Shown: in pieces, positions 1 through 64,000 of the stretch | How the letters are laid out: each line of letters begins with the position of its first letter | Numbering within the stretch: the stretch's first letter is position 1 | DNA from: Ancylobacter sonchi | GTDB lineage: Bacteria > Pseudomonadota > Alphaproteobacteria > Rhizobiales > Xanthobacteraceae | Direction of reading: 5' to 3' | Assembly: GCF_018390695.1 (NCBI RefSeq) | Contig: NZ_JAHBGF010000028.1 | Coordinates: 744,001-808,000, forward strand | DNA length: 64,000 bases | Position numbers and translations under genes: made by a program | Notes under the pieces: generated by a model | The model's input: the letters and a program-made list of their open reading frames with translations, nothing else | Told to the model about the DNA's origin: nothing | The model's database searches: none

Positions 1-75
1 CTGACCTCGACGCTGTTCGCGCTGAACTTCCTCGGTGACGGCCTGCGCGACGCCCTCGACCCGAAGGACCGCTGA
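1..75 (+). CDS. ABC transporter permease, C-terminal fragment (DppC/OppC type)
   Basis: Only the last 24 codons and a TGA stop are inside the window. They end in a LGDGLRDALDPK-type tail, which is the usual C-terminus of DppC/OppC-family permeases of peptide and nickel importers. The TGA at 73-75 is one base from the ATG of the following double ATPase at 77, so the two are translated as one operon. The permease forms the inner-membrane channel energised by that ATPase. The substrate cannot be told from this fragment. Confidence 0.85.
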   Translation: MTSTLFALNFLGDGLRDALDPKDR

Positions 76-76
76 G

Positions 77-1720
<1,644 letters not shown>

Positions 1721-1780
1721 TCCCGCAAGACGGGCAGTCCCCTGCCCGTCCCATGTCGGCCAGCGTCCTGTTTCCCCTGA

Positions 1781-2557
1781 TCAGACGATGAAGTCGACCA
1801 GCCCGCCATCGACGCGCAATGCCGCGCCGGTGGTGGCGGAGGCCAGCGGCGAGGCGATGTAGACCGCCATGTTCGCCACCTCCTCCACGCTGGCCGGCCG
1901 CCCGATGAGCGAGCCCGGCCGGTGCGCCTTGACGAAGTCGGCACCCGCCTGCTCCAGCGTCTTGCCGGCCGCCACCTCATCCTTGAGCATCGCCGCGACG
2001 CCTTCCGACAGCGTCGGCCCGGGCAGGATGGAATTGACCGTCACCCCCGTGCCGGCCATGCGCTTCGCCAGCCCGCGCGCCACCGCGATGTCGGCGGTCT
2101 TGCTGACGCCGTAATGGATCATCTCGACGGGGATGTTGAAGCCGGATTCCGAGGAGAGGAACAGCACGCGTCCCCAGCCCCGCTCCGCCATGCCCGGCAG
2201 ATAGGCGCGCGCCACGCGCACTGACGCCATCACGTTTACCTGCCAGTGGCGCTCCCAGACCTCGTCGTCGGCCTCGAAGAAATCCAGCGGCTGGAAGATG
2301 CCGAGATTGTTGACCACGATGTCGAAGGCCGGCTCGGCGGCGACCAACGCCTTCGCGCCTTCCGCGGTGGCGAGGTCGATCGCCTGGCCGCGCGCGCTTC
2401 CGCCCAGCCGCGCCACGGCGGCGTCGACCTTGGCCTGCGTGCGCCCGTTGACGACCACCGTGGCGCCCGCCTCGTGCAGGCCCTTGGCGATGGCGAACCC
2501 GATGCCCTCGGTGGAGCCGGTGACGAGGGCGGTCTTGCCCGAAAGATCGATCTTCAT
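1781..2557 (-). CDS. SDR-family NAD(P)-dependent oxidoreductase
   Basis: A 258-residue classical short-chain dehydrogenase/reductase. The nucleotide-binding TGSTEGIG motif is near residue 12, NNLG is present, and the catalytic YGVSK follows a serine-rich strand. The C-terminal SDR motif DGGLVDF is intact. It probably oxidises an alcohol or reduces a ketone in the cytoplasm; the substrate cannot be read from sequence. The ATG at 2557 has an AGGGA ribosome-binding site. It stands alone: the ABC operon converges on it from the left and the RND pump gene ends just to the right. Confidence 0.9.
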   Translation of the reverse strand: MKIDLSGKTALVTGSTEGIGFAIAKGLHEAGATVVVNGRTQAKVDAAVARLGGSARGQAIDLATAEGAKALVAAEPAFDIVVNNLGIFQPLDFFEADDEVWERHWQVNVMASVRVARAYLPGMAERGWGRVLFLSSESGFNIPVEMIHYGVSKTADIAVARGLAKRMAGTGVTVNSILPGPTLSEGVAAMLKDEVAAGKTLEQAGADFVKAHRPGSLIGRPASVEEVANMAVYIASPLASATTGAALRVDGGLVDFIV

Positions 2558-2684
2558 GATCTGGTCCCTGTTGCTGCGGAGGTGAGAAAGTCCGGCCCGT
2601 CGGCTCGCCCGCTCACCGGACGATGTCCTGACCATAGTCCTGCATCCGGCCGGTGGATTGCCACCTCGCAGCCTCGTGACCCGA

Positions 2685-2722
2685 TAAAAAAAGGCCCGCC
2701 GGGTCCAGGGACCGGGCGAGCC
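2685..2722 (-). terminator. Rho-independent terminator of the RND efflux operon
   Basis: Read on the minus strand, a GC-rich hairpin of about 14 bp (two non-Watson-Crick positions, loop near 2708) is followed by a run of seven T. It begins 23 bp past the stop codon of the RND pump gene and would end that operon. Confidence 0.8.
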
Positions 2723-2744
2723 TTAAGTTGCGGTCGAACTCCGC

Positions 2745-5700
2745 CTATTCCGCCGGGTGCGGCACGGCGATGATGGCGTGCCCGTGCTGGCGCAGCGGCC
2801 GGTTGCCGGTGAGCCGCCGCAGCAGCACGTAGAACACCGGCGTCAGGAACAGGCCGAAGAAGGTGACGCCGATCATGCCGGCGAACACCGCCACGCCCAT
2901 GGCGTGCCGCATCTCGGCGCCGGCACCGGTGGAGAGCACCAGCGGCAGCACGCCCATGATGAAGGCGAAGGAGGTCATCAGGATCGGCCGCAGACGCAGC
3001 CGCGCCGATTCCACCGCCGCCTCCACCGGACTGCGGCCGGTGAACTCCAGCTCACGAGCGAACTCGACGATCAGGATCGCGTTCTTCGCCGACAGTCCCA
3101 CCAGCACCACGAGGCCGATCTGGGTGAAGATGTTGTTGTCGCCGCCGCCGAGCCAGACGCCGAACAGCGCTGCGAGCAGCCCCATCGGCACGATCATGAT
3201 GATCGCGATCGGCAGGGTCAGGCTTTCATACTGCGCCGCCAGCACCAGGAAGACGAGCAAGAGGGCGAGCGGGAACACCAGGAAGGACGAATTGCCGGCC
3301 AGGATCTCCTGATAGGTGAGGTCCGTCCATTCATAGTCGAAGCCGGGCGGCAGCACCTCGGCGGCGATCCGCTTGGCCGCGTCCTGTGCCTGGCCGGACG
3401 AATAGCCCGGCGCCGGCGAGGCGTTGAAGTCGGCGGTGAGGAAGCCGTTATAGCGCATGGCGCGTTCCGGCCCCGCCGTCATCTCCACCTTGAGCAGCGC
3501 GGAGAGCGGGATCATCTCGCCCGAATTCGAGCGCACCTTCAGCTTGCCGATGTCCTCGGGCTTGGCGCGGTAGGGCGCGTCCGCCTGCACACGCACCGAA
3601 TAGGTGCGGCCGAACTTATTGAAGTCGTTGACATAGAGCGAGCCGAGATAGACCTGCAGCGTCTCGAACACCGACTGGATGGGCACGCCGAGCTGGCGGG
3701 CCTTGGTGCGGTCGACATTGGCGAAGAGCTGCGGCACGTTCACCTGGAAGGTAGTGAACTGGCCGACCAGTTCCGGCGCCTGCATCGCCTTGGCCATGAA
3801 GGCGTTGGTGACGCGGGCGAGCTCCTCGAAGCCGCGGCCGGCGCGGTCCTCGATCTGCATCTTGAAGCCACCCACCACGCCGAGGCCCTGCACCGGCGGC
3901 GGCGGGAACATGGCGATGAACGCATCTTGGATCGCGGCGTATTTCCGGTTCAGCGACATGGCGATGGCGCCGGCGCTGAGCGAGGGGTCCTTACGCTCCT
4001 CGAAGGGCTTCAGCACCGAGAACACGATGCCGGCGCTCGACGAGTTGGAGAAGCCGGCGATCGACAGGCCGGGGAAGGCCACCGCATTCGCCACGCCCGG
4101 CTCGGCCAGGGTGATCTCGGTCATGCGGCGGATGACCTCCTCGGTGCGGTCGAGCGTGGCGCCGTCGGGCAGCTGGGCGAAGCCGACCAGATACTGCTTG
4201 TCCTGCGCCGGCACGAAGCCGCCCGGCACCGCCTGGAACAGCCACCAAGTGGCGCCCAGCATGACGGCGTAGAACAGCATCACCACGCTCTTCACGGTGA
4301 GCACGCCGCGCACGCCGCGGCCATAGCCGGACGAGCCGCGGGTGAACACATAGTTGAAGCCGCGGAAGAACCAGCCGAACAGCGCGTTGATGACCCGCTG
4401 CAGGCGGTCCGGCTCGGCATGGTGCCCCTTGAGCAGCATGGCGGCCAGAGCCGGCGACAGGGTGAGCGAGTTGATCGCCGAGATCACCGTCGAGATGGCG
4501 ATGGTGAGCGCGAACTGCCGGTAGAACTGGCCGCTGAGGCCGGTGATGAAGGCGAGCGGCACGAACACCGCCACCAGCACCAGCGCGATGGCGATGATCG
4601 GACCGGACACCTCGCTCATCGCCCGGTAGGCGGCGTCACGCGGGGACAGCCCGTCCTCGATGTTGCGCTCGACATTCTCCACCACCACGATGGCGTCGTC
4701 GACGACGATGCCGATGGCCAGCACCAGTCCGAACATGCTCAGCGCGTTGATCGAGAAGCCGAAGACATACATCACCGCGAAGGTGCCGACGATCGACACC
4801 GGCACGGCGAGCAGAGGAATGATCGAGGCGCGCCAAGTCTGCAGGAACACCACGACGACGATGACCACCAGCAGCACCGCCTCGAACAGCGTGTGCACCA
4901 CGGCCTCGATGGAGGCGTCGACGAAGCGGGTAGTGTCGTAGACGATCTCGTAGCCGACGCCATCCGGCATGGTCAGCTTGACCTCGTCCATCGTCTTGCG
5001 GACGTTCTCGGCGATTTCCAGCGCGTTGGAACCCGGCGCCTGGAACACGCCGATGCCGACCGCCTGCTTGTTGTCGAGCAAGGCCCGCAGCGCATAGTCG
5101 GAGGCGCCGAGCTCCATGCGGGCAACGTCGCGCAGGCGCACGACCTGTCCGTCGGCACCGGTCTTCACGACGATATCGCCGAACTCCTCCTCGGTCTCCA
5201 GGCGGCCCTGGGCGTTGACGGTGAGCTGGAGCTCCACCCCCTGCGACGCCGGCGAGGCGCCGACCGTACCGGCAGCCGCCTGCACGTTCTGGGCGCGGAT
5301 CTCGTTCACGACGTCGCCGGCCGACAGGCCGTGCTCGGCGATCTTCTGCGGATCAAGCCAGACCCGCATCGAGTAGTCGCCGGCGCCGAAGATATCGACC
5401 TGACCGACGCCGGAGATGCGCGCCAGCCGGTCCTTTACGTTCAGCACGGCGTAGTTGCGCAGATAGGTGGTGTCGTAGCGGTCATTGGGCGAGACGAGAT
5501 GCACCACCATGATGAAGTTGGGTGAGCTCTTCGCCGTGGTCACGCCGAGGCTGCGCACCTCTTCCGGCAGGCGCGGCTCGGCCTGGCTGACGCGGTTCTG
5601 CACCAGCTGCGTCGCCTTGTCCGGGTCGGTGCCGAGCTTGAAGGTGACGGTGAGCGTCAACGCGCCGTCGGTCGTGGCCTGCGAGGACATGTAGAGCATG

Positions 5701-5927
5701 TCCTCGACGCCGTTGATCTGCTCCTCGATGGGCGTTGCCACCGTGGCGGCGATGACCTTCGGGCTGGCGCCGGGATATTGAGCGCGCACGATGACCTGCG
5801 GCGGCACGACCTCGGGATATTCCGAGATCGGCATCACCCGCAGCGCCAGAAGGCCAGCCACGAAGATCAAAACGGAGATGACGCCGGCGAAGATCGGCCG
5901 GTCGATGAAGAATTTGGACAGATTCAT
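2745..5927 (-). CDS. RND efflux pump, inner-membrane transporter (HAE1/AcrB-MexF family)
   Basis: A 1060-residue hydrophobe/amphiphile efflux-1 transporter, the normal family length. It opens with the family signature FFIDRPIFA and has twelve predicted membrane helices with two large periplasmic loops. The proton-relay pair is visible in GIVVDDAIVVVEN of TM4. It would form a trimer, take substrates from the periplasm or outer leaflet, and export them by proton antiport through the adaptor encoded just upstream and an outer-membrane channel. No outer-membrane factor gene is present in the cluster, so an unlinked TolC-like protein is presumably used. It is the third gene of an operon with the hydrolase-like protein and the adaptor, read away from a LysR regulator. 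Drugs exported are not predictable. Confidence 0.95.
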   Translation of the reverse strand: MNLSKFFIDRPIFAGVISVLIFVAGLLALRVMPISEYPEVVPPQVIVRAQYPGASPKVIAATVATPIEEQINGVEDMLYMSSQATTDGALTLTVTFKLGTDPDKATQLVQNRVSQAEPRLPEEVRSLGVTTAKSSPNFIMVVHLVSPNDRYDTTYLRNYAVLNVKDRLARISGVGQVDIFGAGDYSMRVWLDPQKIAEHGLSAGDVVNEIRAQNVQAAAGTVGASPASQGVELQLTVNAQGRLETEEEFGDIVVKTGADGQVVRLRDVARMELGASDYALRALLDNKQAVGIGVFQAPGSNALEIAENVRKTMDEVKLTMPDGVGYEIVYDTTRFVDASIEAVVHTLFEAVLLVVIVVVVFLQTWRASIIPLLAVPVSIVGTFAVMYVFGFSINALSMFGLVLAIGIVVDDAIVVVENVERNIEDGLSPRDAAYRAMSEVSGPIIAIALVLVAVFVPLAFITGLSGQFYRQFALTIAISTVISAINSLTLSPALAAMLLKGHHAEPDRLQRVINALFGWFFRGFNYVFTRGSSGYGRGVRGVLTVKSVVMLFYAVMLGATWWLFQAVPGGFVPAQDKQYLVGFAQLPDGATLDRTEEVIRRMTEITLAEPGVANAVAFPGLSIAGFSNSSSAGIVFSVLKPFEERKDPSLSAGAIAMSLNRKYAAIQDAFIAMFPPPPVQGLGVVGGFKMQIEDRAGRGFEELARVTNAFMAKAMQAPELVGQFTTFQVNVPQLFANVDRTKARQLGVPIQSVFETLQVYLGSLYVNDFNKFGRTYSVRVQADAPYRAKPEDIGKLKVRSNSGEMIPLSALLKVEMTAGPERAMRYNGFLTADFNASPAPGYSSGQAQDAAKRIAAEVLPPGFDYEWTDLTYQEILAGNSSFLVFPLALLLVFLVLAAQYESLTLPIAIIMIVPMGLLAALFGVWLGGGDNNIFTQIGLVVLVGLSAKNAILIVEFARELEFTGRSPVEAAVESARLRLRPILMTSFAFIMGVLPLVLSTGAGAEMRHAMGVAVFAGMIGVTFFGLFLTPVFYVLLRRLTGNRPLRQHGHAIIAVPHPAE

Positions 5928-5982
5928 AACGTCCTCCCCCCAAAGGAGGCGAAAAACGGATCGGGTGCGAACGCGGTCGGCG

Positions 5983-7287
5983 TTACTGCGCAGCGACCGT
6001 GGCAGGGTCCGTCGCCTTGGCGGCGGAGGCGGTTTCCATGGGCACGACTTCCGGCGCCAGCAGCGCGCCGGGGCGCACCCGCTGCAGGCCCTTGACGACG
6101 ACGCGCTCGCCGTCCTTCAGGCCGCTCGCGACCACGCGCAGCCCCCCGGTGGGCGGGCCGAGCTTCACTTCGCGATAGGCGGCCTTGCTGTCGGCATCGA
6201 CGACGAAGACGAACTTCTTGTCCTGGTCAGTGCCGACGGCGCGCTCATTGATCACCAGCGCCGGCTCGGTCTTGGCCCGGCCCATCCGCACGCGGGCGAA
6301 CTGGCCCGGCACCAGCCGGCCCTGCGGGTTGTCGAACACCGCGCGCAGGCGGAAGGTGCCGGTGGCGGCGTCTACCTGGTTGTCGACCAGCTGAAGATGG
6401 CCGCGCATCGGCTCGCCGCCGGTGGTCGCGGTAACGATCTCCACCGGGATGCGGTCGATGCTGCCGAGCACGTCGCCATCGCCGATGGTGGCCAGCGCTT
6501 GGCTCACCACGCCCTCGTCGGCGTCGAAGCTGACATAGATGGGGTCCACCGACACCAGCGTCGTCAGCACCGGCGAGGTCGGGCCGGCGGCGACGAGATT
6601 GCCGACGGTGACGTTGAGCCGGCCGACGCGGCCGTCCACCGGCGCGCGCACCTCGGTATAGTCGAGATCGAGCTTGGCGGTCTGCACCGCCGCCTCGGCC
6701 GCCTTCAGATTGGCCTCGGCCTCGCGGAAGCTGTTGGTGCGCTGGTCGAGGTCGCGCACCGACACCACCTTGTTGTCGACGAGCTGCTTGCCGCGGTCGA
6801 GTTCGCTGCGGGTGAACTCGACCTGAGCCGCCGAGGCCTGGCGCAGCGCCTCGGCGCGGTCGAGCGCCGCCTGGAACGGATCGGGATCGATGGTGACGAG
6901 CAGGTCGCCCTGCTTGACCAGCGCGCCCTCGCGGAAATGCACCGTCTTCACGGCACCGGCGACGCGGGGCCGTACCTCGACGCGCTCGACCGCCTGCAGG
7001 CGGCCGGAGAACTCGTCCCACTGCATGGTGTCGCGCGCCTTGAGCACGGCGACCGACACCGGCGTCGCCGGCGGCTGCTGCGCCTGCCCGGCCGGCGGAT
7101 CGGTGGCCAGCGCCTCGGTGATCGGCCAGGCGAGCCAGACGGCGGCGGCGGTCGCCATGCCGGCAAGGCTGAAGGCGAGCCCAGCCTCGCGCCAGCGGCG
7201 GCGACGCGGGGTCTCCCCGGCACGTGCCAGTTCGGCGCGGACGATTTCCGGTACGGCGGAATGATTACGAGCGTGTTCGGTGCTCAT
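5983..7287 (-). CDS. RND efflux periplasmic adaptor (membrane fusion protein)
   Basis: This 434-residue MexE/AcrA-type adaptor has a cytoplasmic N-terminus, one membrane anchor at about residues 37-55, a barrel-sandwich (lipoyl-like) half around VEVRPRVAGAV, an alpha-helical hairpin, and the returning half at YTEVRAPVDGRVGR. The beta-barrel and membrane-proximal domains follow. It bridges the inner-membrane pump and the outer-membrane channel. It ends 55 bp before the pump gene and starts 18 bp after the hydrolase-like gene, so all three are co-transcribed. The N-terminal stretch before the anchor is longer than in AcrA, and no lipobox cysteine is seen, so anchoring should be by the helix. 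Confidence 0.94.
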   Translation of the reverse strand: MSTEHARNHSAVPEIVRAELARAGETPRRRRWREAGLAFSLAGMATAAAVWLAWPITEALATDPPAGQAQQPPATPVSVAVLKARDTMQWDEFSGRLQAVERVEVRPRVAGAVKTVHFREGALVKQGDLLVTIDPDPFQAALDRAEALRQASAAQVEFTRSELDRGKQLVDNKVVSVRDLDQRTNSFREAEANLKAAEAAVQTAKLDLDYTEVRAPVDGRVGRLNVTVGNLVAAGPTSPVLTTLVSVDPIYVSFDADEGVVSQALATIGDGDVLGSIDRIPVEIVTATTGGEPMRGHLQLVDNQVDAATGTFRLRAVFDNPQGRLVPGQFARVRMGRAKTEPALVINERAVGTDQDKKFVFVVDADSKAAYREVKLGPPTGGLRVVASGLKDGERVVVKGLQRVRPGALLAPEVVPMETASAAKATDPATVAAQ

Positions 7288-7305
7288 GCGGCGATCTCCC
7301 GGCCC

Positions 7306-8127
7306 TCAGGCCTGAACGGATTCGGCGGCGGCGATCGAGTGCCCCGCCAGAAAGGAAGCGAACAAGGGCCGCAGTTCCTGCGCCCAACGGGGCAGGCTGT
7401 CGGCATCGGCAGTGTCTTGCGGCCAGTCCGAGGTTTCGGCGACGACATGGCTCTCGACCGGCACGCCGCAGCCCTGCAGGCGGCGGACATAATCGAGGCT
7501 CTCGTCGCGCATCGGGCAGTCGTCCGAGGTGATGATCAACGCCGGCGCCACGCCGCCGAGACGGCGCGAACCGAGCGGCGCGGCATAGGGGTGTGCCCCC
7601 TTGTCGGCCGAGCCGAGATAGGAATGCCAGCCATCCGCCCATTTGCAGCCGGCGGCGCCGGCCTCGGCGGCATGGATGGAGCCGGAGGCCAGGCTCGGAT
7701 CCAGCATCGGCGAGATCAGGATCTGGCCGGCAACCGGCGGCTGGAGCTGGTCGCGCGCCATCAGGGTGAGGGCGGTGGCGATGTTGGCGCCCGCCTCCTC
7801 GCCGGCAACGAACAGCTTGGCGCCCCGTCCCGCCCAGCGGGACCGCTGACGATGCAGCAAGCCGAGCGCGGCGAAGCTGACATTCAGCGCCGCGGGAAAC
7901 GGATGCTGCGGCGCCAGCGGATAGTCGGCCGACACCACGACGGCGCCCGCTTCCGCCATCGCCCGGCAGATCAGCGCGCTGCAATCGAGATCGCCGCAGG
8001 TAAAGGTGCCGCCATGCAGGTGCAGGACAAGCGGCGCCGGCCGCGCCAGCACACCGGAACGGTAGACGCGGATCGGCAACACCGTCCCGTCGAGATCCAA
8101 CCTGTCCTCGGTCCACAAAGCCGACAT
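7306..8127 (-). CDS. Alpha/beta-hydrolase-fold protein (HSL family) lacking the catalytic triad
   Basis: A 273-residue protein that aligns throughout with the hormone-sensitive-lipase family: LHLHGGTF oxyanion region at 35-42, SADYPLAPQHPFPAAL at 66-81, and the C-terminal strands. The nucleophile motif GDSAG is GEEAG here (Glu111 for Ser). The acid motif, usually DPLRDE, is CPMRDE (Cys204 for Asp). The usual IHGF histidine motif is absent near residue 234. It is therefore unlikely to be an esterase. It is the first gene of the RND operon, next to the LysR gene, which suggests a role in sensing or binding a pump substrate; that is inference. The ATG at 8127 has an AGGG ribosome site; a GTG at 8157 is possible. 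Confidence 0.82.
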   Translation of the reverse strand: MSALWTEDRLDLDGTVLPIRVYRSGVLARPAPLVLHLHGGTFTCGDLDCSALICRAMAEAGAVVVSADYPLAPQHPFPAALNVSFAALGLLHRQRSRWAGRGAKLFVAGEEAGANIATALTLMARDQLQPPVAGQILISPMLDPSLASGSIHAAEAGAAGCKWADGWHSYLGSADKGAHPYAAPLGSRRLGGVAPALIITSDDCPMRDESLDYVRRLQGCGVPVESHVVAETSDWPQDTADADSLPRWAQELRPLFASFLAGHSIAAAESVQA

Positions 8128-8227
8128 GCGATTACCCTGGAAAAATGGAGGCCGCACAGGCCACCCGATTTCATCCCTGCTGCGGTGCAGCGAGATTTAG
8201 TCTCCCACTGCCGGCGAAAAAATACCC

Positions 8228-8239
8228 AAATCGGGATTT
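8228..8239. promoter_or_regulatory. Palindrome in the LysR/efflux divergent promoter
   Basis: AAATC-GG-GATTT is a perfect 5-bp inverted repeat within the 170-bp gap between the efflux operon and the divergent LysR gene. The gap is more AT-rich than its flanks. LysR-type regulators usually bind dyads in such gaps, so this is a candidate operator half, but a single short palindrome is weak evidence. Confidence 0.35.
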
Positions 8240-8297
8240 CATTATTCACACAGGGAAACAATATCGTATTTCAATCGTCACACACGCCGAGGGCACC

Positions 8298-9221
8298 ATG
8301 GATCAGATCGCGGCAATGCGGGCCTTCGTCCGCGTGGTCGAGGCGGGGAACTTCACCCGCGCCTCTGACCTGCTCGACATGCCCAAGCCGACGGTGACCA
8401 AGCTGATCCAGCAATTGGAGGCGCATCTGCGCACCAAGCTGCTGAACCGCACCACGCGCCGGGTCGGCGTCACCCCCGACGGCGCAGCATACTACGAGCG
8501 CGCCGTCACGCTGCTGTCCGATCTGGAGGAGCTCGACGGCTCGATGATGCGCTCGCAGGCCAGCCCGGCCGGGCGGCTGCGCGTCGACATCAGCACCTCG
8601 CTGGCGCTTCACGTGCTGATCCCGGCGCTGCCGGATTTCCATGCCCGCTATCCCGACATCCAGCTGGATCTCGGCGTGTCGGACCGCCCGGCCGATCTGG
8701 TGGCGGAGAATATCGACTGCGCCATACGCGGCGGCGATGTGCTCGATCCCGGCCTGATCGCGCGTCGGGTCGGCGAGATCGAGCTCGTGCTGTGCGCCAC
8801 CCCCGGCTACATCCAGCGCCACGGCATGCCCCAACATCCGAACGATCTGGAGAATGGCCACCAGACCATCGCCTATTTCAGCCCGCGCACCGGCCGGCGC
8901 CTGCCTTTCGACGTCATGCGCGGCAAGGAGGCCTACGAGCTCGACCCGCCCTATGTGCTGGCGGTGAACGATTCCACCGCCTATCTCGCTGCCTGCCTGA
9001 CCGGGCTCGGCATCGCGCAGTCGATCTATTCGCTGATCGAGCCGCATCTGGAGGCCGGCCGGCTGGTGCGGGTGCTGCCAGAGTGGACATCGGCGCCGAT
9101 CATCCTGCATGTCGTCTATTCGCCGAACCGCCATCTCAGCAGCCGCCTGCGCGTCTTCGTCGACTGGGTGGCGGAACTGCTCGCCACCTCGAACGCGCTG
9201 CGACGCCGGCCAGCCTCCTAG
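8298..9221 (+). CDS. LysR-family transcriptional regulator of the efflux operon
   Basis: A 307-residue LysR protein. The winged helix-turn-helix covers about residues 1-60 (MRAFVRVVEAGNFTRAS, then KLLNRTTRRVGVT), followed by a linker helix and a two-lobe substrate-binding domain. It belongs to the CrgA/AaeR-like subgroup that begins MDQIxAMRxFVRVVE. It is transcribed divergently from the RND operon with a 170-bp shared gap, the classical layout for a regulator that controls its neighbour and itself in response to a small ligand. The start at 8298 is the family start; longer upstream frames have no family similarity. Confidence 0.93.
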   Translation: MDQIAAMRAFVRVVEAGNFTRASDLLDMPKPTVTKLIQQLEAHLRTKLLNRTTRRVGVTPDGAAYYERAVTLLSDLEELDGSMMRSQASPAGRLRVDISTSLALHVLIPALPDFHARYPDIQLDLGVSDRPADLVAENIDCAIRGGDVLDPGLIARRVGEIELVLCATPGYIQRHGMPQHPNDLENGHQTIAYFSPRTGRRLPFDVMRGKEAYELDPPYVLAVNDSTAYLAACLTGLGIAQSIYSLIEPHLEAGRLVRVLPEWTSAPIILHVVYSPNRHLSSRLRVFVDWVAELLATSNALRRRPAS

Positions 9222-9337
9222 ATCCGGAGAGCCCATCAGGATCCACCGATCGGATGCACTGCCGCCGGGGCTTGTCCCTGCCGATCAGCCGGGCTTTGAT
9301 GAACCCGCCTCAACGATGATCGGCTCAGAGTTCACAC

Positions 9338-10258
9338 ATGGCTGCCTTCTCGCGCTCCGACCTCGCCGATCTCAGCACCTTCGCCGCCATCGTCCGCCAC
9401 CGCAGCTTCACCGGCGCGGCGATCGAGATGGGGCTGACGACCTCCGCGCTCAGCCACGCCATCCGTCGGCTGGAGGCGCGGCTCGGCGCGCGGCTGCTCA
9501 ACCGCACCAGCCGATCGGTGGCGCCGACGGCGCTCGGCCTCACCCTCGCCGAGCGGTTGGGTGAGGGCTTTGACACCATCGCCGCCGCGCTGGACGAGGC
9601 TGCGGGCGAACGCGCCGCCGCGCTCGGCGAAATCCGTCTCAACATCCCCAGCGACGCCGCGAACCTGCTGCTGCACCCTGCCCTGCCGGACTTCGTCGCC
9701 CGGTTCCCGCAGACACGGCTGTCGGTCGCCGTGGAGGACCGGCCGGTCGACATCGTCGCCGAGGGCTTCGATGCCGGCATTCGCTACGGTGACACCGTGC
9801 CGGAGGATATGGTGGCGATGGCGCTCACGCCGCCGCTGCGCTGGGTGACGGTGGCCTCCCCGGCCTATCTGGCCCGCGCCGGACGCCCGGACGGGCCGGC
9901 GCAGCTCGCCCATCACAGCTGCCTGCGGCTGATGCTCGGCAACAATGCGGTCTATCGCTGGGAGCTCGGCGACGGCGCGCGCCTCGTCCGCCTCGATCTG
10001 CCGGGTACCCTCACCTTCAACGACACCGCGACGACCATCGACGCCGCCGTGCGTGGCCTCGGCATCGGCTATGTGCTGGAGGAGCGGGTGCGCCCGCATC
10101 TCGCCGACGGCCGGCTCGAAGTGGTGCTGCCGGACTGGGCCTCCACCGGTGCCGGCTTCGCCATCTATTACCCGAGCCGGCGGCAGAACCATGCGGCGCT
10201 GCGCCAGCTCGTCGAGATCATCCGCGCCGCCTGGGAGCGGCGGGCGGCTCAGGGGTGA
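9338..10258 (+). CDS. LysR-family transcriptional regulator
   Basis: A 306-residue LysR regulator with HTH residues FAAIVRHRSFTGAA and LLNRTSRSVAPT, then a ligand-binding domain. It follows the first LysR gene after 116 bp in the same direction but is a separate, only moderately similar paralogue. Its target is not clear: it has no divergent partner, and it converges on the DapA-like operon, overlapping the end of the small membrane-protein gene by 10 bp. It may regulate genes elsewhere. Confidence 0.92.
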   Translation: MAAFSRSDLADLSTFAAIVRHRSFTGAAIEMGLTTSALSHAIRRLEARLGARLLNRTSRSVAPTALGLTLAERLGEGFDTIAAALDEAAGERAAALGEIRLNIPSDAANLLLHPALPDFVARFPQTRLSVAVEDRPVDIVAEGFDAGIRYGDTVPEDMVAMALTPPLRWVTVASPAYLARAGRPDGPAQLAHHSCLRLMLGNNAVYRWELGDGARLVRLDLPGTLTFNDTATTIDAAVRGLGIGYVLEERVRPHLADGRLEVVLPDWASTGAGFAIYYPSRRQNHAALRQLVEIIRAAWERRAAQG

Positions 10259-10395
10259 ACCAGCCGGCTCAGCGCCATGGCAATGACGAACACCAGGCTG
10301 AGAATGACCGCCATATGAGTGATGAACTCATGGCCATGGCGCCAGCGGCCATCCGGCCGGCGGCAGGAACGTCGCATCCGAAGATCGGTTTTCAT
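10249..10395 (-). CDS. Tiny single-pass membrane protein coupled to the DapA-like gene
   Basis: A 48-codon frame whose ATG at 10395 shares one base with the TGA of the DapA-like gene (TGATG), a typical translational coupling. The N-terminal half is basic and histidine-rich; residues about 28-42 (MAVILSLVFVIAMAL) form one hydrophobic helix. The positive N-terminus suggests an N-in orientation. I do not recognise a family. It overlaps the end of the convergent LysR gene by 10 bp. The coupling and clear membrane segment make it more likely than chance. Confidence 0.5.
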   Translation of the reverse strand: MKTDLRMRRSCRRPDGRWRHGHEFITHMAVILSLVFVIAMALSRLVHP

Positions 10396-11297
10396 CACAT
10401 GAACTCGCTATGCAGGCATTTATGCGCCCTCGCCAGCCCGGCCAGGGCGGCGCGAATGGCGGCCGCGCAATCCGCATCCGGCTCGGTCAGTGGCAAGCGA
10501 GGCAGATGGCCGAAGAGTGGGTTCACCAGCGACACGGCATATTTCAGCCCCGCCGGCTCGGGCGCGAGATCGAGCGCCCGTTGCAGCCGGACCAGCACCG
10601 CCGCCAGCCGCGCCTCCTCCTCGACCCGGCCGGACAGCCGCTTCTCCCACAGCGAGACACACAGCTGCGGGTCGATATTGGCGAGCGGCGCCAGACAGGC
10701 ACGCGGCGCCCGCAGGCCCGGCGCGAAGGCCGCCTGCCCGCTCGGCGCGATCCGCCACAGCCGCTCTGCGCAGACCTGCGCCAGGGCCGCGCTGCGGCTT
10801 GGGCTGTCATCCTCGTCGAGCAGCGCGAACAGGCCGGGCAACTCGGCCAGCCGGCGCAGCGTCGCCGGCGCCAGGCTTATATTCGTGCGCTGGGGCACAT
10901 TGTGCAGCGCCAGCGGCAGCGGGCAGGCCTTCGCCACCGCCTCGACATGGCGGAACAGCCCCTCCTGCGAGGGCTTGTTGTAATAGGGCGTCACCAGCAG
11001 CGCCGCCGCCGCGCCGGCATCGGCGGCCGCCTGCGTCGCCTGGATGGTCGTCGCGGTGCAATGGGTGCCGGTCGCGGCGATCACCGGCACCCGGCGATTG
11101 GCGACCGCCACCGCGATGCGAACCAGCCGCACCAGCTCGGCCGGCGCGAGGGTCGGCCCCTCGCCCACGATGCCGCCGACGACGAGCCCGCCGACGCCGC
11201 CGGCCAGCATCCGCTCGATATGGTCGGCATAGCTGTCCGCATCGATGGCCGCGCCGAGGAAGGGGGTAACCAGCGGGACCAGGGTTCCGCGCAACAT
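10395..11297 (-). CDS. DapA/NAL-family TIM-barrel protein lacking the Schiff-base lysine
   Basis: A 300-residue protein with the full dihydrodipicolinate-synthase/N-acetylneuraminate-lyase barrel. VTPYYNKPSQEGL keeps the catalytic tyrosine and NVPQRT keeps the substrate-binding arginine. Two key features are lost. The GTTGE motif is GIVGE (Ile43, Val44), and the GIKEA motif that carries the Schiff-base lysine is ALLDE (Leu160). Without the lysine it should not catalyse aldol chemistry, so it is probably not DapA, despite automated calls likely to say so. The ATG at 11297 has a GGGAGG ribosome site. It is followed by a coupled small membrane protein. No lysine-pathway gene is adjacent. Confidence 0.85.
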   Translation of the reverse strand: MLRGTLVPLVTPFLGAAIDADSYADHIERMLAGGVGGLVVGGIVGEGPTLAPAELVRLVRIAVAVANRRVPVIAATGTHCTATTIQATQAAADAGAAAALLVTPYYNKPSQEGLFRHVEAVAKACPLPLALHNVPQRTNISLAPATLRRLAELPGLFALLDEDDSPSRSAALAQVCAERLWRIAPSGQAAFAPGLRAPRACLAPLANIDPQLCVSLWEKRLSGRVEEEARLAAVLVRLQRALDLAPEPAGLKYAVSLVNPLFGHLPRLPLTEPDADCAAAIRAALAGLARAHKCLHSEFM

Positions 11298-11311
11298 CTC
11301 ACCCTCCCGGT

Positions 11312-11542
11312 TCAGAACGGCGGAGACAGCGGGCGGCGCGCGAGGCGCACGGCGCTGCGCCGGCCGCCGCATTCGGTCATCGCGTAGTGCAGCGCAGCTT
11401 CCTGGCTGCGGAAGAAGCCACCCGCGCGCCCCTGCAATTCGAGGGCGACCCAGCGGCCGAAGCTGTCCTTGCCGACGGCGAAGCGCAGCTTGTTGGCGAT
11501 GGGGGCGATGCGGGCCGCCACGGCATTCCTGAGACGTTTCAT
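11312..11542 (-). CDS. Small basic hypothetical protein
   Basis: A 76-residue frame starting at an ATG. It contains a compact two-strand pattern (KLRFAVGKDSFGRWVALELQGRAGGFF) followed by a helix with EAALHYAMTE, resembling small DUF2188-like or similar single-domain proteins of Rhizobiales. It lies just upstream of the DapA-like gene on the same strand, 14 bp away, so co-transcription is likely. No catalytic motif is visible and I cannot assign a function. Confidence 0.6.
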   Translation of the reverse strand: MKRLRNAVAARIAPIANKLRFAVGKDSFGRWVALELQGRAGGFFRSQEAALHYAMTECGGRRSAVRLARRPLSPPF

Positions 11543-11742
11543 GATGCTTCGCGAGTTACCCGGCGCGGGATCGTGCGCCGCAACGGAAAGCTAGGAGCGA
11601 CGGCATCAGGATGCGATTGCGATCGAAGGGGTGTCGCATAAGGCCGACATAAAGAGCGGTCCCAACGTCAGGCCGGTGGCACGTGACGGCGGGCTTGGAT
11701 AGGCTGCGGTCCTCCACCCATCCGCCGACGAGGGAGGCCGCG

Positions 11743-12672
11743 ATGACGACATGCATCCTGCTGGGGGCTCCGGTGCAGGAGGGCACGGGGCGGCTCGGCT
11801 GCGACATGGGGCCAAGCGCCTTCCGGGCGGCCGGCCTCGCCGCCGCGCTCAGCGATCTCGGCCATGTCGTCCTCGACCGCGGCAACCTGTTCCCGTCGCC
11901 GGAAGCGTGGCCCGATGTGCGCCACGGCAATGCCGTCATCAAGTCGCTGCCGGAAATCGTCGCCTGGACCGAGTTGCTCGCCACCGCGACCTACGAGGCC
12001 AGCGCCGAGGGCATGCCCATCACCCTCGGCGGCGATCACAGCCTCGCGGCCGGCACGCTGTCGGGCCTCAGCCGGCGGGCCGCCGAACTCGGGCGGCCGC
12101 TCTTCGTACTGTGGCTCGACGCCCATCCCGACCTACACACGCTCGACAGCACCGAGAGCGGCAATCTCCACGGCGTGCCCATGGCCTATGCCACCGGCCA
12201 GCCGGGCTTCGAGGGCATCTTCCCGCCGCTCGCCGCACCGCTCGACCCCTCCCGCATCTGCATGATGGGGATACGCAGCGTCGACCCCGCCGAGCGGGCG
12301 CGGCTCGCCGCCGGCAAGGTGATGGTGCACGACATGCGCGCCATCGACGAGCACGGCATCTCGGCCCTACTCCGCGGCTTCATCGAGAAGGTCGAGGCGG
12401 CGCAGGGCCTGCTGCATGTCAGTCTCGACGTCGACTTCCTCGATCCCGACATCGCGCCGGGCGTCGGCACCACCGTGCCGGGCGGGGCGACCTTCCGCGA
12501 GGCGCATCTCGTCATGGAGATGCTCTGCGACAGCGGCCTCGTCACCAGCCTCGATCTCGTGGAGCTGAATCCGTTCCTCGACGAGCGCGGCCGCACCGCC
12601 CGCCTGATGGTCGATCTGGTGGCCAGTCTGATGGGTCGGCGCGTGCTCGACCGGCCGACACGCAGCCATTAG
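11743..12672 (+). CDS. rocF: Arginase (ureohydrolase family)
   Basis: A 309-residue manganese ureohydrolase. Metal-ligand motifs are all present: GGDHS, LDAHPDLHT, and SLDVDFLDPDIAPGVGT. The C-terminal ELNPFLDERGRTA motif and overall pattern match arginases rather than agmatinases or formiminoglutamases. It would convert arginine to ornithine and urea in the cytoplasm. The ATG at 11743 has a strong GGGAGG site 5 bp upstream, and earlier in-frame starts lack one. It is monocistronic and converges on the exported redox operon. No ornithine-using gene is adjacent. Confidence 0.9.
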   Translation: MTTCILLGAPVQEGTGRLGCDMGPSAFRAAGLAAALSDLGHVVLDRGNLFPSPEAWPDVRHGNAVIKSLPEIVAWTELLATATYEASAEGMPITLGGDHSLAAGTLSGLSRRAAELGRPLFVLWLDAHPDLHTLDSTESGNLHGVPMAYATGQPGFEGIFPPLAAPLDPSRICMMGIRSVDPAERARLAAGKVMVHDMRAIDEHGISALLRGFIEKVEAAQGLLHVSLDVDFLDPDIAPGVGTTVPGGATFREAHLVMEMLCDSGLVTSLDLVELNPFLDERGRTARLMVDLVASLMGRRVLDRPTRSH

Positions 12673-12729
12673 CGCGGAGACGTACACGAGCTCCGGAGAC
12701 CTGCCGCTTTCAGGAGGCCGGCGGTGCGT

Positions 12730-13746
12730 TCAGCGCGCCGCCTCGAAGATCGCCTGCGTATCGGTCAGCCACACCGGATCGAGCGACTTCGCCACGTCGA
12801 GCACCCGCCGCATGGCGGCGGCGCCCGACGGCGTGCCGACCACGAAGGGATGGATGCCGATCGCCACCACCGTCGCCTCGCGCGACGGATCGGCTGACGC
12901 CTCGCGGGCGAGCTCGCCGATATAGTCGGTCCACAGCCGCTCGAGGTCGCCCGGCTCCATGCCGCGCAGCAGATAATGCCCCATGTCGACGGTGACCGCC
13001 GGATAGGGAATCTGCAGCAGTGGGCCGGTCGGCGTCTTCAGCTGGGTGAGATTGTCGGAATCCATCGCGTCGAGCGTGTAGCGTATGCCCTCGGCGGCGG
13101 AGGCGGCGAAGGTCTCGCCATCGGGATAGACGCTCGGGCTGGACCAGCCGACGGGACGCTCGCCGGTATCGTGCTCGATCATGTCCAGCGTGCGGCGGAT
13201 ATAGGCCCGCTGCGCCGCCGGCCCTTCGGCAAGCGGCAGCATCTGCGTCGAGTTGTTGAGGCCGTGACCGAGGATCGGCGCGTTGGGCTGAACGGCGCGC
13301 AGCGCCTTCCACACTTCGGGATGCGCGGCGGGGAAAAGCGCGTTCAACGCGAAGCTGAGCGGCACCCCCTCATCCTTGAACAGCCGGCCGACCCGGGTGA
13401 GGCCGAAATCAATGGCATATTGCCGGAACGCCTCATTCACCACGTCGGGGCGGCGCTCGGTCATGTCCGGGCGCAGCACCGGGCCATGCCCGACGCCCCA
13501 GTCCTCGACATAGAGCACGAAGGCCACCGCGACCTTCTTGCCATTGGGCCACGCCGTCACCGGCACCGCCTCGCGCGGCAGGCCAGTGATAACGTCCTGC
13601 ACCGCCCGCGCCGGACCGGAAGCACCCGGCAGCACAGTGGCCGCCAGCAGGCCGAGCAGCAGTGCCCGGCCTGTGGCCGCACGCCATCCTCCCCGCCCGC
13701 CGCGACACGGCCTGATCGGATCGGCGGTGAGATGAAGCCTGTCCAT
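12730..13746 (-). CDS. Exported NodB-fold protein, PuuE/allantoinase-like
   Basis: A 338-residue protein with a basic N-terminus, a hydrophobic stretch (ALLLGLLAATVL) and an ARA-type cleavage site, so export is expected. The mature part is a polysaccharide-deacetylase (NodB) fold in the PuuE/allantoinase branch: VAFVLYVEDWG at strand 1, ILGHGLNNS, and GWSSPSVYPDGETF. The HxxxH zinc motif of true polysaccharide deacetylases is not seen, as in PuuE, which opens a cyclic amide ring. It is the last gene of the molybdenum-hydroxylase operon, 123 bp after the unknown exported protein. Together this suggests hydrolysis of a cyclic or linear amide outside the cytoplasm rather than deacetylation of sugar. 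The substrate is unknown. Confidence 0.8.
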   Translation of the reverse strand: MDRLHLTADPIRPCRGGRGGWRAATGRALLLGLLAATVLPGASGPARAVQDVITGLPREAVPVTAWPNGKKVAVAFVLYVEDWGVGHGPVLRPDMTERRPDVVNEAFRQYAIDFGLTRVGRLFKDEGVPLSFALNALFPAAHPEVWKALRAVQPNAPILGHGLNNSTQMLPLAEGPAAQRAYIRRTLDMIEHDTGERPVGWSSPSVYPDGETFAASAAEGIRYTLDAMDSDNLTQLKTPTGPLLQIPYPAVTVDMGHYLLRGMEPGDLERLWTDYIGELAREASADPSREATVVAIGIHPFVVGTPSGAAAMRRVLDVAKSLDPVWLTDTQAIFEAAR

Positions 13747-13869
13747 GGTCGCCCCCGCTTTTCTTCGCCCTGCCATCGATCCCGAGCGGCCACGGCGGCC
13801 AGGCCGCCGCAGTGACGTGCCCTCTCCCACCCTCGTCCAGCCGTCGCGATGCGACGACATGTGGAGCGA

Positions 13870-14982
13870 CTACGGCAGGTCGGCCAGCGACGCCGGGCCG
13901 GGACCGGGGGTTATCAGCGTCGGCCATTGATGCGAGCCGAACGGCACCTTGGGCGGCAGGTTGGTCGGCAGCCCCATCGCCTTGGTCTGCGCAACGATGG
14001 AATCGCGGGCATCGCCCCCCATCAGCTCGTAGTCCATCAAATAGCGGCTGCCGAAGAAGGTCTCGCCCACCGTGCGGTCGGCGATGATGCGGGTGAGCGA
14101 ATCCAGCATATCGTTCGGCGTGGTGGTGAAGGACACCGTCTCGATCAGGATCAGCCGGGAATTGATGTCCTCCGGCGTGAAGAACTGCGCCAGCACGCTG
14201 TAGAGCACGTTGTTCTGCCGGGCGACATAGATGGTGTTGGACGCGGCATAGACCTTGTCCCAGTCGGGGCCAAGGTCCTTCTTCCAGCCGGCCAGCACGC
14301 CCATCCAGTGCTTCACCTGCGTGTCGGCCGCCCACTGGATATTGAGCTTCAGCCGGTTCTTCTGCTTCGCCGCGAAGGCCTGCACATCGGCGAAGCTCAC
14401 CGTCTCGCCGGCTGCCACCTTGTCGATGAAGGCGATGTTCTCGGAGATCAGCTCGCGGTTGTTGGCGCGCCACTCCTCCGGCATCGAGGTCTTGTCGAGG
14501 CTATCCAGCGCTGCCTTGAGCCGCACGCGATAGGCCTGCACCTGGGGTTGCCAGGAGCCGTCGTCCTTCTTGGCGATATGCGGCCCGACGACGACGCCCA
14601 GCGCCATCACGCTGTGGCCGACCGATTTCAGCAACTGGTACACTTCCGGCACCGGCGGGCCTTCCAGCGGCGGCTGGCCGGGACGGTAGAGGATGAAGCG
14701 GCCGCCGGCACCGGAGAACAGTCCGAGGATCACCGGGTGCTGGGCGAGAATGCTCGCCTGCACCAGCTTGGAGGCGTCGGAATACAGGTCGAACATGCCG
14801 GTATTGAGCGCCAGCACATTGTTCTTGGCGACCGTGGCGGCGTCCGGCACCTTGGCGCCGACGATAACGTCCATATAGGCCGGGATGTCGGACTGCGCCT
14901 GTGCATGGGCCGGCGCCCCGGCAAGGCCAGTCAGCGCGGCACCCGCCAGCAACGCCCGGCGAAGAGTGACGATACGGTTCAC
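13870..14982 (-). CDS. Exported protein of unknown function in the molybdenum-hydroxylase operon
   Basis: A 370-residue protein with a clear Sec signal (LLAGAALTGLAGAPAHAQA). I do not recognise a family. The mature part is mainly helical by composition, has no CxxC or CxxCH motif, and contains repeated aromatic and asparagine-rich segments (NNVLYSVLAQFF, GSRYLMDYELMGG). The start is a GTG at 14982 with a GGGGAG ribosome site; no ATG fits. It lies between the diheme cytochrome gene (64 bp upstream) and the PuuE-like gene, on the same strand, so it is probably a periplasmic partner of that system. Confidence 0.8.
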   Translation of the reverse strand: MNRIVTLRRALLAGAALTGLAGAPAHAQAQSDIPAYMDVIVGAKVPDAATVAKNNVLALNTGMFDLYSDASKLVQASILAQHPVILGLFSGAGGRFILYRPGQPPLEGPPVPEVYQLLKSVGHSVMALGVVVGPHIAKKDDGSWQPQVQAYRVRLKAALDSLDKTSMPEEWRANNRELISENIAFIDKVAAGETVSFADVQAFAAKQKNRLKLNIQWAADTQVKHWMGVLAGWKKDLGPDWDKVYAASNTIYVARQNNVLYSVLAQFFTPEDINSRLILIETVSFTTTPNDMLDSLTRIIADRTVGETFFGSRYLMDYELMGGDARDSIVAQTKAMGLPTNLPPKVPFGSHQWPTLITPGPGPASLADLP

Positions 14983-15046
14983 GGCGTTCTCCCCTCGCGG
15001 CCTCCGCCGGCCGCTGTTTTGTTGATGGACTGCGGCCCCCGGTCGG

Positions 15047-15667
15047 TCAGGGACAATAGGCCCCCGATTCCACCCAGGCCTCGACCAGCGCACCGGCCTG
15101 TTCCTGCGTGCCCGGCAGGGGCGTGCGGCCCGGCCCCGGATGCCACGCCCAGCCGACCAGCGTGTCCTTGCCGATATGCTCGATCAGGTCGGTCAGCTTG
15201 CGGTTGCCGTTGCGCTTCGGGTCCTTGATCTGCTCGCAGATCTGCGAAACCGTCTTGCCTTCCCAGGCCATTTCCGCCGGCGCCAGATGCCAGGCCTCAT
15301 GGCCCGGCATGCGGGCGGGATCGAAATTGGCTTTGCCGTGGCAGGAATTGCAGCGCATCGTCTCCAGCCCGAAGCCGTCGACGCCGCGGAACACCGGCGG
15401 CTGGTGCGGGCGCGCCTCGTCGCCCTGCCGCGGCCGGTCGGTGACCGGGTGGCAATTGGTGCAGCGCGGATTGGTGACCACCTTGCCGAGCTCGGTGAAA
15501 TAGGCCGCCGAGCGGGCCTTGGGATCGACGATGCTGGCGAAATCGGCCGGGGCTGCCAGCGTCCCCGCGCCGGTGGCCGACTGGCCGGGATCGCTGAAAC
15601 CCGTCGCCACCGCGCTCGCCAGCACGGCGACCGCCATCAGGGCGGGAAGGCGCCATTCGCGGATCAT
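15047..15667 (-). CDS. Exported diheme cytochrome c, electron acceptor of the molybdenum hydroxylase
   Basis: A 206-residue protein with an N-terminal signal or anchor ([17 protein letters not shown]) and two heme-attachment motifs, CTNCH and CNSCH, about 35 residues apart. It lacks the usual spacing of tandem class I cytochromes. It lies 11 bp downstream of the 2Fe-2S subunit gene. Cytochromes in this position next to IorAB-type enzymes are taken to carry electrons from the hydroxylase to the respiratory chain. Axial ligands cannot be assigned with confidence; methionines follow each motif. Confidence 0.88.
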
Positions 15668-15678
15668 GTGCCCCCCGC

Positions 15679-16191
15679 TCAGGTGAGATAGCGGCCGGCA
15701 TCGGCCAGGACGACCGCGCGCACCGCTTCGTGGTACTTCACATAACCGGAGCAGCGGCACAGATGCCCGTCCAACGCTTCGGTGATGGTGCGCTCCAGAT
15801 CCGCGCGCGGGATCGGGTCGCGCGCCAGCCGCTCCAGGAGCACCTGTCCCTCATTGAGGAAGCCGGGGGTACAGTAGCCGCACTGGAAGGCGAAATGCTC
15901 GATGAAGCTCACCTGCAGCGGAGTGAGCCCGCCGCCGGTGGCGTGGCCTTCCACCGTGCGGATGCTCAGGCCGTCGAAGTCCACCGCCGGGGCGATACAG
16001 GTCGGGCGGGTGGCGCTGATACCACCATCGTCGACGATGACCGCGCAGCTGAGGCATTGCGCGGCGCCGCAGCCGAACTTGGTGCCGGTCATGCCGAGCA
16101 CCTCGCGCAGGAAGTCGTTCATCGAGAGGTCGTCGCGCACCTCGATGGGGCCGATGGCCCGGCCGTTGATGGTGAGGCTGAGCGCGGTCAC
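15679..16191 (-). CDS. iorA: 2Fe-2S subunit of an IorA-type molybdenum hydroxylase
   Basis: A 170-residue subunit with two [2Fe-2S] clusters. The plant-type ferredoxin domain shows GCGAAQCLSC and a fourth cysteine at PTC. The C-terminal helical domain carries CGYCTPG and CRCSGY. It passes electrons from the molybdenum cofactor of the large subunit. It has no signal peptide, so it would be exported folded with its Tat-targeted partner. The GTG start at 16191 overlaps the TGA of the large-subunit gene by 4 bp (GTGA), a tight coupling that supports a 1:1 complex. Confidence 0.93.
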   Translation of the reverse strand: MTALSLTINGRAIGPIEVRDDLSMNDFLREVLGMTGTKFGCGAAQCLSCAVIVDDGGISATRPTCIAPAVDFDGLSIRTVEGHATGGGLTPLQVSFIEHFAFQCGYCTPGFLNEGQVLLERLARDPIPRADLERTITEALDGHLCRCSGYVKYHEAVRAVVLADAGRYLT

Positions 16192-18953
16192 GCGAGGACT
16201 CCCTTGATCATCTGCGGCGTGACCGGCAGCGACTGGAAACGATGCCCGGTGGCGTCACAGATGGCGTTGAGCAGCGCCGGCACCACCGGGATCATCACCA
16301 CTTCGGCCATGCCCTTGGGCGGCTCGCGCGGCGACAGCGGCGGCAGGATCTCCACCTCGAGGTCGTGCAGCGGCAGGTCGGAAGCGCGGGCGACGACGTA
16401 GCGGCCGAGATTCCACTGGCCGTTGCCGGGACCGTCCTCATAGAGCGGCAGGTTTTCCAGCAGCGCATAGCCAACGCCCATGGCGAAGCCGCCCTGCGAC
16501 TGGCCGCGCACGATCTCCGGCACCAGCGCCTCGCCGCATTCGACCACGCTATAGGCCTTGGCGATGGTGAGCCTGCCGGTGGCTCGCTCGATCTCCACCC
16601 GCAGCGTCGTGCCGCACATGGAGGAGAACGAGGTGCCGATGCGGTTGTAATCGGCGGGCGGGAACGCCACCGCCTTGCGGTCGAGCCGCGTGAACTCACC
16701 GGAGCCATGCCGGAGTGCCAGAGCATCGATGTCGGCGGTCCACGACTCGCCGGCGACATCGAAAGTGGCCTGCGCCCATGCCCAGCGAGAGAAGGCGTGC
16801 GTCATCGCGCCGGTCACGCCGCCCATGGCGTGTGCCTTGGCGGCGATCGCCTTGAGCGGCAGCGGGTTGAGGCCGGAAATAACCAGCGTCTCGCCCTGCC
16901 AATAGGCCTCGCCATGCTGCTTCGCGCGCGGATCGCCCGGCGCGATGCCCCAGATCGCCAGCGCCGCCGGCCACAGGCCGAAGCGGAACAGGATCCGCGC
17001 CGCCTCGGCAGCCGCATGCGTGCCGACATGGGCGCCGATGGAAGCGCTGGTCGCCGAGGAAATCTCCGGCACCCAGCGCGGATCGGCTGCCGCCTTGTCC
17101 TGTGCTTCCTGGGTGATCGAATAGGGATCGCCGGACTTGAACAGCTCGAGTTCGTCGAACACGTCGACCTGCGCCACCGTCACCTCGTCGGCAATGCCGC
17201 CGATATGGCCGGCGACGCGGTTGGCGAGCGCGGTGCCGATGCCGTTGCCCATTTCCACCGCGTCGGAATGGATGGAGATCCGTCCCTCGGCGTCGATGCT
17301 CACCGAGCCCAGCGAGCAGTCGGCGCCAGTGCCATAATCCTTCGCGGCAACGGCAACGCCGGTACCCACCAGCACGCCGGGTTTCGCCTTGGTCTTCTCG
17401 GCCGCACGGTCGCGCCAGATGGCGTGGGCGTCGAGCTTGTCGAGGATATCCGGCGCGCGCACCGACACCGAATAAGGGTTGCCGGTCATGGTGCGGCCGC
17501 CGACCTTCAGCGCGTTGCGCCGGCGAAATTCGATCGGGTCGAGCGGCAGGGAGGTGGCCGCCTCGTCGACCAGTACTTCCAGCGCCGTCATGGTCTGCAG
17601 CGTGCCGTAGCCGCGCATCGAGCCGGCAGTGACGCCGCGCGAATGCAGGGCGACCGTCGTCACGTCGACCTTGGGGACATCGTACATGCCGATGGCGGCG
17701 GTGGCGCCGACCACCGCGACACTGGGCGAGTAGTTGGCGAGGCCGCCACCGTCGAGTTCGTGATCGGCGGCGAAGGCGGTTATCAGCCCGGTGGCGCGGT
17801 CAACGCCGATCCGCGAGCGCATCTTGAAAGCGTGGCGCTTGATGCCGCCCTGGAACTGCTGGAAGCGGTCATGGGCGAGCCGCACCGGCTTGCCGGGGAA
17901 ATACAGCGCGGCCAGCGTCATATAGAGCGGGAACGGCGTGTGGTCGCGACCGCCGAAGCCGCCGCCGACATAGCAGAACTGCGCATCGATCTTCGCCGGG
18001 CGAAAATCGGGCTGCGCCTCGCCGACCAGATACGCGAGGGCCTCCGCCGCCTCGAAGGGCGACTGGACGCCGAGCACGATCTCCAGCTTCTTGCTACCCG
18101 GCTCGTACCAGGCGAGGCCGGCTTCCGGCTCCAGGAACATCGGGTCGATGGACTGGGTCTCGAATTGCCGATCGATCACCAGCGTTCCGGCAGCCGGCTT
18201 GGCGAGCTCGTCGCGGATCTGCGTGCCGAAATTGGCACCCTTCACATATTCGCCGCCGGAGGCGACCGGCAGTGGCTCCCAGATCGGTCGGCCGGAGCCT
18301 TCGAAGAAGCCGGGACGGATCCACCCCTCCTGAATGGGCGAATAGAGGTCCGGCCCGTTCGGGTCCGGGCCGGCGACGCGGGTGAAGCGGAAGGCGGCGT
18401 AGTTCGGCCCGACGATCGGGCCGGTCTCGGCACCGAATTTCAGATGCGGATTGTCGCGCAGGAATACCCGGGCGCGGTCATAGGCATCGAAGCTGTCGAA
18501 CAGCAGCAGCGCCACCGGCTGGCCGAGATAGAGCGGTGTCTTGCCGACCGGGCAGAACAGGTCGCCCGTATAGAAGGCCGGCACCCGCAGGCCGATCTTG
18601 GCGACGTCCTCGGCGGTGACGATGACCGCTGGACGGGCTGACGCGTCCAGCCCGTCCAGCGCGAGCCCTTCATAGAGATGGCTGGCGTCGGGCGTGCGCA
18701 GCAGCAGTGCGTGATGCGTCTCGGCGGGCCAGCCCGGCAGATCGGCGGCGCGGAAATCCGAGGCGTAAAGCTTGGCGCCCGTTACTTTGGCGACGCCGTC
18801 GACGCGCCCTGCCGCGGGGTGGACGACACCCCTGCCCGGCAATGTCTCGCGGTCGAGAAAATTGGGGGTTTGTGCGCTGGCCATGCGCGAAAGGCTGAGC
18901 GAGATGCCCCCGGCCGCGCTCCACTGCAAAAATTCGCGCCGCGAGGGACGCAT
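16188..18953 (-). CDS. iorB: Molybdopterin-binding large subunit, IorB-type, Tat-exported
   Basis: A 921-residue aldehyde/xanthine-dehydrogenase-family large subunit. The N-terminus SRREFLQ followed by a hydrophobic stretch and MASA is a Tat signal, so the folded holoenzyme acts in the periplasm. Family landmarks include YVGGGFGGRDH, RGYGTLQTM and, near the C-terminus, EPPKGMAEVV, whose glutamate corresponds to the catalytic base. Members of this branch oxidise isoquinoline, nicotinate-like rings or aldehydes and use cytochrome c rather than NAD. Here it starts an operon with the 2Fe-2S subunit, a diheme cytochrome c and two exported proteins. The ATG at 18953 has a GGAG site. The name iorB is by family, not proof of isoquinoline as substrate. 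Confidence 0.92.
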   Translation of the reverse strand: MRPSRREFLQWSAAGGISLSLSRMASAQTPNFLDRETLPGRGVVHPAAGRVDGVAKVTGAKLYASDFRAADLPGWPAETHHALLLRTPDASHLYEGLALDGLDASARPAVIVTAEDVAKIGLRVPAFYTGDLFCPVGKTPLYLGQPVALLLFDSFDAYDRARVFLRDNPHLKFGAETGPIVGPNYAAFRFTRVAGPDPNGPDLYSPIQEGWIRPGFFEGSGRPIWEPLPVASGGEYVKGANFGTQIRDELAKPAAGTLVIDRQFETQSIDPMFLEPEAGLAWYEPGSKKLEIVLGVQSPFEAAEALAYLVGEAQPDFRPAKIDAQFCYVGGGFGGRDHTPFPLYMTLAALYFPGKPVRLAHDRFQQFQGGIKRHAFKMRSRIGVDRATGLITAFAADHELDGGGLANYSPSVAVVGATAAIGMYDVPKVDVTTVALHSRGVTAGSMRGYGTLQTMTALEVLVDEAATSLPLDPIEFRRRNALKVGGRTMTGNPYSVSVRAPDILDKLDAHAIWRDRAAEKTKAKPGVLVGTGVAVAAKDYGTGADCSLGSVSIDAEGRISIHSDAVEMGNGIGTALANRVAGHIGGIADEVTVAQVDVFDELELFKSGDPYSITQEAQDKAAADPRWVPEISSATSASIGAHVGTHAAAEAARILFRFGLWPAALAIWGIAPGDPRAKQHGEAYWQGETLVISGLNPLPLKAIAAKAHAMGGVTGAMTHAFSRWAWAQATFDVAGESWTADIDALALRHGSGEFTRLDRKAVAFPPADYNRIGTSFSSMCGTTLRVEIERATGRLTIAKAYSVVECGEALVPEIVRGQSQGGFAMGVGYALLENLPLYEDGPGNGQWNLGRYVVARASDLPLHDLEVEILPPLSPREPPKGMAEVVMIPVVPALLNAICDATGHRFQSLPVTPQMIKGVLA

Positions 18954-19305
18954 GCTCTGCTCCTACCCGATCGAAATGCACGATATCGTCGCGACAACGG
19001 CATCCCGCGAAACAATTCCACGAAAAACCTTGCGCCACAGGGCGGATATATTTCTTTTAGGGAGACACTACTTACTAATATAGTCGCATGACGCAGGTGC
19101 CACCATGTCAAGCCGATATAAGCAAGCTATTGCCTGCTCAAAACGACGGTACACAGGCGCAGGCTGGCTGGCAAGTTCAGTTTAGATATGTTTCAATTTT
19201 ATCGTTTTTTTGGGCTGGAACAATAGGCATGGCATCTCGATCTAGAGGTTCTGCGCTTGATCCTGCATCTCCACTGGCGAGGCGGCCGGCCGGCAAACCG
19301 GCATC
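18954..19305. other. Intergenic region between iorB and the AraC pseudogene
   Basis: No credible gene. The stretch from about 18960 to 19250 is clearly richer in A and T than the flanks, and must hold the promoter of the iorB operon on the minus strand. I see no convincing inverted repeat or terminator. Part of the lost 5' end of the AraC gene may lie at its right edge. Confidence 0.6.
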
Positions 19306-19959
19306 CTGACGGAGCGAACCACCGCAGGCATCCCGGTGAAGGAGCGGCTGGATTACTGGTGCCGTGCCGTGCTGCATCGCGTCGAACTGCTCATCCTCGC
19401 CAATGGCGCGCGGCTCTCCAGCCGGATGGTGCATATTTCCAGGGTCGAATGCGACTTCCTGGATCACACCTCAGATGCCATCCACACGCGCCGCGACACC
19501 CAGCGCCTGAAACGCGACGATTACGACGAGATCATCACCAGCCTCGTCGGCCGGGCCGGCTCGATGCATCTCAACCATATGGCCAGCGTAGCCTGCGCGG
19601 CGACGACCTGTGCATCGCCGATTTCAGCCGGCCGATCGAGCAGGTACGCTCGCGCCATCAGGACATCACGCTGATCTTCAAGCGCGAGCGGCTCGCCGAA
19701 CTGCTTGAGGGCGACGTCTCATTGCTCGCGCGCCACCTCGTACCGGGCGTTCTCCGGTCACGAGACGAGCATCGCCGAAACCATCTGGGCAGAGCGGCTG
19801 GAGCATGCCCACCAACTGCTGGCCGCGCCGGAGCACACCGGCCGTTACATCAGCGACGTCGCCATGCAAAGCGGCTTCGTGGACATGCCGACCTTCAACC
19901 GGATTCTCGGGAAGCGGTTCGGCCGCACGCCCGGCGAAGCGCACTTCGGTTCGGGGTGA
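19306..19959 (+). pseudogene. AraC-family regulator, frameshifted and internally deleted
   Basis: The reading frame starts like an AraC_binding_2 protein (TTAGIPVKERLDYWCRAVLHRVE), runs to about 19585, then similarity moves to another frame (QRSLRGDDLCIADFSRPIEQVR) until about 19735. It then returns to the first frame as the second half of the DNA-binding domain (YRAFSGHETSIAETIWAERLEHA, DVAMQSGFVDMPTFNR). The linker and the first helix-turn-helix are missing, so there is a deletion of roughly 80-100 codons as well as two shifts. No functional product is expected. Its position upstream of the molybdenum-hydroxylase operon suggests it was once that operon's regulator. Confidence 0.8.
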
Positions 19960-20029
19960 GACGCACCGCACACCCCGGCGCCGGCCTCGGGCAGCATAGC
20001 CACGATCGAGGGGAGCGGTCGCGTGGCCC

Positions 20030-20401
20030 TTAGTCGAGCGGTACGAAGTGACGGACCGTCTCCAGGAATTTCGCCACCGAGATCGGCTTGGAGAGATAGG
20101 CTTCGCAGCCGCCCTGGCGGATCCGCTCCTCGTCGCCCTTCATGGCGAAGGCAGTGACCGCCACCACGGGTATCGCCTTCAGCTCCGGATCGGCCTTCAG
20201 CCAGGCGGTGACCTGCAGGCCGGATACCTCCGGCAGCTGGATATCCATCAGGATCAGGTCAGGCTTGTGCCGGCGGGCGAGTTCCATCGCCTCCACGCCG
20301 TGACGGGTGGCGAGCGTCGTGTAGCCGTGCGCTTCCAGCAGATCGCGAAAGAGCTTCATGTTGAGCTCGTTGTCTTCCACGATCAAAACGGTCTTGGGCA
20401 T
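20030..20401 (-). CDS. divK: Single-domain response regulator DivK
   Basis: A 123-residue receiver-only protein very close to Caulobacter DivK: it starts [18 protein letters not shown] and has [10 protein letters not shown] with phospho-acceptor Asp53, switch Thr83 and Lys105. The [11 protein letters not shown] ending is diagnostic. DivK is phosphorylated by the PleC/DivJ kinases and controls CtrA through DivL/CckA, so it sets the cell cycle and polarity. It has no output domain. It is divergent from the DUF3572-dinB pair, an arrangement common in Rhizobiales. The usual downstream pleD is not here; the gene ends 70 bp from the AraC pseudogene. Confidence 0.95.
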
Positions 20402-20538
20402 GTGACGCTCGATATGCGATTCTCTGTGGCCCGACCTTGAGCAGTTCGACGATGCGCCTGCGAGATGTCGAGAATCTCTCGGCCGGACGAACGTCCGACC
20501 CTCGCGAACCTAGCCTGCCATTCCTTACGGAACCACAA

Positions 20539-20838
20539 ATGCGAAGCTTCAAATCCAAGCCACTCTCCACCCGGCAGGCCGCCCAGGAAGTCGCCCTCGG
20601 CGTCCTCGGGTTCATGGCCGGCGATCCCGAGCGGATCGGCGCCTTCCTCGCCGAGAGCGGCCTGTCGCCGGCCGACCTGCGCGGCGTCGCCGGATCACCG
20701 GCTTTCCACGTGGCGCTGCTCGATCACCTCATCAACCGGCAGGATCTGCTGCTCGACTATGCGGCGCAGGCGAAAATCGATCCCGGCCATGTGGTAGCCG
20801 CGCGCGAAATCCTCGCCCATATCGGCAGCGAGGACTGA
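20539..20838 (+). CDS. DUF3572 family protein
   Basis: A 99-residue small helical protein. Its core LGFMAGDPERIGAFLAESGLSPADLR and the LLDHLINRQDLLLDYA segment match DUF3572, found next to divK in many Rhizobiales. Function is unknown; no catalytic residues or membrane segment are visible. The ATG at 20539 was chosen because family members start close to here and the earlier in-frame part reads into the divK promoter. dinB follows 24 bp downstream on the same strand, so they are probably co-transcribed. Confidence 0.85.
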   Translation: MRSFKSKPLSTRQAAQEVALGVLGFMAGDPERIGAFLAESGLSPADLRGVAGSPAFHVALLDHLINRQDLLLDYAAQAKIDPGHVVAAREILAHIGSED

Positions 20839-20862
20839 CGCGAGCCGGGAGGGTTTCGCACC

Positions 20863-22218
20863 ATGGCCGCCTTCTGCCGCGACTGCCTGAGCGATGTGTC
20901 GGCGGGGATGCGTTGCGCCCGCTGCGGCAGTCCGCGCGTCATCCGCCATGACGAGCTCGATATGCTGCATATCGGCCATATCGATTGCGATGCCTTCTAT
21001 GCCGCGGTCGAGAAGCGCGACGATCCGGCGCTGCGCGATGTTCCCGTGATCGTCGGCGGCGGCAAGCGCGGCGTCGTGTCCACCGCCTGCTACCTCGCCC
21101 GGGTGAGGGGCGTGCGCTCGGCCATGCCGATGTTCAAGGCGCTGGCGCTGTGTCCCGAGGCGGTGGTTGTGAAGCCGAACATGGCGAAATACGTGGCGGT
21201 GGGACGCGAGGTGCGCGAGCGCATGCGCCGCCTCACCCCGCTGGTCGAGCCGCTGTCGATCGACGAGGCCTTTCTCGACCTCGCCGGCACCGAGCGGCTG
21301 CATGGCGAGAGCCCGGCACGCAGCCTCGCCCGGCTGGCGCGGGACGTCGAAACCGAGATCGGCATCACGCTCTCCATCGGCCTCGCGCCGAACAAGTTCC
21401 TCGCCAAGATCGCCTCCGACCTCGACAAGCCGCGCGGCTTCGCGGTGATCGGCAAGGAGGAGGCGGCGGCGTTCCTCGCGCCGCGCCCGGTCGGCACGAT
21501 CTGGGGCGTCGGCCGGGTAACGCAGGAGCGCCTGGCCAAGGAAGGGTTCCGCACCATCGCCGACCTGCAGGTGGCCGGAGAGGCCACCCTCGCCCGCCGG
21601 CTGGGTAATGAAGGCCTCCGCCTCGCCCGCCTCGCCTTCGGCCGCGACGAGCGCAAGGTGAACCCCGAGCACGAGACCAAGAGCGTCTCCACCGAGACCA
21701 CCTTCGACACTGACATCGCCGAGTTCCGCGAGCTGGAGCAGGCGCTCTACGCGCTGTGCCGCAAGCTGTCGGACCGGTTGAAGGTCAGCGGCCATGCCGG
21801 CCGCACCATCACGCTGAAGCTGAAGACCGCCGATTTCCGGCTGATCACCCGCGCCCGCTCGCTGGAGGACCCGACCCGCCTCGCCAACCGGCTATTCGAT
21901 CACGGGCGCGACATGCTGCGCGTCGAGGCAAACGGACGGCGCTTCCGGCTGATCGGGATCGGCGTGTCGGACCTCGCCGATCCCGCGACCGCCGACCCCG
22001 ACGATCTCATCGATACGCGCGGTACCAAGGCCGGCAAGGCGGAGATCGCCGCCGACCGGCTGCGCGAGCGTTTCGGCCGCGGCATCATCGAGCGCGGCAT
22101 CCTCATCGATGCCGGACGGCCGGGACGGCGCGAGGAGGAATCCGCCGCCCCGGATGGCGTTACTTCGAGCAGCTCTACTTCGAGCAGCTTTCCTGCGGCA
22201 GCGCCTCGTAGGAAGTGA
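20863..22218 (+). CDS. dinB: DNA polymerase IV (Y family) with N-terminal zinc ribbon
   Basis: A 451-residue translesion polymerase. The palm carries [11 protein letters not shown] and [10 protein letters not shown], which hold the catalytic acidic residues. The thumb and little-finger domains follow. The N-terminus has a CxxC-x9-CxxC ribbon (Cys5, 8, 18, 21) not found in Escherichia coli DinB but usual in one alphaproteobacterial subgroup. The C-terminal tail is rich in serine and does not show a clear beta-clamp QLxLF motif. It would copy past minor-groove guanine lesions at the cost of errors. I see no GTTC-N7-GTTC SOS box directly upstream. Its 3' end overlaps eipB on the other strand by 44 bp. 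Confidence 0.94.
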
Positions 22219-22999
22219 GCGTACCGCGCAGGGCGAAATCGCCGTAATCCAGCTTCAGCGCCCGGCTGACGCCGTTGTCATAGAGGTCGAAGCTGATCGT
22301 GTAGTCCGGCGACTGCTCCTGCGAGCCGCGCTCGTAATAGCTGATCACCACCGGGTAGCGGGGACGGCCGGCGAGGTCGCCGCCGCTGGCCGACTGCTCC
22401 AGCCCGGCGCCGCCGGTGAGCGGACGGCCGATGACCGACAGCGTGTCATAGATCTTCCGGGCGTCCGGCGAGCCGTCATAGACCGGCGCCTCCAGCACCG
22501 CATCGCCCTGCTCGGCGGCGTCGAGCACGCGGATCATGTGCTGGGTCGGCAGCAGCACGCCCTTGGCCAGCTCGATGGTGCCGGCCTCCGGCTTGGTGGC
22601 CTTCACGATCAGCCGGCCATCCTTGCGCTCGGCGACGCCGTCCGCTTCCTCCGGGCGATCGTCGTTGACCGTGTTCTCCACCCGGAAGCGATAGGAGTTG
22701 CCGTCACCGTCCTCCCAAGTGGCCGTGGTGATGGCGCTGCTCATCCGCCCGCCCTCGGTCTCCAGATTGGTGCTCTGGCGCAGTTGCACCGAATAGCCGT
22801 CGCAGGCATTGCCGCGCAGCTCGTAGACGATGGTGCCCTCGGCAGCGTTGACGTTCTTCGCGGGCTTGCCGCCATCGAGCGACAGCTCATAGGTCGCGCG
22901 GTGCGGCTCCAGCCGGATCGCCGCCGCGGCCGGCAGCGCCAGCGCCAGGAGCGAGACGCCGGCGAACGCGCAGATCTTGAGGGTCGCGGGCACAGTCAT
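22175..22999 (-). CDS. eipB: Cell-envelope integrity protein EipB (DUF1849)
   Basis: A 274-residue exported protein with an obvious signal peptide ([14 protein letters not shown]). The mature sequence, starting [13 protein letters not shown] and ending in [11 protein letters not shown], matches DUF1849. The founding member, Brucella EipB, is a periplasmic beta-spiral protein needed for envelope integrity. Two conserved cysteines (GNACDGY and the C-terminal SCSK) would form a disulfide as reported for EipB. The ATG at 22999 gives a standard signal peptide. It is monocistronic, convergent with dinB and divergent from the RidA gene. Confidence 0.88.
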
Positions 23000-23143
23000 A
23001 AGTTCCAGCTCCTTCCGGAAGGCGCGGCTTGCGCGCGTCGGATCGATAGGCCAAACATCGCTACCCTCAGCGAAGGCGACAAGATGGGCAAAATTTGGAG
23101 CGCCCGCCTCGTTCGCCCGCATCCGTCGCCAATGGAGACACAG

Positions 23144-23605
23144 ATGTCCGGCACCGTCGAATCCAAGCTCGCGTCCCTCGGTATCACGGTGCCGGTCGCC
23201 ACTGCGCCCGCCGCCAATTATGTGCCAACGGTGATCAGCGGCAACCAGCTGTGGGTGTCCGGCCAGATCTCCATCGCCGACGGCAAGCTGATCACCGGCA
23301 AGCTCGGCGTCGACACCGACATCGACGCCGGCAAGGCGGCGGCGCGCCAGTGCGCGATCAACATCATCGCCCAGATCAAGGCGGCGCTCGGCGATCTCGA
23401 CCGGGTGACGCGGGTGGTGAAGCTCTCCGGCTTCGTGAACTCGGCACCCGACTTCGTCGACCAGCCCAAGGTGGTGAACGGCGCTTCCGACCTGTTCGTC
23501 GAGGCGTTCGGCGATGCCGGCCGGCATGCGCGCTCGGCGGTGGGCGTGGCCGCCCTGCCATTCGGCGTCGCCGTCGAGGTCGAGGCGGTCGTCGAATTCG
23601 CCTGA
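23144..23605 (+). CDS. RidA/YjgF-family enamine/imine deaminase
   Basis: A 153-residue RidA-superfamily protein of the longer YjgH/TdcF-like group that starts MSGTVESKLASLGI. Landmarks are VSGQISIADG and the C-terminal RSAVGVAALPFGVAVEVEA, which contains the arginine that binds the substrate carboxylate. It forms trimers and hydrolyses reactive enamines or imines made by PLP enzymes. The second ATG (23144) has GGAG six bases upstream; the first, at 23132, has no site. A glycerophosphodiesterase gene follows 7 bp later. Confidence 0.88.
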   Translation: MSGTVESKLASLGITVPVATAPAANYVPTVISGNQLWVSGQISIADGKLITGKLGVDTDIDAGKAAARQCAINIIAQIKAALGDLDRVTRVVKLSGFVNSAPDFVDQPKVVNGASDLFVEAFGDAGRHARSAVGVAALPFGVAVEVEAVVEFA

Positions 23606-23612
23606 TCGCGTC

Positions 23613-24374
23613 ATGAGCGCTCCCGCTTGGCTGACCGCCCGCCCCGTCGCCCACCGCGCGCTGCACGATGCGGCGCGCGGCATCATCGAGAACACCGCCT
23701 CGGCGGTGGATGCCGCGCTGGCGCGCGGTTTCGCCATCGAAGTGGACATCCAGCTCGCCGCCGATGGCGAGGTGGTGGTGTTCCATGACGACGATCTCGA
23801 CCGGCTGACGGCGGCGAGCGGGCCGGTGCAGGCACTCACTTTGGCGCAGCTGCGCCAGGTGCTGGTGCGCGGCACCGCCGACCGCATCATGACGCTCGCC
23901 GAGCTGCTGGCGCGCGTCGGTGGCCGGGTGCCGCTGGTCATCGAGCTCAAGAGCCGCTTCGACGGCGACACCTCGGTGGCGATCCGCGCCGTCGAAATCC
24001 TCTCGTCCTATGCCGGCCCGGCCGCGCTGATGTCCTTCGACCCGGATCTGGTGGCGGCGGTGCGTGCGCTCGGCCCCGCCATTCCGCGCGGCTTCACCAT
24101 GGAGCGGCGCTATGACGACCCGGAATGGGACTTCGTCAGCCCGGCGGACAAGTTCGCCTGGGGTAACCTGCTGAACTTCCCGCGCATGCAGCCGGACTTC
24201 CTCGCCCATTACGTGAAGGACCTGCCTTCGCCGGCGGTGTCGCTGGCCAAGCGGACCACCGGGCTGCCCGTGCTGACCTGGACGGTGCGCACGCCGGAAG
24301 ACCGCGCGATCGCGGCGCGGCACGCCGACCAGATCATCTTCGAAGGCTTCGTGCCCGATATCGAATCGGCGTGA
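23613..24374 (+). CDS. Glycerophosphodiester phosphodiesterase (UgpQ-like)
   Basis: A 253-residue GDPD TIM barrel. The catalytic features are present: AHRALHD in place of AHRG, ENT, EVDIQLAADGEVVVFHDDDLDR, and ELK. The C-terminal IFEGFVPDI closes the barrel. It would hydrolyse glycerophosphodiesters to glycerol-3-phosphate and an alcohol in the cytoplasm, as there is no signal peptide. It is the second gene after ridA, 7 bp apart, and is followed 85 bp later by the acyltransferase gene. Confidence 0.9.
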   Translation: MSAPAWLTARPVAHRALHDAARGIIENTASAVDAALARGFAIEVDIQLAADGEVVVFHDDDLDRLTAASGPVQALTLAQLRQVLVRGTADRIMTLAELLARVGGRVPLVIELKSRFDGDTSVAIRAVEILSSYAGPAALMSFDPDLVAAVRALGPAIPRGFTMERRYDDPEWDFVSPADKFAWGNLLNFPRMQPDFLAHYVKDLPSPAVSLAKRTTGLPVLTWTVRTPEDRAIAARHADQIIFEGFVPDIESA

Positions 24375-24459
24375 GCGCCCCTTTCCGGGAGCGGATCGGA
24401 GGCGCACATTGTGCGTTGCGGCGCTCCGCCGCACTTCGGCCCAAGGTTTCGCGACGCCC

Positions 24460-25671
<1,212 letters not shown>

Positions 25672-25748
25672 CCGACGCCTGCCGGCTTGCCATCCAACCC
25701 CGGCACATGGGAAGCCGATATTTGGGAAGCCGGTGCTTGGAGGGTGAG

Positions 25749-26171
25749 ATGGCCTACGATCCGAACAACATCTTCGCGAAGATCCTGCGCGGCGAGATCC
25801 CGTCGCACCGGGTTTACGAAGACGACAAGGTGCTTGCCTTCCTCGACATCATGCCGCGCGCGACCGGCCACACGCTGGTGATTCCCAAGGCGCCGTCCCG
25901 CAACCTCCTCGACGTCGAGGCCGACGACCTCGCCGCGGTGATGGCTGCGGCGCAGCGCATCGCCCGCGCGCAGCTCGGCGTCTTCGAGGCGGAAGGCATC
26001 ACCCTCACCCAGCACAACGAGCATGCCGGCGGGCAGGAAGTGTTCCACCTGCATGTGCATGTGATTCCGCGCCGCCTCGGCGTCGAGCTGCGCCCACCGC
26101 TGTCCTACAAGGAAGCGCCCGAGGTGTTGGCCGAGCAGGCGGCGAAGCTCAAGGCCGCGCTGCAGGACTGA
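25749..26171 (+). CDS. HIT-family nucleotide hydrolase/transferase (HinT-like)
   Basis: A 140-residue histidine-triad protein: NIFAKILRGEIPSHRVYEDD at the start and the active-site HLHVHVIPR near the end, whose middle histidine attacks the phosphoramidate. The family cleaves AMP-lysine and similar adducts as a dimer. The ATG at 25749 has a weak upstream AGGGTG. It ends 18 bp before the convergent azlD gene. Confidence 0.93.
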   Translation: MAYDPNNIFAKILRGEIPSHRVYEDDKVLAFLDIMPRATGHTLVIPKAPSRNLLDVEADDLAAVMAAAQRIARAQLGVFEAEGITLTQHNEHAGGQEVFHLHVHVIPRRLGVELRPPLSYKEAPEVLAEQAAKLKAALQD

Positions 26172-26189
26172 GACGGTCGCGCGGCGGCG

Positions 26190-26543
26190 TCAGCCCCCGA
26201 CACCGAGCCACCAGGCGCCGGCGACCAGCACCGCCTCGGCGGTGAGGACGCCGGCGAGCACCGAGCGCCGTATCAACAGGAAGCCGGCGACGCCTGCCGC
26301 CACCGCCCCGGCGCGCAGCAGGAACGGCAGCGCCACCAGCGTCCCGCTCGGGGTGAGGAGTAGGCGCGCCACCACCGCGGCCAGCAGCGCGGTCGCCACC
26401 GCGCGCACCCATTGCATCCAGGCGCTGTTCTCGTCGAGCCCGCGCCCCAGCACGACGCCGAGCACGCGCCAGATCTCGTTCGGCAGGAAGCCGACGACGA
26501 TCACCACCAGAATGGCGGTCATCTCGTCTGGGAACAGCGTCAT
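26190..26543 (-). CDS. azlD: AzlD-family small membrane subunit
   Basis: A 117-residue protein with four hydrophobic helices (AILVVIVVGFLPNEIW, AVATALLAAVVARLLL, AGAVAAGVAGFLLI, LTAEAVLVAGAWWLG). It matches AzlD, the small partner of AzlC in branched-chain amino-acid and analogue export. Its ATG overlaps the azlC stop by 4 bp (ATGA), so the two are translated together. The substrate has not been shown for this lineage. Confidence 0.88.
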   Translation of the reverse strand: MTLFPDEMTAILVVIVVGFLPNEIWRVLGVVLGRGLDENSAWMQWVRAVATALLAAVVARLLLTPSGTLVALPFLLRAGAVAAGVAGFLLIRRSVLAGVLTAEAVLVAGAWWLGVGG

Positions 26544-27295
26544 GTCCGCTCCGCCTTCCAGAGCCGGGCGATGAAGAAAGCGAGCGTGCCGCCGCCGACG
26601 CCGCTCCAGAACAGGTCGAGGCCGCCGGGCGTATTGGCCACCAGCGGCGCCAGCGCCGAGCCGAGCCCGATGGCGAGCCAATCCACCCGCTCGCGCGCAT
26701 TGCGCACCAGGAGAATGGTGAAGGAGATCGGGGTCAGCAGCAGCAAGGCGACAGCCAGCGGTCCCGGCAACGAGCCGGTGAGGTAGAAGCCGGCGGCGGT
26801 GGCGACCATGCTGGCGGCGGTCAGCCCGGCCCCGAGCCCGATGGCGTAGGAGGGACGCCCCTCCACCGGCACCTTGGGCAGCAGCCTGAAGCCTTCCACC
26901 CACATGGTGACGGCGACAAAATGCGCCGCGATCAGTTCCAGCCACATATGGGGACGCCTGCCGCGCATCAGCGGCATCAGTGCCACCACCATGGGCATCA
27001 GCCGCACGCCCGAGAGGCACACCGCGACCGCCAAAGCCGGCAAGGCGGCGCCGGAGGCGATGCCGCCGACCATGATCACCTGCGCTGGAAGCGCCCAGAC
27101 CAGCAGGGTCGACACCAGGCCGGCGCCGATCGGAAAGCCGACGTCGTGCAGCAGGCCGCCAAAGCCGAGAAAGGTCGCCATCAGCACGCAGCCGGGCACG
27201 GAGAAGGCCCCGGCGACGCCGCGCAGGAAATAGCCGGTGCGAAAGGCGGGGCCCGTGTCGGCGTCTGTCTCGGATGGCTGCATCGGCGCACTCAT
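26540..27295 (-). CDS. azlC: AzlC-family branched-chain amino-acid exporter subunit
   Basis: A 251-residue membrane protein with about six to seven helices and family landmarks FGGLLHDVGFPIGAGLVSTLLVWALPAQ (the conserved proline-bearing second helix) and the SGVRLMPM segment. AzlC and AzlD together export branched-chain amino acids and toxic analogues in Bacillus and related YgaZH in enterics. It is the first gene of a two-gene operon; its promoter must lie in the 100 bp shared with the clpA terminator. Confidence 0.88.
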   Translation of the reverse strand: MSAPMQPSETDADTGPAFRTGYFLRGVAGAFSVPGCVLMATFLGFGGLLHDVGFPIGAGLVSTLLVWALPAQVIMVGGIASGAALPALAVAVCLSGVRLMPMVVALMPLMRGRRPHMWLELIAAHFVAVTMWVEGFRLLPKVPVEGRPSYAIGLGAGLTAASMVATAAGFYLTGSLPGPLAVALLLLTPISFTILLVRNARERVDWLAIGLGSALAPLVANTPGGLDLFWSGVGGGTLAFFIARLWKAERT

Positions 27296-27381
27296 GACGG
27301 CCGTTGATCGACCGGTGCGCCGCCGCGGTCAAGATCGACCTTCGGAAGATTCGCGCTGTTCGGCCGAACCGGCCGCGATAG

Positions 27382-27425
27382 GACGCAAAAGAAAACCCGC
27401 CCGCCGAAGGATCGGCGGACGGGTT
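27382..27425 (-). terminator. Rho-independent terminator of clpA
   Basis: On the minus strand a 12-bp GC stem (CCCGTCCGCCGA with TCGGCGGGCGGG, one G-T wobble, loop TCCT) is followed by TTTTCTTTT. It begins 20 bp after the clpA stop codon. Confidence 0.88.
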
Positions 27426-27444
27426 GTGTTTGGCACGGGAAGGT

Positions 27445-29892
<2,448 letters not shown>

Positions 29893-29923
29893 GAGGACCT
29901 CTTCGTTTAGCCGCTGCGGAGCG

Positions 29924-30295
29924 TCACTTCTTCTCCATGACGCACTGCAAAGGATGCTGGTGCTTTCGTGCGAAGTCCATCACCTGAGTGACCTTTGTTT
30001 CGGCCACCTCGTAGGTGAAGACGCCGCACTCCCCCACGCCGTGCTGATGCACATGCAGCATGACGTGAGTGGCCTCCTCCCGGTTCTTGTTGAAGAACTG
30101 CTCCAGCACGTGAACGACGAACTCCATTGGCGTGTAGTCGTCGTTGAGAAGCAGCACCCGATAGAGACTCGGCCGCTTGACCTGCGGCTTGGTCCGCGTG
30201 ATCACCGCCGTTCCGGGCATGCCATCCCCGCGGCGACGACGCTCGTCGTCGGCCATGGTGGTTTCGACAGTTCGGGAAGGCGTCGTCACTGACAT
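29924..30295 (-). CDS. clpS: ATP-dependent Clp protease adaptor ClpS
   Basis: A 123-residue adaptor with the ClpS core: [24 protein letters not shown], then [13 protein letters not shown] and [19 protein letters not shown]. The NDDYTPM loop and the histidine and methionine residues form the pocket for N-degron residues, which it delivers to ClpA. The basic N-terminus is longer than in Escherichia coli. Two ATG starts are possible; 30295 has a GAGG site with good spacing, while 30256 would give a shorter protein. It is the first gene of clpS-clpA. Confidence 0.94.
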
Positions 30296-30473
30296 GAAAG
30301 GCTCACCTCGCTCGGCTAAGCTTGCCGGGCTGCACGATATAATAGGTACGCTCGGCTCACTCTGCCAGAGTAGCGGGAGCACGAGCCGGTCGCAATGAGT
30401 TGACCGACGATCGGCGCAGCCCGGCACCATTCGACGCGGAAAAGTCCTGCGGCAAACCAGCCCAAACGAAAAA

Positions 30474-30494
30474 GGCCCGGCATATTGCCGGGCC
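30474..30494 (-). terminator. Rho-independent terminator of the phasin gene
   Basis: GGCCCGGCA/TGCCGGGCC forms a 9-bp stem with a short loop. On the minus strand it is followed by TTTTT and lies about 70 bp after the phasin stop. The + strand tail is too poor in T for it to work equally well in reverse. Confidence 0.85.
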
Positions 30495-30566
30495 TTTCTG
30501 GCGCATGAAAAAATCGTCTGCAGCCGCGGAACACGGCCGCACTCGCGGCGAGCTAGAACGCCGGCA

Positions 30567-30905
30567 TCACTTTACGGTCGGCAGCTTGCCGAGGATGCCT
30601 TCATACGGCTTGTAGGTTTCCTTGGCGAGATCGGCATAGAGCTCACCGATCTTGGTCGCCTGGGCAACGAAGCCCTCATAGGCGCTCTTGAAATATTCGG
30701 ACTGGATCTCGACGGCCTTGTCGAGCGTCTTGGCGCCGAACAGCTTCTCGGCGGTGGCAGTGCCCTCTTCGAAGGACTTCTTCGAATAGTCGGCAACCTC
30801 AACGGCGATCGCCTGCACGCCCTTCGACACGGTGCCGAAGCTCTTCATGGCTAGGTCGAGATTGTCTTTGCCCAGCTTCTGGATCTCGTCGATGTTCTGA
30901 ATCAT
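30567..30905 (-). CDS. phaP: Phasin family protein
   Basis: A 112-residue Phasin_2-type protein: [39 protein letters not shown], then [31 protein letters not shown]. Almost all is amphipathic helix. Phasins coat polyhydroxyalkanoate granules and control their size and number. The ATG at 30905 has a GGAGGG site 7 bp upstream. The gene is monocistronic with its own terminator, and two PhaR-like motifs lie 83-122 bp upstream of the start. Confidence 0.9.
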
Positions 30906-30987
30906 CAGGTCGCCCTCCACACACTTCATGCGCCGACATGAATGAACCGCGCGCCGTCAGCATGGCTGCCGCTGGAAAGAGAAATAA

Positions 30988-30996
30988 TGCGCCGCA
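30988..30996. promoter_or_regulatory. PhaR-like operator 1 upstream of the phasin gene
   Basis: TGCGCCGCA fits the TGC-N3-GCA core of the alphaproteobacterial PhaR repressor site (CTGC-N3-GCAG in Paracoccus and Rhodobacter). It lies 83 bp upstream of the phasin ATG. A second site is 31 bp further away. Confidence 0.5.
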
Positions 30997-31018
30997 GCAT
31001 CGGCGTCAACGATTTTTG

Positions 31019-31027
31019 TGCGGCGCA
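31019..31027. promoter_or_regulatory. PhaR-like operator 2 upstream of the phasin gene
   Basis: TGCGGCGCA is a second TGC-N3-GCA element. Its centre is 31 bp, close to three helical turns, from the centre of the first, so both would face the same side of the DNA. Confidence 0.5.
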
Positions 31028-31246
31028 ACAAGACAGCATCACTGACCCAGTTTCAGCGACGCCCGCGAATTGCCTCGCTTACGCCGGGATTTACGAGTTC
31101 GTAACCGCACTCTCCGTAACATTATGGGAGTGATTGTCCGGCAACGGTCAGCCTGGAACGGATCGCCCAAGGGCGCCGCACCAGCCCGTGACGGCTTCAT
31201 GCAAATGACCGGCGCGGGTCGGCAAATTTAGTGACGGGACGGGTTC

Positions 31247-32992
31247 ATGCGGCTTCCGGGGTTTGTCAGCGCGCAGATGTTGCGTGCGGGGGTGGCCATT
31301 CTGGTGCTGTCGGTCGCGGGTACCGGCGTGGCCGATGCCGCGGCAAAGAAAAAGAAGGTCAGCCAGCGAAAGCCGGCGGCCACCCAGGTGGTGGATACGC
31401 GATGGCAGACCGGTTATGCCGACATCGTGATCGACGCCAATACCGGCCGCGTCCTCCACGAGGACAATGCCGACGCGCTGCGCCACCCGGCTTCGCTGAC
31501 CAAGGTGATGACGCTCTATCTGCTGTTCGAGCAGCTTCAGGCCGGCCGTCTCCGGCTCGATTCCCGCCTCCCTGTCTCCGCCTATGCCTCGCGGCAGTCG
31601 CCGACCAAGCTCGGATTGAAGGCCGGCTCGACCATCTCGGCCGAGGATGCGCTGCAGGGTCTCATCACCCGCTCGGCCAATGATGCCGCCGTCGTCATCG
31701 CCGAGGCCATTGCCGGCGACTCCGACACCTTCGCCGCGCTGATGACCCGTCGCGCCCGCCAGCTCGGCATGTCGCGCACCACCTTCCGGAACCCGAACGG
31801 CCTGCCCAACCCGCAGCAGGTCACGACCGCCCGCGATCTCGCGGTGCTGGGCCGGGCGATCCAGGAGCGCTTCCCGCGCTACTATGAATATTTCTCGATC
31901 CGCTCGTTCAATTACCAGGGCGTGGCGATCCGCAACCACAACCGGATGTTCGGGCGCCTCGAAGGCGTCGACGGTATCAAGACCGGCTACACCAACGCTT
32001 CCGGCTTCAACCTGCTGACCAGCGTCAAGCGCGACGGCCGCTACGTCATCGGCGTCGTGCTCGGCGGCTCCACCGCCGCCTCGCGCGACAACCGCATGGC
32101 CCAGCTGGTCACCGGCACCTTCGACAAGGCCTATGCCGGCCGCCAGATGGTCGCCCGCATGTCCTCGCCCCCCTCGGGCGGCGGCGACGTCGAGGAGGTT
32201 GCGGTGGCGCAGGCGGCGCCAGTGCCCACGCCGACCGCGGCCCCAGCGCCTGCGATCATCCCCGTGCCGGCCGGCCGGCCGAACCTCGCCATGGCCTCGG
32301 TCGTCGACACTTCCGCGACGAACGAGATCGACGAGGACACCGCCGAGCAGGCCAGCGAGGCGGATCCGGTCACCACCGGCGCCCTGCCGCCGCAGCGCAT
32401 CGCCATGGTCGCCCCGGCCATGCCGGAGCCCGCCCCTGCCCGCTCGGCACCGCTGCCGCCGCCCGCTCCGGCCGTCGGCTCGGTCGCACCGATCGTCCCG
32501 ACCGCGGTGAAGACCGTCGCGGTGCCAAAGCCGTCCGCTCCCGTCGCCGGCTTCTCCAACCAGCCCGGCATTCTCGGCACGCTGTCCTTCTCGCCGACCA
32601 CATCGATCGGCCAGGGCCTGCCGCCGCAGATCGCTCAGGCTCCCAAGCCGACGCCCGTCGCCAAGCCGGTGCGTCTCGCCAGCGCCGACCCGGCGGAGAT
32701 TCCGCGCCAGATCGCCGAGACCACCTCCCGCGCCACCGCCGCGCCGCGTTCCGGCTGGGCGATCCAGATCGGCGCTTTCGGCAGCGAGGCGGATGCCCGC
32801 GCACAGCTCGCCAAGGCCAAGGCCAAGGCCGGCTCGGCGCTCGCCAAGGTCGACCCCTATACCGAATCGGCGACCAGCGGCTCGTCGACCATCGTGCGGG
32901 CCCGTTTTGCCGGTTTCGATCAGCAGTCCGCGGCACAGAAGGCGTGCAAGGCGCTGAAGGGCCAGTTCGGCTGCATGGTCTTCCGCAACTGA
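31247..32992 (+). CDS. D-alanyl-D-alanine carboxypeptidase with C-terminal SPOR domain
   Basis: A 581-residue exported peptidoglycan enzyme. A signal peptide (VAILVLSVAGTGVADA) precedes a low-molecular-weight PBP5-type peptidase with SLTK (Ser83, Lys86), SAN (Ser143, Asn145) and KTG (Lys245). A long Pro/Ala-rich linker of about 170 residues leads to a SPOR domain (WAIQIGAFGSEADARAQLAKA), which binds denuded glycan at the division septum. It would trim the terminal D-alanine of stem peptides near the division site. The two cysteines near the end may form a disulfide. It is monocistronic and convergent with the J-protein gene. Confidence 0.94.
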   Translation: MRLPGFVSAQMLRAGVAILVLSVAGTGVADAAAKKKKVSQRKPAATQVVDTRWQTGYADIVIDANTGRVLHEDNADALRHPASLTKVMTLYLLFEQLQAGRLRLDSRLPVSAYASRQSPTKLGLKAGSTISAEDALQGLITRSANDAAVVIAEAIAGDSDTFAALMTRRARQLGMSRTTFRNPNGLPNPQQVTTARDLAVLGRAIQERFPRYYEYFSIRSFNYQGVAIRNHNRMFGRLEGVDGIKTGYTNASGFNLLTSVKRDGRYVIGVVLGGSTAASRDNRMAQLVTGTFDKAYAGRQMVARMSSPPSGGGDVEEVAVAQAAPVPTPTAAPAPAIIPVPAGRPNLAMASVVDTSATNEIDEDTAEQASEADPVTTGALPPQRIAMVAPAMPEPAPARSAPLPPPAPAVGSVAPIVPTAVKTVAVPKPSAPVAGFSNQPGILGTLSFSPTTSIGQGLPPQIAQAPKPTPVAKPVRLASADPAEIPRQIAETTSRATAAPRSGWAIQIGAFGSEADARAQLAKAKAKAGSALAKVDPYTESATSGSSTIVRARFAGFDQQSAAQKACKALKGQFGCMVFRN

Positions 32993-33002
32993 GCGAGGCG
33001 GA

Positions 33003-33710
33003 TCAATGGCTGCGGAGCAGGATGTCCTTGGCTTCGTTAACCCGGGCGGCGAGATAGTTCGACCCGCCCTGGTCGGGATGGAGTTTCTTCATAAGGGTGC
33101 GGTGAGCCTTTCGGATCTCGTCCGCCCCCGCCCCCGGCTGAAGCCCCAGCACTTCGTAGGCTTGCTGTTCCGTCATCGCTCCGCCCTGCGGCGGCGCAGC
33201 GCTCCGCCGGCCCGTTTCGCCCTGAGCGTGTTCACGCCAGCCGGGCGACCGGCGGTCCAGATAAGCTTCAAGTAGCTGCCGGCTTTCGGCATCCAGCGTC
33301 AAGGCCTGCCGCGCGATATCTCCCACGGGCAGAGTGTCGAGATCGCGCCCGGCCAGCGGGCCGATGAGGATGCGGCCGGCGAGCCGGCCGCTGTCATGGT
33401 CCAGCACCATTTCCAGGCTGGCGGTCCGCACCGTCGAGGAGTTGCCGGCGCTGCGGCGTAGGCGCGACCAGGGCGAGCCGCCCTTGCCGGTGCCGAGATT
33501 CCAGCCGAGCAGCGACAGGCCGAAAATGCCGAGCGGCAGCGCGGTCTCGATATGGCCCCGCGCGCCCAGAAAGCCCGCCAGCAGCACGGCCAGCCAACCG
33601 CCGACGCTGCGCGACAGGCGGGCGAGGCGCTTGGGATCGGTGCGTGCGAAGAATTTCAGTCCGTAATAGAGCAGCGCGACGATGGCCGCGCCGGCCAGAA
33701 GATTGATCAT
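33003..33710 (-). CDS. Membrane-anchored J-domain protein
   Basis: A 235-residue protein with one or two N-terminal membrane helices (LLAGAAIVALLYYGL, WLAVLLAGFLGA, and a third weak segment), a middle domain without a name that I recognise, and a C-terminal J domain with the essential HPD in KKLHPDQGGS. It resembles DjlA/Tim14-type co-chaperones of Rhizobiales. The J domain faces the cytoplasm and would recruit DnaK to the membrane. Its ATG overlaps the TGA of the VWA-like gene by 4 bp, so the two proteins are made together and may act together. Confidence 0.85.
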   Translation of the reverse strand: MINLLAGAAIVALLYYGLKFFARTDPKRLARLSRSVGGWLAVLLAGFLGARGHIETALPLGIFGLSLLGWNLGTGKGGSPWSRLRRSAGNSSTVRTASLEMVLDHDSGRLAGRILIGPLAGRDLDTLPVGDIARQALTLDAESRQLLEAYLDRRSPGWREHAQGETGRRSAAPPQGGAMTEQQAYEVLGLQPGAGADEIRKAHRTLMKKLHPDQGGSNYLAARVNEAKDILLRSH

Positions 33711-34465
33711 CGCCCCCCCGATTGCGGACCGGACATTGCCGCCAGCAAATGCCGGGCGGCCGGCGAGGAATCCGCCAGCGTCGTCAACGCCTGCCGTCCG
33801 CCGGCGGCGTAGCGCGCTGCCGCGCGCAGCAGCGCCGCGAGCTGTTCCGCCGCGCCGGCATCGAAGCGGCACCAGGCGCCGCCGGTGAGCCGGGCGATCT
33901 CGCGGAAACCGCGCTCGGCCACCGGATCGCGGCCTTCCTGGAACAGGAAGACCGGCACGCCGCGCAGGGCGAGGGGACCGGCCTGCGCGCAGAGATCGTC
34001 CAGCGTCTCCTCCATGGCATCGCCGACGAAGACGACGGCCCCGACGCGGCCGCGGCCGGCTTCCTTGCCAGCATGGGCGAGCACGCGCCCGATCTGCGTC
34101 CGCCCGCCGCGACAGTCGATCCGCGCCATCAGCTCGCCCAGCCGCCGGCCGTCGCCCACCCAGCTGGAGGCTCTGCATTCCTGGATGCCGCGATAATAGA
34201 CCAGCTGCATGTCGAGCCCACCGATGGCGGCGGCCTCCTCGAACATGCCGCCCTGCAGCGTGCAGGCGAGATCCCATGTCGGCTGGCGACTCATCGTGGC
34301 GTCTAGCGCGAAGATCAGGCGCCCGCGCCCCTCTCCCGGAACCGGAGAGCGGGCCGCCACTTCGGCAAGAAACGCGTTCACCGCCGCACCGGCCGGGACG
34401 GTCGACGGGGCGATCTTCGGTCCAGTGACCGGCGGCTTCGAGGTGGGATGTCGGTCAATGGCCAT
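33707..34465 (-). CDS. VWA-domain-like protein coupled to the J-protein
   Basis: A 252-residue soluble protein. After a disordered N-terminus comes a von Willebrand A-like fold: LIFALDATMS resembles the DxSxS metal site, GRTQIG supplies the expected threonine and VFVGDAMEE the third acidic residue. Such domains bind a metal and make protein-protein contacts. No ATPase or protease partner is nearby. The ATG at 34465 was chosen; a TTG three codons upstream is weaker. It is translationally coupled to the membrane J-protein, so a chaperone-linked role is a reasonable guess. It is divergent from panC. Confidence 0.72.
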   Translation of the reverse strand: MAIDRHPTSKPPVTGPKIAPSTVPAGAAVNAFLAEVAARSPVPGEGRGRLIFALDATMSRQPTWDLACTLQGGMFEEAAAIGGLDMQLVYYRGIQECRASSWVGDGRRLGELMARIDCRGGRTQIGRVLAHAGKEAGRGRVGAVVFVGDAMEETLDDLCAQAGPLALRGVPVFLFQEGRDPVAERGFREIARLTGGAWCRFDAGAAEQLAALLRAAARYAAGGRQALTTLADSSPAARHLLAAMSGPQSGGR

Positions 34466-34624
34466 GGGGTTCAATCGCGATTCGGCGGAGATACTAGACC
34501 GGCTCTGGCGTTACGTGGGAGGCGGGTGCCGCAGGAGCAAGGCGCGGTTGACGGGCAGTTGACCGCCCGGGCGCCGCTGCTAGGTTCCCCGCCCGCATTC
34601 AGGATCGCAGGGACGGGCCTAGTC

Positions 34625-35476
34625 GTGACCGACATCGAAACCCTTCACACCGTCGCCGAGCTTCGCGCCCGGGTTCGCGCCTGGCGAGCTGCCGGCGAAC
34701 GCGTCGCCCTGGTGCCCACCATGGGCGCGCTTCATGCGGGACATGTCGCGCTGATGGATGCCGCGCACCGGCATGCGGACCGGATCATCGTGTCGATCTT
34801 CGTCAACCCGACCCAGTTCGCCCCCACCGAAGATCTCGCGCGCTACCCACGCACGCTCGACGCAGACCGGCAGAAGGCCTCCGCCGCCGGCGTGGACGTC
34901 GCCTTCGTTCCGGATGTGGCCGAGATGTACCCGGACGGCTTCGCCACCACCATATCGCTCGCCGGGCCGGCGCTTGGTCTCGAGACCGATTTCCGCCCGA
35001 CCCATTTCGCCGGCGTCGCCACCGTGGTGGCCAAGCTGTTCACCCAGACGGCACCCGACGTCGCCCTATTCGGCGAGAAGGACTACCAGCAGCTTGCCGT
35101 CGTCACCCGCATGGCGCGCGACCTCGACCTGCCGGTGGAGGTTGTCGGCGTGCCCACCATGCGCGAGCCGGACGGCCTCGCCCTCTCCTCCCGCAATGTC
35201 TATCTCAGCGCAGAGGAGCGCCGCACCGCACCGCTGTTGCACAAGGCGCTCACCGATGCCGCCCACGCCATCCGGTCGGGTGCGGCAGTCGCGGAGGCGG
35301 TTCAGGCGGCGCGCCGGACGGTCGGCGACGCCGGCTTCGCGGTGGATTATCTGGAAGCGCGCCACGCCGTGACGCTGGCGCCGGTGGCCGCCCTCGGCGC
35401 CGGACCGATCCGCCTTCTCGTCGCGGCGCGGCTGGGCGCGACGCGGCTCATCGACAATATCCCGGTGCCCGACTAG
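34625..35476 (+). CDS. panC: Pantothenate synthetase
   Basis: A 283-residue enzyme with all landmarks: VPTMGALHAGHVALM (HxGH-like ATP site), SIFVNPTQF, LFGEKDYQQL and REPDGLALSSRN. It condenses pantoate and beta-alanine with ATP in the cytoplasm, the last step to pantothenate for CoA. The start is a GTG at 34625; no ATG fits the family N-terminus. panB is not adjacent. It ends in a 4-bp overlap with the convergent small membrane protein. Confidence 0.95.
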   Translation: MTDIETLHTVAELRARVRAWRAAGERVALVPTMGALHAGHVALMDAAHRHADRIIVSIFVNPTQFAPTEDLARYPRTLDADRQKASAAGVDVAFVPDVAEMYPDGFATTISLAGPALGLETDFRPTHFAGVATVVAKLFTQTAPDVALFGEKDYQQLAVVTRMARDLDLPVEVVGVPTMREPDGLALSSRNVYLSAEERRTAPLLHKALTDAAHAIRSGAAVAEAVQAARRTVGDAGFAVDYLEARHAVTLAPVAALGAGPIRLLVAARLGATRLIDNIPVPD

Positions 35477-35676
35477 ACGCTCAGATACGTCACCATCATG
35501 CCGATGACGACGAGAAGCAGGCCGATTCCCAGCACATAGCGCATGGGACGGACTTCGGTCGCCTGCCGCTCCCTGGTTTGCGCCGTGACGACGACGTGCC
35601 CGCTTTCCACCACCTGACGCTCTTCCGAGACCGCCTGGCCTTCCTTCAGTCCGGTGTCGTCGATTTTCTCGGCCAT
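35473..35676 (-). CDS. Small tail-anchored membrane protein
   Basis: A 67-residue protein: a soluble acidic N-terminus of about 43 residues and a single C-terminal helix (YVLGIGLLLVVIGMMVTYL). A strong ribosome site (GGGAGGAGG) precedes the ATG at 35676. Tail anchoring to the inner membrane is likely. I do not recognise a family; it is upstream of nothing on its own strand and overlaps the end of panC. Confidence 0.75.
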   Translation of the reverse strand: MAEKIDDTGLKEGQAVSEERQVVESGHVVVTAQTRERQATEVRPMRYVLGIGLLLVVIGMMVTYLSV

Positions 35677-35744
35677 ATCTGCCTCCTCCCGACGGATTTC
35701 CGCAGGGACAACGCATCAAACGGCCGTTTCGGTTCCCTTCCGCC

Positions 35745-36176
35745 TCAGAGCAGCCCGAGCGACCTCAGCTCCCGGCGCAGTTCGTCGGGCATGGCCGCCG
35801 CCTGCTCGCCGGCAAGATCCACCGGCGCGTCCTTGGGCTGAAGGTAGCGCCATCCCTGGAAGGGACGGCTCGGGCGCGGCTCCACCCGGTGCAGCACCGG
35901 CTCCAGCACGAGGTGGCAGCGGCGGATGCCGTCGGAATCGACGAAGGGACGGATGGCGGTCAACTGCTGGCGGCACGCCACCTCGCCCTTGATCACCCAA
36001 TAGAGCGAGCCGCCGTCGAGCAGTTCCTCGGTGCGGGTCGGCACCATGCGGGTGGTGTGGGTCTGCTCGACGGGAAGGCCACGCGCATCCCGCGCGGCCA
36101 GCGTCTCGGCGATCCACTCCTCGAGATCCTTGATCGATTCGGCTCCGACACAGAGCTTGAGAAGGTGCAGCGGCAT
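35745..36176 (-). CDS. DUF1489 family protein
   Basis: A 143-residue protein that begins MPLHLLKLCVGAESIKDLEEW and has HTTRMVPTR, GGSLYWVIKGEVACRQ and PFQGWRYLQPKDAP, the pattern of DUF1489 in Rhizobiales and Rhodobacterales. Function is unknown; it is predicted to be soluble. The ATG at 36176 is the family start. It follows the GST gene on the same strand with a 57-bp gap. Confidence 0.88.
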   Translation of the reverse strand: MPLHLLKLCVGAESIKDLEEWIAETLAARDARGLPVEQTHTTRMVPTRTEELLDGGSLYWVIKGEVACRQQLTAIRPFVDSDGIRRCHLVLEPVLHRVEPRPSRPFQGWRYLQPKDAPVDLAGEQAAAMPDELRRELRSLGLL

Positions 36177-36233
36177 GCGGGGCTCGGAAAGCGCGACGGA
36201 AGGGCCGCGCGACAATGGCCGGCGGAGGCCCTC

Positions 36234-36908
36234 CTATACGCGCTTCACCACCGGCCAGTCGACCTCGTCCTCCGGCAACAGCTGCTCTTCCTTCAGGGCA
36301 GCGGCCTTCCATTCGACAAAGGCTGGATGCGCATGGATCGCCTCCACATAGGCGCCGACCACCGCGTCGACCGGCAGGTCATAGGTACGGATGCGAGTGG
36401 CGACCGGCGCATACATCGCGTCGGCGCCGCTGAAGGCACCGAACAGGAAATCACCGCCGGCCCCGAAACGCTCGCGCGCCGTACGCCAGCGGGAGGCGAT
36501 GCCGGCGAGATCGGCGGCTGCCTTGTCGGAAAGCGCAAGCGACTCCACCGGCCGCCACAGATTCATCGGCACGGCCGAGCGCAGGGCTCCGAAGCCGCCA
36601 TGCATCTCCGTGGCGATCGAGCGGGCATGCGCACGCGCCACCGGCTCAGCAGGCCAGATCGCCTTGTCGGGAAAGCGCTCGGCGACGTGTTCGATAATGG
36701 CCAGCGATTCCCACACCGCCGCCTCGCCGTCGAGCAGCAGCGGCACCCGCTTTGCCGGCGAATGCACGCCGATCCGGGCCTTGAAATCGGGGTCGCCGAG
36801 CAGCACCACTTCTTCGGCGAAGGGGATGCCGAACGCCTTGAGCAGCAGCCAGGGCCGCAGCGACCAGGACGAATAATTCTTGTTTCCGATCAACAGCTTC
36901 AGTGCCAT
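36234..36908 (-). CDS. Glutathione S-transferase family protein
   Basis: A 224-residue GST. The thioredoxin-like N-domain has the catalytic SSWSLRPW segment (Ser residues at the glutathione site) and KRVPLLLDGEAAVWESLAI; the all-helical C-domain contains FGAFSGADAMYAPVATR. It resembles the YfcF/maleylacetoacetate-isomerase-like branch. The substrate is not predictable. The ATG at 36908 has a GAGGAGG site. It probably forms an operon with the DUF1489 gene. Confidence 0.88.
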   Translation of the reverse strand: MALKLLIGNKNYSSWSLRPWLLLKAFGIPFAEEVVLLGDPDFKARIGVHSPAKRVPLLLDGEAAVWESLAIIEHVAERFPDKAIWPAEPVARAHARSIATEMHGGFGALRSAVPMNLWRPVESLALSDKAAADLAGIASRWRTARERFGAGGDFLFGAFSGADAMYAPVATRIRTYDLPVDAVVGAYVEAIHAHPAFVEWKAAALKEEQLLPEDEVDWPVVKRV

Positions 36909-37144
36909 GAGCCCCTCCTCGCGCCATCCCCGCTTCATGCCAGAGTGGAGCGACATGCTGTCTCGGACAAGCGAAGAGCTGTCATGGCGCCCATCAGCGT
37001 CGATGATGCATTGCATGAAGATTGGGCGCCAAGTCTCGGCTGGCAGCCCTCGATCGTCCCGGCCCGCGGCCCCGAACAACGGGCCCTCGCACAGCGGCCG
37101 CTGTCAACGGCCAGCACCGTGCCGGATCAGTTCGGGATCGGCGA

Positions 37145-37270
37145 TCAGCCGACCACCGCGTTCGCGCCGCCGAAACCGCCGAACAGATAGACGAGGGCAA
37201 TGCCCGCCAGGAAAGCGACGACAGCCCAACGCGCAACTCCCCAACAGGAGCGCTCGGTAAGGGAATTCAT
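37145..37270 (-). CDS. Tiny single-pass membrane protein
   Basis: A 41-codon frame with a good ribosome site (GGAG six bases before the ATG). The product has a short polar N-terminus with one cysteine, then one hydrophobic helix (WAVVAFLAGIALVYLFGGFGG) and a short tail. Small proteins of this type are common in Rhizobiales and are often missed. I cannot name a family. It stands between the GST gene and an AT-rich divergent gap. Confidence 0.55.
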   Translation of the reverse strand: MNSLTERSCWGVARWAVVAFLAGIALVYLFGGFGGANAVVG

Positions 37271-37548
37271 TCTTAACTCCGGATATTCCCGTTTCACCGC
37301 TCGAAGGCCGGAATAAGACATCGGCCATATGCGGATTGTTTCAATATTTAATGAAACGTTACTGCCCGTGCAATCGCGTTACGGAAGCCGCGCACTGCAT
37401 AATGCACATATCTGGTGCGCAAATAACGCATGCCCGCTTTTTGCACATCCGCCTTTTGCGATTGTCTTGAAAGCCCTTTGGGAGCTTATCACGATGGCAT
37501 CGGCAGGCGGCGGGTTCGCCGAATCGGCTTCAGGGAATCACATCGGAA

Positions 37549-38262
37549 ATGGAAGCCAAGTCCGTGATCGGTTTTTCCTATCTCGACTATGGCGCGCTCG
37601 CGGTCTTCGCCCTGGCCTGGTTTGCCTATCACCAGCTGATGGAGGGCCACTGGGCGGAGGGCCGCACGCTCAACCAGCGCATGGACGCCTTCCGGCACGA
37701 GTGGATGCAGCGGATGCTGGCGCGGGAAAATCGCATCGTCGATACCCAGATCGTCGCCGCACTGCAGAACGGCACCGCCTTCTTCGCCTCGACGTCTCTG
37801 CTCGCCATCGGCGCCTCGCTGGCGATCCTGCGCTCCACCGAGGAAGTGCTCGCCATCTTCTCGCACCTGCCGATGGTGCAGATCGACCGGGCCGGCTGGG
37901 AGATCAAGACGCTGGGCATCACCCTCATCTTCGCCCATGTCTTCTTCAAGTTTGCCTGGGCGTATCGGCTGTTCAACTACACCGCGATCCTGCTCGGCTC
38001 GACGCCGCCTCCCGCGGAGGCCGCGACGCCGCAGGCACAGGCGCATGTCGCCAGGCTGGCCCGCATGGCCACCCTGGCCGGCCGGCACTTCAACCGGGGG
38101 CAACGCTCCTTCTTCTTCGCCATCGCCTATCTCGGCTGGTACATTAACGGCTGGGTACTCATCATGGGGACGATCGCGATCTTCGTGGTGATGCTGAACC
38201 GCCAGTTCGGGCGCGACTCGCACTGGGTGCTCGACGAGACCGCTACCTTGGAAAACTCATGA
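37549..38262 (+). CDS. DUF599 family membrane protein
   Basis: A 237-residue integral membrane protein with four likely helices (LDYGALAVFALAWFAYH, TAFFASTSLLAIGASLAIL, IKTLGITLIFAHVFFKFAW, YINGWVLIMGTIAIFVVML). The conserved RxxWMxxML and QNGTAFFAST segments match DUF599. Function is unknown. The ATG at 37549 fits the family. Its stop overlaps the DUF3253 gene start by 4 bp (ATGA). Confidence 0.88.
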   Translation: MEAKSVIGFSYLDYGALAVFALAWFAYHQLMEGHWAEGRTLNQRMDAFRHEWMQRMLARENRIVDTQIVAALQNGTAFFASTSLLAIGASLAILRSTEEVLAIFSHLPMVQIDRAGWEIKTLGITLIFAHVFFKFAWAYRLFNYTAILLGSTPPPAEAATPQAQAHVARLARMATLAGRHFNRGQRSFFFAIAYLGWYINGWVLIMGTIAIFVVMLNRQFGRDSHWVLDETATLENS

Positions 38263-38558
38263 CCGACGCCGCGCCTTCCACCCTGCCCTCCGAAAGCGAC
38301 ATCGAAGCTGCAATCCGCGCCGCGCTGGACGGTGCCGCCCGCACCATAGGTCCGGAAGCCCCGGCGCGTGCCCTGATGCCGGACGGCAAGTGGCAGGCCG
38401 TGTTGCCGATGGTGCGGCGGGTAGCGGTGCGTCTGGCGAAGGAAGGCGCGCTCGGCATCTACCGCAAGGGCAAGCCCGTCGATCCCACCGACTTCCGCGG
38501 CGTCTACCGGCTGGGACCGCCGGCGGCGGCGACGACGGAAGCTCCCACGCAGGACTGA
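38259..38558 (+). CDS. DUF3253 family protein
   Basis: A 99-residue soluble protein. The core APARALMPDGKWQAVLPMVRRVAVRLAKEGALGIYRKGKPVDP matches DUF3253, a predicted winged-helix module. It may bind DNA or another protein; no target is known. It is translationally coupled to the DUF599 membrane protein. Confidence 0.82.
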   Translation: MTDAAPSTLPSESDIEAAIRAALDGAARTIGPEAPARALMPDGKWQAVLPMVRRVAVRLAKEGALGIYRKGKPVDPTDFRGVYRLGPPAAATTEAPTQD

Positions 38559-38573
38559 TGCGCAGAGCGGCTG

Positions 38574-39392
38574 CTACGTGGTCGGCCCGGGAAACAGGGT
38601 GCCGATGCGCCCGGTCATCCGATAGGCAACGAGGCCGATCCATTCGCGCAATGCCGCGTCGGTCATTTCCAGTCCCTCGCTGACCCGGGCGAAGAGGCGC
38701 GTCCATTGCGGCGTCCCCTCCGTGCGGTAGTCCACGGGATAGGCGACAACCGGGAAACCGGCCGCCTCGAAGCAGCCAATGGCACGCGGCATGTGCAGCG
38801 CCGAGGTGACCAGCAGCCAGCGCTCGCCGGGCGCCGGGCGTACCAGATCCCGCGACAGCGCAGCGTTCTCGGCGGTATTGCGCGAGGCAGCCTCGAACGT
38901 GACCCGCGCCGGATCGACGCCGAGCTGCGGCAGCACCATGCGCACGACATCAGCTTCCGACAGGGAGGGCCTCTCAAAGTCGCCGCTGCCGCCGGAAAAC
39001 ACGATGCGCGCCTGCGGGTAGCGCCGCGACAGGTCGGCGAGCGCCATCACGCGCTCCCCCGCCTGGGTCAGCGCCGGCTGCCCCCGCGCGGCGGTGACGT
39101 CCGGCCGCTCGCTGCCGCCCAGCACCACCACACCAGTGATGGGACGGCCGTCATCGACGAAAATCGGGAAGCGGTTCTCCAGCGGCACCGCCAGCGCCCG
39201 GCCAACAGGACCGAGGCCGCAGATCAGCAGGCCGAGAATACCGAGCGTCGTCAGCCAGTAGCCGGCGCGGCGATGGCGCAGACTCACCAGCAGGCCGAGC
39301 CCGGCGAAAAAGACCAGGGCACTGGAGGGCACCGCCAGCATCCACAACAGCTTGGCCGTATAGAAGAAGGCGGAGCCGGCCGCGCCCTCCAT
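38574..39392 (-). CDS. YdcF-like DUF218 membrane protein
   Basis: A 272-residue protein with two N-terminal membrane helices and a DUF218 (YdcF/SanA/ElyC-like) domain: GVVVLGGSERPDV, IVFSGGSGDFE, ASRNTAENAALSRDL and SALHMPRAIGCFEAAGF. Relatives act in envelope biogenesis such as enterobacterial common antigen control; this one's role is unknown. Its ATG shares one base with the TGA of the GGDEF/EAL gene (TGATG), so it is translated with it. Confidence 0.88.
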   Translation of the reverse strand: MEGAAGSAFFYTAKLLWMLAVPSSALVFFAGLGLLVSLRHRRAGYWLTTLGILGLLICGLGPVGRALAVPLENRFPIFVDDGRPITGVVVLGGSERPDVTAARGQPALTQAGERVMALADLSRRYPQARIVFSGGSGDFERPSLSEADVVRMVLPQLGVDPARVTFEAASRNTAENAALSRDLVRPAPGERWLLVTSALHMPRAIGCFEAAGFPVVAYPVDYRTEGTPQWTRLFARVSEGLEMTDAALREWIGLVAYRMTGRIGTLFPGPTT

Positions 39393-41647
39393 CACACTTC
39401 CGCGTGGCGGATCACGGCATATTCGCGAACCCGCTTCACCTGGTCGAGATAGCGGCCGAGGCTGCTCACCGGCATCGGGCTGGCCAGCAGATAGCCCTGC
39501 ACGTGGTGGCAGCCGACCGACTGGAGGTAACGCAGCTGCTCGCGCGTCTCCACACCTTCCGCGGTCACGGTGATGGCGAGCGCCCGGGCGAGGCGTACCA
39601 CGCAGTCGATGATGGCGGCTGCGTCGTCGGTCTGGCCGATGTTCTGGATGAAGCTGCGGTCGATCTTGATGGTGTCGACGCGGAAGCGGCGGAGATAGCC
39701 GAGCGAGGAATAACCCGAGCCGAAATCGTCGAGGGCGACGCGCACCCCCATATTGCGCAACGCCGTCAGTGAGGCGAAGGCCTCCGGCTGGTTGCCGAGC
39801 AGCAGGTTCTCGGTGATCTCGATCTCCAGCCGCTCGGCGGGAAAGCCGGTCTCCTCGAGGATCTTCCGCACCGCGCCGGCGAGGTCGCGCATGCGGAAGT
39901 CCACCGGCGAGAGATTGACCGCCACCCGCGCCGCACCCCAGTCGCCGGCCTGCTCGCAGGCGCGCCGCAGCGCCCACAGGTCGAGCTCGCTGATCAGCCC
40001 CGACTGTTCGGCGACCGGCACGAATTCTCCCGGCGAGATCAGCCCGCGCGAGGGATGGATCCAGCGCAACAGCGCCTCGAAGCCGATCACGGTGCGGCCG
40101 TCCGCCGAGAATTGCGGCTGGTAGAACAGCGTCAGCTCGTTGTCGCGCATCGCCCGCTGCAGGTCGGTCTCGATCTCGCGCCGCTGGCGGACCTCATGCT
40201 CCATGCGCGGCTCGAACCGTCGCATCACGCCGCGTCCATCCGCCTTGGCGCGGTACACCGCGATGTCAGCCAACCGGATCAGTTCGCTGGCCTCGCCGCC
40301 GTCGGCGGGTGCGACCGTAGCGCCGATCGAGCCGCCGACCACCAGGGCCTGGCCGCCGATCGAGGTCGGCCGTCGGACCGCCTCCAATATGGTGTTGCCG
40401 ATCGCCTCCACCTCGCCGGGTGTGTCGCCGACCGGCACCAGGATGACGAACTCGTCACCGCCGAACCGTGAGGCCAGCAGCCCCGGCATGGTCAGCGCCT
40501 TCAACCGCGCGCCGATCTCCGCCAGCACCACGTCGCCGACATGATGCCCGAGCGTGTCGTTGATGTCCTTGAAGCCGTCCAGATCGAGGAAGAATACCGC
40601 CAGCCGATGCCCATCCCCCTCCAGCCGCGCGAGGCGGTCGCCCAGCACGCGCATCAGCATGGCGCGATTGGCGAGACCGCACAGCGGGTCGACATAGGCA
40701 AGCCGCGAGGCATAGGCCTCGCTGGCCGCGAGGTTTCGCGTCGCCCGGCGCGCATACCAGAGCACGCCGGCTGCCGCGACCAGCAGCAACACCGTGGTCG
40801 CCATCAAGGCCGGCAGCAGGGCGTGCAGCAGTGCCGTGCCAGGGGTATCCGGCTTCCACACCAGCCACGCCGGCTGGCTCTCTCCGGCGGCGAACGGGAT
40901 CGCCACGCCATGGCGGTCGGCGGCAGGCGGCTGGAGGCTGACGGTCGGTTCGGCGATACGCAGCTCACGTGCGAGGCTGTTCAGGAAATGGTCGTCGATG
41001 AACAGAACGGTGACGGCGACCGGCGGAATCTGCTCGGGCGCGATCACCCGGCCATAGTCCGGCGTGATACTGATGGCACCGACCAGCGCCGGCCGGCCTT
41101 CCACGCGCACATAGCCGGCGCGAAAGGCCGAAGGCGCGTTGCCCTGCAGCCCGGCGGCCGCGCCGTCATTACGCCCCGACCGTCCGGCGACCGCCTTCTG
41201 GACGTCGTAGACGAAAGGCATCAGCGCGTCGCCGTCGAAGATCGCCTGCTCGCCGGCAACCTTCTCGCCATCGATCGCCGCATAGGCGACCGAGGTGTCG
41301 AGCACGATATAGGAACGGTCGTGGTGGTCCTGGTCGCGCAGCCACTTGCCGTAATTGCGGTGCACCCAGTCGACGTCGAGGAAATAAGCCGTCCGCAGTA
41401 CCGATTCGTCCCAATGCGCGAAGCTGGCGAGATCCCGTTGCAGCAGGCCGACCTTGCCTTGCAGGGCATCGGCGACGACGCCGGTCCATCGCTGGCGCGC
41501 CGAGGCATCGACCCGCTCCGCCGCCAGCAGGGCGAAGGCGCCCATGGCGACGATCGCGGCGCACACCACCAGCGCCACCGCCAGGATTGTACGGTCGCTC
41601 GCCTTTGCCGAAGCCGTGCCGGCTCCACTGTCGATCGGAATACGCAT
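39392..41647 (-). CDS. Membrane diguanylate cyclase/phosphodiesterase with CHASE4-like sensor
   Basis: A 751-residue cyclic-di-GMP enzyme. A helix near residues 19-42, a periplasmic CHASE4-like domain (FAHWDESVLRTAYFLD) and a second helix near residues 262-284 precede the catalytic part. The GGDEF domain has RFGGDEF intact and no RxxD inhibitory site. The EAL domain has FEALLRW, EITE, DDFGSGYSS, IKIDRSF and AEGVET, so it should be active. It would switch between synthesis and breakdown according to a periplasmic signal. The ATG at 41647 was preferred to an upstream TTG. It is coupled to ydcF. Confidence 0.92.
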   Translation of the reverse strand: MRIPIDSGAGTASAKASDRTILAVALVVCAAIVAMGAFALLAAERVDASARQRWTGVVADALQGKVGLLQRDLASFAHWDESVLRTAYFLDVDWVHRNYGKWLRDQDHHDRSYIVLDTSVAYAAIDGEKVAGEQAIFDGDALMPFVYDVQKAVAGRSGRNDGAAAGLQGNAPSAFRAGYVRVEGRPALVGAISITPDYGRVIAPEQIPPVAVTVLFIDDHFLNSLARELRIAEPTVSLQPPAADRHGVAIPFAAGESQPAWLVWKPDTPGTALLHALLPALMATTVLLLVAAAGVLWYARRATRNLAASEAYASRLAYVDPLCGLANRAMLMRVLGDRLARLEGDGHRLAVFFLDLDGFKDINDTLGHHVGDVVLAEIGARLKALTMPGLLASRFGGDEFVILVPVGDTPGEVEAIGNTILEAVRRPTSIGGQALVVGGSIGATVAPADGGEASELIRLADIAVYRAKADGRGVMRRFEPRMEHEVRQRREIETDLQRAMRDNELTLFYQPQFSADGRTVIGFEALLRWIHPSRGLISPGEFVPVAEQSGLISELDLWALRRACEQAGDWGAARVAVNLSPVDFRMRDLAGAVRKILEETGFPAERLEIEITENLLLGNQPEAFASLTALRNMGVRVALDDFGSGYSSLGYLRRFRVDTIKIDRSFIQNIGQTDDAAAIIDCVVRLARALAITVTAEGVETREQLRYLQSVGCHHVQGYLLASPMPVSSLGRYLDQVKRVREYAVIRHAEV

Positions 41648-41850
41648 TGCCGCCTGCCCGCTGCGATTTCCGATCAGAGGGTCCAAGCCGGCTCGCCCGA
41701 CTCCCTCATGCCATCGATCCTCATTATTCCCTGACTTAACGGGCGAAACTTAATGTGGCTTGAAAGAATGAAAGAGATCGGTCGCCCCGCCGATCACCTC
41801 GCATGTGACATCATCGCGGCAATTCGCGCAAACGTGAATCGACGGCAAAT

Positions 41851-43251
41851 TCAGAACCAGAGCGCGGCGATACCCAGAAAGGCGAAGAAACCGATCACAT
41901 CGGTGATGGTGGTCACGAAGGGGCCGGACGACACTGCCGGATCGACGCCCATCCTGTTGAGCGTCAGCGGAACAAGAATGCCGCCCAGCGCCGCGGCGAC
42001 CAGGTTGATGATCATCGCCAGGGCGATGACATAGCCGAGATCGGCGACGCCGAACCGGGCGAACACCACCGCCGCCATGATCACCGCGAAGACGACGCCG
42101 TTGAACAGCCCGACCAGCAATTCGCGGGCGATGACGCGCTTGGCATTGCTGGCGCGCAATTCGCGCGTGGCGATGGCGCGCACCGCGACCGTCATGGTCT
42201 GCGTGGCGGCATTTCCGCCCTGGCTGGCGACGATCGGCATCAACACCGCCAGTGCGACCAGCTTCTGCAATTCGTCCTCGAACAGCGAGATCACCGCCGA
42301 GGCGAGGTTGGCGGCGATGAGGTTGACCAGCAGCCAGGAAAAGCGGCTCTTGGCGATGTACCAGAAGCTGTCGGACAGCTCCTCGTCGGCGGCGACGCCG
42401 CCGAGCGCCTTCACGTCCTCGTCGGCCTCCTCCTGGATGACGTCGACGATGTCGTCGACGGTCAGCACGCCGACCAGCCGCCCGGCGCCGTCGACCACCG
42501 GCGCGGAGATGAGGTTGTAGCGCTCGAAGACACGCGCCACGTCCTCCTGGTCGTCCGTCGCCTGCACCACATGGCGGTCGGGCGTCACCACGTCGGCGAG
42601 CTTCAGCCCGCGCTTGGTGCGCAGCAGTCGGTCGAGCGGCACCGAGCCGGTCAGCCGGTAGGTGGGATCGACCACGAAAACCTCGAAGAAGGTCTCCGGC
42701 AATCCTTCCGTCTCGCCGAGATAGTCCAGCGTCTGCCCGACGGTCCAGAACGGCGGCAGCGCGATGAACTCGGTCTGCATGCGCCGGCCGGCGCTCTCTT
42801 CCGGATAGTCGAGGCTGCGCTGCAGCGCCGCGCGCTCGGTGAGCGGCAGATGGCCGAGAATCTCCTGCTTGTCGGCATCGTCGAGATCTTCGAGAATGTA
42901 GACTGCGTCGTCGGAATCGAGGTCGCGCACGCCCTCGACCACCGTCTCGGTCTCCAGTTCCTCGAGGATCTGGACGCGGACGGTCTCGTCGAGCTCGGTG
43001 AGCGCGGTGAAGTCGAAATCGGCGCCGAGCAGTTCGATCAGTTTCGGCCGGGCCGGCGCCGGCAGCGCTTCCAGCAGGCGGGCGAGATCGGTCTCGTGGA
43101 AATCGGCGACGAGGTCGCGCAGTTCGCCGCCGCGCCCCGCCTCGATGGCATTGCTTACCCGCTCGATGAAGGCGGGATCGTCGATCAGGGCGAGTTCGTC
43201 CTCGGGCTCGCGCTCGTCCGGACGAACGGCGAGATCGGTATCGTCGTTCAT
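41851..43251 (-). CDS. mgtE: Magnesium transporter MgtE
   Basis: A 466-residue magnesium channel. The acidic N domain (residues about 1-140), two CBS domains (FVVDPTYRLTGSVPLDRLL and PVVDGAGRLVGVLTVDDIVDV) and five C-terminal helices are in order. GNAATQTMT lies in the pore region. Cytoplasmic Mg2+ closes the dimeric channel by binding the N and CBS domains. The ATG at 43251 has a GGAGG site. It is monocistronic. Confidence 0.95.
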   Translation of the reverse strand: MNDDTDLAVRPDEREPEDELALIDDPAFIERVSNAIEAGRGGELRDLVADFHETDLARLLEALPAPARPKLIELLGADFDFTALTELDETVRVQILEELETETVVEGVRDLDSDDAVYILEDLDDADKQEILGHLPLTERAALQRSLDYPEESAGRRMQTEFIALPPFWTVGQTLDYLGETEGLPETFFEVFVVDPTYRLTGSVPLDRLLRTKRGLKLADVVTPDRHVVQATDDQEDVARVFERYNLISAPVVDGAGRLVGVLTVDDIVDVIQEEADEDVKALGGVAADEELSDSFWYIAKSRFSWLLVNLIAANLASAVISLFEDELQKLVALAVLMPIVASQGGNAATQTMTVAVRAIATRELRASNAKRVIARELLVGLFNGVVFAVIMAAVVFARFGVADLGYVIALAMIINLVAAALGGILVPLTLNRMGVDPAVSSGPFVTTITDVIGFFAFLGIAALWF

Positions 43252-43426
43252 GCCGACCTCCAATGTCTGCGGATCTGGATCCGATCGTGGATTCGAGGAA
43301 CGGAGCTGTTCTTATGAAGCATTGCCAGGGAAGGCAAATAGCGGCGCCAGCCTCGCGCGCCAGCCTCGGGAACGCGGCTCAGCCCACCCCGCCGCTCCCC
43401 GCCGCCTCCGGCCGGGCGCTGTCGTC

Positions 43427-43711
43427 GTGAACGCGTCGCGCGGCCTGCGCATCGTCGTTCACGGCCGGGTCCAAGGCGTCGGCTATCGCGCCTGGCTGGC
43501 GATGGAAGCAGGACGGCGCGGCCTGCGTGGCTGGGTTCGCAATCGCCGCGACGGCACGGTGGAGGCGCTGCTCCACGCCGACGAGGCGACCATGGAGGCC
43601 TTGATCGACGCCTGCCGGCGCGGACCAGCGGCCGCCTCGGTCAGCGCCATCGACCGGTTCGAGACGGATGAGGTGCCGCCGGCGAGCTTCGAGGTTCGCG
43701 CCTCGGCGTGA
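43427..43711 (+). CDS. acyP: Acylphosphatase
   Basis: A 94-residue enzyme with HGRVQGVGYRAW (catalytic Arg21) and GWVRNRRDGTVEA (catalytic Asn39). It hydrolyses carboxyl-phosphate bonds in the cytoplasm. The start is a GTG at 43427; no ATG is available. It converges with lipB and ends 5 bp away. Confidence 0.92.
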   Translation: MNASRGLRIVVHGRVQGVGYRAWLAMEAGRRGLRGWVRNRRDGTVEALLHADEATMEALIDACRRGPAAASVSAIDRFETDEVPPASFEVRASA

Positions 43712-43716
43712 ACGGC

Positions 43717-44448
43717 TCAGCTCCGGCCGGCGTCGTCCGCGACCGTCGGCCCGAACAGGGCCTCGAACTCGCGGCGCAGGGCAAGATCGACATCTTCCAT
43801 CGTCACCGGCAGGCCGAGATCGACGAGGCTGGTGACGCCGTGCTCGCGCACGCCACAGGGAACGATACCGCCGAAATGGTCGAGATCAGGATCAACGTTC
43901 AGCGCCACGCCGTGCATCGTCACCCAGCGCCGCACCCGGATGCCGAGCGCGGCGATCTTGTCCTCGTCCGAGCCGGCGCGGTCCGGCCGGCGCACCCAGA
44001 CGCCGACGCGGTCCTCGCGCCGCTCGCCGCGGACATGGAAGTTCCACAAGGTGCGAATCAGCCATTCCTCGAGCGTCGCCACGTAACGGCGGACATCCGG
44101 CGAACGCCGCTTGAGGTCGAGCATCACATAGGCCACCCGCTGGCCGGGACCGTGATAGGTGAACTGGCCGCCGCGGCCGGTTTCGTAGATCGGGAAGCGG
44201 CCGGGATCGACGAGATCCTCTGCCCGCGCGCTGGTGCCCGCCGTGTAGAGTGGGGGATGCTCCAGCAGCCACACGGTCTCCGGCGCGGTGCCGGCGGCGA
44301 TGGCCTGGGCCAGGGCGTCCATTTCGGCGAGAGCGTCGGGATAGGCGACCGGCGCATCGGCGATACGCCAGCGCACCGGCGGCGCACCGGGTGCCGGCAG
44401 CATGGTGGCGATAAGCTCGTCGCGGGCGGGTGGTACGGTATGTTCCAT
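43717..44448 (-). CDS. lipB: Octanoyltransferase LipB
   Basis: A 243-residue enzyme. [19 protein letters not shown] carries the substrate loop; [24 protein letters not shown] carries the catalytic lysine and [15 protein letters not shown] the acyl-accepting cysteine. It transfers octanoyl groups from ACP to lipoyl domains of 2-oxoacid dehydrogenases and the glycine cleavage system. The ATG at 44448 gives the usual length. No strong ribosome site is seen. An open frame runs on upstream through the antisense of the tRNA gene but has no LipB similarity. Confidence 0.94.
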
Positions 44449-44606
44449 GACGACCAGATAGTGATCGGGAAGGCATCTGTCTCTAGGAGCGACCCCTGCG
44501 GTGAACAAGCCTGTCCACAGCTGCGCGCGGCCCTTGTGAAGCCGGAACCGATCTGTTAGACGATGCCGCGCCGCGGAGCCAGCCAATGGTTCGGCTTCCG
44601 GTGGTT

Positions 44607-44691
44607 GCGGTCGTGGCGGAATTGGTAGACGCGCTGCCTTGAGGTGGCAGTGGGTAACACCGTGGAGGTTCGAGTCCTCTCGACCGCACCA
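44607..44691 (+). tRNA. tRNA-Leu (anticodon GAG)
   Basis: An 85-nt class II tRNA with encoded CCA. The 7-bp acceptor stem is GCGGTCG paired with CGACCGC. The anticodon arm CTGCC-TTGAGGT-GGCAG reads GAG. A long variable arm (TGGGTAACACCGT) and the T arm GGTTCGAGTCC follow. A run of six T right after the CCA may terminate it. A damaged integrase gene lies just downstream, so the 3' end of this tRNA was probably used as an attachment site. Confidence 0.96.
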
Positions 44692-44717
44692 TTTTTTCTG
44701 ATTTGGTGCTGATTTCG

Positions 44718-45150
44718 TTAGCCTTTCTCTCCATTTTCCCGCACCGGAAGCGATGGTGCGGGAAGAGATGTTCCAGCATTGTTCGCCAGCAAGTGCATCG
44801 TGTCCTTCGCAAGGCGCTGCCGATCGGCCTTCCGCGTGTAGAGCGAGGCCATCGTGCCCCGGTCCAGCCAAAAATGCTTCTAGCTGCGCCACCGTCGCGC
44901 CGGCATTTGCTGGGCGTCTGGCTGCTATCTTTTGGACACCGTGCGCCGACTTCGGCACACCCGCGGCCCGAGCCGCCGCGGCGAACTCATTGCCAAATGC
45001 TTCCTTGGTGAGAGGCCGGCCGTTGGCGCCGGCGATGAATGTCAGATCACCACAGGAACCGGCATCGAGTGTGGTCTGGAGCACCGCCAGAATCGGCAGC
45101 ATTACCTCGATTGTTCCGTCGCCCTTTTCCGCCTTGAGAGCGGCAGCACC
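44718..45150 (-). pseudogene. Tyrosine-recombinase (integrase) C-terminal remnant
   Basis: Read on the minus strand, similarity to the C-terminal half of Rhizobiales phage-type integrases runs from [22 protein letters not shown] through [20 protein letters not shown] and AHGVQKIAA to a normal end ([25 protein letters not shown], then GEKG and TAA). The conserved IFGWTG segment is broken by two one-base losses near 44870 and 44855, which put the last part in a different frame. The N-terminal half is absent. HGVQKIAA replaces HGVRKIAA, so the arginine of the active site is also lost. It is not functional. Confidence 0.85.
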
Positions 45151-45457
45151 CTGACGAACGCGCCGCCGCCCGGGCCCGCCGCATCAGCACGCCTCAGCCT
45201 GGTGCCGGGCGGCACGGTGAGACGCCCCCGATACCGAATGCCGAGCAGCCGTCGCATCTAAGAGACCGTGATGTCATGTCGTCATCGACAGGATGGAGCC
45301 AGCCATCGTCGGCTTAGCCGAGGAGAGCGGCCTGATCGTGTTCATGCGTCATGCCGTCAGCGAGAGAACCAGTCCCCGGCTCACGCGAAGCACACCTCTC
45401 ACCGACCTCATAGCGGCAAGACAGCTCCAATTTATTTTCTACTATCATGGATTTAAG
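45151..45457. other. Gene-free stretch between the integrase remnant and tRNA-Lys
   Basis: No credible gene, repeat or terminator. Frames here are short and resemble nothing known. Composition changes from GC-rich near 45170 to AT-rich near 45430. It is probably residue of the same former island as the integrase. Confidence 0.6.
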
Positions 45458-45533
45458 TGGTGAGCCCGTCGGGATTCGAACCCGAGACCCCATGATTAAA
45501 AGTCACGTGCTCTACCGGCTGAGCTACGGGCTC
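45458..45533 (-). tRNA. tRNA-Lys (anticodon TTT)
   Basis: A 76-nt tRNA with encoded CCA. The acceptor stem is GAGCCCG with CGGGCTC and the discriminator base is A. The D arm is GCTC-AGCCGGTA-GAGC. The anticodon arm CGTGA-CTTTTAA-TCATG reads TTT, and the T arm is TCGGGTTCGAATCCCGA. It is on the minus strand, facing the integrase scar. Confidence 0.96.
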
Positions 45534-45633
45534 CCACGGGACGGGGCTTAAGGGTTTCGAAGTCGGATGGCAAGAAGCACCGACACCTTACCCTTTGTCG
45601 TCGACACACTCCTGACAGGAGCCGCCCTTTCGA

Positions 45634-45647
45634 TTGCATTTCTGCAA
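45634..45647. promoter_or_regulatory. Palindrome upstream of wrbA
   Basis: TTGCA-TTTC-TGCAA is a perfect 5-bp inverted repeat with a 4-bp spacer, 110 bp before the wrbA ATG. It could be an operator for a regulator, perhaps responding to redox stress, but no family can be assigned. Confidence 0.3.
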
Positions 45648-45756
45648 GGCCACCCTGTCAATCATCGCGCTTCCGGTGCACCGTCCGAGCCGCTAGCTTC
45701 CTGCCAACACCTCAGCCGGGCTGCCGGCCACGCCAGGATGCAAGGAGCATACGCAG

Positions 45757-46356
45757 ATGGCAAAGGTTCTCGTTCTCTATTATTCGACCTATGGCCACAT
45801 CGAGACGATGGCCGAAGCCGTCGCCGAAGGCGCCCGCGAGGCCGGCGCCGATGTCGTGGTGAAGCGCGTTCCCGAGACGGTGCCGGAAGAGATCGCCAGG
45901 GCGAACCACTTCAAGCTCGACCAGAAGGCGCCCATCGCCACCGTCGACGAGCTGAAGGATTACGATGCGATCATCTTCGGCTCCGGCACCCGCTTCGGCA
46001 CCGTCGCCTCCCAGATGCGCGCCTTCATCGACCAGACCGGCGGCCTGTGGTTCACCGGCGGCCTCGTCGGCAAGGTCGGCTCGGTGTTCACCTCCTCGGC
46101 AACCCAGCACGGCGGCCAGGAATCCACCATCCTTGGCTTCGTACCGACCCTGCTGCATCACGGCATGGTTGTTGTCGGCCTGCCCTATGCCTTCCAGGGC
46201 CAGATGGGCCTGGACGAGATCAAGGGCGGCTCGCCCTATGGTGCCTCCACCATCACTGACGGCGACGGCTCGCGTCAGCCGTCCAAGGTGGAGCTCGACG
46301 CTGCCCGTTACCAGGGCAAGCACGTCGCCACCATCGCCGGCAAGCTGCACGGCTGA
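45757..46356 (+). CDS. wrbA: NAD(P)H:quinone oxidoreductase WrbA
   Basis: A 199-residue flavodoxin-like protein: [15 protein letters not shown] binds FMN phosphate, [23 protein letters not shown] and [14 protein letters not shown] are the WrbA signatures. It reduces quinones by two electrons and protects from oxidative stress; it acts as a cytoplasmic tetramer. The ATG at 45757 has an AAGGAG site about 10 bp upstream. A rho-independent terminator follows, so it is monocistronic. Confidence 0.95.
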
Positions 46357-46379
46357 GCGAACGACATTCCGAAGCAAGA

Positions 46380-46408
46380 ACGGCCGGACCCGCAGGTCCG
46401 GCCGTTTT
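46380..46408 (+). terminator. Rho-independent terminator of wrbA
   Basis: CGGCCGGACC-CGCA-GGTCCGGCCG is a perfect 10-bp stem followed by TTTT, 24 bp after the wrbA stop. It may also stop transcription arriving from tgt, although the T tract on that side is poor. Confidence 0.88.
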
Positions 46409-46504
46409 CGTTCCAGTGTCGTCGTCCCGGCCGGAGGCAAAGCCCGAGAGCCTGGATCGCATCGCCGGGGACATCCGGGATGACGCGAGGAGCGGCGCAG
46501 GCCG

Positions 46505-47641
46505 TCAGCCACGCGCGGGAATGTCGCCCCTCGCCCAGCCTTCCTTCACCTCGGCCTTGAACGCCTCGAAGCGCCCCTCCGCAATGGCGGCGCGGATGCC
46601 CTGCATCAGGCTCTGGTAATAGGCGAGGTTCACCCAGGTGAGCAGCATCGAGCCCAGCATCTCGTCGCAGCGGATGAGGTGGTGGAGATAGGCGCGCGAA
46701 TAATCCCGCGCCGCCGGACAGTCGCTCGTCTCGTCCAGCGGACGCGGGTCGTCGGCATGGCGGGCGTTCTTCAGATTGATCTTGCCGAAGCGGGTGAAGG
46801 CCTGCGCATGGCGGCCGGCACGCGTCGGCATCACGCAGTCGAACATGTCGACGCCGCGGCCCACCGCCTCGATGATGTCGTCCGGCGTGCCGACCCCCAT
46901 CAGATAGCGCGGCTTGTCCTGTGGCAGGATTGCATTCACCACCTCGATCATGCCCAGCATCACATGCTGCGGCTCGCCGACCGCGAGGCCGCCGATCGAA
47001 TAGCCGGGGAAGCCGATATCGACGAGGCCACGCGCCGATTCCTCACGCAGCACCGGCACGTCGCCGCCCTGCACGATACCGAACAACGCCCGACCGGGAG
47101 GCTGGGCCTCGAAGGCGCGCTTCGAGCGCTCCGCCCAACGCAGCGACAACCGCAGCGCCCTCGCCACGTCTTCGGGCGGCGACGGCAGCTTCACGCATTC
47201 GTCGAGCTGCATCTGGATGTCCGAGCCGAGCAGGCCCTGGATCTCCACCGAGCGCTCCGGCGACATCTCGTGATAGGCGCCGTCGATATGCGAGCGGAAG
47301 GTGACGCCCTTCTCGGTCAGCTTGCGCAGGCCCGCCAGCGACATCACCTGGAACCCGCCGGAATCGGTCAGGATCGGATGCGGCCAGCGCATGAATTTGT
47401 GCAATCCGCCCAGCTCGGCAATCCGCTCGGCCGAGGGGCGCAGCATCAGATGATAGGTATTGCCGAGCAGAATGTCGGCGCCAAGCTCCCGCACTTGTTC
47501 GGGGTACATCGCCTTCACCGTGGCGGCGGTGCCGACCGGCATGAAGGCGGGCGTGCGCACCACCCCGCGCGGCGTGATCACCTCGCCGAGGCGGGCACTG
47601 CCGTCACGGCCGAGCGGGCGATAGGAGAAGGCTTCGGTCAT
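46505..47641 (-). CDS. tgt: Queuine/preQ1 tRNA-ribosyltransferase with degenerate zinc site
   Basis: A 378-residue tRNA-guanine transglycosylase. Catalytic aspartates are in ILTDSGGFQ and [20 protein letters not shown] and GLAVGEP line the base pocket. It exchanges guanine-34 for preQ1 in GUN-anticodon tRNAs. The structural zinc site of canonical Tgt (CxCxxC...H) is largely missing: [11 protein letters not shown] keeps one of three cysteines and TWVNLAYY has valine where histidine is expected. The gene follows queA with a 4-bp overlap. Function is still likely because the rest is intact. Confidence 0.93.
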
Positions 47642-48714
47642 CGGGATCTTTCGGGAAACAGCAGGCAGGCGTCGCCATAGGAATAGAAGCGGTAGCCGGT
47701 GTCGATGGCGTGGGCATAGGCGCGCTTCTGCGCCTCGTGGCCAACCAGCGCCGCAACCAGCATGACGAGGGTCGAGCGCGGCAGGTGGAAGTTGGTCATC
47801 ATCGCGTCGATGAAGCGGAAGCGGTAGCCGGGCGTGATGAAGATGTCGGTCTCACCCTGCCAGGCCTCCAGCCGGCCCGAGGCGGAAGCGCTCTCGATCA
47901 GCCGCGTCGCCGTCGAGCCGACAGTGACGACACGGCCGCCCCGCCGTTTCACCGCGTTGAGCGCCTCGGCGGTCTCCTGCGAGACCTCGCCCCATTCGGC
48001 ATGCATGCGATGGCCCGTCGTGTCCTCGGCCTTGACCGGCAGGAAGGTGCCGGCGCCGACATGCAGCGTCACGCGATGCACCTCGACATCTCGCGCCGTC
48101 AGACGGTCGACCAGCGCCGAGGTGAAATGCAGGCCGGCGGTCGGTGCCGCGACCGATCCCTCGGCATTGGCGAACATGGTCTGGTAATCGGCACGATCCT
48201 GCGCGTCCTCGGCCCGGCGCGCGGCGATGTAGGGCGGCAGCGGCATATGGCCGACCCGCGCCACCGCCTCGTCGAGCGCCGCGCCGGCAACAGCGAAGCG
48301 CAAGGCGATCTCGCCGCCCTCGCCTTTCGCGGCGATCTCGGCATCGAGCGTCGCCGCGCCGTCCTCGGAGCGGAACGTCACGACATCGCCGACCGCGAGC
48401 CGCTTTCCCGGCCGCGCCAGCGCCAGCCAGCTATCGGGAGCCAGCCGCTTGTGCAGCATCGCCTCGACCCGCACATCGGAACCGCCAGCGCGGCTGCGAA
48501 TGCCGTCGAGGCGGGCGGGCAGCACGCGGGTATCGTTGACGACGAGCGCGTCGCCAGGCGCCAGCAGGTCGGGGAGATCACCGACATGCCGGTCATCGAG
48601 CTCCGGCGCGCTCCCCGGGCGCACCACCAGCAGCCGCGCCGCCTCGCGCGGCTCCACCGGGCGCAGCGCGATGCGCTCGGGCGGCAAATCGAAATCGAAG
48701 AGGTCGACACGCAT
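47638..48714 (-). CDS. queA: S-adenosylmethionine:tRNA ribosyltransferase-isomerase QueA
   Basis: A 358-residue enzyme with family landmarks [46 protein letters not shown] and [17 protein letters not shown]. It adds the epoxycyclopentane from SAM to preQ1-tRNA to give epoxyqueuosine, the step after Tgt. The ATG at 48714 is the family start. It overlaps tgt by 4 bp, so both are translated together. A large inverted repeat separates it from the upstream cyclophilin gene. Confidence 0.95.
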
Positions 48715-48789
48715 GATCGGTTCGATGCCGAGGCCGACGGCCGGATCGATCCCGTCCGGGCGGCCAATAAAGAGACGAACATAATGCAA

Positions 48790-48837
48790 GCGGCGTCCCG
48801 GCGGCCGGATGTGGTCATCCGAAGGCCGGGACGCCGC
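48790..48837. terminator. Long hairpin between ppiB and queA
   Basis: GCGGCGTCCCGGC (48790-48802) pairs perfectly with its inverted copy at 48825-48837, and inner bases GGCCGGATG/CATCCGAAGGCC extend it. There is no T run, so it may be an attenuator, RNA-stability element or factor-assisted terminator rather than a simple terminator. Confidence 0.55.
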
Positions 48838-48890
48838 TCAGCGAAAGCGTTGCCGGACGGTTCACCACCGCCCGGCGGAGCTTCGGACGA

Positions 48891-49349
48891 TCACGCCGCC
48901 AGCTTGGCGGAGACGATCTTGTCCGGGTTGATCACCGGCTCGCCGCGCTTGATCTTGTCGACATTCTCCATGCCCTCGATCACCTCGCCCCAGACGGTGT
49001 ACTGGCCGTCGAGGAAGGAGGCGTCGGCGAAGCAGATGAAGAACTGGCTGTCGCCGGAGTTCGGGTCCATGGCGCGGGCCATGGAGACGGTGCCGCGCTG
49101 ATGGCGACCCTTGTTGAACTCCGCCTTCAGCTTCTGGCCGGAACCGCCGCGGCCGGTGCCGGTCGGGTCGCCGGTCTGCGCCATGAAGCCGTCGATGACG
49201 CGGTGGAACACCACGCCGTCATAGAAGCCCTGCTTGGCCAGTTCGCTGATGCGGGCGACATGGCCGGGAGCGAGGTCCGGGCGCAGGCGGATCTTCACCG
49301 GGCCCTGGGTGGTCTCCAACAGCAGGATGGATTCGGGGGTGTCGCTCAT
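48891..49349 (-). CDS. ppiB: Cytoplasmic cyclophilin (peptidyl-prolyl isomerase B)
   Basis: A 152-residue cyclophilin without a signal peptide. The active site has VVFHRVIDGFMAQTGD (catalytic Arg), GTVSMARAMDPNSGDSQFFI and the C-terminal conserved region. It speeds proline isomerisation during folding. The ATG at 49349 has an AGGAG site. It lies 52 bp after a secreted paralogue on the same strand, and queA follows 176 bp later. Confidence 0.93.
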   Translation of the reverse strand: MSDTPESILLLETTQGPVKIRLRPDLAPGHVARISELAKQGFYDGVVFHRVIDGFMAQTGDPTGTGRGGSGQKLKAEFNKGRHQRGTVSMARAMDPNSGDSQFFICFADASFLDGQYTVWGEVIEGMENVDKIKRGEPVINPDKIVSAKLAA

Positions 49350-49401
49350 AGTCGTTACTCCTTGAGAAAAATCTGACGGATGACGGTGCGTGTCGCGCAC
49401 A

Positions 49402-49965
49402 TCACTTCACGTCGGCGGCAACCTTCATCGACACGATCTTGTCGGGGTTCTGCACCGGCTCGCCGCGCTTGAGCTTGTCGACGTTCTCCATGCCGGACAC
49501 GACCTGGCCGATCACCGTGTACTGGCCGTTGAGGAAGGACGCATCGCCGAAGGTAATGAAGAACTGCGAATTGGCGCTGTTCGGGCTCTGGGCGCGGGCC
49601 ATGCCGACCGTGCCGCGCGTAAAGGGTACGTTGGAGAATTCGGCCGGCAGGTCGGGATAGCGCGAACCGCCGGTGCCATTGCCGTACTGGCCGTCGCCGG
49701 TCTGGGCCATGAAGCGGTCGATCACCCGGTGGAAGGGCACGTTGTCGTAAAAGCCCTCGCGCGCCAGCTGCTTGATGCGCTCGGCATGCTTGGGCGCGAT
49801 ATCCGGGCGCAGCACGAAGACCACCGGCCCCTTGGTGGTCTGCATGATGATGGCGTTCTGCGGATCGACGTTAGGCGGCAGCTTGGGAGCCTGCGCCGTC
49901 TGGGCGACGGCGGGTAGCGCGAACACGGCGGTGACGGCGAAGGCGGCGATCAGACTGCGGATCAT
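49402..49965 (-). CDS. ppiA: Periplasmic cyclophilin (peptidyl-prolyl isomerase A)
   Basis: A 187-residue cyclophilin with a Sec signal (AAFAVTAVFALPAVAQ). Active-site motifs are NVPFHRVIDRFMAQTGDG and GTVGMARAQSPNSANSQFFI. It assists protein folding in the periplasm. The ATG at 49965 has a GGAG site. The neighbouring cytoplasmic copy shows that this is a tandem pair serving two compartments. Confidence 0.93.
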   Translation of the reverse strand: MIRSLIAAFAVTAVFALPAVAQTAQAPKLPPNVDPQNAIIMQTTKGPVVFVLRPDIAPKHAERIKQLAREGFYDNVPFHRVIDRFMAQTGDGQYGNGTGGSRYPDLPAEFSNVPFTRGTVGMARAQSPNSANSQFFITFGDASFLNGQYTVIGQVVSGMENVDKLKRGEPVQNPDKIVSMKVAADVK

Positions 49966-50005
49966 CAGAAAACTCCGGTGCGGCTGCGGATTTGGCCGTG
50001 CGCGA

Positions 50006-50515
50006 TCAAATAGGGCGGCGCAGCTTGGTGGCCAGACGGCCGACCACGGCGGCCGGCACGAAGGACGAGACGTCGCCTCCCATCCCGGCGATCTGCCGGA
50101 CAAGGGTGGCGGTGATGGGGCGGGACACGGCGGAGGCCGGCAAAAATACCGTCTGCACCTCCGGCCGCAGCACGGCGTTCATGCCCGCCATCTGCATCTC
50201 GTAGTCGAGATCGGTGCCGTCGCGCAGGCCGCGAATGAGCAACCGGGCGCCATGGCGATACGCCGCTTCCACGACCAGATCGGCGAAGGTGATGCATTCG
50301 AACGCCGCGCCCTCATGGCGGGCGATCGGCTCGAAGATCTCGGTGAGCATCTCCAGCCTTTCCTCCGCCGCGAACAGCGGGGCCTTGCCGGGATGCACGC
50401 CGATACCGATCACCAGCCGGTCGACCATGCGCGCGGCGGCACGTGCCACCTCGACATGGCCATTGGTCGGCGGATCGAAGGAACCGGGATAGAAGGCGGT
50501 GCGCAGGGCGCTCAT
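50006..50515 (-). CDS. coaD: Phosphopantetheine adenylyltransferase
   Basis: A 169-residue nucleotidyltransferase with [10 protein letters not shown] (ATP-binding TxGH near residues 17-20), [15 protein letters not shown] and [17 protein letters not shown]. It makes dephospho-CoA from phosphopantetheine in the cytoplasm. It is upstream of the cyclophilin pair on the same strand, 40 bp away. Confidence 0.94.
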
Positions 50516-50605
50516 GCGGAGCCTCTCGTTGCGCGGCAAGGGTTAGCGGGCTCACGCGGTGGACGCAAGGGGCAGACGCGTCTGCGTCACCCCGCAGGGC
50601 GTCGG

Positions 50606-51193
50606 TCAGCGCTCGCCACGACCGATCCACTTGGCGACCTGCGGCGCCCGATAGGCCCGCAGCCGGGCCAGCAGCGCTTTGGGATTGTCGGCGACGAGCA
50701 GCATGTCGCGATGCGCCTCGCGCATGAAGCCTTCCCCGACCACATGGTCGACGAAGCCCAGCAACCGGTCGAAATAGCCGCCGACATTGAGCAGCGCGCA
50801 CGGCTTGTCATGGCTGCCGAGCTGCGCCCAGGTCCATACCTCGAACAGCTCCTCCAGCGTGCCGATGCCGCCGGGCAGCGCGACGAAGGCATCGGCGAGC
50901 TCGGCCATCATCGCCTTGCGCTCATGCATGGAGCCGACGATACGCAAATCCGCCAGCCCCTTATGCGCGACCTCGCGCTCCAGGATGCCGCGCGGGATGA
51001 CGCCCGTCACCTCGCCGCCGGCGGCAAGCGCGGCATCCGCCAGCGCGCCCATGAGACCCACCGAAGCGCCGCCATAGACGAGGCCGATCCCCTCGCGCGC
51101 CAGCGCGGTGCCGAGCGCGACGGTGGCTTCGGTATAGTCCGGCCGATGACCGGCATTGGAGCCGAGGAAAACGCAGATGCGGCGCATGGGCAT
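50606..51193 (-). CDS. LOG-family cytokinin-nucleotide phosphoribohydrolase-like protein
   Basis: A 195-residue Rossmann-like protein (TIGR00730). The PGGIGTLEELFEVWTWAQLG motif binds the phosphoribosyl group, and VYGGASVGLMGALADAAL is the other signature. Plant LOG enzymes release cytokinin bases from nucleotides; bacterial members more generally act on AMP-type nucleotides. The start at 51193 has an AAGGG site; a second ATG at 51187 is possible. It lies between gyrA and coaD on the same strand. Confidence 0.9.
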   Translation of the reverse strand: MPMRRICVFLGSNAGHRPDYTEATVALGTALAREGIGLVYGGASVGLMGALADAALAAGGEVTGVIPRGILEREVAHKGLADLRIVGSMHERKAMMAELADAFVALPGGIGTLEELFEVWTWAQLGSHDKPCALLNVGGYFDRLLGFVDHVVGEGFMREAHRDMLLVADNPKALLARLRAYRAPQVAKWIGRGER

Positions 51194-51284
51194 GCCCTTC
51201 GACTGACACGTCGCTCAAACGGCAACGGCGCCGTCTCCAGCGCCGTCGCATTGTCGGATCATGATGCGGCAGAAGGTCGGCGGC

Positions 51285-54041
<2,757 letters not shown>

Positions 54042-54300
54042 GGAAGCGACTTTCCGTAGATTGCTTATTGAGTTGTTTTATCTATCCGATTCCGCTCGCC
54101 AACGCCAGCGCGACGACTCCGCGACAGCCGTTAATTCATAAGCAATACCAATGACTTGCAACGGCGTTTTTGAAGCCCGCTCAAAAGGTGGCGGAACCAT
54201 GGCCGACGGGACCGAAAATACCTTCCCCTTCGGGTCCCGCTCATAGGAAGATGCACCCGTACCGCCCACGCCCTGGCGGCATCGAGGGACCCGTCACGGC

Positions 54301-54927
54301 ATGTTCGATTACGTCATATCGGCGGCGGTCACGATGCTGGTGGTCATCGACCCGATCGGCCTCGCGCCACTGTTCCTCGCCGTCACCACCGGCCTGTCGA
54401 CGGAGGAACGACGCCACGTCGCCTGGCGCGCCTCGGCGATCGCCCTCGCCATCCTCGCTCTGTTCGGCCTCGTCGGCGCGCCGCTGCTTGCCGCGCTCGG
54501 CATCACCCTGCCCGCCTTCCGCATCGCCGGCGGGCTGCTGCTGTTCACCATCTCGTTCGAAATGGTGTTCGGGCGACGCAGCGAGCGCAAGACCGACGCC
54601 ACCGATGCAGCGATGCGCGAACATCTCCTGCACAATCTGGCGGTGTTTCCGCTCGCCATTCCGCTGATGGCAGGGCCGGGCGCCATTACCGCCATGATGC
54701 TGCTGGCCGGCGAAGCGCGAGGCGATGGCGCCCGCCTCGGTGCGCTGTTTGCCATCACACTCATGGTGATCGCCAGCTGCCTGATCGTCTATCTCGCCGC
54801 CGACCGGGTGAACCGCTGGCTCGGCATCACCGGCAACGCCATATTGACGCGGCTTCTCGGCGTCGTGCTCGCCGCTCTCGCCGTCCAATTCGTCATCGAT
54901 GGCGTGAAGACGGCATTCGGGCTGTAG
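54301..54927 (+). CDS. MarC-family integral membrane protein
   Basis: A 208-residue membrane protein with six helices. VVIDPIGLAPLFLAVT, RIAGGLLLFTISFEMVFG and PLAIPLMAGPGAITAMML are the MarC/UPF0056 signatures. The family was once linked to multiple antibiotic resistance, but that link has not held up; its function is unknown. The ATG at 54301 has a distant GAGGG. It is monocistronic. Confidence 0.9.
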   Translation: MFDYVISAAVTMLVVIDPIGLAPLFLAVTTGLSTEERRHVAWRASAIALAILALFGLVGAPLLAALGITLPAFRIAGGLLLFTISFEMVFGRRSERKTDATDAAMREHLLHNLAVFPLAIPLMAGPGAITAMMLLAGEARGDGARLGALFAITLMVIASCLIVYLAADRVNRWLGITGNAILTRLLGVVLAALAVQFVIDGVKTAFGL

Positions 54928-55401
54928 ACCCTGCGAGGTCATCCGGGCCACGGCGGCGTTCAGGGCCGCCTCCCCGGCACCCCGGCCACGCCCGCGACGA
55001 CGGACAGCGTAACCCGCCAACACCGATCGGCTGCCGCCCTGAGCCCACCCGGCGACGATAAGCCCGACAGTGAGAGGTTGGCCTCGCATGATCACCTTCG
55101 AGGGATCATGCCCTCGAGGGATCATGCACTTGAGGAATCAAGCACACCGACACACCGGCAGCTCACATACGCGACCGTCGCCGGTGCCGCCCCGACCACG
55201 CCGGCCGCTGGTCGACGGGCCTGCCTTCTGCACTCAAACGATCGAACCGCAACCTGCGAGCCGACGAAGGGAAGCTCCCTCCATCAGGCCCGACAAGGTT
55301 GGAACCGCTCAGCGCCCGACACGAAGACCGCAGCGGAGTCGAGACGGAAGCGCGGTCGCGCGCAGCGGCGAGAACATGCACTCGCCGTGCAGATCGAAAG
55401 C
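54928..55401. other. Gene-free region between marC and ssb
   Basis: This 474-bp convergent stretch has no credible gene. It contains a three-copy 16-bp tandem repeat at 55098-55145. No terminator with a T run is obvious for either gene. Both marC (from the left) and ssb (from the right) end here. Confidence 0.65.
55098..55145. repeat. Tandem repeat, three copies of 16 bp
   Basis: The unit TCGAGGGATCATGCNC occurs at 55098-55113 and 55114-55129 with one difference, and again at 55130-55145 as TTGAGGAATCAAGCAC with three changes from the second copy. It is non-coding. Confidence 0.85.
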
Positions 55402-55962
55402 TCAGAACGGAATTTCGTCGTCGATGTCGCTGCTGCTGCCGCCGCCGAACGAGCCGCCACGCGAGGGCGCCCCGCCGCCGACCGCCGCCGGCTTGCGCTC
55501 GCCGCCGAAGGAGCCTCGGGCGGACGACCCACCGAAAGAGCCGCCGCCGGAGCCAAAATCGCTGCTGCCCGCGCCGTAATCGTCGCCGCCACTGGCACCC
55601 TCACCGCCGCCGCGGCTGTCGAGGATGGTCAGCTCGCCGCGGAACTGCCGCAGCACCACTTCGGTGAAATAGCGCTCGGCGCCGGCTTGGTCGGTGGCCT
55701 TGCGGGTTTCCAGCTGGCCCTCGATATAAACTTTCGTGCCCTTGCGCAGATATTGCTCGGCGATACGCAGCAGGTTCTCGTTGAAGATCACCACGCTGTG
55801 CCACTCGGTGCGCTCGCGGCGCTCGCCCGAGGCCTTGTCGCGCCACGTCTCCGATGTAGCGATGCGCAGATTGCACACCCGGCCACCGTTCTGGAACGTC
55901 CGCACTTCCGGATCGCGGCCCAGATTGCCGACCAGGATCACCTTGTTGACGCTGCCGGCCAT
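55402..55962 (-). CDS. ssb: Single-stranded DNA-binding protein
   Basis: A 186-residue SSB. The OB fold spans about residues 1-112 ([53 protein letters not shown]). A glycine- and serine-rich linker leads to the acidic tip DIDDEIPF, which recruits repair and replication proteins. The ATG at 55962 has a GGAGG site. It is divergent from uvrA with a shared SOS box, so both should rise on DNA damage. Confidence 0.96.
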
Positions 55963-56293
55963 TCCGTCCTCCAAAATCCGTCTGCCGTATAGGATCGATG
56001 AGTATAGACCACGGCGCCGCTCATCGGCGGACTCGCGACGCCTTCGTCCACATCTTTGGCACCGCGTCGGCACCGGAAGCCAAAGTCGCCGACCCTGTCG
56101 CCCAAACAATGTTCTTGTTATGTTCGTATCATCGTGCATAGTGCCACGCAAGCCCGATGACGTTTCGGCCGAGCGACACTATGTTTGACGCCATGCAGCA
56201 AGCACGAGCACCCTCCCCGAGACGGCCATGCCGCCCACCGGGGGATCGGGTGCTTTCGTGCTGTCCCCTTGGGACCGGGATTGAGAGACAGGA
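55963..56293. other. ssb-uvrA divergent promoter region
   Basis: This 331-bp gap holds no gene. Its centre carries a perfect alphaproteobacterial SOS box, and both flanking genes are DNA-repair genes that LexA commonly represses. Exact -35/-10 sites are not resolved by eye. Confidence 0.75.
56111..56125. promoter_or_regulatory. LexA (SOS) box shared by ssb and uvrA
   Basis: GTTC-TTGTTAT-GTTC fits exactly the GTTC-N7-GTTC LexA site of alphaproteobacteria. It lies 149 bp upstream of the ssb start and 169 bp upstream of the uvrA start. Confidence 0.85.
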
Positions 56294-59200
<2,907 letters not shown>

Positions 59201-60033
59201 TCCGAACCCCTCGTCTCGACGCGCCGCGATGTGCAGTGAGGTGTACGATGCGGCCAATCCGGCGGCGGAATGTCCGATGAGGACGAGCGGTGGAGGCAGT
59301 CACCTCTACCGCATTTGCCGGCCCGAGGAGTTCAGGCGGGGTGCCCCTTCGCCCGGGCGGGTCGCAAAGTGGCGAGTGCCCTTTTGCGCCTGCCGCTCCT
59401 GTCGAGCGGGATGGCATGGAATGGTGTCGTCCATGTCGCGGATGCCCAGTTGGAGCTTGCGATGATGGCTGGACACGGCGAGCCGGCCTCCATGCCACGC
59501 GCGGTTGGCTGTACGAACGGCGGCAGGGTGGCAACCGTCCGGCGACCGGGCCGTAACGGCACGGATTGACGCGGCCGGCGTCGCTGATGTCCGGTTAGCG
59601 CTCGCGAAGGTTCACTGCCTCCGGCCAGCGCCCCTGCCCTCTGCGACTGGTAGCGTTGGCTGCAAGACGAACAGACCGGGGCAACATCCTCGCAGGGATG
59701 CGTGACGACGTGGAATGAGCTCGACCGCCTCGCGATGGTGCAAACGGTGCTCGCAGCCGCACAGGTGCCGGCGGGTTGGTCTGCCCTTCCTTCTCGCGCT
59801 ATCGGCTGCGGGAAATATAAGCCGTTAGCATCGGGCTGCCGACCGGGCCGGTAGGGCATGGGGCGAGGTCGACCGCGACATACTGGATCGCAGTCGACAT
59901 GTGCCATGGCGGCCGCCGCTGTGGACGAACCTACCCTTGCGTCACGATCCGTCTGCTGCGGTCGACATCGGCTTCCCGATCGGTCCGTAACGGACCCGAC
60001 CAGGACCCGCTATACCGCCGGCACTTGATGGAG

Positions 60034-60069
60034 GGGTCGATGCTCGGGTCGATGCTTGGGTCGATGGTT
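60034..60069. repeat. Tandem repeat, three copies of 12 bp
   Basis: GGGTCGATGCTC, GGGTCGATGCTT and GGGTCGATGGTT follow one another without a gap. The 12-bp period keeps frame, but no gene is supported across it. It lies just past the 3' end of the transposase remnant. Confidence 0.85.
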
Positions 60070-60189
60070 CACCCCGATCGGCGGCCTGTTCATTCGCCAC
60101 GCACCATCGGCCACATGGGATGGGATGCATCGGGTTCGCAGCCGAGCCGATGACGCACGGAACCAAGCCGCCTGTCGTGTTCCAGGGGG

Positions 60190-60957
60190 TGAGATTGAGT
60201 TGGTCCACCAAGTGGATGAGGCTGCGATGCAGACGGCTGAAAGGAAGATGTCTGCGCGCTTGTCGTCGCGGGTAGCGATGCGCCGGAAGTCCTTAAGCCT
60301 GCAGAATACCCACCCGATGGGGTTTCGAGCGCGATAGGGGTCGCGGTCGTGGGCGTGCGGGTTCTTGCGGGTCGGATCGGTGGGCATGGCGGGTTCGGTT
60401 CCGCGCCCGGTGAGCCAGCCGCACAGGCTTGTCGCGTCGTCGGCCCGATCGGCCAGCAGCGTGTGGCGGGGTGGCGGATGGCGAGCAGCGTTTTGGCGCC
60501 GGCGAGGCTATGAGCGGTGCCGGGTGTCGGGACGAAAGCGACGGGTGGCCGCGATCATCGCTCCACGCGTGGATTTTGGTGGTTCGCCCGCCACGCGAGG
60601 CGCCTATGGCATGATGATGCCCGCTTTGCGCTGGCAGCCGAGGAGCGAGCTTTGCTAGGGGTGGCGCCCACCGCACCCGTGCCCCCCAGTCGAGGCGTAG
60701 AGAATCCGCTTTTACACGCCCTGCCGGCTCCAACGGCTCCATCGATTGCAGACGATGGAGGGACCGTAGACGCTTGGGTCGTCCTTCCAGCGACCGCCCG
60801 AACGCATGTGCCTGATCCCCGAGATCACGCGCCGGCCATCAACGCGCCGCACCCCACGACGGCCCCGCGACAAAGGCGGCTGGATTGCCGCCCATTCTAC
60901 ATCCGACAGCCGATAAACCTCTTGCTTTCGCGCCACCCGAAAACCACCGAATGCCAA
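60190..60957 (-). mobile_element. Decayed IS5-family (IS1031-like) transposase
   Basis: On the minus strand three blocks of an IS5-type transposase occur in order but in different frames. The N-terminal block (YRLSDVEWAAIQPPLSRGRRGVRRVDGRRVISG) ends at a stop near 60712. A middle block (SRGGRTTKIHAWSDDRG) lies near 60570-60620. The C-terminal block (RKNPHAHDRDPYRARNPIGWVFCRLKDFRRIATRDDKRADIFLSA) ends near 60205. The DDE core region around the first and second acidic residues is deleted or shifted. Terminal inverted repeats were not found. It cannot encode an active transposase. Confidence 0.8.
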
Positions 60958-62253
60958 GGGGTCAGATCCCTACCCTTCCAACACCCCCACTCGGGTTTCG
61001 AACCGAGTTCGCAGTCGGGATGAGCAACGCCCCCCTGTGCGGGCAGGATGGCCCTACCGGAATGCTTCATCGCCTGTGCGGGTGGTGGCAGGCGGTCTCG
61101 GTTTCACGATCGGACCGTCGCGGGTCCGGGCAAAGCCGGCCATACCAACGGTACATCGGTCGATGCTGGCAGGAATGGCCGGCAATGGCGGATCGGGCAT
61201 CCTGCGTCGCTCGCACCGTCGACTGCCGAAACGGGGTTCGCAGTGGCCCCGCTCCGACCGCAACCGACGGAACGAGACTGGCCGTGCCGCAGATACGCGG
61301 GCGAGGCTGGCCGGGACGGGCCAGCCCCAGCGGGCGGGCTGTCGGGGCACCAGGCATCGTCGAAGGTGAATTGCAGCGGTCTCCCGACCACCGTGCTCCG
61401 GTGGGATGGCGGCTCGGAAGTGCAGTCTGTCAGGCACTCGCCCGACATAGACAGACGACGCGGGCCACCGCCGCGCGGGACTTGCGAGTTCGCCGCGCCG
61501 GGCCGAGCGTTTCGCTGGGGGGAGATCCAGCGGCCTCGCAGCTGAAACGGTCGGCCCGGCGAGCGATTGCACGATCGACGCTCTCGCCGTGATCGCCAGT
61601 GCCGGCCGGTGATTCCGATGTCTCGCGACGCGCATTGGCAATCCGCGGTCCGAATGCCCCAATCTCCCCTCCGATGCTGCCTCGGAGGGTCGAAGTGCAT
61701 CGAGCCCGGATCGGCCCGATGGCTGGTCGATGGCGTACTCTGTTCCCGGCTTCAGTGCCGCGGCGAGGACCGGCACAACCTCGACGCCGGATCGCCCCGG
61801 CGACCGATCGAAGGTACCAAGATCTTCTCGCGGCTGTGATGCCCCCGGCAGCTAAGGCCTCCTCCGGCGCGACAGGTGGGATAGGGTTCTCGCCATTCCC
61901 TTCGCGCCGAGGTCCTTGTCTCGCGAAGGCTCATCACGTCGTAACCCTTTCCGAGCGAGTTGCAGCCGGTCCGGCCGAGCGGCGCGTTCGGCGCCGAGCT
62001 CTCGGGAGGAGGGAGCGACCGGTTTCGCCAAGAACGTCCTGTCGCTAAGGGCACTCGCCAGCGCTCGGACCGATGGTCGGCCGCGGGACCGCCGCCCGGA
62101 ACGGCAGGGGTGCCGCGTGGCGCCGGTCCGAGCAATGGCCGTGCGCGAACGGGAAAAACGATACCGTTTCGCAAGGCACCCCATCCGCTATCGCCCCCCG
62201 TTCGGCCGCGCGAGGCGCCAGCGTGAGGGTGGAGGCCCGCCAGAGCGGGCGCC

Positions 62254-63327
62254 TCAGGCGGCGGCGCGGGTGCGGCAGAGGTGCAGCGTGGCGCCGATCA
62301 GCACGATGGTCGCGCCGAACTGGTGCGCCAGCGCGATGTCGATCGGCACCTGGTGGATCAGCGTCAGGATGCCGAGCAGCGCCTGCGCCGCCACCAGCCC
62401 CATCAGCAGCGCCGCGCGGCCGCCGGCCGGGCTCGCGCGCAGCGCCAGCCAGTTCACCACCGCCAGCGCCAGCACCGTATAGGCGGTCATGCGATGGTTG
62501 AACTGCACGGTGAGCACATTCTCGAACAGGTTGCGCCACGCCGGCTGCTGCACCAGCAGGTTCTCGACCGGCGGAATGAAATGCCCGTCCATCAGCGGCC
62601 AGGTGGTGTAGGTGAGCCCGGCATCCAGCCCGGCGACCAGGCCACCCAGGAAGATCTGCAGCAGCACGACGGCGAACAGCGCCCAGGCGAGCGGTACCGC
62701 CATGCCCGGCGCGTTCCGGCGCCCGCCCGGCACGGCCCGGACCGTGCGGGCCGGCCGCAGGCCGTCGGCCACCGCCATCGTGGCGGCGAGGATCAGGCAG
62801 GCCAGCGTCAGATGCGTCGCCAGCCGGTACTGGCTGACATCGACGCGTCCGACAAGGCCGGACGCCACCATCCACCAGCCGACCGCTCCTTGCAGCCCGC
62901 CGAGCAGGAACAGCCCGCCGAGCTTCCAGCGCAGCGGGCCGGTGACCAGGCCGCGCCACAGGAAATACAGGAAGGGCAGCAGGAAGACGAAACCGATCAG
63001 CCGGCCGAGCAGCCGATGCCCCCACTCCCACCAGAAGATGGTGCGGAACTCGGCGAGGCTCATGCCCCGGTTGATCTGCTGATATTGCGGGATCTGCTGG
63101 TATTTCTCGAACTCGGCCTGCCACGCCGCTTCGGAAAGCGGCGGAAGGGCGCCGGTGACCGGCTTCCACTCGGTAATCGACAGGCCGGACTCGGTGAGCC
63201 GCGTGGCGCCGCCCACCACCACCATCAGCACGATCAGCGCCGCCACCGCATAGAGCCACAGCCGCACCGGACGCAGCCGGTCCGAAGCCGGCGCGGCGGA
63301 AAGATCGATGGTGCCGGAGAGGGCCAT
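62254..63327 (-). CDS. ctaA: Heme A synthase CtaA
   Basis: A 357-residue integral membrane protein with eight helices. Heme-ligand histidines occur in [29 protein letters not shown] and [26 protein letters not shown] near the start is the alphaproteobacterial (type 2) signature. It oxidises the C8 methyl of heme O to a formyl group, giving heme A for cytochrome c oxidase. The ATG at 63327 gives the normal length. Other cta genes are not adjacent; a DUF2842 gene is divergent. Confidence 0.95.
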
Positions 63328-63535
63328 ATGCAGTTCCTGCGGTTCGGCGGCCGGCCCTCATTGCGGAAGGTTCCGGCCGATCCGATGTTCGAGGTCGGGC
63401 TTCAACCCGCGGCGGGGGAGCGATACCGGATCCCGTCGCCGGGTTTCAACCTAGCGTCGGAGCGGATATAGCTCACCGCGCGCCCGCACAACCGGGCGAA
63501 TTGTCCCTGAGATCACTTATCGGGCAACCCCGCCG

Positions 63536-63808
63536 ATGGACGACCGCGCCTCCCGACCGACCGAGCGCCCGAGCGCGCCCCCTTCGCTGCCGCCGCGCCT
63601 GCGCAAGTTCATCGGCACCTGCCTGATCCTCATCCTGGTGATCGTCTGGTCGCTCGGCGCCATGGCGCTGGCGCAGGGCCGGGTGACGACGCTGCCGGGT
63701 TTCTGGCAGTTCATCGCCTATGTCGTGCTGGGCATCGGCTGGGTGGTGCCGGCGGCACTGCTGATCCGCTGGATGCAGAAGGGCGACCGCAAGCCGGAAA
63801 CGCTCTGA
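63536..63808 (+). CDS. DUF2842 family membrane protein
   Basis: A 90-residue protein: a proline-rich basic N-terminus, two hydrophobic helices (FIGTCLILILVIVWSLGAMALA and FIAYVVLGIGWVVPAALLI) and a short charged tail ending RWMQKGD. This is the DUF2842 pattern, common in Rhizobiales next to respiratory genes. Function is unknown. The ATG at 63536 lies 208 bp from the divergent ctaA start. Confidence 0.85.
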   Translation: MDDRASRPTERPSAPPSLPPRLRKFIGTCLILILVIVWSLGAMALAQGRVTTLPGFWQFIAYVVLGIGWVVPAALLIRWMQKGDRKPETL

Positions 63809-63865
63809 GCGCGGATCGGCCGGCGACCGGGCACGACCTATCGGCGCGAGCTTATCGCCGCGACC

Positions 63866-64000
63866 TCATGCCGCGTGCGGCAACCGCCCCGTCGCCGGCT
63901 CGGCGAAGGTGACCATGGCGATGTCGCCGAAGCCGCGCGCGGCCAGCGCGTCGAAGGCCTGCACCGCATCGGTGGTGCGGGCGCCGGGATGGGTGACGAG
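63866..64000 (-). CDS. Unidentified protein, C-terminal fragment
   Basis: The last 44 codons of a minus-strand gene that starts beyond the window edge. The fragment reads LVTHPGARTTDAVQAFDALAARGFG and then DIAMVTFAEPATGRLPHAA before a TGA. High GC at third positions supports real coding. The fragment is too short for me to name a family. Confidence 0.6.
   Translation of the reverse strand, partial: LVTHPGARTTDAVQAFDALAARGFGDIAMVTFAEPATGRLPHAA

Follow-up and report, generated by a model that had tools for sequence, protein, structure and literature searches.

An undescribed, putatively exported protein family accompanies molybdenum hydroxylases in Ancylobacter sonchi and other Alphaproteobacteria

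Clusters that combine an IorAB-like dehydrogenase with a cytochrome c have been described in Pseudomonas simiae (PS417_10880-10890) and Pseudomonas putida (PP_3621-3623) (PMC6365646, available part). According to the same text, the P. simiae deoxyribose dehydrogenase oxidises deoxyribose in cell lysate, the lactonase of its pathway is predicted to be cytoplasmic, and PP_3621-3623 are needed for growth on vanillin, as judged by mutant fitness. PP_3621-3623 have also been proposed as one route of glyceraldehyde oxidation (PMC7188995, available part). For isoquinoline 1-oxidoreductase, IorAB, the available part of PMC6365646 indicates that no cytochrome gene lies near iorB.

We analysed a window of 64,000 nucleotides (the whole stretch of DNA studied) from Ancylobacter sonchi, a soil-type bacterium. 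As an earlier note on this DNA had claimed, it contains five same-strand genes, all with open reading frames on the minus strand; a regulator remnant lies divergently upstream.

16188..18953, minus strand: large subunit, a xanthine-oxidase-family molybdopterin protein (921 aa, Tat-type signal, MoCoBD_1/2)
15679..16191, minus strand: subunit with two [2Fe-2S] domains (170 aa, GTG start, Fer2 and Fer2_2, 8 Cys)
15047..15667, minus strand: diheme c-type cytochrome (206 aa, hydrophobic N-terminus, two CxxCH)
13870..14982, minus strand: UNK, an undescribed protein (370 aa, GTG start, signal-peptide-like N-terminus, no Cys)
12730..13746, minus strand: PuuE-fold protein of the NodB superfamily (likelier start ATG 13746, signal-like N-terminus by eye)
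19300..19953, plus strand: remnant of an AraC-family regulator facing away from the large subunit, with pieces in different frames

The Fe-S subunit gene overlaps the large-subunit gene by 4 bp and is followed after 11 bp by the cytochrome gene, both as previously noted, and a further 64 bp separate the cytochrome gene from UNK. The reading frame of the PuuE-like gene is open from an ATG at 13860, 9 bp past UNK, but the alternative ATG at 13746, which leaves a gap of 123 bp, is the likelier start. The AraC-family remnant was located by tblastn with a homologue that forms a single open frame adjoining UNK at another locus (L074); it comprises three pieces in two frames with 46-50% identity, the last of which (19705-19959) matches HTH_18 at 4.2e-12. 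Our reading of the open reading frames placed no FAD gene within the five-gene operon, which thus has the PP_3621-3623-type layout of a Tat-type signal, a separate Fe-S gene and a cytochrome c gene.

The large subunit matches the Pfam domains MoCoBD_1 (1.7e-43) and MoCoBD_2 (5.5e-25) and has a twin-arginine N-terminus. Among its 63 relatives, the RR motif is found in 62, GGGFGG in all and KGxAEV in 61, and the Glu of the Gly-x-Ala-Glu motif near the C-terminus, which we take to be catalytic, aligns with that of XDH relatives. These molybdopterin-binding domains and conserved Glu, together with the two [2Fe-2S] domains, place the enzyme in the xanthine-oxidase family. Its best sequence relatives in the PDB are 4-hydroxybenzoyl-CoA reductase and quinoline 2-oxidoreductase. 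The earlier description of a Tat-exported, IorB-type subunit therefore holds for the Tat-type motif, whereas "IorB-type" applies to the architecture only, since none of the models it matched represents IorB. The xanthine dehydrogenase cut-off of NCBIfam was likewise missed (best model NF043082, 196.2 bits versus 780). The Fe-S subunit has 8 Cys in 59/63 relatives and 9 Cys in the other four, and all 61 cytochrome relatives contain exactly two CxxCH motifs. The cytochrome matched no Pfam or NCBIfam family at E≤0.001. Together, these data support a real, conserved module of molybdenum hydroxylase and cytochrome c that carries an export signal.

By layout, the nearest characterised units oxidise aldehydes, and hydroxylation of an N-heterocycle is accordingly unproven. 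It is possible, if less probable than the reading we prefer below, that the window encodes an aldehyde-oxidising periplasmic respiratory enzyme such as those of P. simiae and PP_3621-3623, with UNK and the PuuE-like protein serving that compound in some other way. The deoxyribose-oxidising cluster shares the two hydroxylase subunits, the Tat-type signal and the cytochrome c gene, and the roles of the P. putida cluster in growth on vanillin and, as proposed, glyceraldehyde oxidation fit the same chemistry (available parts of PMC6365646 and PMC7188995). A relative of the large subunit, at about 40% identity (L175), adjoins a protein of 431 aa in which a Cys-x-x-Cys-His motif is present. However, a relative of cyclic-amide hydrolases is hard to fit into aldehyde oxidation, the P. 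simiae lactonase is predicted to act in the cytoplasm, and the likeness to PP_3622 is one of layout.

The fourth gene appears to define an undescribed protein family, as judged by sequence searches. Searches with the UNK of the window found no match in Pfam (E≤1) or in NCBIfam (E≤0.001); the best Pfam match of 33 members had an E-value of 0.022 (Terpene_synth_C, 3/33), and in a profile search no PDB sequence scored below E 0.14. The family is strongly conserved, with column identity averaging 69% across 33 rows. Its predicted fold seems to lack a clear relative: Foldseek returned nothing from the PDB at E≤0.001, and the model's one outlier among fold matches was 4jx2, lpg1979 of Legionella pneumophila. 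This protein, titled only a putative secreted protein, does not match UNK by sequence and superposes with 12% identity and an rmsd of 5.4, near chance level for helical proteins. UNK was present in 4 of the 398 genomes sampled across the phylum, all four within the family to which the window belongs.

Linkage between UNK and the hydroxylase is extensive. Among 80 named UNK loci (the best 80 of 164 relatives), the large subunit occurs at 65 with at least 50% identity, and a FAD-linked enzyme takes its place at nine. In 198 genomes of the same family, with the large subunit scored on up to four candidates per genome, UNK was found in 31, the large subunit (at least 60% identity) in 33 and both in 26 (one-sided p 2.6e-21, ignoring kinship). 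The three hydroxylase genes and UNK thus recur together in many genomes, more than expected by chance. Culturable carriers of the module include Methylorubrum zatmanii and Ancylobacter amanitiformis. The association is not strict, as large subunits of at least 67% identity occur without UNK in seven genomes; one of these (L161) shares 83% identity and occupies the same site in the chromosome. The unknown exported protein of the earlier note is thereby borne out as a gene conserved alongside the large subunit, with a signal-like N-terminus that suggests export.

The PuuE-like gene is distributed differently. It is missing from 70 of the same 80 loci and present at ten, which argues that it is not needed for the main job of the module. 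Across the 198 genomes it occurs in 12, all of which carry UNK (hypergeometric 2.6e-11, ignoring kinship), and 11 of these have a large subunit of at least 60% identity; in the exception, an 82% complete genome (G030), UNK and the PuuE-like gene were found and no large subunit was. In 5/12 genomes the gene does not adjoin UNK, lying about 2 Mb away in G080 and about 1 Mb away in G138, and on a different contig in the fragmented assemblies G004, G132 and G147. The earlier note had staked its reading on conservation of the last two genes with the hydroxylase; UNK is so conserved, whereas the PuuE-like gene is linked to the module at few loci yet is accompanied by UNK in each of the 12 genomes that have it. 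The module can do without the PuuE-like gene, which is an optional addition.

Signal peptides were scored with a hand-made rule rather than a trained predictor. The rule marks 71/81 UNK proteins, 7/10 PuuE-like proteins, 40/61 cytochromes and 20/63 large subunits. By comparison, it marks 12/56 window genes and not one member of a pooled set of Fe-S, FAD-linked XDH, FAD and ABM proteins (97 in all). It therefore misses three PuuE-like proteins and 21 cytochromes, and the PuuE-like gene of the window is unmarked because its called start, 13602, cuts off the N-terminus. A stricter rule marks 55/81 UNK and 1/10 PuuE-like proteins; a first, looser rule was discarded, as it also marked all 63 Fe-S subunits.

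UNK also has a second kind of partner. In the alternative operon the order is UNK, FAD subunit, fused XDH-like enzyme and ABM protein, and a tree of UNK (100 rows, quick method, with 11 unpartnered rows not counted) requires at least four changes of partner type. Since UNK also precedes this cytosolic-looking, FAD-linked enzyme, the unit is less fixed than a five-gene set. That UNK stands beside two subfamilies of xanthine-oxidase-family enzymes, and is so strongly conserved, would fit a periplasmic protein that assembles or chaperones such enzymes, or that is one of their structural subunits. We regard this as quite unlikely: the FAD-linked partner shows no signal peptide (0/12 by the signal rule), so that a signal-bearing UNK would sit in a different compartment, and both close large-subunit relatives and the FAD-linked operon exist without UNK.

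A role for UNK in place of urate oxidase in a purine route was also considered. The purine operon of the same genome (L187) consists of urate oxidase, FAD subunit, fused XDH-like enzyme and guanine deaminase, and the place of urate oxidase in that operon, ahead of the FAD-linked enzyme, is the one that UNK takes in the alternative operon. One kind of urate oxidase was searched for; it occurs in 13/31 genomes with UNK versus 20/167 others, the reverse of replacement, and the UNK-linked XDH-like enzyme differs from the purine-operon enzyme around active-site motifs. Moreover, in the three same-family genomes with the UNK-FAD-XDH-like operon, G001, G048 (79% complete) and G101, this urate oxidase and PuuE allantoinase are both absent at the cut-offs applied. 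With the genomic comparison against it, we rejected this substitution as highly improbable.

Multicopper oxidase genes lie near 7/135 loci, some loci being counted twice, and we treat them as a lead outside the unit rather than as a conserved partner. In 59 large-subunit rows, none of the 47 with UNK nearby has such an oxidase and five of the 12 without UNK nearby do (p 1.6e-4, ignoring kinship, with three of the five in one clade). Among the other seven rows without UNK nearby, two come from genomes that carry UNK at another place, one is at a contig end and two make up the distant 40% group. On one contig (L064), a multicopper oxidase gene directly precedes UNK and the PuuE-like gene.

The last protein of the operon had been assigned to the PuuE/allantoinase branch of NodB-fold proteins. 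By sequence and predicted fold it does fall on the PuuE side, and its signal-like N-terminus suggests export. It matches PuuE (PDB 3cl6) at 2.7e-19, although it falls short of the TIGR03212 cut-off (67.3 versus 424.6 bits), and a separate true PuuE of the same genome scores 547 bits. Its model (pLDDT 78.7) shows a PuuE-type NodB fold, with 3cl6 as the best Foldseek match (E 1.2e-15, TM 0.66/0.74). Metal-dependent deacetylases of the CE4 (NodB) family have an Asp-His-His metal triad and a base Asp. This pattern was absent from all 11 PuuE-like sequences when positions were read from alignments with 3rxz and a paralogue from the same genome (L185): Tyr or Phe replaces the base Asp, Glu81 the metal Asp and Asn165 the second metal His, alongside His161. 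Loss of the triad argues against polysaccharide deacetylation, and the alignments make a carbohydrate deacetylase unlikely.

The earlier note had proposed ring hydroxylation to a lactam and then hydrolysis, all outside the cytoplasm. In the form considered here, the exported hydroxylase would convert an N-heterocycle into a lactam or an imide, which the exported PuuE-like hydrolase would then open. A PuuE fold without the classical metal triad, and a PuuE-like gene found only alongside UNK among the 198 genomes, are compatible with this sequence. A hydroxylase and a PuuE relative are also paired, independently, elsewhere in the same genome (L186), where a cytosolic-looking FAD-FeS-Mo-PuuE operon is accompanied by genes for an ABC transporter and for an M20-like hydrolase, as read by eye; CDA-type deaminase genes adjoin three module loci, one of them best matching guanine deaminase. 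Against it stand the 70/80 UNK loci without the PuuE-like gene and the aldehyde substrates of the characterised relatives by layout (PMC6365646, available part). The cytochrome-linked module and the PuuE-side protein were confirmed, but nothing shows an N-heterocyclic substrate, a lactam or ring opening, and we consider the full pathway doubtful.

Our preferred reading, held with moderate confidence, is an extracytoplasmic molybdenum hydroxylase that delivers electrons to a diheme cytochrome c, with UNK as a separate exported partner and the PuuE-like protein as an optional downstream step. The large subunit and the two-cluster Fe-S subunit would oxidise a small organic compound outside the cytoplasm, and electrons would pass through the Fe-S clusters to the cytochrome and on to the respiratory chain. 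UNK would not be a required subunit and most likely binds or converts the compound of its partner hydroxylase, which would explain the swap between exported cytochrome-linked and cytosolic-looking FAD-linked enzymes; alternatively, it may act as a chaperone or a binding protein. The PuuE-like protein would most likely hydrolyse, independently of metal, a small amide, imide or ureide formed only in the presence of UNK. More speculatively, and with rather low probability, UNK may be the founder of a family of exported enzymes, so far undescribed, whose members use the hydroxylase substrate or product and make the PuuE-like substrate, completing an extracytoplasmic ring-oxidising and ring-opening pathway. 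As UNK accompanies molybdenum hydroxylases across Alphaproteobacteria while changing enzyme type, finding its function would allow genes of Bradyrhizobium, Tardiphaga, Methylobacterium and Methylocystis to be annotated and could bring to light an oxidation pathway outside the cytoplasm.

The suggestion that this is not a described unit needs qualification, as the three-gene hydroxylase-cytochrome layout appears in the available part of PMC6365646; for the five-gene set, and for periplasmic xanthine dehydrogenase with cytochrome c and allantoinase, the literature searched gave no combined description. PuuE allantoinase (3cl6, TIGR03212) shares with the PuuE-like protein a NodB-type fold without the classical metal triad, but the latter has a signal-like N-terminus and other residues after the conserved His. 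The HpPgdA-type deacetylase (3qbu), from the same fold branch and among the ten best Foldseek matches of the model, is able to bind a metal ion (PMC3084791, available part), whereas the PuuE-like protein does not keep the metal positions. Likened by layout, IorAB resembles the window enzyme in having a large and an Fe-S subunit and no FAD subunit (PMC6365646, available part). Closest by layout are PS417_10880-10890 and PP_3621-3623, in which the large and Fe-S subunits are separate, the large subunit bears a Tat-type signal and the same putative operon includes a cytochrome c gene (PMC6365646, available part); compared with them in layout, the window operon places the large subunit first, encodes a 206-aa diheme cytochrome and adds UNK and the PuuE-like protein.

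The five same-strand genes read here by the earlier note were confirmed as ORFs, with a 4-bp overlap between the Fe-S subunit and large-subunit genes and an 11-bp gap from the Fe-S subunit gene to the diheme cytochrome gene:

18953-12730, minus strand: five consecutive ORFs encoding the large subunit, Fe-S subunit, diheme cytochrome, UNK and PuuE-like protein
19300-19953, plus strand: broken AraC-family regulator gene, its pieces in different frames, divergent from the large-subunit gene

The cytochrome and UNK genes are separated by 64 bp and the UNK and PuuE-like genes by 9 or 123 bp, depending on the start codon; a convergent arginase gene lies beyond the PuuE-like gene. Domain searches detected molybdopterin-binding domains in the large subunit, [2Fe-2S] domains in the Fe-S subunit and a weak PuuE match in the PuuE-like protein, and returned no domain match for the cytochrome or UNK. 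The large subunit begins with a twin-arginine motif and the cytochrome contains two CxxCH motifs. In Kaistia soli (L074), a homologue of the broken regulator is one open frame that adjoins UNK.

UNK is present in 31 of the 198 sampled genomes of the window's family. The UNK alignment, used for a pattern search in named genomes, recovered 164 relatives, of which the 80 best loci were retained; those with a name below class level belong to Hyphomicrobiales-type genera and to Acetobacteraceae or Roseomonadaceae. The proposed association of UNK with the hydroxylase was upheld at both scales: a large subunit (at least 50% identity) was found in 65 of these best 80 of 164 loci, in several gene orders, most commonly UNK-large subunit-FeS-cytochrome, and 26 of the 31 same-family UNK genomes carry one at 60% identity or more (33 of the 198 genomes do so overall). 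Of the other five UNK genomes, G136 has UNK and a large subunit side by side (pair 42-43% identical), G001, G048 and G101 have an FAD-linked enzyme adjoining UNK, and no partner was found in G030 (82% complete). Nine other loci among the best 80 contain UNK followed by an FAD-linked enzyme in which Fe-S and Mo domains are fused, with the order UNK, FAD subunit, fused enzyme, ABM-domain protein in L081, L111 and L137. Neither partner was near UNK in six of the 80 (L074, L075, L103, L116, L119 and L134), the first three of which encode a large subunit at another place in the genome. In several Bradyrhizobium loci, a putative second hydroxylase from a different subfamily is suggested by weak matches to the large and Fe-S subunits (30-42% identity; L091, L108, L110, L115, L121 and others, about 5000-7800), located immediately upstream of UNK and on the opposite strand to it.

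A tree of 100 UNK rows implies four or more changes of partner type, leaving 11 unpartnered rows uncounted, and the window's UNK falls in a 16-row starred set holding both partner types. Seven of the 198 same-family genomes encode a large subunit at 67% identity or more without UNK. One of them, G062 (83%), has the same neighbours as the window when read by eye (LysR, DHDPS, arginase and response regulator), and its syntenic site lacks both UNK and the PuuE-like gene. The UNK-type FAD-linked enzyme (at least 75% identity to that of L111) was detected in nine of 198 genomes, three of them with UNK. Since large subunits and FAD-linked enzymes thus also occur without it, UNK is an add-on in both enzyme contexts, portable and not a required subunit; it represents an undescribed, widely conserved family. 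In the 83%-identical relative (L161, 5255-11095), a gene that appears kinase-like by eye replaces UNK and the PuuE-like gene at the syntenic site.

A multicopper oxidase gene lies beside large subunits without UNK in L162, L163, L164, L165 and L166; it was found in five of 12 large-subunit rows without UNK nearby, compared to none of 47 with UNK nearby. In L064 (1-939), such a gene directly precedes UNK and the PuuE-like gene. L163 (3979-7075) additionally contains genes for a CTQ-dependent glycine oxidase, GoxA (1101.7 bits, cut-off 750), and a flavoprotein near the hydroxylase genes, and L164 has a 94% identical GoxA match in the same place.

The model of the PuuE-like protein (pLDDT 78.7) best matches 3cl6, a PuuE allantoinase that is termed non-metal-dependent in PMC10967932 and set against the metal-binding HpPgdA in PMC3084791. 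Across 11 PuuE-like sequences, Tyr or Phe takes the place of the base Asp, Glu81 that of the metal Asp and Asn165 that of the second metal His, with His161 and His299 invariant; the Asp-x-Asp and His-x3-His pattern is retained in a paralogue from the window's genome (L185). The PuuE-like gene was detected in 12 of 198 genomes (E<=1e-40). Because all 12 carry UNK, some of them unlinked to it, dependence of the PuuE-like gene on UNK is likelier than mere linkage, with kinship uncorrected: the two are about 2 and 1 Mb apart in G080 and G138, and on different contigs of fragmented assemblies in G004, G132 and G147. Large-subunit gene remnants near the unlinked PuuE-like gene of G147 (L172, 6110-6748) suggest a former full cluster.

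The window's genome also encodes a true PuuE, a purine operon (L187: urate oxidase, fused XDH-like enzyme, guanine deaminase and a decarboxylase/hydroxyisourate hydrolase fusion) and an FAD-FeS-Mo hydroxylase operon that looks cytosolic and has a PuuE relative as its last gene (L186, 6720-11243, contig C4). This relative (396.5 bits, just below the 424.6 cut-off) starts 31 bp after the large subunit; ABC transporter and hydrolase genes come next, as read by eye. CDA-type deaminase genes adjoin three module loci: that of L107 best matches guanine deaminase, that of L134 (11758-12189) has tRNA adenosine deaminase as its top match, ahead of guanine deaminase, and that of L092 is, by eye, a contig-end piece. 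These features weakly favor purine-like compounds. The L134 deaminase gene directly follows the PuuE-like gene, and its product has a signal-like N-terminus by eye. Replacement of urate oxidase by UNK, the most pointed form of the purine reading, was considered and rejected, with urate oxidase in 13 of 31 UNK genomes versus 20 of 167 others; the three genomes of the family that carry the FAD-linked UNK operon lacked both urate oxidase and PuuE at the cut-offs applied.

The earlier note had proposed that an exported hydroxylase converts N-heterocycles to lactams for hydrolysis by the PuuE-like protein. This interpretation is partly supported: the UNK linkage and PuuE fold agree with it; its heterocycle specificity fared less well, given that layout relatives in Pseudomonas have been linked to deoxyribose or vanillin, and candidate substrates lie between aldehydes and N-heterocycles. 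By layout, the closest described units are Pseudomonas IorAB-like dehydrogenases with cytochrome c: deoxyribose was oxidized by the P. simiae enzyme in cell lysate, and mutant fitness led to the proposal that the P. putida cluster is a vanillin dehydrogenase (PMC6365646). Sharing this layout, the module's first three genes are of an already known kind; the passages on these units place neither UNK nor an exported PuuE-like protein alongside them (PMC6365646).
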